The notes beneath the pieces are model-generated. The model was given only the letters and a program-made list of their open reading frames with translations. It ran no database searches and was not told the origin of the DNA. A program made the position numbers and the translations under genes. Positions 1 to 64,000 of a stretch of 64,000 bases of DNA are shown piece after piece. Every line of letters begins with the position of its first letter. The stretch's first letter is position 1. The DNA is from Lactobacillus gasseri ATCC 33323 = JCM 1131 (GTDB lineage: Bacteria; Bacillota; Bacilli; Lactobacillales; Lactobacillaceae), in NCBI RefSeq assembly GCF_000014425.1, contig NC_008530.1, positions 62,001 through 126,000 of the forward strand, written 5' to 3'.

Positions 1-347
1 CTTTTACTAGTGGAAAAAACTCGGATTTTGCCTTTAATGTTTCTTTAGCAGCGACTACTGCGCAATACTTAATGGTTTATATTTTGATGTTAATTTCTTA
101 TATTATTTTGAAAATAAGGCATCGAAATTTAAAACGTAGCTATTATATGACTAAAAACAATGCGTTAGGCATTACGATTGCAATTATTGCCCTGGTAATA
201 ACTGTAGTTGCTTTCTTTATTTCATTTATTCCTGCTCAAGGCACGCCAGCATACTTAAGAGAAGTTTATATTTGGACGATGATTGGACTTTGCGCAATTG
301 TTACAATTCTACCATTGGTGATTTATCATTATCATCATCGCTTTTAA
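1..347 (+). CDS. Amino-acid permease, C-terminal part (5' end outside window)
   Basis: The reading frame is open from base 3, so the gene begins before the window; about 114 residues are visible. They contain at least three hydrophobic segments (around MVYILMLISYIIL, IAIIALVITVVAFFI and IWTMIGLCAIVTILPLVIY) separated by short basic loops, and end in a His-rich tail. The phrase NVSLAATTAQYL before a membrane helix is typical of the last helices of APC-superfamily amino-acid transporters (the GadC-like antiporter group). The family call is from pattern recognition of a fragment; the substrate cannot be told. A weak hairpin follows at 360-394. Confidence 0.65.
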   Translation, partial: FTSGKNSDFAFNVSLAATTAQYLMVYILMLISYIILKIRHRNLKRSYYMTKNNALGITIAIIALVITVVAFFISFIPAQGTPAYLREVYIWTMIGLCAIVTILPLVIYHYHHRF

Positions 348-359
348 GTAGAATAAATG

Positions 360-394
360 AAAGTTTAAAAAACATTAATAAAGTAAACTTTTTG
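360..394 (+). terminator. Possible terminator of the permease gene
   Basis: An 8-bp stem (AAAGTTTA / TAAACTTT) with a 16-base loop is followed by a short T run. It is weak on its own. Confidence 0.4.
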
Positions 395-453
395 CTTGTA
401 AAAAGTTATTAATAAGATTACATTTAAGATGTATTCAAGTAAGAAGTGTAAAG

Positions 454-500
454 CAAAAGAGCTATGGTAAATTTGAGGTATCCATAGCTCTTTTGTTTTA
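454..500. terminator. Hairpin with T tract before the LysR gene
   Basis: CAAAAGAGCTATGG pairs with CCATAGCTCTTTTG across a 15-base loop, with A-rich and T-rich flanks so it could work on either strand. It probably ends the permease transcript, or sits in the leader of the LysR gene 30 bases downstream. Confidence 0.65.
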
Positions 501-530
501 TTAAAATAATGACTTAAGGAATAAAAGAAA

Positions 531-1457
531 ATGAATAATCCTGAAGAAATACAGCATTTTATTGACGTTTTAATTAAAGAAGATAGCTTTGTCAAAGCTG
601 CTAAAAAATTATATATTTCGCAACCATATTTAACTCAATTAATAAAAAGAATTGAAAGCCATTTGGGTACTCCGATTATTAATCGAGATAAAAAGCCATA
701 TTCATTAACGCAAGCAGGGTTACTTTATTATCAATATTTAGAAAATGTCTCCTATGATAAACAGCAATTGAATAAAAAAATTGCTAAATATACACATCCT
801 AATAAAGAAATTATCAAAATTGGTATTTTAGAAAGCTTAGGAACGTATTTACTACCAGAAATATTGCCAGATTTTTTGAAACAAAATCCGCAAGTAGAGA
901 TTCAGCTTTTTGAAAATTTTCCTAGGGAAAATGAAAAAAATTTGCTGAGTGGAAATATTGACTGCTACATTGGACAAACTCCTGAAGCAATTGATTCAAG
1001 CTTAGATATTGTTAGTAATGGCGGAGAAAAGTATTATATTGTAATTTCACCAGCTTCTCCTTATTATCAAGCTGGAAAGTTTATTCTTGATCCAAATGAA
1101 TTAGATCTAAAAGAGTTACTACAAGAGCCATTCGTTTTAAGTGTTCCAGGTTCCGCAATTCGCCATCAAGTAAATGGTGTGTTTCAAAGATTTCACTTGG
1201 AGCCCAAGGTGGTTTTAGAATCTAAAAGTATTATTACGGCTACTAGTTTAGCAATTCATGGAATGGGGCTAACAATTTCTACGGCTAGTATCATTAAACG
1301 AATTGGTGAGACGCCGATTAATTTGTTCCCTATTAGCCATGATCTGATTAATGTCGTTTTCTTTATTGCATCTAGGCGGGGAAAAAACAAATCAAAAGCC
1401 CTAAAAAATCTAATTAGAGAATTTAAAACTAAAAACTTACAAGCAATGATTAGATAA
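531..1457 (+). CDS. LysR-family transcriptional regulator
   Basis: A 308-residue protein of standard LysR length. Residues 1-65 form the winged helix-turn-helix (FVKAAKKLYISQPYLTQLIKRIE, with the family's typical spacing), and residues about 90-300 form the periplasmic-binding-protein-like effector domain (IKIGILESLGTYLLPEIL at its start). The ATG at 531 follows a short AAGGA. The gene lies 130 bases upstream of a flavin-dependent reductase on the same strand; a perfect 16-bp palindrome at 1482-1497 between them could be its operator. LysR regulators often control a neighbour, so regulation of the reductase is a reasonable inference, but the effector is unknown. Confidence 0.9.
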   Translation: MNNPEEIQHFIDVLIKEDSFVKAAKKLYISQPYLTQLIKRIESHLGTPIINRDKKPYSLTQAGLLYYQYLENVSYDKQQLNKKIAKYTHPNKEIIKIGILESLGTYLLPEILPDFLKQNPQVEIQLFENFPRENEKNLLSGNIDCYIGQTPEAIDSSLDIVSNGGEKYYIVISPASPYYQAGKFILDPNELDLKELLQEPFVLSVPGSAIRHQVNGVFQRFHLEPKVVLESKSIITATSLAIHGMGLTISTASIIKRIGETPINLFPISHDLINVVFFIASRRGKNKSKALKNLIREFKTKNLQAMIR

Positions 1458-1481
1458 GATTCTTTTTTAGATAAATTAGCT

Positions 1482-1497
1482 ATAACAAATTTGTTAT
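1482..1497. promoter_or_regulatory. Perfect palindrome, candidate LysR operator
   Basis: ATAACAAATTTGTTAT is a perfect inverted repeat of the ATAAC-N6-GTTAT form often bound by LysR-type regulators. It lies between the LysR gene and the fumarate-reductase-like gene, about 45 bases upstream of a TATAAT. Confidence 0.5.
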
Positions 1498-1538
1498 TAG
1501 CAAGTTACAAAAAAGATATTTAAGCAGTGAGTTTTAAT

Positions 1539-1555
1539 CACCTATAATTTAGGTG
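1539..1555 (+). promoter_or_regulatory. -10 element within an inverted repeat upstream of the reductase gene
   Basis: CACCTA-TAATT-TAGGTG is a perfect 6-bp inverted repeat whose centre contains the -10 hexamer TATAAT (1543-1548). A dyad overlapping a -10 box is a plausible operator. No good -35 is evident at normal spacing, which fits an activator-dependent promoter. Confidence 0.45.
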
Positions 1556-1586
1556 TGAAAAAGGTTTAAGAAGGGGCAATAGAATT

Positions 1587-3437
1587 ATGAAATCAGGAAA
1601 GTATGAAGTTAGAGCTAAGGGCCATGGCGCAAGTTTCATGCCTATGGAAGTAACCCTCTCTGAAGATGAAATTGAAGATATTAAGGTAGATGCTAAGGGC
1701 GAAACTAAGGGTGTGGCAGATGAAGTCTTTAGACGCTTGCCAGAAGAAATTGTTAAAAATCAAACTTTAAATGTTGATACCGTTAGTGGTGCCACTATTT
1801 CTAGTCATGGTGTGATTGATGGAGTAGCCAGTGCAATTAGTAAAGCTGGTGGAGACCCTGATGAGTGGAAAAAACGTGCCAAGCCTGCAGAACAAAGAGA
1901 AAAAGACGAAACATATACTACTGACGTTGTAATTGTTGGTGCTGGTGGTGCAGGTCTAGCTGCAGCAGCAAGAAGCATTCAACATAATAAAAAGGTTATT
2001 GTGCTTGAAAAATTCCCACAAATTGGTGGTAATACCAGTCGTGCTGGTGGCCCAATGAATGCGGCTGAACCTGATTGGCAAAAACAATTTAAAGCTTTAG
2101 CTGGTGAAAAGGAAACTCTTGAAGAACTGGCAGCAACTCCAATTGAAAAAATTGATCCAGAATATCGAACAGATTTTAAGGAGTTACAAAAACAAATTAA
2201 AGAATATGTTGCTTCTGGAGCTAATTACTTATTCGACTCAAAATTACTTCATGAAATTCAAACTTATTTAGGTGGTAAACGTACAGATTTAAAGGGTAAT
2301 GAAATTCATGGTAATTATACCTTAGTTAAAGAATTAGTTGATAATGCTTTAGATTCAGTTCACTGGTTGGCAGATTTAGGAGTAGTTTTTGATCGCAGCC
2401 AAGTAACAATGCCAGTTGGTGCCTTGTGGAGAAGAGGACACAAGCCGGTTGAGCCAATGGGCTATGCCTTTATTCATGTTTTAGGTGATTGGGTAAAAGA
2501 ACATGGTGGCACAATTTTAACTGATACTCGTGCTAAGCATTTAATTATTGAAAACGGAAAAGTTTGTGGTGTAATTGCCAAAAAGCCTGATGGCAGTAAA
2601 ATTACTATTCACGCCAAAGCAGTAATTTTAACTGCTGGAGGATTTGGCGCAAATACGCCAATGGTTCAAAAATATAATACTTATTGGAAACATATTGATG
2701 ATAATATTGCGACTACTAATTCTCCAGCTATTACTGGTGACGGGATTGGTCTTGGTAAAGAAGCAGGTGCAGATTTAGTTGGAATGGGCTTTATTCAAAT
2801 GATGCCTGTTTCTGATCCTAAGACTGGTGAACTATTTACTGGTCTTCAAACTCCTCCGGAAAACTATATTATGGTCAATCAAAAGGGAAAGCGTTTCGTA
2901 AATGAGTTTGCGGAACGTGACGTTTTAACTAAGGCAGCGATTGATAATGGTGGTTTATTCTACTTAATCGCTGATGACAAGATCAAAGATACTGCTTATA
3001 ACACAACGCAAGAATCAATTGATGCTCAAGTTAAAGCAGGTACCTTATTTAGAGCAGATAGCTTAGAAGAGTTAGCTGAACAAATCGGTATGGATCCTGA
3101 TACTTTAGTCGATACAATCAAGAAATATAATTCATATGTCGATGCAGGAAAAGATCCTGATTTTGAAAAGTCTGCCTTTAACTTAAAATGCGAGGTGGCA
3201 CCATTTTATGCTACGCCAAGAAAGCCTGCTATTCATCATACAATGGGTGGTTTAAAGATTGATACTGGTGCACATGTTTTAGATAAAGATGGTAAACAAA
3301 TTTCTGGTTTATATGCGGCTGGGGAAGTAGCTGGCGGAATACATGCTGGCAACCGTCTAGGAGGGAATTCTCTTGCTGATATCTTTACTTTTGGTAGAAT
3401 TGCCGCAAACAGTGCTATTGATGAATTAGAAAAATAG
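1587..3437 (+). CDS. Flavinylated FAD-dependent fumarate-reductase-like flavoprotein
   Basis: A 616-residue protein with an FMN-binding domain (residues 1-90) carrying the covalent flavinylation motif DTVSGAT, with the acceptor Thr at about 70. A FAD_binding_2 / succinate dehydrogenase flavoprotein domain follows, with the dinucleotide motif [13 protein letters not shown] at 115-127. HHTMGG and RLGGNSLAD near the C-terminus match the substrate- and flavin-binding region of soluble fumarate and urocanate reductases. There is no signal peptide or haem motif, so it should be a cytosolic NADH- or flavin-linked reductase that disposes of electrons on fumarate or a similar enoate. The substrate cannot be fixed from sequence. 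The ATG follows AAGGGG. The preceding LysR gene is its likely regulator. Confidence 0.88.
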
Positions 3438-3450
3438 TATAGATAGATTA

Positions 3451-3486
3451 AAACGTTGTAAACACTAGTGTTTGCAATGTTTTTTT
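3451..3486 (+). terminator. Terminator after the reductase gene
   Basis: AACGTTGTAAACA pairs with TGTTTGCAATGTT (two G-T or mismatch positions) around CTAG, followed by a T tract. Confidence 0.8.
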
Positions 3487-3527
3487 GCTAAAATACTAAA
3501 AATACCTAATTTTTTGGAGGACTTGAA

Positions 3528-4892
3528 TTGAGAGAAGCGCAGGAAAAAAAGTTAACTACAAAGCGATACTTAATTGTAGCATCGATGATTTTTGCACTGT
3601 TTTTTGGTGCAGGAAACTTAATTTTCCCACTTCATTTAGGCCAGCTTGCTGGTAAAAACTGGGGACCAGCAGCAATTGGTTTTTCAATTACAGGAGTAGT
3701 CTTACCCTTACTTTCACTTCTTGCAGTTGCAATTACTCGCAGTAATGGTGTTTATCAAATTGGATTACCAGTAGGAAAGGTCTTTGCTCTTTCTTTTATG
3801 ACTTTGATGCAGCTAGCAATTGGTCCTTTATTTGCAGCACCAAGAAATGCCACTGTATCTTATACTGTGGGGATTGCACCTCTTTTGCCTAAGCAATTTC
3901 ATGGAATCGGTTTGATTGTCTTTACAATTATCTTTTTTGCCATAGTTTATGTGATTGCCTATAACGAGAGTGATATTCTTTCTTCTTTAGGTAAAATTCT
4001 GAATCCGATCTTTTTAATTTTACTTTTTGTTGTTTTTGTAATTGCGTTTGCTCGCCCACTTGGTAATCCTGAGATGGCTGCACCTACTAAAGAATATATG
4101 AACGGCGCGATAGTTAAGGGCTTTTTAGAGGGCTATAATACTATGGATGCTTTGGCAGGTTTAGCCTTTGGGGTAACTGTAGTAACAGCAATTAAAGAGC
4201 TAGTTAATAATGACGAAAAGAAAACTGCTAAAATGACTGCTAAGTCGGGGTTAATTGCAGTTATTGCAATTGGTGTAATCTATACTTTATTAATTGTTAT
4301 TGGTGCGATGTCATTAGGGCATTTTAAAATAGCGAGTGACGGCGGTATTTTATTTTCAGAGCTCGTTAAGTATTATGCTGGTATTTTTGGACAGGCTTTG
4401 TTAGCTGTTTTAATCTTTTTAGCCTGTTTAACTACCGCAGTTGGAGTCTTAGCAGCTTTTGCCTTAGATTTCAGTGCCCACTATTCAAAGATTAGCTATA
4501 AAGGTTGGCTAACAATCGGTTGTTTAGGTTCTTTAGCTACAGCAAATTTAGGTTTAGAAAAGATCATTCACTGGTCACTTCCTGTTTTAATGTTTTTGTA
4601 TCCCTTGGCTATTGTGTTAATTATTTTATCTGTATGTTCACCACTATTTAAAGGTGACATGGTAGTATACAAAATTACGATGCTTTTAACTCTAGTTCCA
4701 GCGATTTTCGATCTAATTACCAACTTGCCTGCACCAATTTCTGGAACGCAGTTTTATAAAGTAGTAAGTCAGATTCGCTTGCAATATCTACCTTTAGCTA
4801 ATATTGGCTTATCTTGGGTTGTACCAACAATTTTAGGATTAGTTATCAGTGTCTTGATTCATTTTGGGCGTCGTAAAGCTAATAAAATATAG
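3528..4892 (+). CDS. brnQ: Branched-chain amino acid carrier BrnQ (LIVCS family)
   Basis: A 454-residue, 12-helix membrane protein with the family hallmark FGAGNLIFPLHLG near residue 25. It takes up Leu, Ile and Val with Na+ or H+, as expected in an auxotrophic lactic acid bacterium. The start is TTG at 3528, chosen because GGAGG lies seven bases upstream and no ATG fits. It has its own terminator upstream and downstream, so it is probably transcribed alone. No T-box or other leader structure fits in the 90 bases upstream. Confidence 0.93.
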   Translation: MREAQEKKLTTKRYLIVASMIFALFFGAGNLIFPLHLGQLAGKNWGPAAIGFSITGVVLPLLSLLAVAITRSNGVYQIGLPVGKVFALSFMTLMQLAIGPLFAAPRNATVSYTVGIAPLLPKQFHGIGLIVFTIIFFAIVYVIAYNESDILSSLGKILNPIFLILLFVVFVIAFARPLGNPEMAAPTKEYMNGAIVKGFLEGYNTMDALAGLAFGVTVVTAIKELVNNDEKKTAKMTAKSGLIAVIAIGVIYTLLIVIGAMSLGHFKIASDGGILFSELVKYYAGIFGQALLAVLIFLACLTTAVGVLAAFALDFSAHYSKISYKGWLTIGCLGSLATANLGLEKIIHWSLPVLMFLYPLAIVLIILSVCSPLFKGDMVVYKITMLLTLVPAIFDLITNLPAPISGTQFYKVVSQIRLQYLPLANIGLSWVVPTILGLVISVLIHFGRRKANKI

Positions 4893-4899
4893 TAGTTCG

Positions 4900-4930
4900 G
4901 CTATGGTTCATTTGAATCATGGCTTTTTTG
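4900..4930 (+). terminator. Terminator after brnQ
   Basis: GCTATGGTTCA pairs with TGAATCATGGC (G-T pairs allowed) with a tiny loop and a six-T tail. Confidence 0.7.
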
Positions 4931-4958
4931 TTGGGATAATGAAATTAGGTGATAAAAA

Positions 4959-5672
4959 ATGAGTTTAACCAATAAAGTGCCCGAAAAAGATGTGCATGAT
5001 TTATTTACTCGGGTAGCGCCGCATTATGATCAGATGAATAATTTAATTAGCTTAGGTACACAAAAAAGCTGGCGCAAGAGATTTTTAAAAGAATTAAAAG
5101 TAGCACCGGGTGATTTTGCCCTAGATTTATGTTGCGGTACAGGCGATATTACGATTGCTTTGGCAAAACAAGTTGGTCCGTCAGGAAATGTAATTGGTCT
5201 TGATTTTAACCAAGAAATGCTTGATTTAGCTGAGCAGAAAATACGTCAGCAAAATTTACAAAAAGAAATTCAGTTAAAGCAAGGGGATGCAATGCATTTG
5301 CCTTACCCAGATCAGAGTTTTGATATTGTAACGATTGGTTTTGGCTTACGGAACGTTCCTGACGCAAATCAGGTCTTGAAAGAAATTTATCGAGTATTAA
5401 AGCCAACTGGTAAAGTTGGAGTATTAGAAACATCGCAGCCAACTAATCCGCTTATTAAGCTAGGGTGGAAGAGCTATTTTAGGCTGTTTCCTAGCTTTGC
5501 GAAATTACTAGGAGCCAATGTATCTGATTATCAATATTTGTCTCATACAACCGCTGAATTTGTTTCTGCGCAGCATTTAAAAGAAATGCTTGTAAAAAAT
5601 GGATTTAAAAATGTGCAGGTAAATAAATTAAATCTAGGTGCGGGTGCAATTCATGTCGGAATTAAGAAGTAA
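4959..5672 (+). CDS. menG: Demethylmenaquinone methyltransferase MenG/UbiE-like
   Basis: A 237-residue class I SAM methyltransferase. The SAM motif DLCCGTGD is at about 51-58, the acidic ligand follows in NVIGLDFNQEML, and the family signature FGLRNVPD is near residue 128. It would methylate demethylmenaquinone to menaquinone. Many lactobacilli of this group lack most of the menaquinone pathway, so it may act on an imported or other quinone; no other men gene is in the window. The ATG follows AGGTGAT. Pip starts 43 bases downstream and may be cotranscribed. Confidence 0.88.
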   Translation: MSLTNKVPEKDVHDLFTRVAPHYDQMNNLISLGTQKSWRKRFLKELKVAPGDFALDLCCGTGDITIALAKQVGPSGNVIGLDFNQEMLDLAEQKIRQQNLQKEIQLKQGDAMHLPYPDQSFDIVTIGFGLRNVPDANQVLKEIYRVLKPTGKVGVLETSQPTNPLIKLGWKSYFRLFPSFAKLLGANVSDYQYLSHTTAEFVSAQHLKEMLVKNGFKNVQVNKLNLGAGAIHVGIKK

Positions 5673-5715
5673 ATGAGCTAAAATATAAAATAAAAACTAA
5701 AAAAAGGAGAATTTT

Positions 5716-6630
5716 ATGAAAACTGGTACTAAAATTATTACTTTAGACAACGGTTATCACTTGTGGACTAATACTCAAGGTGAAGGCGATATTCACTTAT
5801 TAGCGCTTCATGGCGGACCTGGTGGTAATCACGAGTATTGGGAAGATGCTGCAGAGCAACTGAAGAAACAAGGATTAAATGTACAAGTTACAATGTATGA
5901 TCAGTTAGGTTCATTATATTCAGATCAACCAGATTATTCTGATCCAGAAATCGCTAAAAAATATTTAACTTATGAATATTTCTTAGATGAAGTTGATGAA
6001 GTTCGTGAAAAACTTGGTCTAGATAATTTTTACTTAATTGGCCAAAGCTGGGGCGGTCTTTTAGTTCAAGAATACGCTGTTAAATATGGTAAGCACTTAA
6101 AGGGTGCAATTATTTCGTCAATGGTTGATGAAATTGATGAATATGTTGACTCAGTTAACAGAAGAAGACAAGAGGTTCTTCCACAAACTGAAATTGACTT
6201 TATGCACGAATGTGAAAAGAATAATGATTACGATAATCAACGCTATCAAGATGATGTGCAAATTTTAAATATTAATTTTGTGGATAGAAAGCAACCATCA
6301 AAGCTTTACCATTTAAAAAACTTAGGTGGCAGTGCAGTTTATAATGTCTTCCAAGGTGATAATGAATTTGTTATTACTGGTAAGCTTAAAGACTGGCATT
6401 TTAGAGATCAACTTAAGAATATTAAGGTACCAACATTAATTACTTTTGGTGAAAATGAAACAATGCCAATTTCTACTGCTAAAATTATGCAAAAAGAAAT
6501 TCCAAATTCCCGTCTTGTTACTACTCCTAATGGTGGACACCATCATATGGTTGATAATCCTGACGTTTATTATAAGCACTTAGCTGACTTCATTCGTGAA
6601 GTTGAAAATGGCAATTTTAAGGGTGAATAA
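5716..6630 (+). CDS. pepI: Proline iminopeptidase (prolyl aminopeptidase)
   Basis: A 304-residue alpha/beta hydrolase of peptidase family S33. The oxyanion motif HGGPGG is at 32-37 and the nucleophile elbow GQSWGG places the catalytic Ser at 111. GENETMP carries the likely Asp loop, and GGHHHMVDNP supplies the catalytic His. No signal peptide is present, so it is cytosolic, releasing N-terminal proline from peptides as part of the casein/peptide-use machinery of lactobacilli. AAAAAGGAG precedes the ATG. Length matches the Lactobacillus enzyme. It is followed directly by a strong terminator. Confidence 0.92.
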   Translation: MKTGTKIITLDNGYHLWTNTQGEGDIHLLALHGGPGGNHEYWEDAAEQLKKQGLNVQVTMYDQLGSLYSDQPDYSDPEIAKKYLTYEYFLDEVDEVREKLGLDNFYLIGQSWGGLLVQEYAVKYGKHLKGAIISSMVDEIDEYVDSVNRRRQEVLPQTEIDFMHECEKNNDYDNQRYQDDVQILNINFVDRKQPSKLYHLKNLGGSAVYNVFQGDNEFVITGKLKDWHFRDQLKNIKVPTLITFGENETMPISTAKIMQKEIPNSRLVTTPNGGHHHMVDNPDVYYKHLADFIREVENGNFKGE

Positions 6631-6634
6631 AGAT

Positions 6635-6685
6635 AAAAAGTCCATGCGATAGTTTCTATATTGAAGCTCTAGCATGGACTTTTTA
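6635..6685 (+). terminator. Terminator after pepI
   Basis: AAAAAGTCCATGC pairs with GCATGGACTTTTT, with about 25 bases between the arms. Confidence 0.8.
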
Positions 6686-6764
6686 AGCATATAAATCGCT
6701 TTCATGACATATATTCTATATAATTAATAGCAAATATAGTTTTATTATTTTAAGGAGAAAAGCC

Positions 6765-7367
6765 ATGAAGAGAAAAATAAGTAAACTACTTGCAGCGACG
6801 GCTTTAATGGGGGCACTAGGAATTTCAGTAGTGGCTTGCGGCAATAATGATTCAACCAGTAAAACTAAACAGTCAAGTGTAAAGAAGACTGCTAAAGATA
6901 AGGCAAGTAATACAAAAAATGCAACAAGAAAAAGTCAGATTAAACTTAGTCAAACTGAAGCAATAAATAAGTTTGATAAAAAGTATTCTGATAAAAAATT
7001 AAAAGAAATAGATCTAAAATTAGATGGTAATAAATATCTTTATGAAATTACAGGATTTGATAAGGATAAAGAATATGAGATGACCATCAATGCCACAAGT
7101 GGAAAAGAAGTCAAATCTAGTTCCGAAAAATTAGACTTAGATGAACGTTTGCAAAAGGGACTTGATTTAGATAAAGTGATATCTCGTGATCAAGCAAGTG
7201 AAATAGCAGAAAAAGAAGTTAAAAATAGTACTGCTAAAGAATGGACTCTAAAAATGGATCAAGATAAAGCCATTTGGGATGTAACTGTTGAATCAGGTTC
7301 AAGCAAACATGAAGTAGAAATTGATGCTATTTCTAAGAAAGTTATTAAATCAGAAAAAGATGATTAA
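6765..7367 (+). CDS. PepSY-domain lipoprotein
   Basis: A 200-residue protein with a lipoprotein signal peptide ending at SVVAC, so Cys25 would be lipidated. A Lys/Ser/Thr-rich linker follows to about residue 60, then two PepSY-like repeats (TEAINKFDKKYSDKKLKEIDL and DQASEIAEKEVKNSTAKEWT), each with the characteristic AWDV/YLYEITG strand and a following DATSG/DAISKK turn. PepSY domains are thought to restrain peptidases or bind ligands at the cell surface. Target unknown. AAGGAG precedes the ATG; it is monocistronic between two terminators. Confidence 0.85.
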   Translation: MKRKISKLLAATALMGALGISVVACGNNDSTSKTKQSSVKKTAKDKASNTKNATRKSQIKLSQTEAINKFDKKYSDKKLKEIDLKLDGNKYLYEITGFDKDKEYEMTINATSGKEVKSSSEKLDLDERLQKGLDLDKVISRDQASEIAEKEVKNSTAKEWTLKMDQDKAIWDVTVESGSSKHEVEIDAISKKVIKSEKDD

Positions 7368-7370
7368 ACA

Positions 7371-7406
7371 AAAAAATTCAGAGTTTTTAAGCTCTGAATT
7401 TTTTTA
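7371..7406. terminator. Bidirectional terminator between the PepSY gene and the bile-salt locus
   Basis: AAAAAAATTCAGAG pairs with CTCTGAATTTTTTT. A-rich and T-rich flanks suit both converging transcripts. Confidence 0.85.
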
Positions 7407-7429
7407 TTAGTATTTTTATAGAAATTAAT

Positions 7430-8380
7430 TTAATAGGTGATTAGCTTGTCAGCGTTCATCGTTTCATCGTCTAACTTATAAGTCTTTAATTCAAAATCAT
7501 TTTCAAAGTTGCAGTAATAAGTCTTAGTAGCAGCAGAGTAGCAAGCGGTGTAGACAGTGTATTCATCGCTACCCAGTTTGTTAACTACGCTACCCTTAAT
7601 CATCGCAACAGACTTTAAGATGTTAAAGAACTTAGCCACGTTAGCTTTTTCACCCTTAACAGTTGGGTAATTAACATTTAAGTAAGCTGCTTTAACAAAG
7701 CGATCTGCTGGAATGCTATCACCTGGTAAACCTAAGCTGCCAGTGCCAACGCCCCATGGAGCAACTTTTTGACCGTTCCAGCTTTGAGCTGTAGCATCAT
7801 GTGGATCTAAACCAGTATAGTTGCCAAGGTTAGTAAGATGCCAGTTAAAGTCTGGACTGTTAGTTAAAACGCCAAGCTTATCATCAAAGACTTTCATTCC
7901 GTATTGCTTTGAAACTTCAACAATGATAGCTTCATCCTTGTCACTAATAATCCAGTGAAGAGGAGCAACTGCAAATGATGAATTAATAGCTTCATTAACT
8001 AAGTTAACGTTCTTTAAAGCTTCTTTCACATCGCTAACTTTAGTGAAGTTTTGAGTAACCCAGAGCATAATTTCGTAAGAAGCTAAATTGATTTTTCCAT
8101 CAATTGGTCCATCGCTAAATTTGGCAAAATGTGGGAAGTTTAGACCAGCAATTCCTAAACCATCTTCATTGAAACAGTCAAAGTAAGAAGGATAGCCATC
8201 AACTACAATTCCCATACCGATAACGGCTTTTTTAGTAGTCGTATTATCTAAAAACTTATATGGAAGAGGATAGTTGCGTGGTGTGATAATTACACCTTCA
8301 CCATAATCTTGTCCAACATCTAAGTTACGTCCAAAGTAGAGATTTCCTTGATCATCTGTAAATCTTAAACCAGTACACAT
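7430..8380 (-). CDS. bsh: Bile salt hydrolase (conjugated choloylglycine hydrolase)
   Basis: A 316-residue Ntn-hydrolase of the choloylglycine hydrolase family. After removal of Met1 the nucleophile is Cys2 (MCTGLRF). Arg18 and Asp21 are in place in FGRNLDVG, and the AGLNFP (about residue 80) and LTNSPDFNWHL regions supply the conserved Asn residues. It deconjugates glyco- or tauro-bile salts in the cytosol. AAGGAGG precedes the ATG. It is the last gene of a minus-strand operon, 17 bases after the intact transporter. This order, two transporters then hydrolase, matches the cbsT1-cbsT2-cbsHbeta locus known from L. johnsonii, so cbsH is an alternative name. Confidence 0.95.
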   Translation of the reverse strand: MCTGLRFTDDQGNLYFGRNLDVGQDYGEGVIITPRNYPLPYKFLDNTTTKKAVIGMGIVVDGYPSYFDCFNEDGLGIAGLNFPHFAKFSDGPIDGKINLASYEIMLWVTQNFTKVSDVKEALKNVNLVNEAINSSFAVAPLHWIISDKDEAIIVEVSKQYGMKVFDDKLGVLTNSPDFNWHLTNLGNYTGLDPHDATAQSWNGQKVAPWGVGTGSLGLPGDSIPADRFVKAAYLNVNYPTVKGEKANVAKFFNILKSVAMIKGSVVNKLGSDEYTVYTACYSAATKTYYCNFENDFELKTYKLDDETMNADKLITY

Positions 8381-8397
8381 TTTAAAATCCTCCTTAA

Positions 8398-9753
8398 CTA
8401 TTTAGCAGTAGTTTTAGCTTCTTGCTGAATGATGTATTTCTTTTGACTTCTCTTAATTTGAATAACGGCAAATACTAAGATGATGAAACCAATTGCTACA
8501 AAGGCAATCATGAAGTACCAAGCAACTGTAAAGCTGGCTTTTCCTTTAATAATTCCGAATAATGGAGCACCAATAGCATATCCAATTGCATAAGCTAAAC
8601 CCACATATCCTAGCATTACACCTTGATCTCTTGAACCAAAGAGATCCTTGGCCATAAATGCAGGACCAGACATGTAGCTAAATACAGCTAAACCACAGAA
8701 AATAGCATAAGCAACACCTGCGATTTTACTTACGTGAGCACCATAAGGTTGAAAACTGATCAAAACCATCATTAAGATGGATAAAACATACATGCAGCCG
8801 GCATAAGTCATTGATTTGGCAGTACCAAATTTATCAAATAAGAAGCCACCGGAAACATTTCCAATTAAACAACCAACACCGTACATTGATCCAATGAGGC
8901 CAACATCTGTTAGTGAAAGCTTAGTATCAAGAAAGGCCGCATAATCTTCATTTAAGGAAGCTAGGCCTAAGCCAATAATTAGAAAACCAAGACTGAAAAT
9001 CCAGAACCATTTCATTTGTAGAACTTGTTTACTAGTCCAGCCCTTAAATTCTTTCGCCTTGGCCAATTCTGCTTCTTTTTTGCTTTCAGCTAATTCAGCA
9101 TCAGAAACGACGATTTCATCTTTCTTAGGAGTTCTAATAAAGCAAGCAATAACTATACCAATTACTAATAGAGCAACTGCGAAGATGAAAAATGGTGCCA
9201 TTGAGGTCAAGTGACCTGTCTTAGTGTTACCAGTCATAAAGTGCTTTAAAATAGCTTGCGTTGCAGGTTGTAAGAAAATATTACCAATCGAACCACCGCA
9301 GAAAGCAATTCCTAAAGCAGCTCCACGTCCTTTTGCAGGGAACCAGTGGTTAATAACCCAAGGAACACCTTGGCCGGAATAAAAAGTTGAACCGATCATA
9401 CAAATGATAGCAGCAATATAGAATCCTGGCAGTTTTGTGCTAATTCCAAAGATTACATAGGCAATAACAGAAAGCCCAATACCGATTAAATACATAAGTC
9501 TGAAATTAACTTTCTCTAATGCTTTACCAATAAATGGCGAAGCAACTGAAGCAAAAACTGCCCCAAACGTAAAGATTAATGTATACGATGCTAAGGTAAA
9601 GTGAAAAGTATTAACTAACGGGTGGATAAACAAAGGTTGAATATTTTGAGCAATCCCATAAGGAATGGCTTGGGTTAACATACAAAGGAAAACCATAAAA
9701 TATTTATAGCCTTTGCTAACGACTTTATCTTTAGTAGCGACATCAGTAGACAT
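8398..9753 (-). CDS. cbsT2: MFS transporter of the bile-salt locus (CbsT2-like)
   Basis: A 451-residue, 12-helix major facilitator protein of the oxalate/formate antiporter-like group, with a charged cytoplasmic loop near residues 210-245 (KKEAELAKAKEFKGW). In L. johnsonii the homologous genes promote uptake of conjugated bile salts, so it probably feeds the hydrolase encoded 17 bases downstream. It is closely related to the interrupted transporter upstream; many stretches, such as FMVFLCMLTQA and GSTFYSGQGVPW, are identical. AGAAGG lies upstream of the ATG. Substrate assignment rests on locus conservation rather than on residues visible here. Confidence 0.88.
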   Translation of the reverse strand: MSTDVATKDKVVSKGYKYFMVFLCMLTQAIPYGIAQNIQPLFIHPLVNTFHFTLASYTLIFTFGAVFASVASPFIGKALEKVNFRLMYLIGIGLSVIAYVIFGISTKLPGFYIAAIICMIGSTFYSGQGVPWVINHWFPAKGRGAALGIAFCGGSIGNIFLQPATQAILKHFMTGNTKTGHLTSMAPFFIFAVALLVIGIVIACFIRTPKKDEIVVSDAELAESKKEAELAKAKEFKGWTSKQVLQMKWFWIFSLGFLIIGLGLASLNEDYAAFLDTKLSLTDVGLIGSMYGVGCLIGNVSGGFLFDKFGTAKSMTYAGCMYVLSILMMVLISFQPYGAHVSKIAGVAYAIFCGLAVFSYMSGPAFMAKDLFGSRDQGVMLGYVGLAYAIGYAIGAPLFGIIKGKASFTVAWYFMIAFVAIGFIILVFAVIQIKRSQKKYIIQQEAKTTAK

Positions 9754-9777
9754 GTAATTACCTTCTTTCTAAACTAA

Positions 9778-11124
9778 TTACTTATCTAAAATAATATTTG
9801 GTTTGCTGACGACAATATTTTTTTGCATTTGCTTAATTTTAATAGCTGCAAAAATTAATAATATAAAACCAATTGCTACAAAGAAAATAGTGCAGCACCA
9901 AGCAGTTGTGAAACTGGTAGCGCCTTTTATGACGCCAAATAGTGGGGCGCCAATTGCAAAACCAACAGCATAGGCCAGGCTAATGTAACCTAAGTTAACA
10001 CCTTGAGCTTTTGCACCAAATAAACTTTTCGACATAAATGCAGGACCAGACATATAGCTAAAGACAGATAGACCACTTGTAAAGGCCCAACCCATACCAG
10101 CGTAGAAATTAATGCGATCGCCGTAAGGATGAAGGCTAATAAAGATCATCATTAGGATAGCTATAATTAACATTATTCCTGCATATGCCATTGATTTTGC
10201 TGTACCGAACTTATCAAATAAATAACCCCCAGAAATGTTTCCGATGATGCCAGCAAGTCCAAAGACTGAGCCAATTATTCCGACCTCAGTTAAGGATAAT
10301 TTAGTATCAAGAAAGGCCGCATAGTCTTCATTTAATGAGGCTAGGCCTAAACCGATAATTAAAAATCAGATACTAAAAATCCAGAACCATTTCATGTGTA
10401 GAACTTGTTTGCCACTCCAGCCTTGAAATTCATGGGCTTGCTTTTGAGCAGCTTCGTGTCGGTTTTGTTCAACTTCTTGAGCAGAAGCTAAAATTTCATC
10501 TTTCTTTGGTACCCTAATAAAAGCTGCAATAATCAATCCAACTACTAATAGAGCAACAGCAAAAATAAAGAAAGGTGTCATCGAAGTTAAGTGACCAGTC
10601 TTGGTATTACCAGTCATGAAATGCTTTAAAATTTCCTGGGTAATAGGTTGCAAGAAAATATCACCAATCGATCCACCACAAAATGCTAGACCTAAAGCAA
10701 CACCGCGTCCTTTAAATGGAAACCAGTGATTGATAATCCAAGGGACACCCTGACCAGAATAAAAGGTTGAACCAACCATACAAATAATTCCAGCCAAATA
10801 AAAGCTAGGTAGCTTTGTACTAATTCCAAAAATTACATATGCTCCAGCTGAAAGACAAATACCTATCAGATATAAAATCTTAAAGTTTACTTTTTGCAAA
10901 GCCTTACCAACTAATGGTGAAACTAAAGACCCTACAACAGCCCCAAAGGTAAAAATTAATGTATAAGAAGCTAATGTAAAATGAAAAGTATTAACCAGAG
11001 GGTGAACAAATAAAGGCTGAATTAATTGGGCGATTCCATATGGAACAGCTTGAGTTAACATGCAGAGAAATACCATAAAGTATTTGTAGCCTCGACTGAC
11101 CACCTTTTGTCTATCGTTTGACAT
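9778..11124 (-). pseudogene. cbsT1: MFS transporter of the bile-salt locus (CbsT1-like), interrupted by one TGA
   Basis: A 449-codon frame homologous along its whole length to the next gene downstream. Codon 253 (bases 10366-10368) is TGA; the paralogue has Gly (GGT) there, so a single G-to-T change in GGA explains it. The frame is otherwise open: I read through the segment just after the stop (10198-10365) and found no second stop, and the remaining C-terminal part, with its helices and basic tail, follows in the same frame. The truncated product would keep the first six helices and most of the central loop (252 residues). It may be a true loss, a sequencing error, or allow some readthrough. 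It is the first gene of the bile-salt operon. Confidence 0.85.
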
Positions 11125-11274
11125 CGTATCTCTCTTCTTTCTGACAAAATACTATTAGCTTGATAAGTTATATATTATTAAACACGTGAGCTTTGACTAT
11201 AGCCACCTTTATTGTGGCTCACTAAATCGAGTAAATCAAAAATAACGACCTATAATGTTATTTAATAGGCATAA

Positions 11275-11305
11275 TAAAAAGCCTATCTTTTTGAGATAGA
11301 CTTTA
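11275..11305 (-). terminator. Terminator of the glycosyltransferase/acyltransferase operon
   Basis: On the minus strand AAAGTCTATCT pairs with AGATAGGCTTT, followed by TTTATT. Confidence 0.75.
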
Positions 11306-11310
11306 GAAAA

Positions 11311-12171
11311 TTATTTTTTTACATATCCTGCGATATCATCATCGTCAAAATCATAGGTTAACTTCTTACCATATGCTTTTTCATATGCTTTTTTCTTTTG
11401 TAGATAATCAATATCACGCATTCTTTTGGCATTTTGATCAACTGTTAGACGGTCAACTGGATAAATTGTTGGTAAAACGTGAAGAATGTAGCGAGTTTTG
11501 TGGAATTCGTTGCTATTTTTCTCCATTTCAGGGAGGTCCTGAATTTCTACAAAACAGGAAATAATTGGAACGTTGGCCTTAGCTGCGTAGTAGTAGGCGC
11601 CCTTTTGAAGAGGGCGAGGTTTTCGATAGTTATACCACATTTCTTGCTCCGGATAGATCAAGACCCAGCCCTTTTTATCAAAGACTTTTTGCAAATGCTT
11701 AGGAAATTCACGCCCCAAATATTGGTAGCTTTGAACAATTGGAATTGCATTAATGTTGTTCATTAGAAAACCAAAGAAACCGGGTAATTTTAAATTAGAA
11801 TCTTCAATCACAACATAAAGTTTTTTGTGACATTTGTTGGCTAATTTCTTGATTGGAAGACTATCGGTTTGCTTGAAGTGATTACTGGTAATAATTGCGC
11901 CATATTTAGGTCCTTGAGCCCGCTTCTTATTTTTGATTTGCGTGTGAGCCATCAAAATTAAAGTGTCAATATTAATAATACCTTGAGCAATAATATTCTT
12001 TAGTTTATGACTAAACTTCTTTTGTTGTTTCCAATAATCGTTAACGAGTTTGATTCTTTCGCTTTTAGTCAGGATAGGATCGCCTAATTCGACTTTGGCA
12101 TGCATTTTTCCCTTTTTAACGGCTGTTTTGATGTTTTCGATAACTTGCGCGCGATTTTCACCAATAATCAT
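11311..12171 (-). CDS. PlsC-like lysophospholipid acyltransferase family protein
   Basis: A 286-residue protein with the acyltransferase block I motif NHFKQTD (the HX4D catalytic pair), block II around FFGFLMNNINAIPIV, block III LIYPEQEMW where the usual EG is replaced by EQ, and a following PIIS segment. The first 85 residues are extra to the core and rich in Lys. The family transfers acyl groups from acyl-ACP, acyl-phosphate or acyl-CoA to lysolipids or sugars. It is last in a five-gene operon and overlaps the upstream GT8 gene by four bases (ATGA). An acyl acceptor made by the glycosyltransferases is a reasonable guess. It may equally be a housekeeping PlsC paralogue. Confidence 0.8.
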   Translation of the reverse strand: MIIGENRAQVIENIKTAVKKGKMHAKVELGDPILTKSERIKLVNDYWKQQKKFSHKLKNIIAQGIINIDTLILMAHTQIKNKKRAQGPKYGAIITSNHFKQTDSLPIKKLANKCHKKLYVVIEDSNLKLPGFFGFLMNNINAIPIVQSYQYLGREFPKHLQKVFDKKGWVLIYPEQEMWYNYRKPRPLQKGAYYYAAKANVPIISCFVEIQDLPEMEKNSNEFHKTRYILHVLPTIYPVDRLTVDQNAKRMRDIDYLQKKKAYEKAYGKKLTYDFDDDDIAGYVKK

Positions 12172-13118
12172 AATTTCACCCTTTCGCCTTTTCTTTTAAT
12201 TTGAGCCCAGTTATTTGGATCAAGTGCCGTGCTCGCCTCTTTTTCAAGCATATGATCTAATTTTGCCCGATCTTCAGCTCGCTCTTGATTAGTATAGTTG
12301 TCTAACTCTGATTTTAATTCCTCATAAAAAGGTGTGCTAGAGGCATATTTCCAGAAATAATCATTATATTGGACGTCTTTAAAGTGCCAAGGTTTGAAAA
12401 ATAAATTATAGTGAATTAGCCCTGGTTCAGGAATGGGGGCGGTATTTTCATTAGGCATTGCGTCCCAACGTGGATCAAGATGTAAAATTCTTCCGTCACC
12501 AATCTCATTTAGGTAGTCTTGATCAGGAGCAATACAATCAAAGTGATATTGCTCAAGTAAATGCATAAAGTGATCGATAAAGTGTTCATCCCTAAAAGCT
12601 TTAGAATTTAAGACTAACATCCCAGAATTAATATATTTCTTTGGATCGAGAGCTAGAACTTCTTTAATATATTTCACCATTTTATCTACATATTGAATCG
12701 ATGAATCTGTACAAGCGGCGAATAGATTATTACCTAAGTCGTTATTATACAGTTTAGCAATGTCATCAACGACGACTGTGTCACTATCAATGTAGATTGC
12801 TTTATCATATTGTGGAAATAAGTCAGGGATAAAGAGACGATAAAAAATAGACATTGTGAAAAAGTCTGCCCGGAGATAGTTTTCTTTACGATTTTGGATC
12901 GGTTTTACCAGTTTTTCATCAATATGGAAAAATTTAACGTGCACATGGTCATTAGCAAAAGCTGCAAGTTGCTTTTGGTGTTTTTCAGACAGGTCTTGAT
13001 TTAGAAAAGTAGCTGTGTAATCTTTTTGCGGATTAGCATTTTTAACCAAGGAGTTTAGCGAAACTGCCGCATACTTGGCAAAATCATCACTAATACTATA
13101 AAAAACAGGGATAGTCAT
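12168..13118 (-). CDS. Family 8 glycosyltransferase
   Basis: A 316-residue GT8 enzyme. The N-terminal strand IPVFYSISDDFAKYAAVSL starts the nucleotide-sugar fold; the metal-binding DXD is in AIYIDSDTVV near residue 110; the QDYLNE and HYNLFFKPWHF motifs match the acceptor-side conserved blocks of the family. GT8 enzymes are retaining transferases that use UDP-glucose or UDP-galactose. No signal peptide, so it acts on the cytoplasmic face. It is similar along its whole length to the next gene upstream, indicating a tandem duplication. The stop overlaps the start of the acyltransferase gene. Confidence 0.9.
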   Translation of the reverse strand: MTIPVFYSISDDFAKYAAVSLNSLVKNANPQKDYTATFLNQDLSEKHQKQLAAFANDHVHVKFFHIDEKLVKPIQNRKENYLRADFFTMSIFYRLFIPDLFPQYDKAIYIDSDTVVVDDIAKLYNNDLGNNLFAACTDSSIQYVDKMVKYIKEVLALDPKKYINSGMLVLNSKAFRDEHFIDHFMHLLEQYHFDCIAPDQDYLNEIGDGRILHLDPRWDAMPNENTAPIPEPGLIHYNLFFKPWHFKDVQYNDYFWKYASSTPFYEELKSELDNYTNQERAEDRAKLDHMLEKEASTALDPNNWAQIKRKGERVKL

Positions 13119-13130
13119 TTTTAAGCCTCT

Positions 13131-14081
13131 TTATATTTTTACAGATGTCGTTTTCTTAACTTTCGCCCAAGTTACATCTTCATCTTTGATTTCATCAACT
13201 TTTTTAATCATCCAATCAAGGTCGGCACGTGCTTTTTTACGGTCTTCATCGGTGAAGTTAGCTAATTGTTCTTTTAGTTCTCCATAATATGGAGACTTTT
13301 TAGCAACATCCCAGAAGTATTTGCCATATTGAACATCTGCGAAATGCCAAGGCTTAAAAAAGAGATTATAATGGACAATTTTAGGATTTTTAATTTCATC
13401 CATGTGTTCATTGGGCATTGCATCCCACTCAAGGGGCAAATGATAAATTTTGTCTTCACAAATTTCGTTCATATAAGCTTGATCAGGATCGATATTATCG
13501 AAATGATACTTTTCAATTAATGAATAGAATTTATCAACAAATTTCTTATCTCTAAAGGCTTTCATATTGAAGAGAATAACGCCGTTATTGATATATTTTT
13601 CTGGTGGAAAAATACCTTGGCATTCCTTGATATAAACTTGAAGTGGCTTAATAAATCTGATTGACATGTCTGGTACACTAGCAAACATGTTGTCGCCGAT
13701 TTCGGTGTTGTAGAGTTCAGCAATGTCAGTACAAATAATAGTATCAGCGTCTAAATAAACAGCCTTATCATACTGAGGAAAAAGGTTAGGGATAAATAAA
13801 CGGTAGAAAATAGACATCGTGAAAAATTGTGCTCGTAAGTAATTCTCTTCACTGTTGTGAATCGGAGCTACCATTTCATCATCAATATGAAAAATATTAA
13901 CATGGACATTTTTAATAGAAAGATCTTCTAAATCTTTTTTGTGCTTATCGCTAATGTTTTGAACTAAAAGAGTAATGGTATAGTCTTTGTTTTGATCCAC
14001 ATGGTCAATTAGTGACTGAATTGAAACGGCCGCGTAGGGTGTGTAGTTGTCGCTAATTGTGTAAAAAACAGGTATAGTCAT
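13131..14081 (-). CDS. Family 8 glycosyltransferase (tandem paralogue)
   Basis: A 316-residue GT8 enzyme when started at the ATG at 14081 (a TTG sits one codon upstream); AAGGAG lies about 11 bases before. The DXD motif is in AVYLDADTII, and the HYNLFFKPWHF block is shared exactly with the downstream paralogue, as are FTMSIFYRLFIP and FPQYDKA. The gap to the next gene is 12 bases. Divergence from the paralogue in the loop after DXD suggests different acceptors. The sugar donor cannot be predicted from the motifs alone. Confidence 0.9.
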   Translation of the reverse strand: MTIPVFYTISDNYTPYAAVSIQSLIDHVDQNKDYTITLLVQNISDKHKKDLEDLSIKNVHVNIFHIDDEMVAPIHNSEENYLRAQFFTMSIFYRLFIPNLFPQYDKAVYLDADTIICTDIAELYNTEIGDNMFASVPDMSIRFIKPLQVYIKECQGIFPPEKYINNGVILFNMKAFRDKKFVDKFYSLIEKYHFDNIDPDQAYMNEICEDKIYHLPLEWDAMPNEHMDEIKNPKIVHYNLFFKPWHFADVQYGKYFWDVAKKSPYYGELKEQLANFTDEDRKKARADLDWMIKKVDEIKDEDVTWAKVKKTTSVKI

Positions 14082-14113
14082 CAAAAAATAAACTCCTTAT
14101 ATATTAAATGTTT

Positions 14114-14938
14114 CTAGGCCCGCTTTAATTGTGACCTAAGCTCTACGTACTGCTTAAGTAAATCATCATATTCATGTAATTTCAAGACGCTGTGCACTCG
14201 CTCTATATCCCATGGTTTAACAGTTAAAGTATGGAAGTATGGCTTAAAACGAAAGCTAGTCGTGAAATGTTGAATTTTGGTATCTGGTCGTAAACGATAT
14301 TGTTCATTGTAGCAACGTGGAGCAATTTTCTTCTCAGTAGCAAGTTTATTTAGAGCAGACTGATCTGGAAGAAGCATTTTTTTATCACTCATTTTTTCTC
14401 TTACTTTGGCAAATAATTGTGTTTTTTTAATTTCAGCCATGTTAAGAAGCAAGACGCCGGAGTTTAGGTAATCAAAAGTCTTGTGGGTATGGATATTGTG
14501 AAAGAAGAACCGCCCCCAGAAGTCTAAAACACCGACTAGTTCAATATTAGCTAGATCTTGATTATAAAAGTCGCTAATATCTTTACGCACAATAATATCA
14601 TCGTCTAAATATAAGATACGATCAGGAATCTGTGGCAGTTGGTCCGCAAAGAGACGCAGCATTGCATATGGCGTAAAACGAGTTTCCATATTTGCGCGTG
14701 GAGGTTCTTTTTTAAATAATTCAGTACAATCGATTAATTCAGCAGTATTGTTAGGATCTTTTTCTTTAAGCAATTTTTTAATTAGATTAAAAGCTTGTTG
14801 GTTAAAAGCTGTGTATCCCTCTGCGTGCATCGTCAAAATGTAAAAGTGCAGGGGAGTTGATGTGTTTTTTAGTAAAGACAGCGTTGTAATTAAAATACCA
14901 TCTTCGGCATGAGAATCGCCGCAAAACATAATATTCAT
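14114..14938 (-). CDS. Family 8 glycosyltransferase, divergent
   Basis: A 274-residue GT8 member more distant from the two paralogues downstream. It opens with NIMFCGDSHAEDGILITTLSLL, has DDD as the metal motif in ILYLDDDIIVRKD, LPDQSALNKL as the donor-side block, and ends with PYFHTLTVKPWD in place of the usual HF-G-KPW block. GGAGG precedes the ATG, and the first four bases overlap the stop of the acyltransferase gene upstream, so the two are translationally coupled. It may add a different sugar or act first in the pathway. Confidence 0.87.
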   Translation of the reverse strand: MNIMFCGDSHAEDGILITTLSLLKNTSTPLHFYILTMHAEGYTAFNQQAFNLIKKLLKEKDPNNTAELIDCTELFKKEPPRANMETRFTPYAMLRLFADQLPQIPDRILYLDDDIIVRKDISDFYNQDLANIELVGVLDFWGRFFFHNIHTHKTFDYLNSGVLLLNMAEIKKTQLFAKVREKMSDKKMLLPDQSALNKLATEKKIAPRCYNEQYRLRPDTKIQHFTTSFRFKPYFHTLTVKPWDIERVHSVLKLHEYDDLLKQYVELRSQLKRA

Positions 14939-15717
14939 TTTTGTCCTCCAATTTTTCGCTGCTGGTAGCGATAATATTCACAGTTACTCAATTTTGAACG
15001 GTTCTTCAATTGAGTAAATATTTGATCATGTAGCTTTTTTTGTTGCAGTTTTTTAGGTAGAGAAGTATCTGGAAAAAAGGGGCCATCAATATAAACAGTA
15101 ATTCTAGGTCGCTTGCTAAATTTTCTTTTCTGGTAGGTCGTTGTCATAACAAAGCTTGGCTTAGTTGTTTGAACTGGAAAGTTAAAACTAGTTGCTGGAA
15201 ATGGACGAATATCAGTATAGTAGGGCCAAACATGAGCTTCTGGATAGATAATGATATGGGCGTTTTCCTTAATTAGAGTATTAACTGCTTTAAGCAGATG
15301 AATTGCTTGCTTAATATTTTTGCCAACTGGTAATCCTCCATAAGGCAAGAGAATTTTTCCAATTATTGGAATTCCCCAGTTTGCTTGATTAGCAATTGCA
15401 TAATAATCTTTCCAGCCAAAGAGGGTTAAAGGCATAAAGACGTCGTTAACCATTTGAGTGTGATTTGCATAGACAAAATAGCCCTGATGCTTATATTTAA
15501 ATAACTTATCTCTCCCTATTACTTTGACATGCATTCCGCCATAAGTAAAAAGATAAGCAAAGCCAGTAGCTAAAAAACGCATTAAATAGTTAAGAGGTGT
15601 GCGTTTAATTATTTGATAATCGCTAGGTAAGGTAAAATCTTGTTGCTTACTTTTGACAATGTCGTCAGTTAAAGAATTATAGTAAATAACATTATGTTGA
15701 GATGGTTTAGTATTCAT
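14935..15717 (-). CDS. PlsC-like acyltransferase family protein, first gene of the GT8 operon
   Basis: A 260-residue protein with the acyltransferase blocks NHTQMVND (spacing HX5D rather than HX4D), GLPVGKNIKQ, and IIYPEAHVWPYYTDIRPF in place of the FPEGTR block. An amphipathic or membrane segment lies around NYLMRFLATGFAYLFTYGG. No Shine-Dalgarno sequence precedes the ATG, while a TATAAT lies only seven bases upstream, suggesting a leaderless start. It is probably membrane-associated and acylates a lipid or glycolipid. The altered motif spacing makes the exact activity uncertain. Confidence 0.78.
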   Translation of the reverse strand: MNTKPSQHNVIYYNSLTDDIVKSKQQDFTLPSDYQIIKRTPLNYLMRFLATGFAYLFTYGGMHVKVIGRDKLFKYKHQGYFVYANHTQMVNDVFMPLTLFGWKDYYAIANQANWGIPIIGKILLPYGGLPVGKNIKQAIHLLKAVNTLIKENAHIIIYPEAHVWPYYTDIRPFPATSFNFPVQTTKPSFVMTTTYQKRKFSKRPRITVYIDGPFFPDTSLPKKLQQKKLHDQIFTQLKNRSKLSNCEYYRYQQRKIGGQK

Positions 15718-15724
15718 GATATTA

Positions 15725-15730
15725 ATTATA
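15725..15730 (-). promoter_or_regulatory. -10 element immediately upstream of the GT8/acyltransferase operon
   Basis: TATAAT on the minus strand ends seven bases before the ATG at 15717. Normal -10 to start-site spacing puts transcription initiation at or next to the A of the ATG. No good -35 is seen. Confidence 0.5.
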
Positions 15731-15746
15731 AAAGAAGTTTAAAAAC

Positions 15747-15776
15747 AAAAAAAGACATCGCTTCAGCGATGTCTTA
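15747..15776 (-). terminator. Terminator of the downstream tRNA-Lys gene copy
   Basis: On the minus strand GACATCGCT pairs with AGCGATGTC around two bases, followed by seven T. Confidence 0.85.
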
Positions 15777-15783
15777 TAAAATA

Positions 15784-15856
15784 TGGGTGGTCAGGGGATC
15801 GAACCCTGGACCCACGGATTAAGAGTCCGTTGCTCTGCCAGCTGAGCTAACCACCC
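15784..15856 (-). tRNA. tRNA-Lys (anticodon CTT), copy 2
   Basis: A 73-base cloverleaf. The acceptor stem GGGTGGT pairs with ACCACCC, with discriminator A. The D-arm is AGCTCAGCTGGCAGAGC, the anticodon stem CGGAC with loop TCTTAAT reads CTT, and the T-arm contains GGTTCGATCC. CCA is not encoded. Identical in sequence to the copy 198 bases away. A promoter lies just upstream (TTGCAT, 16 bases, CATAAT on the minus strand). Confidence 0.96.
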
Positions 15857-15942
15857 AATTGGATAACCAACAGATACTATTATGCCAAAAAAAAATAAAA
15901 ATGCAAGAACTTTTTTGCCTTTTTTAAATGCAAGAAGTTAAA

Positions 15943-15974
15943 AACAAAAAAGACATCGCTTCAGCGATGCCTTT
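15943..15974 (-). terminator. Terminator of the upstream tRNA-Lys gene copy
   Basis: AGGCATCGCT pairs with AGCGATGTCT on the minus strand (one G-T pair), followed by six T. It is the duplicate of the terminator at 15747. Confidence 0.85.
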
Positions 15975-15981
15975 TAAAGTA

Positions 15982-16054
15982 TGGGTGGTCAGGGGATCGA
16001 ACCCTGGACCCACGGATTAAGAGTCCGTTGCTCTGCCAGCTGAGCTAACCACCC
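15982..16054 (-). tRNA. tRNA-Lys (anticodon CTT), copy 1
   Basis: Identical 73 bases to the other tRNA-Lys copy, with the same flanks. On the minus strand it has its own promoter (TTGCAC, 17 bases, CATAAT, at about 16073-16101) and its own terminator, so each copy is a separate transcription unit. CTT reads AAG codons. Confidence 0.96.
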
Positions 16055-16180
16055 AATTGGATAACCAACAAATAGTATTATGCCAGGAAAAGAACTAAAG
16101 TGCAAGCTTTTTTTGCATAAGTTTAAAAAAAGTGTGGAAAACAGTATAATATAGTTATTAATATTGAGGAGGCATCATTT

Positions 16181-16888
16181 ATGCCAAAAAAGATTTTAGT
16201 CGTTGACGATGAAAAACCAATTTCTGACATTATTAAATTTAACTTGACTAAGGAAGGCTTTGATGTCGACACTGCTTATGACGGCGAAGAAGCGGTTAAA
16301 AAAGTTGATGAATATGATCCAGACTTGATGATTCTAGATCTAATGTTGCCTAAAAAAGATGGCCTAGAAGTTGCACGGGAAGTACGTCAAACTCACGATA
16401 TGCCAATTATTATGGTAACTGCGAAAGATACTGAAATTGATAAGGTATTAGGACTTGAGATGGGTGCAGATGACTATGTTACTAAGCCTTTCTCTAATCG
16501 AGAACTAGTTGCTAGAGTAAAGGCAAACCTACGTAGACGTGATTTAACCCAAAAAGCTACTGAAGATGATGAAGATAAAAATATTACTATTAGCAATTTG
16601 GTAATTATGCCTGAAGCCTATATGGTAGAAAAAAATGGCGAAAAAATTGAATTAACACATCGTGAATTTGAATTACTTCATTATCTAGCTCAGCATATGG
16701 GTCAAGTGATGACTAGGGAACACTTGCTGCAAACCGTTTGGGGCTATGATTACTTCGGGGATGTTAGAACTGTTGACGTAACTGTTAGACGTTTACGTGA
16801 AAAAATCGAAGATAATCCGAGTTCGCCAACAATTTTAGTTACACGGCGTGGAGTAGGATATTACGTTAAAAACCCATCAGATGAATAA
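16181..16888 (+). CDS. walR: Response regulator WalR (YycF)
   Basis: A 235-residue OmpR/PhoB-type regulator. The receiver domain (1-120) has the acidic pocket VVDDE, phospho-acceptor Asp53 in LMILDLMLP and Lys in YVTKPF. The winged helix (135-230) has the family strand [15 protein letters not shown]. WalRK is the essential cell-wall homeostasis system of Firmicutes, and the following genes (walK, yycH, yycI, walJ, htrA) give the classic order, so identity is firm. TGAGGAGG precedes the ATG, and TATAAT lies at 16146-16151. Confidence 0.97.
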
Positions 16889-16893
16889 GGATC

Positions 16894-16921
16894 AAAGTCA
16901 CTAGTAATAGTGGCTTTTTTT
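16894..16921 (+). terminator. Terminator-like hairpin between walR and walK
   Basis: AAAGTCACTA pairs with TAGTGGCTTT around GTAA (one G-T pair), followed by an eight-T run that ends 13 bases before the walK start. It lies inside an operon, so it may lower walK expression relative to walR. Confidence 0.6.
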
Positions 16922-16934
16922 GCAATTAGGACAA

Positions 16935-18785
16935 ATGAAGAAAATAAAAAGTGTATTAAATTCTATCAATTTTAAAATCGCAGTAATTTTTATGCTGCTT
17001 TTATTAGCAACGATTGAAGTGGTTGGTGCGTCTTTCACAAGGCAACTCGAACAAAACTCAATTCAAAATTTTGAATCATCAATTCAAGTTCCAAATATTA
17101 TTACTAACCAAATTTCTAGCCAATTAAGTAGGGCTAATTCTAAAAAGGCTAATCAGCAGTTAAGCCAGATTATCTCAAACTATAATTTGGGCGATATTAG
17201 CCAATTAATGGTAGTTGATAATAAGGGAGTAATTAGAGCTGTTTCAAATGTGAATGATCAAAACCGTATTGGACAGCGAACTAGTAATGTAGATATCAAG
17301 AGTGTACTCTCAAATGGAAAGCAAGTTTCAAAAGTTATTAATGACAATGGAAATTATATGGTGCAAATTTCACCTTTGACTTCTGCTAATGGAACTAATA
17401 CTCCAGTAGGAGCAATTTATGTTCGCGCTAGCTTACAAGGTGTCTTTAATAACTTGAGACAGGTATCGATTTACTTCCTGATTGCTTCGCTGATTGCAGC
17501 TGTTTTGGGAGCAATTGTAGCCTTGGTTATTTCCCGGGCAATAACTAGACCTATTGAAGAGATGCGTAAACAAGCATTAAGAGTTGCAAATGGAGACTAT
17601 TCTGGACACGTTCGAGTTTATGCGCAGGATGAGTTAGGTCAACTAGCCGAGGCTTTCAATACTTTATCAGTAAGAATTGAAAGAACTCAAGAAATTTCAG
17701 ACAGTGAGCGAAGACGACTAGATAATGTCTTAACACACATGACAGATGGTGTTATTGCAACAGACAGACATGGAAATATCACAATTATTAATGAAACAGC
17801 ACTCGATTTTCTAGGAAAAACTGAAAAAGACGTTATTGGAAAGCCAATAACTAATTTACTTGGACTAAAAGATGTTACTATTCAGGACTTGTTAAGTACT
17901 CAGCAAGAATTAGTTGTTCGAGTTAATGACAATACGCGCGATGAAATGATTTTGCATGCTAACTTTTCTTTGATCCAGCGTGTAACGGGGTTTGTTTCCG
18001 GCTTAGTTTGCGTGCTTCATGACATTACCCAACAACAAAAAAATGAACGTGAACAACAACAATTCGTTTCAAATGTTTCACATGAGCTTAGGACGCCGTT
18101 AACAAGTTTAAGAGCATATGTTGAGGCATTGAATGATGGGGCATGGAAAGATCCAAATATTGCACCACAATTTCTGCATGTTATTCAAGATGAAACTGAG
18201 CGAATGATTCGAATGATCAATGATTTGCTTAGCTTATCTAGAATGGATCGAGGAGTAGCGAGGATGGATTTAGAATGGGTTAACTTGAATGACTTTGTTA
18301 ACCACGTTTTAAATCGTTTTGATATGATGCTCAAGTCTGATTCTGATAAGATGCACAAAAAGAAATATACGATTAAGCGTGAATTTCCTCATCAAGCCTT
18401 ATGGGTTGAAATTGATACTGACAAGATGATGCAAGTAATTGACAATATCATGAACAATGCTATCAAGTATTCACCTGACGGTGGCGTCATCACAGTTCGC
18501 TTATTGCAGGCTCAAAAACACGTTATCTTAAGTATTTCTGATCAAGGATTAGGAATTCCAAGAAAAGATTTAAACAAAATCTTTGATAGATTTTATCGTG
18601 TTGATAAGGCGCGTTCTCGTAAACAAGGTGGAACTGGTCTAGGACTGGCTATTTCTAAAGAAATAGTAGAAGCACACCATGGTCGAATTTGGGCAGATAG
18701 TGCTGAAGGAGCCGGCTCAACTTTCTACATTTCTTTGCCATATGAAGCAATTAGCGAGGAAGGAGAAAACTGGGATGAGGTTTAA
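16935..18785 (+). CDS. walK: Sensor histidine kinase WalK (YycG)
   Basis: About 616 residues from the ATG at 16935, which follows AGGA; an in-frame TTG at 16920 lies in a T run and is less likely. The order is a membrane helix near residue 20, an extracytoplasmic PAS-like sensor domain, a second helix around 185-205, HAMP (RAITRPIEEMRKQAL), an intracellular PAS domain, then HisKA with phospho-His near 383 in VSHELRTPLTS and HATPase_c (NNAIKYSPDGG, GLGIP, GTGLGL). It senses cell-wall state and phosphorylates WalR. The stop overlaps the start of yycH. Confidence 0.96.
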   Translation: MKKIKSVLNSINFKIAVIFMLLLLATIEVVGASFTRQLEQNSIQNFESSIQVPNIITNQISSQLSRANSKKANQQLSQIISNYNLGDISQLMVVDNKGVIRAVSNVNDQNRIGQRTSNVDIKSVLSNGKQVSKVINDNGNYMVQISPLTSANGTNTPVGAIYVRASLQGVFNNLRQVSIYFLIASLIAAVLGAIVALVISRAITRPIEEMRKQALRVANGDYSGHVRVYAQDELGQLAEAFNTLSVRIERTQEISDSERRRLDNVLTHMTDGVIATDRHGNITIINETALDFLGKTEKDVIGKPITNLLGLKDVTIQDLLSTQQELVVRVNDNTRDEMILHANFSLIQRVTGFVSGLVCVLHDITQQQKNEREQQQFVSNVSHELRTPLTSLRAYVEALNDGAWKDPNIAPQFLHVIQDETERMIRMINDLLSLSRMDRGVARMDLEWVNLNDFVNHVLNRFDMMLKSDSDKMHKKKYTIKREFPHQALWVEIDTDKMMQVIDNIMNNAIKYSPDGGVITVRLLQAQKHVILSISDQGLGIPRKDLNKIFDRFYRVDKARSRKQGGTGLGLAISKEIVEAHHGRIWADSAEGAGSTFYISLPYEAISEEGENWDEV

Positions 18786-20103
18786 AGATAAGTTTTCTAG
18801 AATTGCATTACGAGTTAGCTTAATTGCAATGGTTGCACTATCAATTATCTTGTCAGCTATTATTTGGGGTTCTGATGCACGATTCTCAAGGATTGAAGAG
18901 ACATCTAATCAAACTCAAATTAAAGATTTAGGCCAACGTTCTTTAAGAGATATTTATTTACCTACTCAAACTTTTTATTTTAAAGATAAGCAAATGTATC
19001 AGGTTTACGATACTAAAAATAATCTTCCGCTAGAGTTTTCAAAATTAACTCAATCAGTTAAGCCACTATTGCCAATCAGAGTTTGGTCTAGTCAAAGTAA
19101 ATATGAAAAGTTATTAAAAAATCCTGACTATGTTCAGTTAACATATCCGGATCAAATAACGATTTCCTTATTCTTAACTAATGTAAGAAAAACTGATAGT
19201 CGGGAATTTAATCGCTTTTTTGTGCCAGCTCGATCCAGTAAGTATATTTATTTAGGCAATGACGAAAACTATACTATTTATCGAGTTCGTCTAAATGATG
19301 TATCGTTTGACAATTTGGTGGAACATATTCAAAGCGCTAAAACACAGATGCCAGTTACGCTTCAAAAAGTTCATGATGATTATTTACCTTTCTATGACAA
19401 GAATTTAAGTTTACCAACATACAGCTATTTAACTAATGAAGAGTCAGATTCATACTTTGTGTATCGCTTGCTAGGCTCTAATAATCCTACCCAGCATAGT
19501 TCTGGCGAAAGCATTACATATTCTAATGGAGTATACGAGCGGTTGATTGCGGCAAAACATACTCATAATTATGAATATGTTGATTATCAACAGGATCAGG
19601 TTCCGAAGACTATTAGTCGAAAATTAAATGATAGTTTATATTTTGTTCGTAAAATTGGATTATCTGAGCCAGATTTAAGGTTCTTTGATGCTGATAATAA
19701 TACAGTTATTTATCAAAATTATGTTGAAGAATATCCGATCTTTTTACCAGGGAAATATAAGATGCGGGCGCAAGTTAAGTTTGCTTCTAATGGAATGACA
19801 ATTAACTTTAATAGCTTAGACTTGCAGATTCCAATTCCAACTAATGGTGAAAAGAAGACGCTTATTCCGACTAATGAAGCGATGGATGAATTATATCAAA
19901 AGGGATATCACCAAAAAGATATTGAGCGCATTGTTATTGGCTATACAGCTAAGTCTGATAATAGTAAAAATAAAAAATTAGTAGATCTAGAACCAGCCTA
20001 TTATGTAAAGATTAATAAGCAGTGGAAGACCCTAGATGAATGGCTAAATATTAATAATCAAATTACAAATTCTAGAAAGGAGGGGCTAGTAGATGGACTT
20101 TAA
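18775..20103 (+). CDS. yycH: WalK regulatory protein YycH
   Basis: About 442 residues from the ATG at 18775, which follows AAGGAG and overlaps the last codons of walK; a longer upstream frame would run into walK. One N-terminal membrane helix (LIAMVALSIILSAIIWG) is followed by an extracytoplasmic domain, as in YycH of bacilli. YycH and YycI bind WalK and modulate its activity. Sequence conservation of this family is low; the call rests on topology, length and position in the wal operon. Confidence 0.9.
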   Translation: MRFKDKFSRIALRVSLIAMVALSIILSAIIWGSDARFSRIEETSNQTQIKDLGQRSLRDIYLPTQTFYFKDKQMYQVYDTKNNLPLEFSKLTQSVKPLLPIRVWSSQSKYEKLLKNPDYVQLTYPDQITISLFLTNVRKTDSREFNRFFVPARSSKYIYLGNDENYTIYRVRLNDVSFDNLVEHIQSAKTQMPVTLQKVHDDYLPFYDKNLSLPTYSYLTNEESDSYFVYRLLGSNNPTQHSSGESITYSNGVYERLIAAKHTHNYEYVDYQQDQVPKTISRKLNDSLYFVRKIGLSEPDLRFFDADNNTVIYQNYVEEYPIFLPGKYKMRAQVKFASNGMTINFNSLDLQIPIPTNGEKKTLIPTNEAMDELYQKGYHQKDIERIVIGYTAKSDNSKNKKLVDLEPAYYVKINKQWKTLDEWLNINNQITNSRKEGLVDGL

Positions 20104-20914
20104 GAGAATTGAATGGATTTTTTTAGTCGTATTTATTGGAATTAATATCTTTTTGGGTATTGAGCTTTGGCAAACACCGACGCTTTTATCTGCTGGCTCT
20201 ACTCCAATTCAAACTGATATTAAAAGCGAAACGAGTGCAGATCAGATAACTATCCCTAAAGTTGATGATAAGCAAGATGATGGGTATTATTTAGCTACCA
20301 AAGTGGACAATTCTTGGACAAAAAAAGCAGCAGCACAGGTAAATCAACAAGTAGAAACTAATACAACTGAAAATAGTATTTCAGTTAATTTGAACAAACC
20401 AATTACTCTGTCGAAAGATTCCAAAAAAGCCCTGAAAGAAATTATTCACTTTAAAAATAATAGTCAAAACGTGTATGAGGGTAAAGATTATGTCTATCTT
20501 TCAGAATTATCCGAGGGAGATGATTATGTCTTTAATCAGAAAACAAAGTATGGAGAAGTTTTTGCAGCAACTGCTCGATTGCACATTATTGTTAAAAATA
20601 ATCAAATTGTATCGTATTCGCAACGCTACGTTAGCAATTTGAATCCAGTACGTGAAAGACAAAATACAATTAGTTCAAAGGCTGCTGTAAATTCTTTATA
20701 CACTTATAGTGAATTGCCAAATAATTCTAAGATTATCTGGTTAAAGCAAGTTTATACTAAATTGATCACTGTTCGAGGGAGCGAAATTTATATTCCTACA
20801 TGGGTAGCTGCGATTGAAAACAATAATTCTCATACGATGACCCTTAAGCGCGTAAACGCATTTACAGGGACAATTATCCAAAATAATATTGCTGCTGATG
20901 ATTCAAAGGAGTAG
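20093..20914 (+). CDS. yycI: WalK regulatory protein YycI
   Basis: A 273-residue protein with one N-terminal membrane helix (WIFLVVFIGINIFLGIELW) and an extracytoplasmic YycI domain ending in KRVNAFTGTIIQ. It overlaps yycH by 11 bases, with GAAAGGAGGGG inside the yycH end. It is expected to form a membrane complex with YycH and WalK. Confidence 0.9.
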   Translation: MDFKRIEWIFLVVFIGINIFLGIELWQTPTLLSAGSTPIQTDIKSETSADQITIPKVDDKQDDGYYLATKVDNSWTKKAAAQVNQQVETNTTENSISVNLNKPITLSKDSKKALKEIIHFKNNSQNVYEGKDYVYLSELSEGDDYVFNQKTKYGEVFAATARLHIIVKNNQIVSYSQRYVSNLNPVRERQNTISSKAAVNSLYTYSELPNNSKIIWLKQVYTKLITVRGSEIYIPTWVAAIENNNSHTMTLKRVNAFTGTIIQNNIAADDSKE

Positions 20915-20920
20915 AGAAAT

Positions 20921-21718
20921 TTGAAAGTATCGGTTTTATCAAGTGGTTCAACAGGTAATTCTACATTGATTGAGACTCCGCAGCATAAAATCTTAATGGA
21001 TGCAGGTTTATCTGGAAAGAAAACTAAGGAATTACTAGCACAGGTAGGCGTTGATATTAAAGATATTGATATGGTATTTATTAGCCACGATCATACTGAC
21101 CATTCTGGTGGATTAGGCGTATTGATGAGAAGATATCCTAAAATTTCAGCCTATGCGAATTCAGGTACTTGGAATTATTTAATTGAAAGCAATAAGATCG
21201 GTAAATTACCTGTTGAACAAATTAATACGTTTGAGTCTGGTATAACTAAGACTTTTGGTGATTTGGACGTGACAAGTTTTGCGACGAGTCATGATGCGGC
21301 GCAGCCACAATATTATGTCTTTACAAGTGGTGGTAAAAGATTTGCGTGTTTAACAGATACTGGTTATGTTTCAAGTACTGTTAAAGGTGAAATAAGGGAT
21401 GCAGATGGCTATTTAATGGAATTTAACTATGACGATATGATGCTTAGAAATGGCCCTTATTCTTGGGCTTTGAAACATCGAATTATGTCTGATGTTGGAC
21501 ATCTTTCAAATGATCAAGCGGCAGATACCTTACTTGATGTAGTTTCTCCCAAAACTAAACATATTTTTTTAGCGCATCGCAGCCAGCATAATAATACTCA
21601 GTATTTAGCGCATGAAACGGCTGAAGACTTATTGGTAGCTGGGGATGCAAATTTACCAGCTGATGTTAAAATTATTGATACCAATCCAATGCAAGCTGGT
21701 TCTTTAACGAAAATATAA
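20921..21718 (+). CDS. walJ: MBL-fold metallohydrolase WalJ (YycJ)
   Basis: A 265-residue metallo-beta-lactamase-fold protein. The metal motif is SHDHTDHSGG, further His/Asp ligands lie in ATSHDAAQP and LTDTGY, and AHRSQHNN is near the C-terminus. TTG start at 20921, chosen for the AAAGGAG ten bases upstream and the six-base gap to yycI. WalJ is linked to cell wall/division coordination and has DNA exonuclease-type relatives; its exact substrate is not visible. Confidence 0.92.
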   Translation: MKVSVLSSGSTGNSTLIETPQHKILMDAGLSGKKTKELLAQVGVDIKDIDMVFISHDHTDHSGGLGVLMRRYPKISAYANSGTWNYLIESNKIGKLPVEQINTFESGITKTFGDLDVTSFATSHDAAQPQYYVFTSGGKRFACLTDTGYVSSTVKGEIRDADGYLMEFNYDDMMLRNGPYSWALKHRIMSDVGHLSNDQAADTLLDVVSPKTKHIFLAHRSQHNNTQYLAHETAEDLLVAGDANLPADVKIIDTNPMQAGSLTKI

Positions 21719-21804
21719 ATTTTTAGCAAATAATTTGACTTGAATTCATAAAAAATTCAAAATTTGTGATTAGGCTAGAAATGAAGAGAAAAGGAGAAAT
21801 TTTT

Positions 21805-23025
21805 ATGGCAGAAAATAATACTAAACACCCTACTAAGCATAATGCTTTAATTAAAACTGGTATTGTTGGAGTGGTTGCCGGACTTCTTGGGGGTGGAGTT
21901 GCTTATGCAGGTTTGTCTCAAGTTAATGGGCAAAATGCACCACAAACAAGTGTTGTTCCAACGACAAAAGTTGAAAAGTCTAGCAGTAAAAATAGTAGCG
22001 AGATGACTAATGCCTTTAATACGGTAAAGAAATCAGTTGTTTCTGTTGTTAACTTAAAGAGACAAAGTTCATCTTCAAGTAGTGATCCGTTTGGTATTTT
22101 TGGCTCTGACAGTTCTAGTTCTTCAAAGAAAAATTCTAAGTCTGATTTGGAAACTTACAGCGAAGGTTCAGGTGTTATTTACATGAAGTCTAATGGCAAA
22201 GGCTACATTGTAACTAATAACCACGTTGTATCTGGAAGTGATGAGATTCAGGTCATTTTAAGCAATGGTAAAAAGGTAACTGCTAAAAAAGTAGGAACTG
22301 ATTCAGAAACAGATTTAGCTGTTTTAACCATTGATGGAAAATATGTTACTCAAACTGCGCAATTTGGCTCATCTAAGAATTTAGAGCCAGGACAGCAAGT
22401 TATTGCTGTTGGTTCACCTTTAGGTAGTGAATATGCTACAAGTGTAACTCAAGGTATTATTTCAGCTAAGAATAGAACTGTTGATGTAACTAATTCTGCT
22501 GGACAGGTTACTAACCAGGCAACCGTTATCCAGACTGATGCTGCTATTAATCCGGGTAACTCAGGTGGTCCACTTGTGAATATGTCTGGTCAAGTAATTG
22601 GGATTAACTCAATGAAATTATCCTCTTCTAGTGATGGTACAGCTGTTGAGGGAATGGGATTTGCAATTCCAAGTGATGAAGTTGTTTCTATTATTAACCA
22701 ATTAGTTAAGAATGGAAAAATCACTCGTCCAAAATTAGGTGTAAGAGTTGTATCAGTTGACGAATTAACAGAGTATGGCCGCAAGAAACTTGGTTTGCCT
22801 GATAGTGTTAAATCTGGTGTCTATGTAGCTAGCGTTACTAAGAATGGTAGTGCAGATAAAGCAGGAATTAAGTCACATGATGTAATCACCAAGATTGATG
22901 GTAAAGATGTTGATAGTGTTGTTTCACTACATACTGCGCTTTATACACATAAAGTTGGCGATACAGTAACACTTCAAGTCGTTAGAGACGGTAAGTCACA
23001 GAATATCAAAGTTACTTTAAGTTAA
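21805..23025 (+). CDS. htrA: Membrane-anchored serine protease HtrA/DegP family
   Basis: About 406 residues from the ATG at 21805 (AAGGAG eight bases upstream; an in-frame GTG at 21766 and an ATG at 21781 lack a good ribosome site). The uncleaved N-terminal membrane helix is around 17-37, followed by a Ser/Lys-rich linker. The trypsin-like domain has the catalytic triad His140 (TNNHVV), Asp170 (ETDLAVL) and Ser253 (NPGNSGGPL). One PDZ domain follows from about 305. It degrades misfolded proteins at the cell surface. It follows the wal operon as in most Lactobacillales. Confidence 0.95.
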   Translation: MAENNTKHPTKHNALIKTGIVGVVAGLLGGGVAYAGLSQVNGQNAPQTSVVPTTKVEKSSSKNSSEMTNAFNTVKKSVVSVVNLKRQSSSSSSDPFGIFGSDSSSSSKKNSKSDLETYSEGSGVIYMKSNGKGYIVTNNHVVSGSDEIQVILSNGKKVTAKKVGTDSETDLAVLTIDGKYVTQTAQFGSSKNLEPGQQVIAVGSPLGSEYATSVTQGIISAKNRTVDVTNSAGQVTNQATVIQTDAAINPGNSGGPLVNMSGQVIGINSMKLSSSSDGTAVEGMGFAIPSDEVVSIINQLVKNGKITRPKLGVRVVSVDELTEYGRKKLGLPDSVKSGVYVASVTKNGSADKAGIKSHDVITKIDGKDVDSVVSLHTALYTHKVGDTVTLQVVRDGKSQNIKVTLS

Positions 23026-23047
23026 GTGAATATTATTAAATAGAGAT

Positions 23048-23096
23048 AAAAAAGCTATGATTATGCGTTTTGTAAGCGGTGATCATAGCTTTTTCT
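23048..23096 (+). terminator. Terminator after htrA
   Basis: AAAAAAGCTATGAT pairs with ATCATAGCTTTTT, with a 20-base loop. Confidence 0.8.
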
Positions 23097-23156
23097 TAAT
23101 GTTTAAAATGTGAAACGCAATAAAGTTCGTCTTTTTGAATTGTCAAGAACTGAAAG

Positions 23157-23456
23157 TTATCCAGAAGATTGTGGGAAAATGTGGAAAACTCTGTGGATTG
23201 TGCATAACTCGGTCAAAGTAAAAATAAATGGTGTGGAAAACCTGTGAATTGTGTGTAAATAAAATTCTAAAATTAGCTGTTCTGAACGGCTGTTCAAGTT
23301 GATTATGTAGGGAATAGACCCAAAAGTTTGGAAAATTAGTAGTGTTTATAAAAATGTGGAATAAATTTGCTAAAAAAGTTATCCACTTTTTTAGAAACCA
23401 CAATTTATTGATAATTAATTAAGTCAACCACTAAATATAGTTTTCAATAATCCACA
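23157..23456. promoter_or_regulatory. Gene-free stretch with clustered DnaA-box-like 9-mers
   Basis: The 513 bases between htrA and rlmH hold no convincing gene. Six 9-mers one mismatch from TTATCCACA occur at 23157(+), 23180(-), 23199(-), 23232(-), 23379(+) and 23448(+), with weaker ones at 23170, 23192 and 23356. The stretch is very AT-rich. The pattern suggests a DnaA-binding cluster; whether DnaA binds is not known. Confidence 0.5.
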
Positions 23457-23538
23457 GCTAGGGGAAAAGTGATGTGGACGCTATGTCAATTAGGGGATAA
23501 AATTAAAAACTAGATGCGTGAAAGGTTAGATAGTTACA

Positions 23539-24018
23539 ATGAATATCAAAATTGTTTGTGTAGGTAAACTAAAAGAAAAGTATTTTAAGGATGGTATTGC
23601 TGAATACGTAAAGAGAATGGGGCGTTTTGCTAAAGTAAAAATAATTCAAGTACCAGACGAAAAAGCCCCCGAAAAGCTAAGTCCTGCTGAAATGGAGCAG
23701 GTCAAAGAAATCGAGGGAAAAAGAATTCTAGATAAGATAAAAGATAAAGAATATGTTTATGTAACGGCAATTAAGGGTAAAGAAAGAACTAGCGAAGACT
23801 TTGCTAAAGAGCTAGCTGACTTAACTACTTATGGACATTCAGACATTACCTTTGTGATTGGAGGAAGTTTAGGAACAAGTAATGCAGTAAACAAACGAGC
23901 TGATGATCTAATTAGTTTTGGTAAATTTACAATGCCGCACCAATTAATGCGGTTAGTTTTAGTTGAACAAATTTACCGTGCCTTTATGATTAATAGCGGT
24001 AGTCCGTATCATAAATAA
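23539..24018 (+). CDS. rlmH: 23S rRNA (pseudouridine1915-N3)-methyltransferase RlmH
   Basis: A 159-residue SPOUT methyltransferase of standard length. The C-terminal knot motif is [13 protein letters not shown], and the conserved tail [23 protein letters not shown] ends in the usual YHK. It methylates pseudouridine 1915 in helix 69. The stop codon directly abuts the stop of the convergent ykoC gene, so no terminator separates them. Confidence 0.97.
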
Positions 24019-24672
24019 TTATTTTATAAAAAATAAGATTGGTTGCAGTAGGATTAAAATACTACTAAAAATAAGCCAGTCTTTTTTTGTTAGGGCAATT
24101 GGCACGATGACATTTCGTGGTTTATCTTCACGATACCCATGTGAAATCATTCCTTCAGCAAGGCTGTTTGACCAAGAAATAGCTGCTAAAATCGCTTTAA
24201 AATATAATGTTGGCGAATAAAAAGAGAGATGATAATGCCTCATGTCTCCAACTAAGCGAATGCGATTAACTTCAGCATGGATTTTAGGAAGTACGTTGAA
24301 TGCGGCTAAAGTCCCATAGGCGAATTTACTCGGTAGTTTAAAATTTTGCTCTAATGAGCGAGCGAGTGAAAGAATACTAGTGATTTCAGTAAATGTAGCT
24401 CCTAAAAATACATAAGCGTAAATTCGTGTAAATAAAACGCTGGCATGGTAGAAACTATGACCTGGAGTAAAGTAATAGATCGTAATAAAGACTACTAAAG
24501 CTGCAAATAATGGGATTAAAAATAGCAAGAGTAGTTTTTTAGGGCTGAGATGCTTAAACGTGAGATAGCCAAGACTAGCTATAATAATTATTATATTTGC
24601 AACCAAATTAGGAATAAGCGATATTTCAAGTGAAATAATTAAAATCAAAAATAGTTTCAATCCGGGATTCAT
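24019..24672 (-). CDS. ykoC: ECF transporter T component (YkoC-like)
   Basis: A 217-residue CbiQ/EcfT-family membrane protein with about five helices. Its last gene position after YkoE and YkoD, and the TPP riboswitch ahead of the operon, identify it as the transmembrane coupling subunit of a thiamine-precursor ECF transporter. The cytoplasmic coupling helix region contains RLVGDMRHYH and ISHGYRED, matching the family's Ala-Arg-Gly-type motifs only loosely. Confidence 0.85.
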   Translation of the reverse strand: MNPGLKLFLILIISLEISLIPNLVANIIIIIASLGYLTFKHLSPKKLLLLFLIPLFAALVVFITIYYFTPGHSFYHASVLFTRIYAYVFLGATFTEITSILSLARSLEQNFKLPSKFAYGTLAAFNVLPKIHAEVNRIRLVGDMRHYHLSFYSPTLYFKAILAAISWSNSLAEGMISHGYREDKPRNVIVPIALTKKDWLIFSSILILLQPILFFIK

Positions 24673-24685
24673 GTTATTTACCTTT

Positions 24686-26038
24686 TTAATTAGTGTAGAA
24701 AAGTTTCTGATCTTTGATAGTTAAGTGATAGTCACAGAGATGCTGAACTTGTGCAAGTTGGTGACTAATGACAAGCAAGGTGTGGTTAGAATTAAGAAAG
24801 TACTTTTTAAGCAAATAAATGACCTCTGAGACGCTTTCTTGATCTAAACCACTAAATGGTTCATCTAGAAGTAAAACCTCGGGATAAGCCATTAACATGA
24901 CAAGAATTTGCAATTTTCTTTTTTGTCCTCCAGATAGAGAATAAACAACTTGTTCGCCTAAATTTTCTAAGTTGAGTTTAGTCAGCAGGTGCTTGAGCTC
25001 AGTTTTATTCAAGGAAGGGTTTTGATTGTGTTTTAGGCTAAAGTCTAATTCTTCCTTTACTGTAACATTTAAGAATTGGTCATCTGGATTTTGAAAAATT
25101 TGTCCTACTTTTGCTAGATAGCGACGCCGGCGCCATTTCTTAATGTCTTTACTTTTAAATATTAATTGTCCTTGATACGGAATAATTTTGGTTAGAGCTT
25201 TAAATAAAGATGTCTTACCGCTTCCGTTTTCGCCAGTTAATAAAGTGGCTCTTCCGGAGTAGATTTTTAGATCAGTTGGAGAAATTAGTTTTCTTTCTGG
25301 AAAAGATAATGAAAATGATTCAAGTGAAAATACTGGATTTTGTTTTAAGTCAGGAAGAGAGAAAGTTAATGCTTGATTTTTTAGCGTGTTTTCAGGCAAA
25401 GTAATAGTTTTAATATTTTTGTCTTTGATAGCCAAGACCGTGGAAACTAGCTTTTCATAGCCAGAGAAATTATGGTCGCTAATTAAAATTGTTTTTCCTT
25501 CTTTGTGAAGTGCAGCTAAGCAAGTTAGTAGAAACTTCCGATTATGAGAGTCGCAATTAGCAAAAGGTTCATCTAATAAAAATAAGTCGCTTTTCATGGC
25601 AATCAGGATAGCTAAGGCAACGCGCTGCTTTTCACCGCCTGAAAGCTGAAGAAAAGGTTGGTCTAATAAAGATGAAATATTAGTTCTAACACTTGCGTAA
25701 TTAATACGCTTTAAAGCAGCAGTACGATCAACTAGTTCATTTTCTAAGGCAAAAATTAGTTCTTCTCGAGGAGTCGCCATCGTAAATTGTCGGTTAGGGT
25801 CTTGAAATACCATGCCCCAATTAGTGAAAGGCTGTTTTAAAGAACCAGCAGTAATTTTGCCATTGAAAGTTGGGTCAAGGCCGGAGATGAGCTTTAACAG
25901 AGTTGATTTGCCACTACCGGTTTGACCAGTCAGTAGAACAAAATCACCTTGATTTATGGTTAAATTTAAATCTTTAAAAATTGGCTGATTTTGATATTGA
26001 AAAGATAGCTGATTAATTTTAATTTGTTTGGACGACAT
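24686..26038 (-). CDS. ykoD: Duplicated ABC ATPase of ECF transporter (YkoD-like)
   Basis: A 450-residue protein with two ABC ATPase domains in one chain. Domain 1 has Walker A GQTGSGKST, signature LSGGEKQR and Walker B LFLLDEPF; domain 2 has GENGSGKTS, LSGGQKRK and VLLLDEPF. It powers the YkoE/YkoC transporter. The fused two-domain form is typical of dedicated (group I) ECF systems such as YkoD. It overlaps the end of ykoE by 20 bases and ends 13 bases before ykoC, so all three are one operon. Confidence 0.92.
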   Translation of the reverse strand: MSSKQIKINQLSFQYQNQPIFKDLNLTINQGDFVLLTGQTGSGKSTLLKLISGLDPTFNGKITAGSLKQPFTNWGMVFQDPNRQFTMATPREELIFALENELVDRTAALKRINYASVRTNISSLLDQPFLQLSGGEKQRVALAILIAMKSDLFLLDEPFANCDSHNRKFLLTCLAALHKEGKTILISDHNFSGYEKLVSTVLAIKDKNIKTITLPENTLKNQALTFSLPDLKQNPVFSLESFSLSFPERKLISPTDLKIYSGRATLLTGENGSGKTSLFKALTKIIPYQGQLIFKSKDIKKWRRRRYLAKVGQIFQNPDDQFLNVTVKEELDFSLKHNQNPSLNKTELKHLLTKLNLENLGEQVVYSLSGGQKRKLQILVMLMAYPEVLLLDEPFSGLDQESVSEVIYLLKKYFLNSNHTLLVISHQLAQVQHLCDYHLTIKDQKLFYTN

Positions 26039-26576
26039 GGGCTTTTACCAAGAGGTTAATGATCAATTTAACTAAAACGCAGGTAAACAAAAGCATTGAA
26101 AGCCAACGAACTACGAAGTAGAAAATCATGTTAAAAGTTGAAAAATAGCTATAGCCATTCTTAATGAAGTCATACAGGTAGGTAACGATTGTTGTCGTTG
26201 TAGCAGATAAGAAAAGGGTGAACCAGTTGTAGCGACGGTAGCTAGTAAAAGTAAAACCTAATTCGCTACCTAAGCCTTGAACAGCTCCAGAGATCAGATT
26301 TACGGCTCCCCATTGTTCTCCAGCGATAAGTTCAACGCAAGAACCTAAAAATTCTCCTAGAAATGCAGCCCCAGGTAGTCGAACTAAGAATCCCGCTAAA
26401 GGACCTGCCATACACCAGATTCCCATCATAATATCATTGGCTAACATTCCATAACCAACCGGTGTAAGGAGCGCAGTTAAGACATTATAGAGGCCGTCAC
26501 TAACTAAGTAAATAAAGCCAAAAATAATAGCAATTAAAGCAATTAGGATAATATCTCGAACATGTAATTTTTTCAT
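26019..26576 (-). CDS. ykoE: ECF transporter S component for HMP/thiamine (YkoE-like)
   Basis: About 185 residues when started at the ATG at 26576 (MKKLHVRDI), which follows GGGAGG. A longer frame starting at 26603 would lie within the riboswitch terminator. The protein has about six hydrophobic helices and the YkoE-family features (GPLAGFLVRLPGAAFLGEF, GAVQGLGSELGF). It binds the thiamine precursor hydroxymethylpyrimidine or thiamine; the TPP riboswitch upstream supports that substrate. Confidence 0.92.
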   Translation of the reverse strand: MKKLHVRDIILIALIAIIFGFIYLVSDGLYNVLTALLTPVGYGMLANDIMMGIWCMAGPLAGFLVRLPGAAFLGEFLGSCVELIAGEQWGAVNLISGAVQGLGSELGFTFTSYRRYNWFTLFLSATTTTIVTYLYDFIKNGYSYFSTFNMIFYFVVRWLSMLLFTCVLVKLIINLLVKAHVVQTN

Positions 26577-26593
26577 TTTTTCCTCCCGAAATA

Positions 26594-26622
26594 AAAAAGC
26601 CACCTCAAAGAGGTGACTAAAT
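26594..26622 (-). terminator. Terminator of the TPP riboswitch
   Basis: On the minus strand AGTCACCTC pairs with GAGGTGGCT around TTT (one G-T pair), then six T, ending just before the ykoE ribosome site. It is the expression platform that stops transcription when TPP is bound. Confidence 0.85.
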
Positions 26623-26635
26623 AAAAGTCTAAAAA

Positions 26636-26722
26636 TAAATCATTTTCCCTACGCTGATGTTAATCAAACAGGTTCAATGGGTATATTCTCAGCCATCTGG
26701 CACCCCAGTTATATTTCTAGGT
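26636..26722 (-). ncRNA. TPP riboswitch (THI element)
   Basis: Read on the minus strand it contains the conserved blocks CTGGGGTGCC, GGCTGAGAATATACCC, TTGAACCTG and CAGCGTAGGGAA in the correct order and spacing. It precedes a terminator and the YkoEDC thiamine-precursor transporter. Confidence 0.97.
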
Positions 26723-26812
26723 TTAGCTTACGCTTAATAAGCCGAAATGACAATTAAAAATAGCAAAAAGGTTATAATTAAAATAGAGTGAAAGCAAAGG
26801 GGACCGGTTGAG

Positions 26813-27742
26813 ATGGCAACAGCGACATTAAAAAATTATTTATCAAGTTTAATGCAGAATACGCAAGGTACTGAAATAGAGATCCGTACTGAAAATCTTC
26901 TTTTGCCATATAGTCTTTATTTAGAAACAGTGCATTATGATTTTACTGAATATCAATCTAGTACTAGTCAATTAATTTACTGCTTTGCGGGTAAGTGTGA
27001 GGTTGAAATTAATAATAAAACTTTTTATTTGACGGCAGGAAATATTTTGCTAATTGAAAAAGACACTGACTATATAATTAAAGTTAGTGATAAAAACGCA
27101 ATTATTGTTAAGTTTAAGCTAAAGAGTAATTTTTCATGGCAAAAACAAGTAGAACAGTTAGATGCCAATACACCCACCGAACAAAGATTGAGCACATTAT
27201 TTTTAAAAAAGTTAAATCAAGATAGTGCTTTTTTATTTACAACTACCTCTGTAACGTGGGGTAGTCAAAACTTGAAAGGTATAATTCAAGACTATCTTAA
27301 TAATGTCGCTTTTAATGGAACAATTGGCTTAGAGCTACTTAAAATTATAATCTTACGCAATTTGCGCGAACAAAACTTTAAAGCAAATGAAGTAAAAGAA
27401 AGTACATTTAAAGATGAAGCGTTAGATCAATACATCGACCAACACTATAATGATATTAGTTTAGCGCAAGCTGCCAAATATTTTGGCTTTAATCGTAATT
27501 ATTTTTCTACAATGGTAAAAGAAAAAACGGGAAAGAGCTTTGTTGAGCATGTCGATGAAAGAAGGATGAAAGAAGCTAGAAGGTTATTGGCCAAGCCAAA
27601 TGTTTCATTAAAAGAAATAATTGAAACTATTGGATATTCAAGCAAGTCGTTTTTCTATAAGAAATTTAAGCATTATTATGGCATGACTCCAGCAGAAATG
27701 AGAAAGAGACTATTTAGAGAGGCTCATATCAATTTGAAATAA
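26813..27742 (+). CDS. AraC-family transcriptional regulator
   Basis: A 309-residue protein. Residues about 20-110 form a cupin-like sensing domain (FAGKCEVEINNKTFYLTAGNILLIE), and residues 205-300 carry the double helix-turn-helix (LAQAAKYFGFNRNYFSTMVKEKTG and SLKEIIETIGYSSKSFFYKKFK, then the GMTPAEMR ending). It would be a sugar- or metabolite-responsive activator; no target is adjacent apart from the divergent TPP-controlled operon, which has its own control. TATAAT lies at 26773-26778. Confidence 0.9.
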   Translation: MATATLKNYLSSLMQNTQGTEIEIRTENLLLPYSLYLETVHYDFTEYQSSTSQLIYCFAGKCEVEINNKTFYLTAGNILLIEKDTDYIIKVSDKNAIIVKFKLKSNFSWQKQVEQLDANTPTEQRLSTLFLKKLNQDSAFLFTTTSVTWGSQNLKGIIQDYLNNVAFNGTIGLELLKIIILRNLREQNFKANEVKESTFKDEALDQYIDQHYNDISLAQAAKYFGFNRNYFSTMVKEKTGKSFVEHVDERRMKEARRLLAKPNVSLKEIIETIGYSSKSFFYKKFKHYYGMTPAEMRKRLFREAHINLK

Positions 27743-27752
27743 TAGAGTACAC

Positions 27753-27783
27753 AAAAAGGGATGCCTTGTGCATCCCTTTTATT
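27753..27783. terminator. Bidirectional terminator between the AraC gene and htpX
   Basis: AAAAGGGATGC pairs with GCATCCCTTTT around CTTGT, with A and T flanks for both strands. Confidence 0.85.
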
Positions 27784-28672
27784 ACATGTTTTCCAATCTC
27801 TTAATTCTGTCTGCTGTAGGCGGATGAGTATCAAATAATGAGCTCAAGCCACGCTTATGAAACGGATTTTCGATGTATAAACCAGCGCTTGACGGATCTG
27901 GATCTTTCATTGGCTCGCTATTTGAAATCTTTTCTAAAGCTGAAATTAACCCTTGAGGGTTTCTAGTAAGCTCAACTGAACTAGCATCAGCTAAATATTC
28001 ACGATTACGTGAGAGAGCCATCTGAGCTAGTGCAGCAGCAAGAGGTCCTAAAATTAATGTGAAAACAATGGCCACTATTTTAAAAATTGTTTCTAGAGAG
28101 CTAGAGTCATCGTCATCACGGTCAGAATTGCCGCCCCACCACCAAATACGGGACGCAAAACTAGAGATAAATGAAATTACAGCAGCTAAAGCTACTCCAA
28201 TTGTAGATACTAAAATGTCATAATTTCGAATATGAGAAATTTCATGGCCAAGAACACCCTCTAATTCACTTCGATTAAGTCGCTTTCTTAATCCAGTAGT
28301 AACAGCTACGAAACTGTGCTTAGGATCGCGCCCAGTTGCAAAGGCATTAGGACTTTCATCGTTGATAATAAAGACTCTTGGCATTGGAACCTGTCCCGCA
28401 AGTGCCATATCTTCTACAATATGCCACAATTCTGGATCATCTTCTTCATGAATCTCTCGGCCATGATTCATGCTCATGACTAAATTTCCCGGATTTTGAA
28501 GAACAATAAAAAGATAAATTAAGCTACCGATTAGGGCAATTACAATTCCTGATAGCGGTTCACCGTTAATCAAATATCCTAACCCACCACCAACAAGAGC
28601 TAGAATAATAACGAATATAACAAGCAAAAATGCTGTTTTACGCTTATTGCGTGCTATTTGTTGATAGAGCAT
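27782..28672 (-). CDS. htpX: Membrane zinc metalloprotease HtpX
   Basis: A 296-residue M48 peptidase. Two N-terminal helices (residues 12-60) come before the zinc motif HEISH near 142, with the third ligand Glu in SRNREYLADA; two further helices lie at about 160-215. It degrades damaged membrane proteins. It lies nine bases downstream of lemA, the usual partner in Firmicutes. Confidence 0.95.
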   Translation of the reverse strand: MLYQQIARNKRKTAFLLVIFVIILALVGGGLGYLINGEPLSGIVIALIGSLIYLFIVLQNPGNLVMSMNHGREIHEEDDPELWHIVEDMALAGQVPMPRVFIINDESPNAFATGRDPKHSFVAVTTGLRKRLNRSELEGVLGHEISHIRNYDILVSTIGVALAAVISFISSFASRIWWWGGNSDRDDDDSSSLETIFKIVAIVFTLILGPLAAALAQMALSRNREYLADASSVELTRNPQGLISALEKISNSEPMKDPDPSSAGLYIENPFHKRGLSSLFDTHPPTADRIKRLENM

Positions 28673-28680
28673 TGATAGAC

Positions 28681-29238
28681 CTAGAATTTAACTTTAGGCA
28701 CAGCTTTTTCTTCAGTTGGTGTTTGAAGGTAGTCCATATTCTTAAAGCCGTGAATCTTAGCGACTAAGTTAGATGGGAAAGTTAATAGTTTCTCGTTAAA
28801 CATAGCAACAGTTGAATTGTATAACTGACGTGAATATGCAATCTTATTTTCAGTGTTTGTAAGTTCTTCTTGAAGTGACATGAAGTTTTGATTTGCTTTT
28901 AAGTCCGGGTAATTTTCAGCTAGAGCAAAAATACTCCTCAACGAATCAGTAATTTGGTTAGAAAGTTTAATAGCTTCTTCGTGATCGGAATTAGGAATAT
29001 TTACTAATTGATTTCTTAGAGCAACTACTTTTTCTAAAGTGCCGCTTTCATGTTTGGCATAACCCTTAACTGTTTCAACTAAGTTAGGAATTAGGTCGTT
29101 ACGACGTTTTAATTGGACATCAATTTGACTCCACGCCTCGTCAGCATGAACTTTAGCTTTTTGCAAGCCATTGTAGATACCAATATAAACGGCCACCAGT
29201 AAAATTAAAATGATAATAATAATCCATGTTAAAGTCAT
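28681..29238 (-). CDS. lemA: LemA-family membrane protein
   Basis: A 185-residue protein with one N-terminal helix ([20 protein letters not shown]) and the helical LemA domain ([50 protein letters not shown]). Function is not firmly known; the lemA-htpX pairing is widely conserved. GAAAGGA lies upstream of the ATG. Confidence 0.95.
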
Positions 29239-29319
29239 AGAAATAAATCCTTTCTATTATCATAAAAATATGGTTAGAATGTTAGGAATATTGTACCAAA
29301 TAAAGAAAGCTTAGAATAC

Positions 29320-29348
29320 CAAAAAAGCGCAAAATTGCGCTTTTTTTA
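29320..29348 (-). terminator. Terminator after the SLC13-type transporter gene
   Basis: AAAAAAGCGCA pairs with TGCGCTTTTTT around a short loop; symmetrical, so it could work in both directions. Confidence 0.85.
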
Positions 29349-29354
29349 TGATAT

Positions 29355-30461
29355 TTAAATAACAAAATCTAATACTATCCAACCTAGAACTGTCAAAATA
29401 ATTAAACCTGCAAATTCTAGAACTGAAAATACCCAGAAAAACTTTCGTTTTGAAACAGTTCCGTTTTCAACAAAACTCTTGAAAACAAGCATATTGGCCA
29501 TTGAACCAACGATTGAACCGAATCCTCCGATATTTGAGCCAAGGAATAAGGCTTCCGCAAAGTTAGTAAATTTACCAATTAAAATTGTTGAAGGAACGTT
29601 AGAAATGAATTGACTGGAAATAATAGAAGTCAAGAATACAGAATGTTCGGAGAACATTGTCTTAGAAATTAAAGTAACAATAAATGGAATTTGCTGGATA
29701 TCGCTAATAAAAATGAAAAAGCATGTGAAAGTTAGAAGTAGAGCATAATCCACATGTAACATAATAGAAGGATTAATAATAAGAGCAAGGATCACTGCAA
29801 CAATTGCAGGAACATATGCAGGTACAATATTGAAAACGCCAAAGAAGAAGAAAATTGAAACAGCAATCGTTAAAAGCATTGGTCGAATGCTGATTCTAAT
29901 GTCTTCTAAAGGCACAGTAGGGATTGGCTTATCTTTAACAAAAAAGATAAACACTAAAACAATAATTAAACTAACTAGTAATAATGGAATTGACCAACTA
30001 AAAAACTTAATTGGTGAAACATTATAACGGTTAACAACAAAGATGTTATGAGGATTCCCCCATGGCGTAAAAGCAGCGCCAATATTTGCGCCCATCCCAA
30101 TTAAGGTGACAGGCAATATCTCAGGTAAGTGATGGCGTCTAGCAATCGTTAAATATAACGGTATAAGAGTTAAAACAGTTATATCATTAGTTAAAAACAT
30201 CGCAGAGATAATTGACAAAATTGTGAAGATTGCAGTTAATCTTCGAGTACTCCTAGCGCTTGCAGTTAGTTTATAGGCTAAGACATCCAAAACATGTAAG
30301 TAAGAAAAAATTTGGATGATTGTAAGCATTGCTAGAATTGAGTAAAGTGTATGGAAGTTAATATCTTCAATACGCGGTCTTGCGAAGAATAAGCTTATGA
30401 TCGTTATGACAACCGTAATTTGTAAAATACGGTCTTTAGCAATATTTTTGATGACGGTCAT
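29355..30461 (-). CDS. SLC13/ArsB-type (ion transporter superfamily) permease
   Basis: A 368-residue, about 10-helix protein. The two helix-break motifs typical of the superfamily are visible: FLTNDITVLTLIPL (near residue 92) and GANIGAAFTPWGNPHNIFV (near 125), with a second half repeat at SSQFISNVPSTILI and GSNIGGFGSIVGSMANMLVF. Candidate substrates are dicarboxylate, citrate, arsenite or Na+; none can be chosen. It is monocistronic, with GAGGGG before the ATG. It is somewhat short for the family. Confidence 0.85.
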   Translation of the reverse strand: MTVIKNIAKDRILQITVVITIISLFFARPRIEDINFHTLYSILAMLTIIQIFSYLHVLDVLAYKLTASARSTRRLTAIFTILSIISAMFLTNDITVLTLIPLYLTIARRHHLPEILPVTLIGMGANIGAAFTPWGNPHNIFVVNRYNVSPIKFFSWSIPLLLVSLIIVLVFIFFVKDKPIPTVPLEDIRISIRPMLLTIAVSIFFFFGVFNIVPAYVPAIVAVILALIINPSIMLHVDYALLLTFTCFFIFISDIQQIPFIVTLISKTMFSEHSVFLTSIISSQFISNVPSTILIGKFTNFAEALFLGSNIGGFGSIVGSMANMLVFKSFVENGTVSKRKFFWVFSVLEFAGLIILTVLGWIVLDFVI

Positions 30462-30637
30462 TAAGGTCCCCTCTTAAAATTAATTCAACACTACTATTTT
30501 GAACTCTTTACGGCAAGTTCGCAACGCTTTTTTCGCATTAGTCCTTCCTATTAGTAAGATTTTGAGCATTTTATTAGGAAAAACGGTAATTAACCTGCTA
30601 TATTTAAGTTAGTAAAAGAGGACGGAGGAAAATAAAT

Positions 30638-31048
30638 ATGGTTGATTCCAAGAATCTTGAATTAAAAATTAAAGATAGTGCTAAAGAAGTTTTAGAAAAG
30701 AAAATTAAGCCAGGACAAGTCGTTTTGCTGGCTTTAAATGATGGTTCAAATGGCTATTCTAAATTAGGTGGAACTTGTACAATCGGTGCTAATTTTCAAC
30801 TAGTGTTGCTAGATCATAAGGATCCAGAATTTTCAATTAAGGTTAACAACAACATGGGTTTAGATATGTATACATCTGATAAAGAATTAGCCTTTTTAGA
30901 CGATGGTTTAGTTCTTAATGCTCGTAATGCTACTCTATCCTTATCTTCTAATGAAGGAATCATCGATGGCGGAGTTACTATTTCTGAATTCAAAGGAGAA
31001 AAACTTTCTGCTGATGAGATGAAAAAATTAGGTGGAAAGATCTGCTAG
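30638..31048 (+). CDS. Iron-sulfur cluster biosynthesis family protein (HesB-like)
   Basis: A 136-residue protein with the HesB/IscA-like fold pattern common in lactobacilli (ELKIKDSAKEVLEKK at the start, LFLDDGLVLN-like strand, then TLSLSSNEGIIDGGVTI). The three-cysteine pattern of true A-type carriers is not present; only Cys near 48 and the C-terminal Cys136 are seen. So a classical Fe-S carrier role is doubtful. GGACGGAGG precedes the ATG. Confidence 0.8.
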   Translation: MVDSKNLELKIKDSAKEVLEKKIKPGQVVLLALNDGSNGYSKLGGTCTIGANFQLVLLDHKDPEFSIKVNNNMGLDMYTSDKELAFLDDGLVLNARNATLSLSSNEGIIDGGVTISEFKGEKLSADEMKKLGGKIC

Positions 31049-31126
31049 GTATTGAAGTGACGTGCTTCTTCGTGGTATGATAATAAAAGATTTTCGAAAA
31101 TTTTATTTGAGAGGAAGTATAGATCT

Positions 31127-31267
31127 ATGCGTAAAGGTGAAAACTACAACACTGGTGTTACACCAAACTTAAGACCTAAGAACAAGAAGAACTCTAAGGC
31201 TCGTGTTAAGAGAGCTGCTGAAGTGGTTGCTTTCTTAAACAAAGCTGCTAAAGATGAAAACAAGTAA
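31127..31267 (+). CDS. 46-residue basic protein of unknown function
   Basis: A short frame (MRKGENYNTGVTPNL...) ending in KAAKDENK, with about 12 Lys/Arg residues, a central RPKNKKNSKARVKR segment and a predicted helix after it (AAEVVAFLNKAA). It has its own ribosome site (GAGGAAG), a TATGAT -10-like box near 31076, and a strong terminator, so it looks like a real, well expressed gene. No family recognised. It could bind nucleic acid or the ribosome, judging only from charge. Confidence 0.75.
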   Translation: MRKGENYNTGVTPNLRPKNKKNSKARVKRAAEVVAFLNKAAKDENK

Positions 31268-31289
31268 TTAAATTTACTGCATAAGATAA

Positions 31290-31321
31290 AGAGAGACGCT
31301 GGTTAGCGTCTCTCTTTTTTT
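31290..31321 (+). terminator. Strong terminator after the 46-residue protein gene
   Basis: AGAGAGACGCT pairs perfectly with AGCGTCTCTCT around GGTT, then seven T. Confidence 0.92.
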
Positions 31322-31440
31322 GCATGTAAAAGTTATATAAATTCTAATTTATTTAATAACATTTTGTTGTAAATGAATTTATATTATTATATAAAAAGCC
31401 TTATAAAATATGAAAAATTGAACATAGGATAGAATTTTAG

Positions 31441-32301
31441 ATGAATAACATTTCGAGAAAAGGGCTAGAAGTAAAGGCAGTTTTTGCCCTTGTTTTACCC
31501 TCTCTTTTTTTAGGACTAGCAAGTAACTTTTCCCGCAATATTTTTTTAGGAGTTATGCTGCTCTTAATTTTGGGAGCAGTCGTCGGCTTGAGCATACCAA
31601 CTATTGTTAGTACCTGGCTTATTTTGATTTTGACTGTACTAGGGATTAGCTCTCTAACTCTTGGATATGCGGCGATAGATTTTTATGGAAAGACCCTGCT
31701 GCTTATTTCTTTTCCCTTAGAAACATATTTAACTAGTCAAATTAAAGAGTGCGTTTTTAGATGGCAAATATTTAAGAAAAATCAGTCTAGTGCTTACCGT
31801 TATCTTAAGCACTACGATCAAAATGTAAAATTACAAACGACATATAATGCAGAGAAGTTATATAAAAAGATTAAGAGAATTTTAACGGAGAAAAATTATT
31901 TACCATTGTGGTGTGATTTTACGATTATTGATTGGGAACATGATCAGCAGTTTGCGCAATTTAATTTAGAAGATCATGACAAAATTTTGCAGCAAATAGC
32001 AAGAGTACTTAAAACAAGTAGATTAGTTGATGAAAATTTATATTACCTGGGAAATGGTCAGTTTCTAATTATCTCTAATACGATCGCACCAGGTACATTA
32101 ATGGTTTTAAATGATGAACTAAAAGCTGAGTTAAAAAGGCTACAGTATGGGGAATATCAGCCTGCTTTTAAAATGGCAACGCAGCACATTACAGAACAAG
32201 ATTTTCTTGAGTATCCTAATTTTAATGCAATTCTTAAACGTCTAAAAAGAAAGCTTGAAACGGACTTAGTTGTTGAATATTTAAAGGGAGTAGAAGCATG
32301 A
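31441..32301 (+). CDS. Membrane protein with degenerate GGDEF-like domain
   Basis: A 286-residue protein. Three or four membrane helices fill residues 12-95. After a coiled linker, residues 155-260 read like a diguanylate cyclase fold: FTIIDWEHDQQF for the usual D-DFK strand, HDKILQQIARVLKTSRLVDENLYYLGNGQFLII for the D-L-RYGGDEF hairpin. The active-site GGDEF is GNGQF (204-208), so cyclase activity is not expected, but RLVD at 194-197 resembles the RXXD c-di-GMP-binding I-site, with one residue more spacing than usual. The gene overlaps the next by four bases. I infer a regulatory or structural subunit of the polysaccharide synthase encoded downstream; the domain call needs a profile search. 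Confidence 0.7.
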   Translation: MNNISRKGLEVKAVFALVLPSLFLGLASNFSRNIFLGVMLLLILGAVVGLSIPTIVSTWLILILTVLGISSLTLGYAAIDFYGKTLLLISFPLETYLTSQIKECVFRWQIFKKNQSSAYRYLKHYDQNVKLQTTYNAEKLYKKIKRILTEKNYLPLWCDFTIIDWEHDQQFAQFNLEDHDKILQQIARVLKTSRLVDENLYYLGNGQFLIISNTIAPGTLMVLNDELKAELKRLQYGEYQPAFKMATQHITEQDFLEYPNFNAILKRLKRKLETDLVVEYLKGVEA

Positions 32302-32444
32302 GTAATTGGTTCTTTTTCTTGGTAATTTTGGTTACTTTAACATTTCTAGTGGCATTTTTTGCTATGTTTCGTAGCCTCTGGACTATTTATCATCAAACTG
32401 AGCATACAGTGCGTCATTTAGGAAGAAAGCATAATGTTAAATGA
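32298..32444 (+). CDS. 48-residue single-pass membrane peptide of the polysaccharide operon
   Basis: It starts at ATG 32298 inside the stop of the GGDEF-like gene (ATGA) and ends 11 bases into the GT2 gene. One hydrophobic helix (WFFFLVILVTLTFLVAFFAMF) is followed by a basic, His-rich tail (HLGRKHNVK). Overlaps on both sides indicate translational coupling and a role in the same complex, like the small accessory subunits of other processive synthases. No family recognised. Confidence 0.75.
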   Translation: MSNWFFFLVILVTLTFLVAFFAMFRSLWTIYHQTEHTVRHLGRKHNVK

Positions 32445-33741
32445 TTTTTTAGCTGTTTCAACTTTAGTTTCAATTTGGTTTTCGCTTTTAGCTTCGTTAG
32501 TTACTCTTTATGGTGCAACTCGTTTTTGGCTTAAGCATAGTAAAAAAGTCATTTCAATTACGCCACTAAAGCATTACCCCGCAATTACGATTGTTGTTCC
32601 AGCACATAATGAAGAAGTGGTAATTGCAAATACCACTAAGGGAATTCTTAACTTGAATTATCCTGCATCAAAGGTCGAGCTACTCTTATATGCCGATAAT
32701 TGCCAAGATAAAACTGCAGCTGAAATGCGTAAGACGGTAGATTTACCTCAATATAAATACAGAAATGTACAAATAATTGAACGGCGTGGCTCAGGCGGTA
32801 AAGCAGGTGTCTTAAACGATGCCTTAAAGATAGCGCAGGGAGAATATATTTGCGTTTATGATGCAGATGCATTGCCCGAGAAAAATGCTTTATATTTTTT
32901 AGTGAAAAAAGTTTTAGAGAATCCCCAACGATATATGGCAACTTTTGGCAGAAATAAAACACGGAATGCGAAGCAAAATTTTTTAACTAAATGCATTAAC
33001 CAAGAAGTTATAGTGTCTCAAAGACTTCAACATGTAGGTGTTTGGAATTTATTTAAAATTGGGCGAATTCCAGGAACCAATTTCATCATCAATACTGAAT
33101 ATGTAAAAAAGATTGGTGGTTGGCAAAGTGGCGCCTTGACTGAAGATACCGAAATTTCTTTTCGCATTATGGAAGATGGCTATTTGATTGCTCTAGCGTA
33201 TAATTCAGAGGCTTTTGAACAGGAACCTGAGCATTTACGTGATTATTATTATCAACGATTACGTTGGGCTAAAGGAAATTATCAAGTAGTGATGAATAAC
33301 TTTAAACACTTATTTGATACTAGTAACTGGCGTGTAAAGCTAGAGACTTTTTATTTAGCATGTACTTTCTTTTGGTTTAATTTAGCTGTTGTTCTTTCAG
33401 ACATTATCTTTTTTGTGGATTTGGGATGTATAATTACAAGATTTTTCAATCCAGAAATCCCAATTATCTTTGCAATGAATTCTAATATTCTCTTAATGCA
33501 GCTACTATTAATTAACTGGCTATTAATGATCTTGCTCTATGTAATTCAAATAAATCTCGCTTTAGCTACTCAATATGGTCAAGCAACTAGTGATCAAATC
33601 TGGCTAGCTTTAGTGTCATATTTTACTTATTCGCAACTCTTCATTGCTATTTCTCTGCAAGCAGTCTGCTCAGTAATTGGAGATAAGGTGTTTAAACGAG
33701 ATGGTACTAAGTGGGTGAAAACCAAAAGATTCGCAGATTAG
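32434..33741 (+). CDS. Processive family 2 glycosyltransferase, polysaccharide synthase
   Basis: A 435-residue membrane GT2. N-terminal helix at 5-30, nucleotide-binding VVPAHNEE at 54-61, metal motif DAD at 143-145, acceptor/base motif TED at 236-238, and QRLRW at 274-278, the signature of cellulose, chitin and poly-GlcNAc synthases. Three or four C-terminal helices (about 300-420) would form the export channel. It resembles PgaC/IcaA and the Listeria Pss synthase more than BcsA, since no PilZ domain is present. The downstream GH8 hydrolase points to a beta-linked glucan or amino-glucan. Product unknown. Confidence 0.88.
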   Translation: MLNDFLAVSTLVSIWFSLLASLVTLYGATRFWLKHSKKVISITPLKHYPAITIVVPAHNEEVVIANTTKGILNLNYPASKVELLLYADNCQDKTAAEMRKTVDLPQYKYRNVQIIERRGSGGKAGVLNDALKIAQGEYICVYDADALPEKNALYFLVKKVLENPQRYMATFGRNKTRNAKQNFLTKCINQEVIVSQRLQHVGVWNLFKIGRIPGTNFIINTEYVKKIGGWQSGALTEDTEISFRIMEDGYLIALAYNSEAFEQEPEHLRDYYYQRLRWAKGNYQVVMNNFKHLFDTSNWRVKLETFYLACTFFWFNLAVVLSDIIFFVDLGCIITRFFNPEIPIIFAMNSNILLMQLLLINWLLMILLYVIQINLALATQYGQATSDQIWLALVSYFTYSQLFIAISLQAVCSVIGDKVFKRDGTKWVKTKRFAD

Positions 33742-33750
33742 GAATAAGAG

Positions 33751-34869
33751 ATGAAAGTAAAGAATTTAATACTGATTTTAGGAACTATCATTGCTTATTT
33801 AGGAATCATCGCCTATGTGAGGATGAGCAATGATCGAACGCTAGAAGAGCGATGTTATCATTCGTGGCGTGAAGATTATATAAAAAATAAAAATCAAAAT
33901 GAGCAATATGTGAATGCAGCAGGAAGAAATAATCCTTCATTTGCCTTATCTGAAGCACAAGGTTATGGAATGTTACTGGCTGCTAAAGCGGGAGAGAAAC
34001 ATTTAGGAAGTCGGATTGATTTTCAAAAACTAGATAATTATTACCTGGCTCATCGCTTAACAAATTCAAATTTGATGAGCTGGAAACAGAAAGATAGAAA
34101 AAATATTTGGCGTGATAATCCTGTGAGTGCAAGTGATGGTGACATAATAATTGCGCAAGCTTTGCTGCATGCTGATAGAGTTTGGCCAGGACATGGTTAT
34201 AAGTCACAAGCTGTTAACTTAATTAATGATATTAAAAGGCTTGAAATCAATCAGAAAGCTAAAATGGTAACTGTCGGAAACTGGGCTAATAAAGATTCAC
34301 GCTTTTATAATGTACTGAGAACATCAGATGTAATGCCAAAAGCGTTTGAAGAATTTTATCAAGTAACTGGGGATCAAGCTTGGCTAACAATTAAAAGAAA
34401 AATGCTTAACTATTTGCAAAAGTTAAGCAAGAAGTACAATACTGGTTTAGTTCCTGATTTTGCCTGGATTTCTAATAATTATGTTAGGCCCGCACAAGCT
34501 AATGAAGTGGCGATTAATGATGATGGTCACTACAGTGCAAATGCTTGCCGAGTCCCAATGTTGTTAGCTGAAAGCAATGATAAAGAAGCAGCTCAAGTAG
34601 TAAAGAAGATGCTAAAATTTTTTAAGAAAAAAGGGACTTCAGCTGGTTTTACCTTAAAAGGTGAAAAATTACATCATTATCAATCAGCGAGCTTTAGTGC
34701 GCCAATCTTTGTAGCGGCTAGTAAGTATCGTAATCAGGGTTATGATACTTTGATTGAACAAGAAAAATATATCTTTTCAAGACCACTTCCGAAAGATAAC
34801 TATTACGATGCTACTTTAACGGTTTTAGCTGCTTTAAATACAAATGAGTTGACGGGATTAGAAAAATAG
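33751..34869 (+). CDS. Membrane-anchored glycoside hydrolase family 8 protein
   Basis: A 372-residue protein with an N-terminal signal anchor (LILILGTIIAYLGIIAYV) and a GH8 (alpha/alpha)6-barrel. The general acid is likely Glu68 in SEAQGYGMLLA; the family signature ASDGDIIIAQALLHADRVW supplies Asp129. GH8 enzymes cleave beta-1,4-glucan, chitosan or lichenan, and the BcsZ/PssZ members are encoded with synthases and trim or release the polymer. It starts nine bases after the GT2 gene and closes the operon, followed by a strong terminator. Confidence 0.9.
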   Translation: MKVKNLILILGTIIAYLGIIAYVRMSNDRTLEERCYHSWREDYIKNKNQNEQYVNAAGRNNPSFALSEAQGYGMLLAAKAGEKHLGSRIDFQKLDNYYLAHRLTNSNLMSWKQKDRKNIWRDNPVSASDGDIIIAQALLHADRVWPGHGYKSQAVNLINDIKRLEINQKAKMVTVGNWANKDSRFYNVLRTSDVMPKAFEEFYQVTGDQAWLTIKRKMLNYLQKLSKKYNTGLVPDFAWISNNYVRPAQANEVAINDDGHYSANACRVPMLLAESNDKEAAQVVKKMLKFFKKKGTSAGFTLKGEKLHHYQSASFSAPIFVAASKYRNQGYDTLIEQEKYIFSRPLPKDNYYDATLTVLAALNTNELTGLEK

Positions 34870-34905
34870 AGAAAGATTAAGTTGTTGAATCTTTCTCTAT
34901 TTTTG
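34862..34905 (+). terminator. Terminator of the GGDEF-like/GT2/GH8 operon
   Basis: AAATAGAGAAAGATT pairs with AATCTTTCTCTATTT, followed by T. The left arm covers the GH8 stop codon. Confidence 0.88.
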
Positions 34906-34983
34906 ATTTGCAAGAGTAGAACGGTTTTGCTATGATAGTAGAAATTTTAGACATCTTTATATTTCTGGAAGGGGTAAGTTTTT

Positions 34984-35628
34984 ATGGGATTAAATGCATA
35001 TATTCAAGGTTTTAATAGTTTAGAGTCAATCGATCGTGCACCAGGTTATTTTAAATATCAGCATCATTCTGTCGCTGATCATAGTTTTAGAACAGCTGAA
35101 CTTGCTCAAATGATGGGAGATATTGAAGAAGTTGTTGGTAAACAAAAAATAAATTGGAAAGCCCTCTATGAAAAGAGTCTTAATCATGATTATACCGAGC
35201 GTTTTATTGGTGACATTAAGACTCCAGTTAAATATGCAACTCCACAATTGCGGAAGATGATTGGAGACGTTGAAGAAACAATGACTGCCAAATTTATTAA
35301 GGACGAAATTCCAAAAGAATTTCAAAAAATTTATACTAAGCGTTTGTCTGAAGGGAAAGATGATACTTTAGAAGGTAAAATCTTATCTATTTGTGATAAG
35401 TTAGATTTACTTTATGAAGCTTATGGTGAAATTGAATTAGGAAATCCAAATCCAGTTTTCATGCAAATGTTTAAAGAAAGCCTTGAAACGATTAAAAAAT
35501 TTGACGACTTAACTTGCGTTCAATACTTTATTAAGAAGATTTTGCCAGACTTATTTAAAGGTGACTTTGCTGGTAAAGATAAGATGCAAAGAATTGCTTT
35601 TAGTATTTTACTAATGGGGGAAGAATAG
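34984..35628 (+). CDS. HD-domain phosphohydrolase (YfbR-like)
   Basis: A 214-residue protein with the HD metal ligands: HHSVADHSFRTAEL (first His and the following segment), then NHDYTER with the HD pair, and a distal Asp in CDKLDLLYEAYGE. The arrangement is that of YfbR-type 5'-nucleotidases acting on deoxyribonucleoside monophosphates; the exact substrate is inferred only from family. GGAAGGGG precedes the ATG; it is coupled to the HNH gene downstream (one base between stop and start). Confidence 0.85.
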   Translation: MGLNAYIQGFNSLESIDRAPGYFKYQHHSVADHSFRTAELAQMMGDIEEVVGKQKINWKALYEKSLNHDYTERFIGDIKTPVKYATPQLRKMIGDVEETMTAKFIKDEIPKEFQKIYTKRLSEGKDDTLEGKILSICDKLDLLYEAYGEIELGNPNPVFMQMFKESLETIKKFDDLTCVQYFIKKILPDLFKGDFAGKDKMQRIAFSILLMGEE

Positions 35629-35629
35629 T

Positions 35630-36559
35630 TTGAAATTTCAGTGCGCATCCTGTGGGTTGCGACTTGACAGCCTTCATTTTAAGCAAGAAGGATTAATGAA
35701 TCCCAAGTTAACAAGTATTTGTGATATTTGCCTAACACGCAATCTAAATGCAGAAGATTATGAAAATCCAGTAATTGAGAATATTTCCCAGGTAATGCTC
35801 TATGGCTTTGTAGGAAAGAAAAATACGGGTAAGCTTAATCTAGAGTCTTTAAATCAATATCTTGTAGGAAGCGATCATAGACGCCAATATGAATCTTTTA
35901 TTCAGGATTATGATGGTAATGAAGTAGCTCTCCAGCAATTGTCACGATCTGAATTTAATCAGGCAATTATTAAGAGCGAAGATAAAGAAATAAATTATAT
36001 TCCTAATAGCAATGTTGATTTTGCGGTTAATATGAAAAACATGGGAATTGAAGTTGACTTTTCTTTAAATGAAGTCGATTTTGTTGACCGTGAAAGAATT
36101 CGTCATAAATATAATTATCGCTGCCAATATTGCGGTAGACGCGGGACGAGCGTAGATCACAAAGATCCAGTTTCTTTATCGCATGATAATTCTTTTGATA
36201 ATCTGATTTTGTCATGTAGCGAGTGTAATCGAATTAAATCTAATATGCCTTATAATTTGTTTACTAAGCTGAATAATCAACTTACTGTTGTAAATAGAAA
36301 ATTGGTTAAGTACGAAGATACTCTTGCTAATTTAAAAGAAGAATTTCAGCAGGCAAAACGTGATTTGGCTGGACAAGTTCATTTAAAAGGGGTAGTTAAT
36401 GACCCTGAATTAAATGCGATGAGAAAGCAAAATAAAAAGCTTCAGGATGCAATTGATAGTTTGCAGAGCGATTATGATGCTTTAAGGAAATTGCGTAAGA
36501 CATATTTTGAAACTGGTTGGAAACTAGCACAAGAAAAAGAAAATAGTGAGATTATATAG
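35630..36559 (+). CDS. HNH endonuclease with zinc-finger N-terminus and coiled coil
   Basis: A 309-residue protein. The N-terminus has CASCGLRL and CDICL pairs, a likely zinc knuckle. An HNH domain lies at about 160-210 with CQYCGRRG, the DHKDP core and CSECNRIKSN, giving the two CXXC zinc pairs and the catalytic His. The C-terminal 100 residues form a coiled coil (VVNRKLVKYEDTLANLKEEF, MRKQNKKLQDAIDSL). TTG start at 35630, supported by GGGGGAAG upstream. Its role is unknown; it may be a DNA processing or defence nuclease. Cotranscription with a dNMP phosphohydrolase-like gene is suggestive. Confidence 0.85.
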   Translation: MKFQCASCGLRLDSLHFKQEGLMNPKLTSICDICLTRNLNAEDYENPVIENISQVMLYGFVGKKNTGKLNLESLNQYLVGSDHRRQYESFIQDYDGNEVALQQLSRSEFNQAIIKSEDKEINYIPNSNVDFAVNMKNMGIEVDFSLNEVDFVDRERIRHKYNYRCQYCGRRGTSVDHKDPVSLSHDNSFDNLILSCSECNRIKSNMPYNLFTKLNNQLTVVNRKLVKYEDTLANLKEEFQQAKRDLAGQVHLKGVVNDPELNAMRKQNKKLQDAIDSLQSDYDALRKLRKTYFETGWKLAQEKENSEII

Positions 36560-36560
36560 T

Positions 36561-36602
36561 AAAAAAATGCATTGGACATAAAAATCCAATGCATTTTTTG
36601 CT
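36561..36602. terminator. Bidirectional terminator between the HNH gene and the lysine transporter
   Basis: AAAAAAATGCATTGGA pairs with TCCAATGCATTTTTT around an eight-base loop. Confidence 0.9.
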
Positions 36603-36605
36603 ATC

Positions 36606-37370
36606 TTAAAGTTCATTACTTCTAAAGTTACGTAAGAATTTCTTAGTCTTCTCTTCTTGAGGATCATTAAAGATCTCTTGTGGTGTACCTTGTTCAGTGA
36701 TAACTCCATCACTCATAAAGATAACTTGATCAGAAACGTCACGAGCAAATCCCATTTCGTGAGTAACAATGACCATTGTTAAGCCAGTTTTAGCTAGTAA
36801 CTGCATAGTATTAAGTACTTCACCAACCATTTCAGGATCTAGCGCACTAGTTGGTTCATCGAAAAGTAAGATTTCAGGATCCATCGAAATTGCCCGCGCA
36901 ATAGCTACACGCTGCTGTTGTCCACCAGATAATTGTTGAGGCTTTGCAGTTAAGAAAGGTTCCATGCCAACTTTCTTTAAGTTCTCAATTGCAACTTTTT
37001 TGGCTTCTTCTTTAGAGCGTCCAAGAACCATTTCTTGACCAATCATACAGTTTTGAAGCACGTTTTTATTATTAAATAAATTAAATTGCTGGAACACCAT
37101 ACCAACCTTTGATCGGAATTTATTGCGATCAAAATGAGAATCTAAAATATTGTTACCATGGAATAAGATCTTACCATTGCTTGGTTCTTCAAGAAGGTTA
37201 ATACATCTAAGCATGGTCGATTTACCACCACCAGATGGCCCAATAATGGTCATTACTTCACCTTTATTAATATCAAAAGAAATATCTTTTAATACTGTGT
37301 GGTCGCCGTATTTCTTTTGTAAATGTTGTACTTGTAAAATGTTTTCTTCGTTATTATTGTTCATGTTCAA
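36606..37370 (-). CDS. Amino-acid ABC transporter ATPase (lysine, GlnQ-type)
   Basis: A 254-residue ABC ATPase. Walker [11 protein letters not shown]-loop FQQFNLF, signature LSGGQQQR, Walker [17 protein letters not shown] and switch His in VTHEMGFA. The order and spacing are those of polar amino-acid importers. It overlaps the fused binding protein/permease gene by 17 bases. A lysine riboswitch ahead of that gene makes lysine the likely substrate. Confidence 0.94.
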
Positions 37371-38967
37371 ATCCAGTCTCCTTTGGATCTTCTACTTGTA
37401 ATTGATTAGCCATTAAGTTGTAGTTCTTTGGACCTTCAAGCTTCTTTTCAATGAAATTAAAGATTCTAGTAATTGAGAATGTCAAAATTAAGTAGATCAT
37501 TGAAATAATGAAGTAAGTTTGGAAGAATTGGAAGGTTTGACTGGCAACAGTTGTACCAACAAAGAACAATTCTGATACAGAGATAATACTTAATACTGAA
37601 GTATCCTTAATGTTAACAATAAATTCGTTAGTAATTGATGGCAAACAGTTTCTAATTGCTTGTGGTAAAATGATATGCCACATTTGTTGTGAGTGAGTCA
37701 TACCGATAGCAGAAGCTGCTTCAAATTGACCTTTAGGGGTAGCGTTAATACCACCACGAATAACCTCGGCTAAGTAAGCACCAGTATTAATTGAAACAAT
37801 TACTAGAGCAGCTACTGTACGGTTTGAGTTAAGGTGCCATAATTGGGCAATTCCGTAGTAGATAACAGCTGCTTGAACCATCATAGGAGTTCCACGGAAC
37901 ACTTCAATATAAACTGCTAAAATCCAATCAACAATCTTTAAGCCCCACTTCTTACCAGTAGACTTAGGAGTTGGGATAGTTCTAACAATACCCACAAGTA
38001 AACCAATGAAGAAACCAACAATAGTACCAACTAAAGCTAAAAGAAGAGTCATTCCAACACCGCCAAGGATCATTGAACCATAGCGATGCATAATTGACAT
38101 AAACCAGTTTTCTTTCTTGCTGCCACCTGCTTGAGGCTGTTCCTTTACAGCATCAGCCATTAATTGGTCGCGCTTTTTCTTAGAAATACCATTTAAAATG
38201 CTATTAACTTGGTTAAGTAATTCAGTGTTGCCTTTCTTAACACCAATTGATGTAATTGAATCATCGTGGTCAACTTTGAATCCTTGCATCTTGTTTAAGT
38301 TAACGGCAACGATGTTAGGGTTAACTGCCTTGTAACTTTGGTATTCAATATCTTCTGCTACATAACCATCAATAGTACCTGATTGTAAGCTTTGACGCAT
38401 TGCAGAAAAGCTTCTCATTGCTGGTTCACGCTTAGCGCCATGTAATTGCTTAATTAGATCATAGTGCAATGTACCTTGTTGAGCAGTTAATTTTGCGCCT
38501 TTAAAATCATTTAAGCCTTTTGCTTGAGCAAATTTTCCAGTCTTGCTTGTAATAACTACGAAAGTACTCTTTCTGTATGGTACAGAGAAGTTGATTGCCT
38601 TTCTACGTTCAGCAGTAGGAGACATACCAGCAATAATTAAATCAATTTTGCCAGAAGTTAAAGCTGGTAATAGACCATCCCATTCGGTCTTTTCAACGAC
38701 AACTTTACGATGAAGCTTTTTACCGATAATTTTTGCGATTTGTACATCATATCCATTTGCATATTGCTTAGATCCATCAATTGGAACTGCACCATTTGCA
38801 TCGGTTGTTTGAGTCCAATTGTATGGTGGGTAATTAGCTTCCATACCTATTTTTAGGGGTGCTTCTTTTTTAGCCGCTTCGGTTTGACTAGAATTAGAGC
38901 TAAAACCGATAACTAAACTTAAAATTAGGGCTAATAAAGCACTAAACCATCTTATTTTTGACTTCAC
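37354..38967 (-). CDS. Lysine ABC transporter, fused substrate-binding protein and permease
   Basis: A 537-residue fusion. A signal/anchor segment ([20 protein letters not shown]) is followed by a family 3 solute-binding domain (about 35-270: [48 protein letters not shown]), then a permease domain with about five helices (300-515) and the EAA-loop region [23 protein letters not shown]. Fusion tethers the receptor to the channel, as is common in lactic acid bacteria. GTG start, with GGAGG nine bases upstream. The lysine riboswitch upstream indicates lysine uptake. Confidence 0.92.
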
Positions 38968-39023
38968 TTTGAAATACCTCCAAAAATTATTTCAAATAAA
39001 GCCAATACAATAAAAGCGTAAAT

Positions 39024-39060
39024 AAAAAGCCTCGCTGTTTACCAAAAACAACGAGGTTTG
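39024..39060 (-). terminator. Terminator of the lysine riboswitch
   Basis: On the minus strand CCTCGTTG pairs with CAGCGAGG (one G-T pair) with a TTTTTGGTAAA loop, followed by CTTTTTATTT. It lies between the aptamer and the transporter gene. Confidence 0.8.
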
Positions 39061-39084
39061 AAAATCATCAGTAATTAAACCAAA

Positions 39085-39255
39085 TCATATAGCGCTCCCT
39101 GGGGACTACCAGGACAGTATGTAAGATATGCTCTCACATCCCAACAAGCTTAATTCGCGAAAGTAAGCTTGTTTCGGCGATAATCCTAAAAACTACTGTC
39201 AATGTATTCGCGTACTCAAGTAGATTTTGTGGTTATCGCAACCTCTATTGCATTG
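39085..39255 (-). ncRNA. Lysine riboswitch (L box)
   Basis: Read on the minus strand the conserved L-box blocks appear in order: AATAGAGGTTGCGA, an AGTACGCG segment, TTATCGCCGAAACAAGCTT, the long GC/AT arm, TACTGTCCTGGTAG, CCCCAGGGAGCGCTAT. Length and order fit the five-helix lysine aptamer. It precedes a terminator and an amino-acid ABC transporter gene. I identify it from motif recognition; a covariance search would settle it. Confidence 0.9.
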
Positions 39256-39302
39256 GGGATTTATTTAACTGATGAAAAGATTAAACGATTTTTAATATTT
39301 TG

Positions 39303-39872
39303 TCAAATAAATCCGTGATTTTTTTTGACATCTTTTTTCTTAATATCTGAAACATAGGGATTACCAGCAACTATAAATCTTAGCTTTTTCTTGGCCCATT
39401 TAGGATCTGACTGATTGATCCCAACTCTTGGAAGAGCAGTAATTTTTTCAATTTTTCGTTTATGATTAATATCAATATCAAAAGGAGAATCTTCTAAACG
39501 AGCTAAGTCCCATTTTCTACTAGTAATTCCAAAAGCCTGCATCATCTTTCCAGGGCCATTAGTTAAAAGTGGACCAGTTTTGCCGTTGCGATTTTTAATC
39601 ATGGTATCAATTCCGGTCAGTGGGTCAATTGCCCTAATTAAAACTCCTTGTGGTTCACCTTCTGCTTGGCACGCAACATCAAAGAAGAAGTATTGTCTCT
39701 GAGAATAGATATACAAACTGCCACCAGGACGATATAAGCCTTCATTTGCCTGACTGCGTCTGCCACCATAAGAATGGGCAGCCCGGTCTTTTACACCAAC
39801 ATAGGCTTCTGCTTCAACTATTGTGCCTGATAAAAGTTCATTTCCATTGTTGAAAGATAAAGTTCTACCCAA
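39303..39872 (-). CDS. 3-methyladenine DNA glycosylase (Mpg/AAG family), start disrupted
   Basis: 189 residues are readable from a TTG at 39872. The family motifs are intact: SGTIVEAEAYVG with the catalytic Glu, RAAHSYGGRR, YRPGGSLYIYSQRQYFFFDV, TNGPGKMMQAFGI. It excises alkylated purines. Homologues carry about 20 more N-terminal residues; here those codons (FFTNRSTSEISKDLLGR) are open in the same frame upstream but no start codon precedes them before a stop at 39924-39926. An ATG at 39922-39920 is one base out of frame across a six-T run; a seventh T would restore MKNFF... in frame. So the gene is probably frameshifted, or uses the weak TTG. Confidence 0.75.
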   Translation of the reverse strand: MGRTLSFNNGNELLSGTIVEAEAYVGVKDRAAHSYGGRRSQANEGLYRPGGSLYIYSQRQYFFFDVACQAEGEPQGVLIRAIDPLTGIDTMIKNRNGKTGPLLTNGPGKMMQAFGITSRKWDLARLEDSPFDIDINHKRKIEKITALPRVGINQSDPKWAKKKLRFIVAGNPYVSDIKKKDVKKNHGFI

Positions 39873-39995
39873 CAGATCTTTACTAATTTCACTAGTAGAC
39901 CGATTAGTAAAAAATTCTTCATATTACTACTTCTTTCTAAAAATGTTGTACACTCGTACTTGAAAGTAAATATAAATTGTAGGGGGAATCAAAAG

Positions 39996-40358
39996 ATGAA
40001 TGAAATAAAAGTTGTTAGAATTTATGACCATGAGCAACCCGCAGGTTATAGAATCTTAGTAGATCGCTTATGGCCTCGAGGAATGAGCAAGGTAAAAGCT
40101 CATTTAGATGAATGGGATAAGGAAATTGGGCCAACTAATGAATTAAGAAAATGGTTTAATCATGAAGATGACAAGTTTCCTGAATTCAAGACTAAGTATA
40201 TAGCGCAATTGAAAGCTAATCCAGTTACAACCGAGTTTGTTAAAAATGTAAAAGAAAAGCTAGCTCAAGAAGACGTTATCTTCTTATATGGTGCTAAAAA
40301 TAAAAAGCACAACCAGGCAGTTGTGCTTAAAGATTTTATTGATAGTCAATTAGGTTAA
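39996..40358 (+). CDS. DUF488-family protein
   Basis: About 120 residues from the ATG at 39996, which has AGGGGG ten bases upstream; an in-frame ATG at 39960 has no ribosome site. It begins IKVVRIYDHEQPAGYRILVDRLWPRG, the DUF488 hallmark, with the later block FLYGAKNKKHNQAVVLKDFI. The family is widespread and of unknown function. The last four bases overlap the convergent TerC gene. Confidence 0.9.
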   Translation: MNEIKVVRIYDHEQPAGYRILVDRLWPRGMSKVKAHLDEWDKEIGPTNELRKWFNHEDDKFPEFKTKYIAQLKANPVTTEFVKNVKEKLAQEDVIFLYGAKNKKHNQAVVLKDFIDSQLG

Positions 40359-41137
40359 GGCATTTTTTTGCCATGCAAGTTTTGTCGAACGTAATGAAAA
40401 ATAATTGTTAAAATAACTGTACCAAAAACGATGCCGGCAAAGATGGCATCGGGCAGTTTGAAGTTTAGCGGTGGCAATGAAACAAGTAGCTTAACTGCAA
40501 TGATTGTGATTAAAACATAGGCCATTGTTTGAAGTTCAGGAATAATTTCCATTAATTTGATAATAACTTCAGCAACTCCTCGCATGCATAGAATACCAAT
40601 CATTCCGCCAACTAAGACGACAACTGGATTATTTGACATGGCTAAGGCTGCTAAAACAGAGTCAATTGAAAAGACGATATCCATTGACTCAATTGAAATA
40701 ACAGTTCTCCAAAATAATGAAAGATGGTGCTTTCTTGTCTTGGAGCTCTTTTTCTTATGGGCTTCTTTTTTTGCCGCTTCTTTCTTAGCAACTTGTGCAG
40801 GGTGGCGAAGATCATAAAAATACTTATAAACTAAGTAAAGTAAATATAAACCGCCTAACAGTTTGATTTCCCAGAAATTAATTAGGTAAGTACCAATCCC
40901 AATTACAATAAAGCGAAATAGATAAGCCCCCCAAAGTCCGTAAACTAACGATTTCCTTTGCTCATCTTTAGTTGGTAAAACTTGCGTTTGTGCGGCTAAA
41001 ACCACCGCATTATCAACTGATAGCAAACACTCCATTAAAATTAGAGTCAGAATCATCATCCAATCTTGTCCGCTAGTTAGGACATGAGCCCAGTTATTAG
41101 CGTCAAAAAAGGGTTGATAAAGTTTAATCAATTGCAT
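40355..41137 (-). CDS. TerC-family integral membrane protein
   Basis: A 260-residue protein with about seven helices and the two TerC acidic helix motifs, ECLLSVDNAVVLAA and ESMDIVFSIDSVLAA. A Lys/His-rich cytoplasmic loop (KKEAAKKEAHKKKSSKTRKHH) sits between halves. TerC proteins export Mn2+ in bacilli and help metallate secreted enzymes. It overlaps the upstream alkyltransferase-like gene by 14 bases. Confidence 0.92.
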   Translation of the reverse strand: MQLIKLYQPFFDANNWAHVLTSGQDWMMILTLILMECLLSVDNAVVLAAQTQVLPTKDEQRKSLVYGLWGAYLFRFIVIGIGTYLINFWEIKLLGGLYLLYLVYKYFYDLRHPAQVAKKEAAKKEAHKKKSSKTRKHHLSLFWRTVISIESMDIVFSIDSVLAALAMSNNPVVVLVGGMIGILCMRGVAEVIIKLMEIIPELQTMAYVLITIIAVKLLVSLPPLNFKLPDAIFAGIVFGTVILTIIFHYVRQNLHGKKMP

Positions 41138-41654
41138 TCAAATAGCCTTCTTCAAGTTTTATTAAGCGTTGCTTTTCTTTCTCTCCCATTCTATAACTTC
41201 CAACCTTATCTGACGCTAAAATTACGCGATGACTTGGAATAAAAATTAGGGATGGATTTAGGGCTACCGCATGTGCAACTGTTCGAACCGAAGTTGAGCC
41301 ATTAATAGCAGAAGCTAAATCATTGTAAGAAATGGTTGTTCCATAAGGAATATTTTCAATCATTTTAACAACTTGATTTTGAAATGGAGTACCAAAGCTT
41401 GAGTAGTCGATAGGAACGGTAAAGGAGCGACGCGTGCCTGCAAAATATTCTTTTAATTGTTGAACATAAGGAGCCAATTTTTTGGAATCTTGGACCAGAA
41501 TGTGGTTAGGATAAAATCCTAAAATAGAAGATTCAATATTACTATTCTTGGAACCGACGAATGCTAATCCCAAGTTACTAATGACTAATTCATAGGTCCA
41601 TGGCTTAATTTCAACAAAATCGTAATAAAAAACTTTTGCTTGGGCAAGTGGCAT
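41124..41654 (-). CDS. Alkyltransferase-like protein (Ogt/ATL family) lacking the catalytic Cys
   Basis: A 176-residue member of the O6-alkylguanine-DNA alkyltransferase family. The DNA-binding C-domain is present: TPFQNQVVKMIENIPYGTTISY, the Arg finger RTVAHAVALNP (Arg124), and the active-site loop. That loop reads IPSHRV, with Ser141 where active enzymes have the acceptor Cys (PCHRV). The codon is AGT, one base from TGT. Ser cannot take the alkyl group irreversibly, so this resembles ATL proteins, which bind O6-alkylguanine and recruit other repair. A plain loss of function is the alternative. It is cotranscribed with TerC. Confidence 0.88.
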   Translation of the reverse strand: MPLAQAKVFYYDFVEIKPWTYELVISNLGLAFVGSKNSNIESSILGFYPNHILVQDSKKLAPYVQQLKEYFAGTRRSFTVPIDYSSFGTPFQNQVVKMIENIPYGTTISYNDLASAINGSTSVRTVAHAVALNPSLIFIPSHRVILASDKVGSYRMGEKEKQRLIKLEEGYLNAID

Positions 41655-41769
41655 TTAATCCTAACCTTTCTTTTAATTAATATATTAACTCCATCTTATA
41701 TTGTACAACAAAAAATAACAGAAAGAGCTATGGACAAATTAAATAAAATGTTAGTTAAGATAATATCGG

Positions 41770-42483
41770 TTATATATATAATTTGTCAAATACTTTTTCA
41801 GCATTTTCAATAATTGTTAAAACATCTTTAGGAGTTGGTACAGGAGTATTATTGATAACCCAGACTTTGGCAGTAGCTTGTCGATAGGCAAGAAGTTGAG
41901 CGAAAGGATAAACAACAAAACTAGTTCCAGCAATAATAACTAAGTCACTATTTTGAATTGCTTTGACTGAATCAGTTAAAACCATTTCATTAATTGGTTC
42001 ACCGTATAAAACAATGCCGGGACGAATTATTCCGTGATCTTTTGCGTGTAGGTACGATTTCTTATATTCTTCGTATGAAATTTTTTCATGACACTTAGTA
42101 CAAAAAATATTATAAAGATTGCCATGAAATTCAATGACATGCTTATTGCCAGCTTTTTTGTCTAGACCATCAACATTTTGTGTAATTAAAGTACCATTTT
42201 TATTGCAGCTAGCTGCAATTTTTTGGTGAATAATATTAGGTTGAGCATTTGGAAAATACATATTTTCCATTACAAAGTGATGAAACTTAGCTGGTTCATG
42301 AAAGAGAGTATCCTCACTTAAAATTTGTTCTGGACTTTCGGATATGCCATTATAAATTCCGTTTTTTGATCTGTAGTCAGGAATATGAGAGGGTGTAGAA
42401 ACTCCAGCACCAGTTAAGTACGTGACATGGTGGGCATTATTGAGATCTGCTTGCAGGGCAGCAATTTGATTGTTTAAATCCAT
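41770..42483 (-). CDS. SIR2-family NAD-dependent protein deacylase
   Basis: A 237-residue sirtuin. NAD motifs TGAGVSTPSHIPDYRS and TQNVDGLDKKAG are intact, with the catalytic His120 in EFHGNLY. The first zinc pair is present (CTKC, 128-131), but the second CXXC is missing: the segment before GIIRPGIVLYGE reads AKDH. Such sirtuins lose structural zinc yet may keep activity. It probably deacylates lysine side chains in the cytosol. It is monocistronic. Confidence 0.9.
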   Translation of the reverse strand: MDLNNQIAALQADLNNAHHVTYLTGAGVSTPSHIPDYRSKNGIYNGISESPEQILSEDTLFHEPAKFHHFVMENMYFPNAQPNIIHQKIAASCNKNGTLITQNVDGLDKKAGNKHVIEFHGNLYNIFCTKCHEKISYEEYKKSYLHAKDHGIIRPGIVLYGEPINEMVLTDSVKAIQNSDLVIIAGTSFVVYPFAQLLAYRQATAKVWVINNTPVPTPKDVLTIIENAEKVFDKLYI

Positions 42484-42606
42484 ATGAAACCTCCTATACT
42501 TTTAATTTTCAACTAAGTCAATTATAGAATGCTGAGAGAAAAAGTGGTATTTGTTATAATTGAAGTAAGAATTTTAACGTTAATAAATATTTTTAGAAGG
42601 AAAGAT

Positions 42607-43083
42607 ATGTCACTTTTGTATATTGCTTTTGATATTTTGCTAATTGGCTATATTTTTTATAGTTGGTATTGGCAAGCAAACATTGATTATAAGGCTCGCT
42701 TTAGAAGTTCATCGGTTATTTGGGCTTTGATTTTTCTATTAATTGGATTTTATTTAGATTACTTTACTGATCCAACTTTGCTCATGAATGTGTTTATAGC
42801 AACATTTTTATTAATGAGTATTATTGATGGTGTTAGTGGATTAGCTAAGAAGAGGTTAGTTGTAAGTGGATATTTTAAACGAACAGTTAAGTATAGCGAT
42901 ATTGCACATGTTACCTTAATTACAGTTCCTAATCCTAAAAAGCCCACTGTGATGGCAATTTTTCAAACTAATAATCGTCAAGCGTATTATTTACGTTTTT
43001 CACAGCAAATTAGTGATGTAATTGCTAACATTAGAAAATACTTAGGTTCAAACGTTGGCATTGAAGTACAGTCAATGATGTAA
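42607..43083 (+). CDS. Small membrane protein with PH-like C-terminal domain, unknown function
   Basis: About 158 residues from the ATG at 42607, preceded by AAGGAAAG. Four hydrophobic helices in the first 80 residues (LLYIAFDILLIGYIFYSWYW, VIWALIFLLIGFYLDYF, LLMNVFIATFLLMSIIDGV) are followed by a beta-rich domain (RLVVSGYFKRTVKYSDIAHVTLITVPN). The layout resembles the YdbT/PH-domain membrane proteins. I do not recognise a named family. Confidence 0.75.
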   Translation: MSLLYIAFDILLIGYIFYSWYWQANIDYKARFRSSSVIWALIFLLIGFYLDYFTDPTLLMNVFIATFLLMSIIDGVSGLAKKRLVVSGYFKRTVKYSDIAHVTLITVPNPKKPTVMAIFQTNNRQAYYLRFSQQISDVIANIRKYLGSNVGIEVQSMM

Positions 43084-43101
43084 ATATAAAAATATGAAAA
43101 G

Positions 43102-43160
43102 AAAGGATAAGAACTCTGATCACTATACAATGAAGTGAAGGAGTACTTATCCTTTTTTGC
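43102..43160 (+). terminator. Terminator after the small membrane protein gene
   Basis: AAAGGATAAG pairs with CTTATCCTTT with an inner hairpin between them, followed by six T. Confidence 0.7.
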
Positions 43161-43163
43161 TTT

Positions 43164-44618
43164 TTATAAAATTGGAGAAAGTAATCTAGAAAAGGCCTGT
43201 TTGAATCGAAGGTAACGAGACCAATTATTGGTGATATCCAACGTTAATTCAGTACAGTTAGCAAGATCTTTTTTAAAAATCTGATTTAATTCCCGGGTAA
43301 TATTTTTATCATAGAAAACAGCATCAGTTTCAAAATTTAGACTATATGAGCGAAAGTCTTGATTCATTGAACCAACTGCTGAAAAGCGTTCATCAACCAT
43401 GACAGTCTTAGCATGAATGAAGCCATTATTATAGACGTAAATTTTTATCCCTTCATGTAATAAGTAGTTCGCATACCACTGAGTAGCGCGGTAAATAAAG
43501 GGATGATCAGGCATTGAAGGGATCATGATTCTGACATCAACACCTGAACGGGCAGCAATAACCCAAGTGGCGATCATTGGATCGTCTGGAACTAGGTAAG
43601 GAGTCTGAATCCAAAGCGTTTTTCTTGCCATCATCATCATTCTAATCATGCCATTGCGTAAGTAAGGGGTAGAAGTATCAGGTCCATCTGACACGATTTG
43701 TGTTGCAACGTCATCTTCAGTTAGCTTATTTTCTTCAATCTTTGGAAAAAGTTTTTCATTAAATGAAATTGTCTCATTTTTATTAGTAACTGAAGCGTTC
43801 CAGTCCATTACAAAACGTTCTTGGAGTAATAGCGAGGCTGAGCCTACAATTCTAAGATGGGTATCGCGCCAGTAACCAAATTTTTTGCTTTTACTTACAT
43901 ATTGGTCACCAACATTGAAGCCACCTGTCCAAGATATTCGGCCATCAACAACGACAATCTTACGGTGAAGGTGATAATTCATCCGATATTTTTTGATCAT
44001 ATTCTGAGCCGTGATAAAAGCTGCCACTTCTCCGCCTAGATCAGTTAAAGGTTTGAACCAAGCCTTTGAAGCACCTGGCGATCCCCACGGATCATAAATC
44101 AATCTTATTTTTACGCCTTCACGAGCTTTTTTGATTAATAAATTGAGAAACTGATTTCCTAAATCATCATTCATGAAGGAATAATATTCAACATTGATTG
44201 TTTCCTTAGCCTGATTAATGTCTTTAAAAAGAGCTTTAAATTTCTCTTCTCCATCGGTATAGAAACTAATTTTATTGTTTTTAGAAAGCGGGGAATCATG
44301 TTTAAAGTTAAAATAATCAATTAAAATTTTAGCTTCTTTAGAAGTATCTGTTGGCCCAGTATCTTTAGGGATACGCGGAATCATTTTATTTACTTTGTTT
44401 AAGCCAATGTGTTTTTGATTATTAATTGCAAAAAGGTTTTCTTGTGATAATCCACGTCCAATAAAACCGTAAAGAATAAAGCCGAGCACAGGAAAAATAA
44501 GTAAAATAATTAGCCAGGCCCAAGAGGTAGCGACTGATCTTTTTCTGTGGAACACTACATAAAAGGCTAAAAGTGTGTTAACTGCCCAAAGAAGTGTCCA
44601 AAATTCATTTGAAAAAAT
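43164..44618 (-). CDS. cls: Cardiolipin synthase (phospholipase D family), apparent ATT start
   Basis: A membrane cardiolipin synthase joining two phosphatidylglycerols. Two N-terminal helices precede two HKD motifs: HLHRKIVVVDGRISWTGGFN and FIHAKTVMVDERFSAVGSMN. The first ordinary start codon in frame is GTG at 44555, which would cut off the first helix (FWTLLWAVNTLLAFYVVF). The frame is open up to a stop at 44634-44636, and no ATG, GTG or TTG lies in between, but a strong GGGGAGGG site sits seven bases before ATT at 44618. Starting there gives 484 residues, the usual length. I infer ATT initiation. Confidence 0.88.
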   Translation of the reverse strand: MFSNEFWTLLWAVNTLLAFYVVFHRKRSVATSWAWLIILLIFPVLGFILYGFIGRGLSQENLFAINNQKHIGLNKVNKMIPRIPKDTGPTDTSKEAKILIDYFNFKHDSPLSKNNKISFYTDGEEKFKALFKDINQAKETINVEYYSFMNDDLGNQFLNLLIKKAREGVKIRLIYDPWGSPGASKAWFKPLTDLGGEVAAFITAQNMIKKYRMNYHLHRKIVVVDGRISWTGGFNVGDQYVSKSKKFGYWRDTHLRIVGSASLLLQERFVMDWNASVTNKNETISFNEKLFPKIEENKLTEDDVATQIVSDGPDTSTPYLRNGMIRMMMMARKTLWIQTPYLVPDDPMIATWVIAARSGVDVRIMIPSMPDHPFIYRATQWYANYLLHEGIKIYVYNNGFIHAKTVMVDERFSAVGSMNQDFRSYSLNFETDAVFYDKNITRELNQIFKKDLANCTELTLDITNNWSRYLRFKQAFSRLLSPIL

Positions 44619-44638
44619 AATTATCCCTCCCCGTTAAC

Positions 44639-45346
44639 TCAGTTATTATCGTCGTTATGTCCTCCAAAAATAAGAAGAAGTCTAAATAATTGTAGCATGC
44701 TTGTTAAAACTGCTGCGACATAGGTTAAGGCTGCCGCAAACAACACTTTGCGTGCCATTGGCATCTCTTGTGGCGATAAAATAGCCCCATTATTTAACAT
44801 CCTTAGCGCACGATGTGAAGCATTAAATTCAACTGGTAAAGTTACTACCTGAAAAAGAAGGACTAGTGCAAAGCACCAAATACCAATTTTAATCAAGGTT
44901 TGATTCATCCCTAAGACTAGTCCTAGAAGAATTAATGGCATTGATAAATTAGAACCAAGAGAAACAATTGGCACTAAGGCAGAACGCATACGCATTGGTG
45001 CATAGTTGCTAGCATCTTGTAAGGCATGTCCGACTTCATGTGCTGCTACACCAACCGCAGCAATAGAAGAAGAGTTATAAACAGACTGCGAAAGGCTGAG
45101 AACTTTATTAGTAGGATTGTAATTATCAGTTAAGTTCCCGGCAACTTCGCGAATTTCAACTTCATATAAACCAGCTTGGTCTAGAATGTAACGAGCGGCT
45201 ACTTTACCAGTGTAATTACCTTGATTTTGAATTTGATCATAGCGATTAAAAGTCGAATTAACGTTCATTGAGGCCCAGCCAGAAATTGCTACACCTAAAA
45301 TAATCATCCAAAAATATGGGTCATAGAAAAATGGCATATAGTACAT
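44639..45346 (-). CDS. Zinc metallopeptidase, YugP family
   Basis: A 235-residue membrane peptidase with an N-terminal helix, the zinc motif AAHEVGHALQDASNY near residue 106, helices at about 125-175 and a C-terminal helix. The catalytic pattern HEXXH is intact. Substrate unknown. It lies 20 bases upstream of cls on the same strand and is probably cotranscribed with it. Confidence 0.9.
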   Translation of the reverse strand: MYYMPFFYDPYFWMIILGVAISGWASMNVNSTFNRYDQIQNQGNYTGKVAARYILDQAGLYEVEIREVAGNLTDNYNPTNKVLSLSQSVYNSSSIAAVGVAAHEVGHALQDASNYAPMRMRSALVPIVSLGSNLSMPLILLGLVLGMNQTLIKIGIWCFALVLLFQVVTLPVEFNASHRALRMLNNGAILSPQEMPMARKVLFAAALTYVAAVLTSMLQLFRLLLIFGGHNDDNN

Positions 45347-45369
45347 AACGATTTTCTTTCTTTATAAAA

Positions 45370-46293
45370 TTAATCAGTTAACTTCAAAAACTTATTGATA
45401 ATATTAATTACAAAAGGATTATCATGTAGAACACTATGTTCAGCTGCATTCCCGCGAACTTCGATTTCTTGGAAGGTGTGGGCAACAGGAGCAAGAATAT
45501 AGCGAATTGATTTAGCAGAAACAACAGAAATAAACCTATCTGTATTAGTTTCATCTAAGATATTTCCATAAATATTTAAAACAGAAATATTGGGATTAAA
45601 GCGACGCTGATTAAATAGCATACCTAAATAGGAAATACTCATCAGAATAGGACGTCCTTTTTCATTGAGACGATTAACATTAGGTAAATCGCCTAAATAC
45701 ATTACTCCATCAAAGGGCCCAGCAATTAAAGCGCAATGGTCTAAGTGAGGAAAGTTTTTTCTCAAGCTTGTTTTCATTTCAACCTTTACTACTGAAGGTG
45801 CACCTAGAGAATGGGCGACCGCACTATATTTCTTGAAATGGTATCTCTTACTTAAGTAAGACAAGGCCGTGCGTAAGTAATAGGAACTTGCATAAACACC
45901 AGCAATTCGGTCTTTAAAAACTAATTGAACGATGGGCTGTGGATCAGCTGTCCAAGTTCCTTCCAAAATAAAATTACCAAAGGGATCGATTGTAACTTTA
46001 AGAAATTTATCTGTTCCTTTTGCCTTGCAAGCAGCATGAACCATTTTGTTAGTTGTATAATCGCCTCCGCGAAAACCGTGTACGTAAAAAATTGGTGTTT
46101 GCGTAATTGTAGAAGCTTTTTCTGTTGTTGAACTATCTTCAACTTTACGTTTGTGCATTCTGAGTAGCCAGCGTGTAGGAGTAAAGGTAGCCATTAAACC
46201 TAAAAAAGTCATTCTTGCAATGCTAGGTTCTTTATTTTTATGTTTATTATTCTTTTCAACTTCTTCGCTATATCGTTTTTGAATAAAAAACAC
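45370..46293 (-). CDS. Alpha/beta hydrolase, DUF915 family
   Basis: A 307-residue protein with GTG start (GGGAGG upstream). A short amphipathic or membrane segment (MTFLGLMATFTPTRWLL) is followed by the hydrolase core: oxyanion YVHGFRGGDYTTNKMV, nucleophile VAHSLGAPS, and the late His in GNAAEHSVLHDN. DUF915 members are surface-linked lipase-like proteins in lactobacilli; substrate unknown. It sits 23 bases upstream of the zinc peptidase gene. Confidence 0.88.
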   Translation of the reverse strand: MFFIQKRYSEEVEKNNKHKNKEPSIARMTFLGLMATFTPTRWLLRMHKRKVEDSSTTEKASTITQTPIFYVHGFRGGDYTTNKMVHAACKAKGTDKFLKVTIDPFGNFILEGTWTADPQPIVQLVFKDRIAGVYASSYYLRTALSYLSKRYHFKKYSAVAHSLGAPSVVKVEMKTSLRKNFPHLDHCALIAGPFDGVMYLGDLPNVNRLNEKGRPILMSISYLGMLFNQRRFNPNISVLNIYGNILDETNTDRFISVVSAKSIRYILAPVAHTFQEIEVRGNAAEHSVLHDNPFVINIINKFLKLTD

Positions 46294-46376
46294 ACTACAT
46301 CCTCCCTTCGTATTAATTTTAGCGTTAAAATTATTCTAACATTTTATCAGCTAGAGCAGATAAGAAAGGAACATTT

Positions 46377-47132
46377 ATGAAATACTATGCAGTAAAAAAA
46401 GGTCGTACACCTGGTGTTTACCGGACATGGGAAGATGCTAAAAAACAAGTTGATGGCTTCTCCGGTGCCGAATATAAGTCTTTTGAAAAGATAACTGATG
46501 CGACTGAGTATTTAGACTGGAATAAGGAAACGCAACCAGATATTGTTAAAGAAGATTCCTTAAGCAATGCGATTAAGAAAATCCAAGCTGCTAAGATCGT
46601 GCCCCAGGCTAAAAAGAAAAAAATAAAAAAGACTAGTTCTAATAATCCAGCTGACTATTTTGCAACTATTTATACAGATGGTGGATCACGAAATACTGGT
46701 GTGCATAAAGGGGGACATGTTAATAAAACTGATAAAGCAGCGTGGGCTTATTTAATTGAATGGCAAGGTGGTCGCACTTATGGTTCGGGCGGAGAATTTG
46801 GCGCCACAAACAATAAGATGGAATTATTGGGGCTAATTAATGCTTTAGAGAAATTACTTGAGTTGAAGTTTAATGATAAACATCTTTTATTTGTTTTAGA
46901 TTCACAATATGTTTTAAATGGAATTAATAAGCACTGGATTGAGGGATGGAAGAAACGTGGCTGGAAACGAGCAAATGGTCCTTTAATCAATGCTTCCGAA
47001 TGGAAAAAACTAGATAGTTTACTAGGTCATTTTTCGGATAGTACTTTTAGCTGGACCAAGGGACATGCTGATAACGAGGGCAATGTTTTTGTGGACCATG
47101 AACTAAATCGTTATATGGATAAAATGAAGTAG
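46377..47132 (+). CDS. rnhA: Ribonuclease HI with N-terminal hybrid-binding domain
   Basis: A 251-residue enzyme. The N-terminal RNA/DNA hybrid-binding (viroplasmin-like) domain is MKYYAVKKGRTPGVYRTWEDAKKQV to about residue 45. A Lys-rich linker follows to 95. The RNase H domain has the catalytic acids in IYTDGGS, NNKMELLGL, LDSQYV and GHADNEGNVFVD. It removes RNA from hybrids during replication. AAGAAAGGA precedes the ATG. Confidence 0.95.
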   Translation: MKYYAVKKGRTPGVYRTWEDAKKQVDGFSGAEYKSFEKITDATEYLDWNKETQPDIVKEDSLSNAIKKIQAAKIVPQAKKKKIKKTSSNNPADYFATIYTDGGSRNTGVHKGGHVNKTDKAAWAYLIEWQGGRTYGSGGEFGATNNKMELLGLINALEKLLELKFNDKHLLFVLDSQYVLNGINKHWIEGWKKRGWKRANGPLINASEWKKLDSLLGHFSDSTFSWTKGHADNEGNVFVDHELNRYMDKMK

Positions 47133-47149
47133 TAATCTGCTTGATAAAC

Positions 47150-47180
47150 AAAAAAGTCTGCAAATTGCAGACTTTTTTAA
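47150..47180 (+). terminator. Terminator after rnhA
   Basis: AAAAAAGTCTGCA pairs with TGCAGACTTTTTT around AAT. Very strong; symmetrical. Confidence 0.92.
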
Positions 47181-47198
47181 TGCACTTTTTTTAGTAGT

Positions 47199-47285
47199 TG
47201 CTATAATAATAATTGAAAGACTAGAACGCACGCAGGTACTAGTTTTGACGACGGAGACGGCTATTTTAAGCCGTCTTTTTCTTTT
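47199..47285 (+). ncRNA. Candidate small RNA with own promoter and terminator
   Basis: An extended -10 (TG-C-TATAAT, 47199-47207) lies after the rnhA terminator. About 12 bases later begins a stretch with two hairpins: ACTAG (47220-47224) with CTAGT (47239-47243), and AGACGGCT (47255-47262) with AGCCGTCT (47269-47276), the second followed by TTTTTCTTTT. The T tract is only on the plus strand, so it cannot serve the minus-strand gene beyond. The expected RNA is about 70 bases and has no open frame. Class not recognised. Confidence 0.5.
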
Positions 47286-47291
47286 AATTTT

Positions 47292-48260
47292 TTAGTTTAA
47301 GACAATGACACCGCCAAAGATACTTCTAAACCAGCTAACGATTGAATCAATTAATTTTTGGAACCAGTTACGAGTTTCAGGTGTATTAAATTTTGAAAAG
47401 ATATTCTTAGCACCAGATTGAATTTGGTCTGCCAGTTGGCCAGCTTGTTGCTGGAAGTTTTTGTCTTTTAAAGCACCAGAATTTTTAATCTTAATTAAGA
47501 CATTAATAATTTGTTCTTTTTGATTATTAGTAATGGTGTCGCCTAGGTGGTTAATGTTAATTTGATTGTTAACGATATCTCTAATTTGGCTATCGGAAAT
47601 ATTTTGTCCCTGTTTAGCCATTTCTTTTTTTGCACCAGCTACGGCATTGTTTAATTGAGCGTCAGAATAGCCATCTTTTCCCTTATTTTGGCTAGTAATC
47701 TTACTTAAGGTATTCATTTCAGTTTGTGCTGCATTAATTTGATTTTGATTTAAAGAATTGCCATTTTTAGCATAGGCAGCATAAACACCAGCTAGAGCAC
47801 CTGACCCATCAATTGGCGTAGCAGAAGTGACGTAAATGTCCGCGTCAGAAATACCAGCAGTTAAAGCGGCATTTTTGTACTGGTTAGCAGTAATAGTTGT
47901 AATGTTATTGTGACCATTATAAGGTAAAATGTGAACATTAATCCCGCTACCAGAGCTAGTTTTTTGGATCATAGCGCTAGACCAAACACCTGAATTATTA
48001 GTGAAGTCATAGCCAGAAGGATTAAGATATTTTACAAGATCTGCGCCAGTAATAGTGATGGTGGTATAATTACTACCATTTAAGGACTGCGTTAAAGTAT
48101 CAATTGTCCCCTGTTTTTGAGAAGAGGTAAGGGATGTACCTAAAGTTACGACAGGAGTGTCATTTTCATTTGCCTTAACTGTTTTAGTATTACTAATAGC
48201 AGTTAATCCTAAGATTCCGCTTGTTAAGATAGCGACAAGCGCGGTTAGTATTTTTTTCAT
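47292..48260 (-). CDS. Secreted DUF1002-family protein
   Basis: A 322-residue protein with a Sec signal peptide (KILTALVAILTSGILGLTAISNTKTVKAN). The DUF1002 core carries VVTLGTSLTSSQKQGTIDTL, the conserved IQKTSSGSGINVHILP and ADIYVTSATPIDGSGALAGVYAAY. The C-terminus is amphipathic/hydrophobic (WFQKLIDSIVSWFRSIFGG). It may be surface-associated. The function of DUF1002 is unknown. TAAGGAGAAAATTTT precedes the ATG. Confidence 0.9.
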   Translation of the reverse strand: MKKILTALVAILTSGILGLTAISNTKTVKANENDTPVVTLGTSLTSSQKQGTIDTLTQSLNGSNYTTITITGADLVKYLNPSGYDFTNNSGVWSSAMIQKTSSGSGINVHILPYNGHNNITTITANQYKNAALTAGISDADIYVTSATPIDGSGALAGVYAAYAKNGNSLNQNQINAAQTEMNTLSKITSQNKGKDGYSDAQLNNAVAGAKKEMAKQGQNISDSQIRDIVNNQININHLGDTITNNQKEQIINVLIKIKNSGALKDKNFQQQAGQLADQIQSGAKNIFSKFNTPETRNWFQKLIDSIVSWFRSIFGGVIVLN

Positions 48261-48387
48261 AATAAAATTTTCTCCTTATGAATAAAATATACTCAATGTG
48301 ATGGCTATATTATAACCTAAATAGCTAACTGAATTATGTAAATAAGTATTAAGATGCTATAATCATAAGCAAAAGGAGGCAGACGCT

Positions 48388-49218
48388 GTGTTACGCCAGC
48401 CAATGTTAACGGTAATTATGCCTGTCTACAATATGGAAAAATATTTAGGCCGGGCACTAGAAGCTTTAGCAAAACAAAAAGATAAAAATTTTAAATTATT
48501 GATTGTTAATGACGGATCAAAAGATAAAACTCGCGAAGTAGCGGAAGGGTATCGTGATCGGTTTCTTTATTTTGACATTATTAATAAAAAGAATGGAGGC
48601 CTTTCTGATGCTAGAAACGTTGGAATGGCTCATGTAACTACTCCATATTTTACTTTTCATGATGGGGATGACTGGGTTGATCCTGGCTATACTGCATATT
48701 TTGTAAGAGCATTTGATGAGCATCCAGATGTAGATATTGTTTCTTGTGGTTTTTGGATTGATTCAGAAAAAAGACATGAGAGTCATCCAGTAGGAAATAA
48801 GCAAAGCGGTGGTTTAATCGACAAGAGAGAAGCTTATTTGAAGATGACGAATGTCTTTGGCTCGCCTGTAAAGGGGTATACCTGGAATAAAGGATATAAA
48901 ATTAGCGTCGTTAAAAAATATCATTTGCGTTTTGTGGAAGATTTAGCCTTTATGGAAGATCAAATCTTCAACGTTAAATACGTATCGTTGACTAATGGTT
49001 TTTACTATAGTTCAACCCCGTATTATCATTATTGGCAACGTGCTGATAGTATGGTGCATGATCTTAATCCTAAAAAAATACCAGATAATTTCCGAGCTAA
49101 TTATCGTGTATGGCACCAAATTATTAAAAGCTTGATGGCGGAGCGTGAAGCCCAAAAAGAAAATAAAAAGGTTGCAAAAAAAGCATCTTTAAGTGATTTA
49201 GATCATCAAGATTTATAA
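48388..49218 (+). CDS. Family 2 glycosyltransferase
   Basis: A 276-residue soluble GT2. It opens with LTVIMPVYNMEKYLGRALEAL, has LIVNDGSKDKT, the NGGLSDARNVG block and DXD-type DGDD at FHDGDDWVDPG, and the base-containing FVEDLAFMEDQIFN near residue 190. Probably transfers a sugar to a cell-surface glycan or glycolipid. GTG start, preceded by AAAAGGAGG. The alpha/beta hydrolase gene follows after 24 bases. Acceptor unknown. Confidence 0.88.
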   Translation: MLRQPMLTVIMPVYNMEKYLGRALEALAKQKDKNFKLLIVNDGSKDKTREVAEGYRDRFLYFDIINKKNGGLSDARNVGMAHVTTPYFTFHDGDDWVDPGYTAYFVRAFDEHPDVDIVSCGFWIDSEKRHESHPVGNKQSGGLIDKREAYLKMTNVFGSPVKGYTWNKGYKISVVKKYHLRFVEDLAFMEDQIFNVKYVSLTNGFYYSSTPYYHYWQRADSMVHDLNPKKIPDNFRANYRVWHQIIKSLMAEREAQKENKKVAKKASLSDLDHQDL

Positions 49219-49242
49219 GAATTTACAGCTAAAGGAATTGGT

Positions 49243-49905
49243 ATGAAAGTAAAAGTTAATGGGGTTGAAATTTACTATCAGAAATTAGGTAAAGGACATC
49301 CCTTAATTTTGTTACATGGACATCACCAAGATGGTGGAATCTTCGATAAATTAGTTGCGCCGCTTTCTCTCTATTACACAGTTGTGGTCCCCGATATGCG
49401 AGGCCATGGTTTAAGTGAAGGAGAAGCAAGCGAGCATTATCAAACTGAAGTTGAAGATTTACGGGCTTTTATTAGCGCGCTTAAACTTGAAAAGCCTTAT
49501 ATCTTAGGCTTTGGTTCGGGAGGCTTAGTTGCTCTTTCTTTGGCCGCTCAAGCACCAGAATTAGTTTCTAAAATAATTGTTGCTGGTACTTACGTTAATG
49601 GAAACGGCGTGAATGCAAAGCACATTGCGGCTAATACCATTCGAGGCTTTTTTAAGGGAGATCGTGACAGCAAAGTAGCTTTAAGAGAGAGTCATATTCC
49701 TGTTGAAACGTTAAAGCGAATTAAGACGCCGACCTTATGTGTAGTAGGTGAAAAGGATTGGGTTAAAGTTGAACATGTTCGTTGGTACAGTCAATTGCTT
49801 CCTAATTGTCGTTTAGTTTTAATGCCTCGTCAGACGCATTATAGTTATGTTGTTCATAGTTTAAAATTATTAGATTTAATTAAAGATTTTTGTAAAGAGA
49901 GCTAA
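49243..49905 (+). CDS. Alpha/beta fold hydrolase
   Basis: A 220-residue hydrolase. Oxyanion LLHGHHQDGG near 25, the strand PDMRGHGLSEG, the nucleophile elbow GFGSGGLVAL (Ser near 91), the Asp in VVGEKDWV and the His in RQTHYSYV. It is shorter than typical members, lacking most of the cap. Substrate unknown. The stop codon lies within a terminator stem. Confidence 0.85.
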   Translation: MKVKVNGVEIYYQKLGKGHPLILLHGHHQDGGIFDKLVAPLSLYYTVVVPDMRGHGLSEGEASEHYQTEVEDLRAFISALKLEKPYILGFGSGGLVALSLAAQAPELVSKIIVAGTYVNGNGVNAKHIAANTIRGFFKGDRDSKVALRESHIPVETLKRIKTPTLCVVGEKDWVKVEHVRWYSQLLPNCRLVLMPRQTHYSYVVHSLKLLDLIKDFCKES

Positions 49906-49926
49906 AAAAGTAGCGCTCTTTTTCTT
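49895..49926 (+). terminator. Terminator overlapping the hydrolase stop codon
   Basis: AAGAGAGCT pairs with AGCGCTCTT (one mismatch) around AAAAAAGT, followed by T. Confidence 0.65.
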
Positions 49927-49993
49927 TTTGATCTAAAAATTCGATAGAATTAATATGTAAATGGAAATTAATAGATAGCAGAAGGTTAGAACA

Positions 49994-50356
49994 ATGACAA
50001 AAATAGTGGTTCAAGGAATGAATGGCGAGATGTCTGTAGATGATGACAAAATTAAGATTAAGCATACTGCGCCTTTATTTCCAGGTAAACGAGAAGTAAC
50101 ATTAGACATTCACAGTTTACAAGCTGTTGTATATAAAAAAGCGCACATCTTAATTAATGGTTTTTTAAAATTAGTTCCTAAGGGAGATAATCCCATGCTT
50201 TATCAAACGGCTAGTTTACACCAAATGGGAAAAGATGAATTGGCAATTGTTTTGAGAGCTTTTGAAAATACCAATCCTAAAGATGCAGAGCATTTTTATA
50301 ATTATGTCGTTGGTCGCTTAAATCAGATTAAAGCAGCAGAAAATAATCAGTTATAA
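49994..50356 (+). CDS. Conserved hypothetical protein with PH-like/DUF4429-type fold
   Basis: A 120-residue protein beginning KIVVQGMNGEMSVDDDKIKIKHT, with the beta-rich pattern (LDIHSLQAVVYKKAHILINGFLKLV) of PH-like DUF4429/YokE domains and a C-terminal helix (DAEHFYNYVVGRLNQIKAAE). No membrane segment or catalytic motif. Function unknown. It lies upstream of prs with its own ribosome site (GAAGGT). Confidence 0.65.
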   Translation: MTKIVVQGMNGEMSVDDDKIKIKHTAPLFPGKREVTLDIHSLQAVVYKKAHILINGFLKLVPKGDNPMLYQTASLHQMGKDELAIVLRAFENTNPKDAEHFYNYVVGRLNQIKAAENNQL

Positions 50357-50439
50357 TCTATAGCTAGAAAAGTAGAGCAAAACGGGAATTTTTAGTTATA
50401 ATAAAACTAGCTGTTAATTTTACAAGGAAGGGCAAATTG

Positions 50440-51429
50440 ATGAATAAAGAAGAATTGCACGAAATGTTGCACCCAATGAAATTAATCGGTCTTGGTGGAA
50501 ATCAAGCTTTAGCAGAGAGAATTGCGTCAGCTTTGGACAAGCCATTGTTAGAGACTGCTGTTCAACACTTTAGTGATGGAGAAATTCAAGTTAACATTAC
50601 AGAAAGTGTCAGAGGCTGTGATGTCTACGTAATTCAATCTATTCAAGATCCAGTAAACGAAAACTTTATGGAATTGATGATTGTATTGGATGCTTTACAC
50701 CGTGCATCTGCTCACTCTGTTAACGTAGTAATTCCTTATATGGCATATTCACGTCAAGATACTAAGAATCGTTCACGTGAACCAATCACTGCTAAATTAT
50801 TAGCTAACTTGCTTCAATTGACTGATATTGATGACTTGATTGCTGTTGACTTACATGCCTCACAAATTCAAGGCTTCTACAATATTCCAGTTGACCACTT
50901 GCACGCTATGCCAATCTTAGCTCAATACTTCTTAGATAACGGTATTGCAAGCAAGGATGATGATGATGTAGTAGTTGTTTCTCCAGACCACTCTGGTGCA
51001 AAACTTGCACGTACTTTTGGTTCATATTTTGATGCACCAATTGCAATTGTTGACCAACGTGGAGCACGCTATGATGCAGAAGCTCATGATATGATCGGAG
51101 ACGTCAAGGATAAGACTGTTATTATCGTTGACGACTTAATTGATACTGGTTCTAGAATTGCTTCTTCAACTAAGTCAGTTTTAGCTGCTGGAGCTAAGAA
51201 AGTTTATGTTGCCGCAACTCATGCTTTGCTTTCTCAAAATGCAATTGATGTCTTAAACGAATTACCAGTTGAACAAATTGTTGTAACTGATACCATCAAG
51301 CACAAGAAGTATCCAGATAGAATGGTTCGTTTATCTGTTGCACGTTTACTTGCCAAGGGTATTGATTACATTTACAACGATAAATCAATCCACCAAATCT
51401 TTGATGAACAAAACAGAATTCAAGGATAG
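50440..51429 (+). CDS. prs: Ribose-phosphate pyrophosphokinase
   Basis: About 329 residues from the ATG at 50440 (AAGGAAGGG upstream; the TTG one codon before is less likely). The loops are intact: the flexible loop SRQDTKNRSREPITAK, the metal/ATP His region DLHASQIQGFYNIPVDHL, and the PRPP motif VIIVDDLIDTGSRI. It makes PRPP from ribose 5-phosphate and ATP for nucleotide, His and Trp synthesis. Many lactobacilli have a second prs; only this one is in the window. Confidence 0.96.
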   Translation: MNKEELHEMLHPMKLIGLGGNQALAERIASALDKPLLETAVQHFSDGEIQVNITESVRGCDVYVIQSIQDPVNENFMELMIVLDALHRASAHSVNVVIPYMAYSRQDTKNRSREPITAKLLANLLQLTDIDDLIAVDLHASQIQGFYNIPVDHLHAMPILAQYFLDNGIASKDDDDVVVVSPDHSGAKLARTFGSYFDAPIAIVDQRGARYDAEAHDMIGDVKDKTVIIVDDLIDTGSRIASSTKSVLAAGAKKVYVAATHALLSQNAIDVLNELPVEQIVVTDTIKHKKYPDRMVRLSVARLLAKGIDYIYNDKSIHQIFDEQNRIQG

Positions 51430-51454
51430 TTTACATTAAATTTTAATATTTTAT

Positions 51455-51500
51455 AAAAAGGCTGAAGCTTAGTATTGTACTAGTTTTCGGCCCTTTTTTT
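51455..51500 (+). terminator. Terminator after prs
   Basis: AAAAGGCTGAA... pairs imperfectly with ...TTCGGCCCTTTT, with an inner AGTA/TACT stem, followed by T. Confidence 0.65.
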
Positions 51501-51589
51501 ATCTAAAATAAATACTATACATTATTGAACATCCATCAATATTAAGATAATATTAAATGAAAATTAGCTAAAAGATCAAGGTGGATAAA

Positions 51590-52795
51590 ATGAAAAGAGT
51601 GTTTCAGGCGCAGCTATATCTAAATATTTTGATGGCTGTAATTATTTTGATTAATTATCGTACAGTTAAAGATTGGATTTATCTTGGAATTTTAGCTGTA
51701 GCAGTTGTAGTAAGTAAAAATAAAAGGATTTCGCAGCTAATAAATACAGTACTTATACCCATGGTTTTTATCGATCAAGTTAGAAACTTGAGTGATATTC
51801 TCATTCAGCACTTTTCTCAGTTAACACTACTCATCTTTTGGATTTATGCTGTTGGGGCCATAATAGTATTGATTCCGGTCACAATAGTCGAATATGGGAA
51901 AATTAAAAAGCCAATTTGGCGATTGATAGCATCGGTCTGGATGATTAATTTTGTTATTATGTTTTGCTATCTTTTAACCTTAAAAAATGTAAATCCAGAC
52001 GGCTTTTTAGTGAGTTTAAATAAATCTGGCTTGGTTTATGCTTTAGCAATTTTAGTTTATGTATATTTTGCTGTTAAAAGTTGGGGTTATGAATTTTGTT
52101 TTAATTTACCAACTTTTAAAGGTAAAAAAATGCAGCTACTTTCATTTATTCTAATTTTTGGGATAGCGATTTGGATTTCATTTTTTAAAGTATTTAGTGA
52201 ATTTGCTCAGAGATGGCAGGAATTATTTTGGAATTGGGATTTTTCTTTACTTAATCCAACTGAGTCGGCCCTTCTAAAAAATGCTTGGTCTGTCTTTCTC
52301 TACTCAATAGAAGCGGGAATTGGCGAAGAGGCGACTCGATATATAAACTTAGTTTTACTATTAGTAATTTTCAAAAACAAAAAGTGGCAAATTAATGGTG
52401 CGGTTTTAGGCAGTGCAATTCTATTTGCTTTGCCTCATATTGGAAATGCCTTTGCCTCAGAACTTAAACAAACACCACTAGCAACTGCTTTTCAAGTGAT
52501 TGATACATTTGGCTTTGGGTGTTTTGCGGCTGCGCTAATTTTATATAGTGGTAAATTATGGCCGACAATGGTAATCCATGCACTATATGATATTCTTGCA
52601 TTTTCTAAAACCCCATTGACTCAAGATAGCGTGGGAATTTTTGGTGGAAATACAGGTCAGTTTATTCATGTAATTATTAGTTTAGTACTTTGGGTAAGTT
52701 TTGCTGCTTTTCTTTTAATCAAGAACAGAAAATTAGTAAAACAGAATGTTCAAATCTTGACTCGGGTTCAAAAAACAGATTTGACAATTTCATGA
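51590..52795 (+). CDS. CPBP-family intramembrane metalloprotease (CAAX-like)
   Basis: About 401 residues from the ATG at 51590 (AAGGTGG upstream; an in-frame GTG at 51581 overlaps that site). Ten or so helices. The CPBP motifs are EEATRY in IEAGIGEEATRYI, the His in LFALPHIGN, and HALYD near the end. In lactic acid bacteria these proteases are linked to bacteriocin maturation or self-immunity and to membrane-protein turnover; no bacteriocin gene is adjacent. Substrate unknown. Confidence 0.88.
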   Translation: MKRVFQAQLYLNILMAVIILINYRTVKDWIYLGILAVAVVVSKNKRISQLINTVLIPMVFIDQVRNLSDILIQHFSQLTLLIFWIYAVGAIIVLIPVTIVEYGKIKKPIWRLIASVWMINFVIMFCYLLTLKNVNPDGFLVSLNKSGLVYALAILVYVYFAVKSWGYEFCFNLPTFKGKKMQLLSFILIFGIAIWISFFKVFSEFAQRWQELFWNWDFSLLNPTESALLKNAWSVFLYSIEAGIGEEATRYINLVLLLVIFKNKKWQINGAVLGSAILFALPHIGNAFASELKQTPLATAFQVIDTFGFGCFAAALILYSGKLWPTMVIHALYDILAFSKTPLTQDSVGIFGGNTGQFIHVIISLVLWVSFAAFLLIKNRKLVKQNVQILTRVQKTDLTIS

Positions 52796-52808
52796 AGCAA
52801 GTTATAAT
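52781..52808 (+). promoter_or_regulatory. Promoter of the amino-acid permease
   Basis: TTGACA, 16 bases, TATAAT. The -35 lies inside the last codons of the CPBP gene. The transcript would start near 52815, about 110 bases before the permease ATG. Confidence 0.8.
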
Positions 52809-52870
52809 ACAAGCAAATAAAATAGCCAATTGATTTACTATACAAGAACTTTAATTTTACAAAAATAGAA

Positions 52871-52909
52871 ATGCCTCTAGTATAAGTTAAGTACTAGAGG
52901 TATTTTTGT
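52871..52909 (+). terminator. Terminator-like hairpin in the permease leader
   Basis: ATGCCTCTAGTA pairs with TACTAGAGGTAT (one G-T pair) around a nine-base loop, then TTTTTG. It lies between the promoter at 52781 and the permease start, so it may be a transcription attenuator rather than only the end of the CPBP message. Confidence 0.75.
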
Positions 52910-52927
52910 CTTTAGGGGGAGTACAAA

Positions 52928-54277
52928 ATGGATGAAAAGGAGAAGCTAAAACTAAAAAGATCGCTTAAGAGCCGTCATGTAACGATGATTGCAATTGGTG
53001 GAGCTATTGGTACTGGATTGTTTTTAGGATCTGGTACAGCTATTCAAAGTGCTGGTCCATCAATAATCTTGTCATACCTAATTGTTGGAATTATTAGCTT
53101 TTTCATGATGAGAGCGTTAGGGGAGCTAATCTTAGCTGAGCCTGATCAACATTCATTTATCGAATCAGTAAAAAAGTACCTGGGAAATAGAATGGAATTT
53201 GTTGCAGGTTGGACTTATTGGTTATGCTGGCTTAGTTTAGCAATGGCTGATTTAACTGCAACAGGAATTTATTTAAAGTATTGGTTTAAAGACTTACCAC
53301 AATGGGTAGGGCCTTTAGTAATCGTTGTTCTGTTAATGCTTGTTAACATGGTTAACGTTGGATTATTTGGTGAGCTTGAAAGCTGGTTTTCAATGATTAA
53401 GGTGCTGGCCATCTTAGCTTTAATCGTTACTGGCTTAATCCTCTTAGTTATGCATAGCAAAATTGACTCTAGAACTGTTTCACTGAGTAACTTGATAAAT
53501 TATGGGGGCTTTTTTCCAACAGGCTCATGGGGCTTCTTAAAGTCATTTCAGATGGTAGTCTTTGCCTTTGTTGGGATAGAAATTGTCGGTTTAACAGCAG
53601 GTGAAACGGCTAATCCCGATAAAGATATTCCCAAGGCAATCAATACTTTACCAGTAAGAATTGGGTTATTCTATGTTGGTTCTATGATTGCAATTATGGC
53701 AGTCTATCCTTGGAACAAGATTGTTACTACAACTAGTCCATTTGTGCAGGTTTTTGGCGCAATTGGGATTCCTGCAGCAGCTGGAATTTTAAACTTTGTT
53801 GTTTTAACAGCAGCTATGTCTGCTACTAATAGTGCTATCTTTTCAACTAGTAGATCACTATATGCACTTTCACGTGGAAATAATGCCCCAAAAAGATTTG
53901 GAAAGTTAAGTAGAAAAGCGGTTCCTAATAATGCTTTGACCTTTTCATCGCTAATTTTATTTATCGTCGTAATTCTAAATTATATTATGCCAGCACAAGT
54001 TTTTGATATTATTTCTAGTGTATCAACGATCAACTTTATTATGGTCTGGATAATTATTATGTGGACGCATTTGAAATATCGTGCAGAAAATAAAGGAAAG
54101 CTAGGTAGTTTTAGAATGCCTGGATTTCCAATAACTAGCTGGGTTACAATCATTTTCTACTTAGTGATTTTAATAATTTTGGCGCTAATTCCAGCCACAA
54201 GGCTGCCGTTACTTATTTCAATTATTTTTATTCTAGCTTTAGCATTGAGTTACACCCTTTTAGAAAGAAAAAATTAA
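52928..54277 (+). CDS. Amino-acid permease, APC superfamily (AAT family, CycA/GabP-like)
   Basis: A 449-residue, 12-helix transporter. The N-terminus KRSLKSRHVTMIAIGGAIGTGLFLGSG carries the substrate-contact helix-1 break GGAIGTGLF; FVGIEIVGLTAGE is the helix-6 region. It is closest by motif to D-Ala/Ser/Gly or GABA permeases of the AAT family, but the substrate is not certain. It is preceded by TAGGGGGAG and by the terminator-like hairpin in its leader. Confidence 0.9.
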   Translation: MDEKEKLKLKRSLKSRHVTMIAIGGAIGTGLFLGSGTAIQSAGPSIILSYLIVGIISFFMMRALGELILAEPDQHSFIESVKKYLGNRMEFVAGWTYWLCWLSLAMADLTATGIYLKYWFKDLPQWVGPLVIVVLLMLVNMVNVGLFGELESWFSMIKVLAILALIVTGLILLVMHSKIDSRTVSLSNLINYGGFFPTGSWGFLKSFQMVVFAFVGIEIVGLTAGETANPDKDIPKAINTLPVRIGLFYVGSMIAIMAVYPWNKIVTTTSPFVQVFGAIGIPAAAGILNFVVLTAAMSATNSAIFSTSRSLYALSRGNNAPKRFGKLSRKAVPNNALTFSSLILFIVVILNYIMPAQVFDIISSVSTINFIMVWIIIMWTHLKYRAENKGKLGSFRMPGFPITSWVTIIFYLVILIILALIPATRLPLLISIIFILALALSYTLLERKN

Positions 54278-54284
54278 ATATCAA

Positions 54285-54318
54285 ATAAAGACTGGTAAAT
54301 AAAATTGTCGGTCTTTTA
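54285..54318 (+). terminator. Weak terminator after the permease
   Basis: AAAGACTGG can pair with TCGGTCTTT around an A/T loop, followed by TATAT; modest stem. Confidence 0.45.
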
Positions 54319-54450
54319 TATAGCATTAAATTCGAAAAAAGCAAAATCCTATCTCGTTATTAGTAATAGGGCTTGGTATAATGATTGTAATTAATGCTCT
54401 GAAAACGCTATACTGTATAGGAATAGAATAATAATAACGAGGCAAAGGAT

Positions 54451-55110
54451 ATGGCAAGACAAAAAAATTTAGCAAGACGACATGAAATACTACGCAATAC
54501 TTTTATGCTCTTGAAAAAAAGAGGCATGGAAAATGTATCGCTACAAATGATTGCAGATAAATCTGGCATTTCTAAATCATTACTCCAGTCATATTACCCA
54601 CGTAAGAATCTACTGATTACTGAAATTGTTACCAATTTTATGACGGCGGTCTTAAAGAGTTTAAATGCGACTGATTTCAAAAATTTGAATACATATTCTA
54701 AGATGAAAATCTTTATCTATTTGATTTTAGAACAAGGTATTCAAGATGAAGGCGTTGAACGTGTCGTTAAAAGTATTTTAAGTGATGGCGATTCACTAGA
54801 TCGCTGGAGTCAGATACTTGATGATTGGCTTAAGAATGAAGGCGTTAAGCATGATTTGGGAAATGATCGTCAGGTTCAGATTGGTTTAAACTTTATTGTT
54901 ACAGCTGGAGGAGGTCTATACGTAAAACGGACTGAATTTGATTTAGATGCCGATCAAATTTCTGATATAATGGTAAAAACTTTTATGTCAACATTTTTAT
55001 CAATAGATGAGTCAAAGATAAGCCAAACACTTGTAGAGGCTAAATCAGCCTTACAAAAATATGAATTAACTACCTTAACGCAGGCTATTAATAAAATGTT
55101 CGACAATTAA
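54451..55110 (+). CDS. TetR-family regulator
   Basis: A 219-residue protein. The N-terminal helix-turn-helix (RRHEILRNTFMLLKKRGMENVSLQMIADKSGISKSLLQSYYPRKNLL) is typical of TetR, followed by an all-helical ligand domain. It is encoded 20 bases before a membrane protein of unknown function, and probably represses this pair in response to a ligand. GGCAAAGGAT precedes the ATG. Confidence 0.9.
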   Translation: MARQKNLARRHEILRNTFMLLKKRGMENVSLQMIADKSGISKSLLQSYYPRKNLLITEIVTNFMTAVLKSLNATDFKNLNTYSKMKIFIYLILEQGIQDEGVERVVKSILSDGDSLDRWSQILDDWLKNEGVKHDLGNDRQVQIGLNFIVTAGGGLYVKRTEFDLDADQISDIMVKTFMSTFLSIDESKISQTLVEAKSALQKYELTTLTQAINKMFDN

Positions 55111-55130
55111 TTTTAAGGAAGGTCGAGGAA

Positions 55131-55970
55131 ATGGCAGTACGCACACGCAGTGAGCTGCGTAGAATTGATCAGGCTCAAACTGTGCATGATAAAAGATCTT
55201 TTGGAATTGCAATCTTTACAATTGTAGTTTTATTTTTCAGTTTAGTAACCTTCATGAATCCGATTTTTATGAAGAGTCAAATTGCTAAGGAAAGCAATGG
55301 AGTTGTAGCTGAACGCTATATTAATCAGAAATTTGATAATTTCGCTGCGGCAATTGGCGCTGATCGAAGTAGTAATAACAGTACTAATAATCTCCTAACT
55401 GTTAAGCAGACAAGACCGATTGCGAATGCAATGATTGACTATACTTTGGGAGTTCATTTATTTAGAGCAGAAAATTCTAGTTTAGCTAGTCAAATTCGTA
55501 AGGTTATTTTGACTAAAATCGATGACAATTCTTCAATGGAAGCTAAGTCTGTTCAGGAAAAGTTGAAGAAGAATAAGGAAAGTGGGCTTTACGCAATCAT
55601 TACAAGCTTTGGTTTAGCTAATGCCACTTTAGCAGCAAATGTTGAGCTCGTATTTTTGATTTTAAATATCTTGGTAATCATTTTTGTGGGTATCTTAGCT
55701 TATCAACAAATTAAAAGGCTCAAAGAAATTGTTTCAACTGGGCGTTTAATTCATATGTTTGCGGCTGGAGGGATGAGAGCATCACTAGGACTGATTGTGG
55801 TTTTTGGCTTACTAGCTTTCATTCCAACAATTTTTAATGTTGAAGGTTTGATCTTGAATATTGGCTATTTTTTGGAGATAGCGAGTGGCATTTTCTTAGA
55901 GTTAGTAATTGTCGGAGTAGTCTTGTTTGTAATTAGCACTGTTACTTGGCAGCTTACAAGTGCAAAATAG
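55131..55970 (+). CDS. Membrane protein of unknown function, paired with TetR
   Basis: A 279-residue protein. One N-terminal helix (IAIFTIVVLFFSLVTFMNPIF), an extracytoplasmic segment of about 130 residues, then about four helices (ELVFLILNILVIIFVGILAY, SLGLIVVFGLLAFIP, LELVIVGVVLFVISTVTW). This layout resembles small permease-type or stress membrane proteins, but I recognise no family. GGAAGG precedes the ATG, and the 20-base gap to the TetR gene indicates an operon. The role is not inferable beyond membrane association. Confidence 0.75.
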   Translation: MAVRTRSELRRIDQAQTVHDKRSFGIAIFTIVVLFFSLVTFMNPIFMKSQIAKESNGVVAERYINQKFDNFAAAIGADRSSNNSTNNLLTVKQTRPIANAMIDYTLGVHLFRAENSSLASQIRKVILTKIDDNSSMEAKSVQEKLKKNKESGLYAIITSFGLANATLAANVELVFLILNILVIIFVGILAYQQIKRLKEIVSTGRLIHMFAAGGMRASLGLIVVFGLLAFIPTIFNVEGLILNIGYFLEIASGIFLELVIVGVVLFVISTVTWQLTSAK

Positions 55971-55987
55971 TAAAAAGTTAATGAATA

Positions 55988-56026
55988 ACAAAAAAGGTCT
56001 CAGGTTTTTACCTGAGGCCTTTTTCT
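55988..56026. terminator. Terminator after the TetR operon
   Basis: AAAAAGGTCTCAGG pairs with CCTGAGGCCTTTTT (one G-T pair) around TTTTTA. Confidence 0.88.
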
Positions 56027-56297
56027 GGGAAATGGCGCCGGATTGGATGATCTTAATTGTATTCAAGTAAGTGTAAAGTAGTTAGGGTATAAAATAATTG
56101 TAATATGCAACAGCCATAACGGCTCTTGTAAGGGTCCTCAACCATTTCTCACTACTTATTTTTACAGTAATTAGTGCTTAAATCAAGTTGAAAAGCCTAA
56201 TTATTCTTAAATAATATAATATGTTTGAATTGAGCTGAAAGAATATTCTAAAATCACAAATTCGTTACTTTATAGTCTTTCATAAGGTATTAATTTA
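56027..56297. other. Intergenic stretch with no gene recognised
   Basis: 271 bases between the TetR-operon terminator and the CAP-domain gene (the gene-free gap from 55971 is about 327 bases). I see no coding frame with a start and ribosome site, and no recognised RNA. A short frame on the minus strand near 56090-56190 lacks a start. Confidence 0.5.
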
Positions 56298-57824
56298 TTA
56301 ATTATTCTGCCTGATCCATTGCTTTTTACCAAGATAATACCAAGTTATATGGTCGGTAGTAATTGACTGACCATAAGCGTAACTTTTTCCAGAAGTAACA
56401 TGATTGGCGGTGCGTTTTTGTAGATTTGGATAAGGACTAGTATAAATATTGGTATCGAATGAATGATTATCGATATTTACCACACCCGCAGTAAAATCTG
56501 GATTGTTGTAAACATAGAAATTATGGAACCATTGGTCATTACCTAAGTTATAGTAAGAATAACCATCTTGATAAGAACGACCGAAAATTACTGTATTCAT
56601 TCGGCGCTTTTTATTTAAAGAATCACGTAGTTTTTCTGCTTGAAGTAAAAGGGCTGATTTAATAGTTGCAGATGAATCAGGATCAGCTACTTGTTTTAAA
56701 ATCTTGCGCGTTGTCTTGTCACTGCTATCTTTAATATTTTGCGAGGAAGATATTTTTTCAGAGTTTTTTTCTCTGCTCTTAGTTTCAGTGTTATCATTTG
56801 AGGTTTTTAGCTTAGGTTGATTAGCAGCAACCTGATTAAATAATTTAAAACTATATTGGTAGACATTATTAATATTCACGTTATATTCATGCCCTGAAAC
56901 TAACTTAATATCTCCTGGGAAGTAAGTAATAATTGTTTTGAAGTAACCATATGCCTTATTGCTAAAGTTATTAACATTTGTAGCTTGACTAACTTCGCCT
57001 GTATCTAAATCAGTGACAGTAATTTTAGGAATGCCAGGGGTAGTTTTATCAGATAAATAAAGAGACCAAGCAATGTTATTTCCTTGAAGCAATTCTATTG
57101 GAAAAACGCCACTATTGGGATAAGCAACAGCACTTTTAGCAGCAGCCTTATAGCCATCGCTTGAATATGCAACTTGCTGGACTGAATAGCGGTAGCTATT
57201 TTCACCGTATGCTGCACCAATACCAGTGGTAGTAAGTCTACTTGATAAAAGCCACGCACGATGTCCAGTATCCGATCCATCAAGATTATAGGTATCAGTT
57301 AATAAATCTGTGATTACATCACCAGCAGATTGATTGCTTACATTAAAATTCAAATTAGAGCTAGCAGAAACATTTTTGGCAATTGTCCAGTAAGTATCGC
57401 TAATGTAGTTCGGTCGTGTTTCACTAGGTAACCCGTGTTGATTAGTAAATGGGTTAGCCTTAATTGCAGCCATAACACTTGCGGTAATTTGCGCGTTGTC
57501 ATTATCTGTCTTATTTGTAGAAATACTTGGCAGATCAAACAACCTACGATAAAAATTAATATAGTCTAATTGAGAGCTAATATAAGAACTGGTAACAGAA
57601 CCAGGTGAAAATGGTGCTGTTAGGTGAGGGCTGCTTGCATAAAGATTACTGGAGTTAAAAGTTTGTTTTGGTAATCTTGAATATTGATTTTGAATTTGAT
57701 GAACTTCTTGAATTTCATCTTTGGTAAATGTTGCGGCCAACGCTTCGTTAATCGTAACGGTGCTAGTTGTGGCACTGAGCGTAATAGCAACTATAAAAGC
57801 GGTGGCTTTTTTTGTAAAATTCAT
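56298..57824 (-). CDS. Secreted CAP-domain protein with C-terminal SLAP-like repeats
   Basis: A 508-residue protein with a Sec signal peptide (KKATAFIVAITLSATTSTVTINEALAA). A CAP/SCP-like domain spans about 80-225 (LDYINFYRRLFDLPSI, GHRAWLLS with the conserved GHR, GIGAAYG). A Ser/Lys-rich low-complexity segment lies at 330-375. Two SLAP-type repeats follow at the C-terminus (YYNLGNDQWFHNFYVYN and YAYGQSITTDHITWYYLGKKQWI), which in acidophilus-group lactobacilli tether proteins non-covalently to the wall. GGAGA precedes the ATG. Function of the CAP domain here is unknown. Confidence 0.88.
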   Translation of the reverse strand: MNFTKKATAFIVAITLSATTSTVTINEALAATFTKDEIQEVHQIQNQYSRLPKQTFNSSNLYASSPHLTAPFSPGSVTSSYISSQLDYINFYRRLFDLPSISTNKTDNDNAQITASVMAAIKANPFTNQHGLPSETRPNYISDTYWTIAKNVSASSNLNFNVSNQSAGDVITDLLTDTYNLDGSDTGHRAWLLSSRLTTTGIGAAYGENSYRYSVQQVAYSSDGYKAAAKSAVAYPNSGVFPIELLQGNNIAWSLYLSDKTTPGIPKITVTDLDTGEVSQATNVNNFSNKAYGYFKTIITYFPGDIKLVSGHEYNVNINNVYQYSFKLFNQVAANQPKLKTSNDNTETKSREKNSEKISSSQNIKDSSDKTTRKILKQVADPDSSATIKSALLLQAEKLRDSLNKKRRMNTVIFGRSYQDGYSYYNLGNDQWFHNFYVYNNPDFTAGVVNIDNHSFDTNIYTSPYPNLQKRTANHVTSGKSYAYGQSITTDHITWYYLGKKQWIRQNN

Positions 57825-57979
57825 CTTATCTCCTTTTCGGGATTTATTAGAGTAATAGTAATATATATAACTTAATTATAAAAAATTTTCATTCTTTTGA
57901 GACTTTTTTTCAAAAATAATGCATTATAGCGTCACGATTGTTTATAATAAGGTTTCGAGGACAAAAAGGAGATAAAAAT

Positions 57980-59065
57980 ATGACTGACAAAATTAAGGTA
58001 GGTTTGATCTTCGGTGGAAATTCTTCAGAATATGAAGTTTCTATCATGTCTGCCCACAACATTTATGAAGAAATTGATACTAATAAATTTGATGTTTATC
58101 CAATGTGGATTACGAATGATGGTTATTTAGCTAATGACGCCGATTCTCGCAAAGTTTTAGATAATCCTAAAATGGAAGTAGCTAATCCTCATAAAGTAGC
58201 AAATATTTCTAATATTGTTGAATTAAAAGATCGTCCTGAAATTGACGTATTTTTCCCAATTGTACACGGAAACTTAGGTGAAGATGGATGCTTACAAGGT
58301 TTATTTAGAGTTTTAGATAAGCCATTTGTTGGGGATGATGTTTTAGCTGCAGCTGTAACGATGGACAAGGAAATGACCAAGATTTTAGCTCAACGTGCTG
58401 GTGTTCCTGTCGCAAAATGGATTGCAGTTAAGCGTTTTGAATATAACGATCCAGATAATAATAAATTGGACTATGAATACGTAGCCAGTCAATTAGGCTC
58501 AGATTTATTCGTGAAGCCATCAAATCAAGGCTCTTCAGTTGGTGTAAGTCACGTTACTAACGAAAAGGAATACAAAGTTGCCCTAGCTGAAGCATTCAAA
58601 TATGATGACAAGGTTTTAGTCGAAGAAACTGTTCACGGTACTGAAGTAGAGACTGCCGTTTTAGGTAATGATAAGCCAATCGTTGCTGGTGTTGGTCAAA
58701 TTATTAATGCCAAGGATTCATTCTATACTTATGAAAATAAGTACGATGATAATTCAACTTCAACTTTGGAAATTCCAGCTAAATTACCTGAGGGAATTGT
58801 TGAAAAGGTTAGAAAGAATGCTTTGAAGGTATTTCAAGCAACTGAATGTAGTGGCTTAGCACGTATTGACTCAATGCTTCGTACGGAAGACAAGGAAGTT
58901 GTTTTAACAGAAGTAAATGCTCTTCCAGGATTCACTAATATTAGTATGTATCCTAAACTATTTGAAGAAGTTGGGATTCCATATACTGACTTGATTACTA
59001 AATTAATTGATTACGCAATGGAACGCTACGATCACAAGAAGACTTTGTTACATAAACATGATTAA
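57980..59065 (+). CDS. ddl: D-alanine--D-alanine ligase
   Basis: About 361 residues from the ATG at 57980 (AAAAAGGAG nine bases upstream; a longer upstream frame has no such site). ATP-grasp fold: LIFGGNSSEYEVSIMSA, HGNLGEDGCLQG, KPSNQGSSVGVS, EVNALPGFT. The residue matching the Phe/Tyr that discriminates D-Lac from D-Ala in other lactobacilli appears to be Tyr (SFYTYENKY), pointing to D-Ala-D-Ala and normal vancomycin sensitivity. It acts in peptidoglycan precursor synthesis. Confidence 0.95.
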   Translation: MTDKIKVGLIFGGNSSEYEVSIMSAHNIYEEIDTNKFDVYPMWITNDGYLANDADSRKVLDNPKMEVANPHKVANISNIVELKDRPEIDVFFPIVHGNLGEDGCLQGLFRVLDKPFVGDDVLAAAVTMDKEMTKILAQRAGVPVAKWIAVKRFEYNDPDNNKLDYEYVASQLGSDLFVKPSNQGSSVGVSHVTNEKEYKVALAEAFKYDDKVLVEETVHGTEVETAVLGNDKPIVAGVGQIINAKDSFYTYENKYDDNSTSTLEIPAKLPEGIVEKVRKNALKVFQATECSGLARIDSMLRTEDKEVVLTEVNALPGFTNISMYPKLFEEVGIPYTDLITKLIDYAMERYDHKKTLLHKHD

Positions 59066-59094
59066 ACTTAGTTTAAGTAAAGGGAGAATTTAGG

Positions 59095-59814
59095 ATGGCA
59101 AGCGACCATAATTTTGAAGAACTCGAGGCCCCAGCAAAAACGGCGGAGGAACTTCATATTAGCGTAGCAACATTAAGAAAGTATTCTTTAATTGTTGAAA
59201 AAGTTACTGGAAATAAAGACTACTATGAAAGGACTAAGCAGAAGTCTCGGCTATATTCAGCTAAAGACATTGAAGACTTAAAAGCTTTCAAGGCTCTGTC
59301 TAAAAAAGCTGATCTGACTTTACAGGAAGCAGCAAGACAAATTTTTGCAGTGAGTGATAAAAAAGCTGAAGAGGCTAAAAAGGCTGCAAAAGTGCAAAAA
59401 GAAGTTGCAACTAAGACTGCTACTGTAGATGCTGATCAAGTAGTTAAACTTTTAACTATGCTACAAAATACGATTGCAAGTCAAAATCAAGCAATTCAGG
59501 ATTTGCAAAAGCAAGTAGCGCGCGTTGAAGCTCAAAATAAAAAGTTAATTGATCGATCACACCAATTAGCTGAGCCAGAATCAACAGATTCACAAAAGGA
59601 AGTTCAATCCAATAAAGATCAGGAAGCTGCCAATAATATTACTGAAGAACAGAAAAGTGACCAAGAAGTTCATGAAGAAATCTTAAGAAAAGCTAGAGAG
59701 AACGAAGAAAAGCGTCGTAAACAAAAAGTAGAAGAAAATATTCATCGTACTTTAGCTCAGATGCAAATTCGTCCCAAGAAAAAACACCATTGGTGGGATC
59801 GCTTTTTTAATTAA
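59095..59814 (+). CDS. MerR-type DNA-binding protein with coiled coil and C-terminal anchor-like tail
   Basis: A 239-residue protein. Residues about 12-85 form a MerR-like winged helix (KTAEELHISVATLRKYSLIVEK, SRLYSAKDIEDLKAFKALS). A long helix/coiled coil follows (VDADQVVKLLTMLQNTIASQNQAIQDLQKQVARVEAQNKK), then a charged, disordered stretch. It ends in MQIRPKKKHHWWDRFFN, a basic and aromatic tail resembling membrane-binding amphipathic helices. Layout matches chromosome-segregation/tethering proteins such as pneumococcal RocS or RacA, but identity is inferred from architecture. GGGAGAATTTAGG precedes the ATG. It follows ddl by 29 bases. Confidence 0.7.
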   Translation: MASDHNFEELEAPAKTAEELHISVATLRKYSLIVEKVTGNKDYYERTKQKSRLYSAKDIEDLKAFKALSKKADLTLQEAARQIFAVSDKKAEEAKKAAKVQKEVATKTATVDADQVVKLLTMLQNTIASQNQAIQDLQKQVARVEAQNKKLIDRSHQLAEPESTDSQKEVQSNKDQEAANNITEEQKSDQEVHEEILRKARENEEKRRKQKVEENIHRTLAQMQIRPKKKHHWWDRFFN

Positions 59815-59850
59815 AAAATAGGATGCCTGTTTGTAGGCATCCTATTTTTA
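59814..59850. terminator. Bidirectional terminator between the DNA-binding protein gene and the antiporter
   Basis: AAAATAGGATGCCT pairs with AGGCATCCTATTTT around GTTTGT; A/T flanks on both sides. Confidence 0.9.
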
Positions 59851-61419
59851 TTCGTCTTCAGGTTCAATAATTAATGACTCTGCTAACAAAACGTCGTTAT
59901 ATAGATTTAAAATATAGGTTCGATATTTGCTTTCCTTTTGCCCAATCATTTCTAGATATTCGCGTTCAATCGCAAAAGCCCTAAAAAAAGCAAGACGCTG
60001 TAGATACTGTTCTGATTTGCTTAGGTTAGGCTGGTCAATTGTTTTTAGTAGAACGCGCATATACTCACGTGTTTTAACAACTCGTTTTTGATTAAGTAGG
60101 GTATAGATAACATGGCGTTTTACTCTTTGCGGTAAATACATTTTATGAACGACAACTAAGGCGCGTTTAACCATTTCACTTCGTATTTTATCCATTACAA
60201 TATGAGCTTCTTCGTCACTGACATTATGCGGAAGAATAAATTGAAAGACAATTATTGGAACAAGCATACTTAAAATAATTAAAACAGCCTCAGACATGAT
60301 GACTAGGTTATAACTTTGACTTCCTAGGAAGTCAACGCTTATCGTTAATGCTAATGCTAAAGTAACTGCACCATGAATCCCTCCAAGTGAAAAGACTATG
60401 CTTTCTCTTCGATCATAACGAATAATTAAGCGACCATATAGGTAACGAACTAGCAAGTTGGCAAGGTAGACTATAATGCCAACAATAATCCATTTAGCTA
60501 AATCTCCATTAAAGAGCTTATTACGTGAAATTCTTACCATCATTAATCCTAAAATAATGAAGACCATACTATTAAAGATATCAGAAATAAGATTTTGTAA
60601 GTCTCGGCTCATATGAACCTGTCTTGAATTAAGTAATAAACTTTGCTGAGATTCTGCATTATGTAAGAGACCAGCCACTACCACAGCGATAATTCCGGAA
60701 ACCTGTAGATGTTCTGCTAAAGCATACAAGGCTAATGGGGTAAGAATATAAATAAGATTTTGAGCATTTAAGGAATTAAATCTGGATCTGACAAGAGTCT
60801 GACGAAAAATAATTATTACCCACGCTACAGCAAAGCCTAAGACTGCACCGCCAATCGAAGAAATACAAAAGTCCTGAATAGTCTGTCCATAATTAATATA
60901 TCCGTTTGCAAACCAAAGCAGGCTCATGTTAAGCAAGATAATCCCAGACGCATCGTTAAAAAGTGATTCGGCCCTTAAGGCTGACATTACACGACGAGGC
61001 ATCCGTAATCCATTCGTTACCGCTTCACTTGCTGTAGCATCTGTTGGCGTACTAATACTGCCGATAATAAATGCAAGCGGTAAGCTAACGTCAGTAAGCA
61101 GATGGATGCTAAAGCCACTAACAATTAAAGCCAGTAAAACCATGATAATAGTTAGTCCAATTATCTCTTTAATACGTCGGCCAACGTTATGAATCCTAGT
61201 CTTTTGACCTTCAAAAAATAAAAGTGGCGCAACGATCAATTCCATAAAAATTTCTGAATCAAAACTGGCAACTTGTTGGTTTAAAAAGGGGACAAGACCA
61301 ATAATGATTCCGATGATCATACTTATATAGTTAACTGATACTTTATCAATTGCTTGGGCAATAATAATACTAATAGCAGCTGCAATTGCTAGAGTAAAAG
61401 TTGAAATCATAAGTTCCAT
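59848..61419 (-). CDS. Na+/H+ antiporter, CPA1 (NhaP/NHE-like) family
   Basis: A 523-residue protein with about 12 helices in the first 390 residues. Ion-site motifs are visible: FNDASGIILLNMSLL carrying the Asp pair of the transport helix, GSISTPTDATASEAV (the TPTDA motif typical of CPA1), and the late GGIHGAVTLALALT. A C-terminal cytoplasmic domain of about 120 residues follows, rich in Arg/Lys helices. It exports Na+ or K+ in exchange for protons, aiding pH and salt tolerance. Confidence 0.93.
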   Translation of the reverse strand: MELMISTFTLAIAAAISIIIAQAIDKVSVNYISMIIGIIIGLVPFLNQQVASFDSEIFMELIVAPLLFFEGQKTRIHNVGRRIKEIIGLTIIMVLLALIVSGFSIHLLTDVSLPLAFIIGSISTPTDATASEAVTNGLRMPRRVMSALRAESLFNDASGIILLNMSLLWFANGYINYGQTIQDFCISSIGGAVLGFAVAWVIIIFRQTLVRSRFNSLNAQNLIYILTPLALYALAEHLQVSGIIAVVVAGLLHNAESQQSLLLNSRQVHMSRDLQNLISDIFNSMVFIILGLMMVRISRNKLFNGDLAKWIIVGIIVYLANLLVRYLYGRLIIRYDRRESIVFSLGGIHGAVTLALALTISVDFLGSQSYNLVIMSEAVLIILSMLVPIIVFQFILPHNVSDEEAHIVMDKIRSEMVKRALVVVHKMYLPQRVKRHVIYTLLNQKRVVKTREYMRVLLKTIDQPNLSKSEQYLQRLAFFRAFAIEREYLEMIGQKESKYRTYILNLYNDVLLAESLIIEPEDE

Positions 61420-61527
61420 AGTTTAGATTTACCTCAGATAAATTACTATTTTTTAATAATTAGTAAAAACTTTTAATGCTACTATATTAGCATACTCACC
61501 ATTTAGGTTATTAGGGAAGGTGAAGAT

Positions 61528-62610
61528 GTGAAAAAGAATCAAAAAGTTTGGCTTAGTTTAACGACTTTAATTGTTGGCATAGTTTTTACGGCAATTACGT
61601 ATTTTTCTACAACTTTTGCTAGCAAGCCAATTGCTGTAATTACCGATAATCACATTCAAGACACGCTAATTAATAAAACCAAAGACAATTATGAAAATAA
61701 AGATGAAGTTAGGCAACAAATATTGCATTTAAAAATCATCTCAGGAAAATACCGAGGTAAGAGATTCGTTGTTACCAATACCTACTCTCCTTCACAGGCT
61801 GTTTCACAAAAATATCGTCCTCATCAACGTGTGATTGTATCTTTTATTAAAGAAAAGCCAAAATTAGTTGAACCTAAACGTGATTGGGTAGTTGTCTTGA
61901 GCATGTTTTTGACTATTAGTCTGATCATTTTAATCACAGGAAAACAAGCCAGTTTATTATTAATTTCAATGGTTTTGAATAGCATTATTTTTTATTTTGT
62001 AATTAAAAATGATATTAAAGAAAATGGAACTAAAATTTTCTTAGTTTATGGTATTGCGGCCATTTTGTTTACCCTTATTTCCCTGATAATTGTACAAGGC
62101 TTTAATCAGAAAATGATTGTTACATTATGCGCTACGCTTTTAGGAGTTTTTGTGTCGTTTGGAATTTTTTATTTAGTTATGAGGTTGACACATGAACACG
62201 GGATTGACTATGAAGCAGTTGATTATGCAACGCAAGATCCGCGTGCGCTATTTTTATCTCAGACCATTTTAGGAGTTCTTGGAGCTGTAATGGATGAAGC
62301 GACTGATATCGTTTCAAGTCTTTATGCATTAGCTAAGCATAAGGTTGACTTAACTTTTAAGGAGTTATTTCTTAGTGGCCGGACCTTAGGACAAGAAATT
62401 ATGGGGCCATTAATAAATGTATTAGTACTGATTTTTATGGCCGAAGCGCTCCCTATGACAATTTTGTATCTAAGAGATAATAATACTTTAGTTTATACTT
62501 TTAAATATACTCTTTCTTTAGGTGTAATTCAGAGCTTAAGTTCAGCGATAGGCATAGTTTTAACTGTGATTTTTGCCACTCTTGCTAGTTCTGTCTTTTT
62601 AAAAAAATAA
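61528..62610 (+). CDS. YibE/F family membrane protein
   Basis: A 360-residue protein. One N-terminal helix (WLSLTTLIVGIVFTAITYFS) anchors a soluble segment of about 80 residues (IKEKPKL at its end), then about seven helices (120-355) with the family's QTILGVLGAVMDEATDIVSSLYAL and IMGPLINVLVL. GTG start with GGGAAGG upstream; an overlapping ATG two bases earlier is out of frame. YibE/F proteins occur in adjacent pairs; function unknown. Confidence 0.9.
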   Translation: MKKNQKVWLSLTTLIVGIVFTAITYFSTTFASKPIAVITDNHIQDTLINKTKDNYENKDEVRQQILHLKIISGKYRGKRFVVTNTYSPSQAVSQKYRPHQRVIVSFIKEKPKLVEPKRDWVVVLSMFLTISLIILITGKQASLLLISMVLNSIIFYFVIKNDIKENGTKIFLVYGIAAILFTLISLIIVQGFNQKMIVTLCATLLGVFVSFGIFYLVMRLTHEHGIDYEAVDYATQDPRALFLSQTILGVLGAVMDEATDIVSSLYALAKHKVDLTFKELFLSGRTLGQEIMGPLINVLVLIFMAEALPMTILYLRDNNTLVYTFKYTLSLGVIQSLSSAIGIVLTVIFATLASSVFLKK

Positions 62611-62631
62611 AAAAGTAGAGGGGGCAGTAAA

Positions 62632-63393
62632 ATGACAACTTTAACGGCCCTATTGATAATTCTCTTAATTTTAATGATTATCGTTGGTGGAAAAACTGGC
62701 CTTAAAAGTTACCTTAGCGTAGTTATTAATGCCTGTTTGTTAATTCTTGTTGCTTTGTTAATTTCTTGGGGAGTAAATATAATTTTAGTAGGAGTAATTT
62801 TTATTCCTTTAAAATTATTAACAATTATTTATTTAGGGACGCATGATTACACTGTAGCTAAGAACGCATTTTTGACGGCCCTGTGCGTGAGTTTGATCGT
62901 AATGCTGATAATTATCCTGTTTGAGAGCTTAGCTCAGACTCAGGGCTTTGGAGACCAGGCAGGAGAAGAATTAATTGGTTTATCGTTGAATGTAGGAATC
63001 AGTTTCGCTCAAATAGCTATTTTAGTTGCGATTTTTTCAATGCTAGGAGCCATTGCAGAAGCAAGTGTAGCGATGAGTGCAGGATTACTTGAATTAAAAA
63101 GGCATGATCCAAATATTACACAGAAACAATTGATCAAGAGCGGAAATGAAGTTGGTTCTGATGTATTAGGAACAGCCATGAATACGATTTTATTTGGTTT
63201 ATTTGGTAGCTTTTTGCCAATATTTATTTGGTATATGAGGTTAAATTATTCATTGTTTGAGATTTTAAATGATAAACTTTTTGTAGATGAATTTTTAATT
63301 ATTGTGTATTCATTTATCGGTGTACTTTTAACAGTTCCATTGACGACGATATTTTTAGCACATACGTTAACGCATGACGAAATTAAGAAATAA
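62632..63393 (+). CDS. YibE/F family membrane protein, second of the pair
   Basis: A 253-residue protein with about seven helices and the family features SMLGAIAEASVAMSAGLLEL and GSDVLGTAMNTILFGLFGSFLP. It lacks the soluble N-terminal segment of the first protein. The gap from the first gene is 21 bases, with GAGGGGG before the ATG. The two are probably subunits of one complex. Confidence 0.9.
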   Translation: MTTLTALLIILLILMIIVGGKTGLKSYLSVVINACLLILVALLISWGVNIILVGVIFIPLKLLTIIYLGTHDYTVAKNAFLTALCVSLIVMLIIILFESLAQTQGFGDQAGEELIGLSLNVGISFAQIAILVAIFSMLGAIAEASVAMSAGLLELKRHDPNITQKQLIKSGNEVGSDVLGTAMNTILFGLFGSFLPIFIWYMRLNYSLFEILNDKLFVDEFLIIVYSFIGVLLTVPLTTIFLAHTLTHDEIKK

Positions 63394-63414
63394 ATTGCAT
63401 AGAGGCTTAGCAAG

Positions 63415-64000
63415 ATGAAAGTAGAGTATTTAACACAAAAGAATTTTAATAATCGCGAGTTTAAAATCACGTATTATGGATTACAAGATAATCCGCAGCT
63501 TTTGCAAAAAAAGAGACCGTTGATACTCGTTTTTCCTGGAGGAAGTTTTGACCATTTATCTTTAAGAGAGGGAGAACCAGTAGCATTGGCATATGCAGCT
63601 CGTGGCTTTAATGCCGCAGTTGTTTCATATAATCTAACTACTGATCCAGGTAAAATATATCCTGATGCGGCCTTATCAGGATTAAAGGCTATTTCTTATT
63701 TTAGAAAAAATAGTGAAAAGTTAGGAATTGATCAAGATCGAATTACTACGATCGGATTTTCTGCAGGTGGTCATGTTGTTAGTTCAATGAATGTGATGGC
63801 AGAAAGTGAAAAATGGCAGGCAAAATATAATTTTAACCATGATCAAGTAGCACCTAATGCCACAATCTTGGGCTATCCTTTAATTAATATTAAAGACATT
63901 GGCTTTCCATTACCACCTGATGCTAATCAAAAAATGCCTACTGTTAAAGAATTATTAGATACTGCTTTAGGAGTAACGCCTGATACGCCACCGACTTTTA
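63415..64000 (+). CDS. Esterase/lipase of the alpha/beta hydrolase fold (acetyl-esterase-like), cut by window end
   Basis: 195 residues are visible from the ATG at 63415; the gene runs past the window. The oxyanion motif VFPGGSFDHLS (near residue 45) and the nucleophile elbow GFSAGGHV (Ser near 117) match the BD-FAE/Aes group of carboxylesterases. The rest of the triad lies outside. It starts 21 bases after the YibE/F pair, so it could share a transcript. Substrate unknown; a short-chain or acetyl ester is likely. Confidence 0.85.
   Translation, partial: MKVEYLTQKNFNNREFKITYYGLQDNPQLLQKKRPLILVFPGGSFDHLSLREGEPVALAYAARGFNAAVVSYNLTTDPGKIYPDAALSGLKAISYFRKNSEKLGIDQDRITTIGFSAGGHVVSSMNVMAESEKWQAKYNFNHDQVAPNATILGYPLINIKDIGFPLPPDANQKMPTVKELLDTALGVTPDTPPTF

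Follow-up and report, generated by a model that had tools for sequence, protein, structure and literature searches.

Why does a gut lactobacillus keep a relative of c-di-GMP receptors beside a polysaccharide synthase when no diguanylate cyclase is found in its genome? The question is raised by four genes in a 64 000-nucleotide stretch of the Lactobacillus gasseri ATCC 33323 chromosome, here called the window. They encode a membrane protein with a degenerate GGDEF fold (DGL), a membrane peptide (PEP), a processive glycosyltransferase (GT2) and a glycoside hydrolase (GH8). On balance, we consider it probable that they specify a Pss/Yda-like synthase in which the receptor subunit has lost its c-di-GMP site and acts as a structural, or else a re-tuned, activator, the polymer, likely at the cell surface, probably containing ManNAc. 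Literature searches of open-licence PMC text returned no paper recognizable as describing the DGL–PEP–GT2–GH8 operon; the accessible portions of PMC4051162 and PMC5439011 contain nothing on it.

Organization and conservation of the operon

The first-pass annotation described a compact exopolysaccharide synthase gene set with overlaps among its first three genes. Both points hold: all four frames are open on one strand where it had placed them (table 1), Pfam matches agree and the gene order is kept in relatives. DGL and PEP share 4 bp (ATGA), PEP and GT2 share 11 bp, and GH8 follows GT2 after 9 bp. Strong hairpins flank the unit on both sides. A sigma-70 scan gave 24 sites versus 23.5 in shuffled sequences, so no promoter is claimed.

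Table 1. Features of the operon, in positions of the window.
Feature	Position	Strand	Basis
DGL, 286-aa membrane protein, degenerate GGDEF fold	31441..32301	+	
Four N-terminal helices of DGL (residues 3–124)	31447..31812	+	Secondary structure of model
RLVDE of DGL, residues 194–198, I-site region out of register	32020..32034	+	Leu195/Glu198 at Arg/Asp positions
GNGQF of DGL, residues 204–208, replacing GGDEF	32050..32064	+	
ETDLVVEY of DGL, residues 273–280, conserved C-terminal tail	32257..32280	+	Pattern in 60/63 DGLs
PEP, 48-aa membrane peptide	32298..32444	+	ORF; profile matches; dN/dS
GT2, 435-aa processive glycosyltransferase	32434..33741	+	PF13641; model; fold matches
GH8, 372-aa glycoside hydrolase, N-terminal anchor	33751..34869	+	PF01270; invariant acidic residues
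Terminator-like hairpin 5' of operon	31288..31317	+	13-bp stem, then T run; fold z −6.0 (31283–31325)
Terminator-like hairpin 3' of operon	34862..34904	+	Fold z −5.0

DGL, GT2 and GH8 stand in the same order at 37 of 40 loci from 39 other Lactobacillaceae genomes, five of the 37 having at least one split frame. The four-gene set also occurs in four other families within this class, f3, f4, f9 and f27, f3 apparently being Streptococcaceae and f9/f27 Paenibacillaceae. This recurrence leads us to reject a strain-specific oddity. Genome counts across relatives ignore kinship, one candidate-scoring step took at most five candidates per genome, and the fetched loci exclude genomes G191 and G083 (E 0.007–0.01). 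Within genus g1, G326 matches DGL only in part, and G301, whose hit falls inside a 997-aa frame that matches both GGDEF and EAL, is not counted as a carrier. PEP has no significant Pfam or NCBIfam match. Its own profile matches at 49 of 68 operon loci, and at 16 of the remaining 19 the gap holds a short hydrophobic ORF that resembles it.

Could the operon be decaying in this group, with little of its function left? The frame of GH8 is broken in G124, DGL is interrupted in G302 (apparently L. acidophilus) and the operon has collapsed in L. taiwanensis. Against this stand the four open frames in the window and dN/dS values of 0.03–0.26 against relatives (0.11–0.26 for PEP; 0.09–0.13 for DGL, which is thus under constraint), and we regard decay as very improbable.

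The synthase and its hydrolase

GT2 carries the motifs assigned to it at first pass: DAD (residues 143–145), TED (236–238) and QRLRW (274–278). It matches PF13641 (1.6e-23), and its predicted model (pLDDT 87.8, pTM 0.87) matches the fold of hyaluronan and cellulose synthases, the latter being its best matches among PDB sequences. Two specific identities were rejected on NCBIfam equivalog cut-offs: cellulose synthase BcsA (87.9 bits versus 699.1, with no PilZ match) and the PNAG synthase PgaC/IcaA (141.7 versus 422.3). A quick tree of 62 of the 84 GT2 sequences, which carries a long-branch warning, has a branch (SH-aLRT 99) that separates the 46 Lactobacillales rows from f9/f27 and the PssC class, the f9/f27 grouping having a support of only 69. 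GT2 matches in G033, G114 and G163 (28–34% identity) are assigned to neither class.

GH8 matches PF01270 (1.3e-27; 97.2 bits versus a cut-off of 24) and begins with a hydrophobic stretch, which bears out its description as a hydrolase with a signal anchor. Residues E68, D131, D193 and D236, which we take to have catalytic roles, are invariant in 16 sequences. Assignment as BcsZ was rejected at 64.5 bits, the equivalog cut-off being 299. In PMC11481578, a GH8 of L. johnsonii MT4 is proposed as a possible anti-Candida glucanase, and in PMC8951740 a GH8 of Levilactobacillus brevis is named as a beta-glucan degrader. The sole GH8 found in G242, which appears to be L. johnsonii ATCC 33200, sits inside the DGL–PEP–GT2–GH8 operon. 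The MT4 gene is probably the same one, and its anti-Candida reading may change.

DGL: a receptor fold without the I-site arginine

The first-pass annotation read a degenerate GGDEF domain in DGL and proposed that a search yielding no such fold should overturn it. Profile and structure comparisons agree on the fold, so the reading survives that test and chance resemblance is rejected. DGL also has the architecture of PssE/YdaK-type proteins, namely four N-terminal membrane helices followed by the degenerate fold. Compared with PssE-type proteins, it aligns over 189 columns (hhalign probability 86.7, E 4.3e-6), in keeping with the suggested Pss-type kinship. The GG[D/E]EF signature of active diguanylate cyclases is absent, with GNGQF in its place. 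The window's DGL falls below the gathering cut-off of PF00990 and gives no hit with an E value of 1 or less. Among 35 orthologs, 13 reach E ≤ 0.1, the best of them 4.1e-11. Alignment A1 comprises 35 sequences, without L039, L042, L052, L061, L062 and L074.

RLVD had been put forward as lying close to the I-site. It begins at residue 194, one residue out of register, and in the alignment Leu195 and Glu198 occupy the Arg and Asp positions, which leaves its use as an I-site unsupported. The RxxD that PssE/YdaK-type receptors require five residues before the degenerate motif is absent from DGL. The arginine occurs in none of 47 Lactobacillales DGLs aligned (39 Lactobacillaceae, seven f3, one f4), in all 16 from f9/f27 and in 16 of 18 PssE-type relatives, the other two also lacking it. 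By alignment, then, the I-site arginine of DGL is gone, and c-di-GMP gating of the synthase by DGL has therefore probably been lost. Weak binding is conceivable, because RLVD keeps an Arg and an Asp shifted by one residue.

The first-pass annotation considered c-di-GMP, or another dinucleotide such as c-di-AMP, as a ligand and suggested a search for cyclases in the same genome. There, GdpP is the sole PF00990 match, no diguanylate cyclase was found and EAL (PF00563) has no match, so c-di-GMP is not supported as the likely signal. Cyclases were called at PF00990 E ≤ 1e-15; of 149 genomes with a PF00990 match, this cut removes 13 whose hits are probably GdpP or degenerate proteins. One profile search missed the GdpP of G000 that two others found, so its weak GGDEF matches are incomplete. 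A cyclase is present in 18 of 37 Lactobacillaceae operon carriers versus 53 of 55 PssC-class GT2 carriers (Fisher 9.5e-8, kinship ignored; the 55 are defined by GT2 similarity and 20 were inspected as loci, a PssE-type gene not being seen at L105, L123 and L124). Since 136 of all 301 genomes drawn have a cyclase, a rate close to 18/37, the Lactobacillaceae carriers are not depleted of cyclases; the contrast is strong only against the PssC class. None of eight f3/f4 carriers has a cyclase.

The DGLs form a series. All 16 f9/f27 carriers have a cyclase (12–21 GGDEF matches per genome) and RxxD. The 11 DGLs of g4, g16 and g38 have no I-site arginine, though 10 of those 11 genomes encode a cyclase. 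Most g1 carriers have neither, a cyclase being found in two of 25. This suggests one possible fate of a c-di-GMP receptor that has lost its signal: it stays with its synthase but lacks the binding residue.

It is quite unlikely that DGL has retained c-di-GMP binding, whether by the shifted RLVD or by a different face, and controls the synthase in the manner of PssE and YdaK on a signal that is unrecognized or imported. The fold and layout, the nearby Arg and Asp and the cyclases of 18 carriers are consistent with it; the arginine missing throughout Lactobacillales, even in cyclase-bearing g4, g16 and g38, the drift of RLVD among orthologs (RLPS, FTVD and others) and the window's genome, with neither cyclase nor EAL found, argue against it. 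Somewhat less unlikely, though still doubtful, is a change of ligand: DGL of lactobacilli and probable streptococci would now respond to, for example, c-di-AMP, a guanosine nucleotide or a UDP-sugar, and would go on gating the synthase. The GGDEF-like domain is under constraint despite the I-site loss, and GdpP is by its layout a c-di-AMP phosphodiesterase, but no ligand site was identified in DGL.

Proposed mechanism

We favour loss of gating, with the operon encoding a membrane exopolysaccharide synthase. (i) GT2, judged by family and fold, would polymerize and extrude the chain. (ii) GH8, anchored outside, would trim it. (iii) DGL and PEP would be membrane subunits whose overlapping genes keep their production in step with that of GT2; their most likely role is to complete or activate the synthase. 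(iv) DGL, a relative of PssE/YdaK-type c-di-GMP receptors, has kept their fold and four-helix membrane part and, with the I-site arginine lost, probably no longer gates the synthase with c-di-GMP. (v) DGL most likely serves as a fixed structural activator, which would dock via the conserved ETDxxxEY tail. (vi) Regulation would in that case act through transcription or sugar supply.

Nature of the polymer

A UDP-GlcNAc 2-epimerase gene adjoins the operon, on either side, at 14 loci of relatives (7 of 40 in Lactobacillaceae, 7 of 7 in f3). Going by this linkage, ManNAc, formed by an epimerase from UDP-GlcNAc, is probably a component of the polymer. The gene does not adjoin the operon at 33 of 40 Lactobacillaceae loci or at any of 16 in f9/f27, and it is unlinked in the window's genome. 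All 37 carriers encode an epimerase, versus 185 of 264 other genomes; it is equally universal in PssC-class carriers (55/55). Wall teichoic acid is another use of UDP-ManNAc. That the polymer is instead built of glucose or glucosamine, cellulose- or chitosan-like, with the linkage reflecting such other uses, is a real possibility, if short of probable. The solved-structure relatives of GH8 are glucanases and chitosanases, a kinship that would suit such a polymer at least as well, and GT2 is closest to cellulose synthases among PDB sequences. Against it stand the 14 linked loci and genera g19 and g17, where, of 11 and 10 genomes examined, none but the carrier gives a strong epimerase match, the sets being drawn from genomes already met in the analysis.

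Comparison with known systems

By general description, the operon resembles E. coli BcsE–BcsF–BcsZ/BcsA, in which a degenerate GGDEF protein, a tiny single-helix protein and a GH8 surround a GT2. BcsE is soluble and binds c-di-GMP, and BcsA has a PilZ domain; both are unlike the proteins described here.

Listeria monocytogenes PssA–E (PMC4125290) likewise co-encodes a degenerate-GGDEF protein and a GT2 for an exopolysaccharide, and its PssE binds c-di-GMP with a Kd of 0.79 uM. Unlike our operon, it includes the BcsB-like PssD, the gene for its putative glycosidase belongs to a separate operon and its host has cyclases. PF03170, which detects PssD, has no match in our operon genes or either neighbour; a relative's PssE-type operon (L110) does match it (5.4e-42). 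The first-pass mention of PssZ as a GH8 calls for amendment, since PMC7479077 treats it as a GH126 enzyme. Bacillus subtilis ydaJ–N (PMC5422440) also pairs a protein of four membrane helices and a degenerate GGDEF, YdaK, with putative glycosyltransferases for an exopolysaccharide; in contrast, YdaK depends on the RxxD (R202, D205) that precedes its degenerate motif by five residues, and the exopolysaccharide requires the cyclase DgcK.

The group does have a characterized counterpart, contrary to the first impression: the L. acidophilus gts operon, GtsA–GtsB–PdeB (PMC6123363), with different regulatory subunits. There too, a GT2 is encoded with a membrane partner and a degenerate protein of the c-di-GMP family, but the c-di-GMP-binding receptor, PdeB, is of the degenerate EAL type. 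Membership of gts was rejected, PF00563 having no match in the window's genome. The GT2 of a gts-matching locus, L135, is only distantly similar to ours (phmmer 4.5e-28), and its genome, G302, has the DGL–PEP–GT2–GH8 operon too. Streptococcal PelD (PMC7112168) is likewise an exopolysaccharide synthase partner that has lost recognition of c-di-GMP, in a group that lacks this nucleotide. In PelD the entire GGDEF domain has gone, whereas DGL keeps the fold and loses the I-site arginine.

Organization and conservation of the operon

The four open reading frames were found as the first-pass annotation described them, in the same order and with overlapping ends between the first three: a membrane protein with a degenerate GGDEF fold (DGL), a membrane peptide (PEP), a processive glycosyltransferase (GT2) and a glycoside hydrolase (GH8). 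GT2 matches PF13641 (1.6e-23) and GH8 matches PF01270 (1.3e-27) in Pfam, whereas DGL and PEP have no significant match in Pfam or NCBIfam. A profile search finds a single GH8 in the genome, a contig of 1,894,360 bases of which the window is bases 62001–126000. Hairpins lie at both borders of the operon, with a Fe-S_biosyn gene upstream and a YfbR-like gene downstream (Pfam). Two genes downstream of the operon lies an HNH protein whose resemblance to the HNH region of IscB is weak (NCBIfam, 38.5 of 175 bits); a homologue occupies the equivalent place in the johnsonii/taiwanensis loci.

Features of the operon region, in window coordinates
Feature	Position	Detail
Hairpin, upstream border	31288–31317	fold z-score −6.0
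DGL	31441–32301 (+)	286 aa
PEP	32298–32444	48 aa
GT2	32434–33741	
GH8	33751–34869	
Hairpin, downstream border	34862–34904	fold z-score −5.0
HNH protein	35630–36559	309 aa

Of 301 Lactobacillaceae genomes, 42 have a DGL match, this one counted. Among named relatives, DGL is closest to that of an uncultured Lactobacillus (75%), followed by L. johnsonii ATCC 33200 at 73% and L. taiwanensis DSM 21401 at 62%. The order DGL–GT2–GH8 is kept in 37 of 40 loci fetched from 39 other genomes of the family, and in five of the 37 one frame or more is split. Of the remaining three, L039 is a remnant left by a deletion, L062 lies at a contig end and L074 lacks every operon gene. Within the window's genus, GH8 matches 25 of 75 genomes, and DGL matches 24 of these 25. 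Outside the Lactobacillaceae, a GT2 of the same class (50–64% identity) is present in 24 genomes of a class-level draw (n = 299): seven of family f3 (taken as Streptococcaceae), one of f4, also in the Lactobacillales, and 16 of f9/f27 (taken as Paenibacillaceae). DGL adjoins GT2 in all 24 loci. The seven f3 loci and the single f4 locus have a clear GH8; in 15 of the 16 f9/f27 loci its match is weak (profile E 5e-10 to 4e-6). Of 68 operon loci, 49 have a PEP profile match, and in 16 of the other 19 the gap holds a comparable short hydrophobic frame. Against three relatives, dN/dS is 0.09–0.13 for DGL, 0.11–0.26 for PEP and 0.03–0.07 for GT2; for GH8 it is 0.12 against two of the three. The operon is real and conserved, and probably encodes a synthase.

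Decayed and duplicated copies also occur. In the closest relative (G124, L035:10326–11451) the GH8 frame is disrupted early on, whereas the other three genes are open. In L. taiwanensis DSM 21401/G070 (L004, L039) the operon has collapsed, with DGL split and PEP and the GT2 start fused into the GH8 end. G302, a probable L. acidophilus, has DGL in two frames next to open PEP, GT2 and GH8 (L164). Two genomes, G307 (L165, L166) and G251 (L049, L050), each carry two copies, one with a split GT2. At L048, L049 and L051 a UDP-GlcNAc 2-epimerase gene overlaps GH8, which suggests that sugar supply is translationally coupled to the synthase.

Loss of the I-site

The c-di-GMP-binding I-site is RxxD. In YdaK it lies five residues ahead of the degenerate motif, and substituting either residue (R202A, D205A) abolishes EPS (PMC5422440); the PssE domain binds c-di-GMP at 0.79 µM (PMC4125290). 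The RLVD of DGL, previously placed close to the I-site position, starts one residue before the required register; Leu195 and Glu198 occupy the Arg and Asp positions. Among all DGLs of at least 240 residues, Arg occupies its I-site position in 0/39 from Lactobacillaceae, 0/7 from f3, 0/1 from f4 and 16/16 from f9/f27; 16 of 18 PssE-type proteins, the receptors of Listeria Pss-like systems, also have it. In a quick GT2 tree, subject to a long-branch warning, one branch (SH-aLRT 99) separates the 46 Lactobacillales rows from f9/f27 and the PssC class (GT2s of Pss-like systems). The simplest account is a single loss of the I-site Arg near the base of the Lactobacillales. A c-di-GMP receptor role for DGL has no sequence support in this order, and DGL may have another ligand.

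Cyclases in carrier genomes

The suggested check for diguanylate cyclases found PF00990 matching at one place only in this genome, which from its layout we take to be GdpP; this leaves no cyclase match, and EAL has no match there either. Among Lactobacillaceae carriers, 18 of 37 have a strong PF00990 match (E ≤ 1e-15), against 53 of 55 PssC-class carriers (Fisher 9.5e-8, relatedness ignored). The whole draw has 136 of 301, so carriers are not poorer in cyclases than the draw, and the group they differ from is the PssC class. Of 11 carriers in genera g4, g16 and g38, all without the I-site Arg, 10 have a cyclase; I-site loss therefore seems to have preceded cyclase loss. Only two of 25 carriers in the window's genus have a strong match. 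PF00990 matches nothing in the f4 genome or in the 12 f3 genomes searched, eight of these being carriers; all 16 f9/f27 carriers have 12–21 each. Five genomes labelled as the window's genus (G301, G308, G309, G324, G349) stand out from the rest of the 75 by their 8–27 GGDEF and 5–13 EAL matches, and are possibly mixed assemblies.

Proposed mechanism

GT2 would polymerize the chain and extrude it, with PEP and DGL as putative subunits. A tail resembling ETDxxxEY is shared by 60 of 63 DGLs and could be a docking element. The predicted GT2 model has long helices at 2–35, 299–336, 352–378 and 399–420. Hyaluronan synthase and BcsA have more membrane helices than this, so the channel may be completed by PEP and DGL. 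GH8 would trim the polymer on the outside, and DGL would function without c-di-GMP.

Comparison with known systems

The L. acidophilus gts operon, as described in PMC6123363, comprises GtsA, GtsB and the degenerate EAL receptor PdeB. G302 has a gts-like layout (L135) elsewhere in the genome than its copy of the present operon. Another PgaC-like protein, LA14_RS00530, appears as the second in Table 2 of the gts paper and may be the L. acidophilus counterpart of GT2. According to PMC7112168, DGC and PDE enzymes are not typical of streptococci, and streptococcal PelD is without a GGDEF domain. On that account, PelD and DGL would have reached an equal outcome by different routes.
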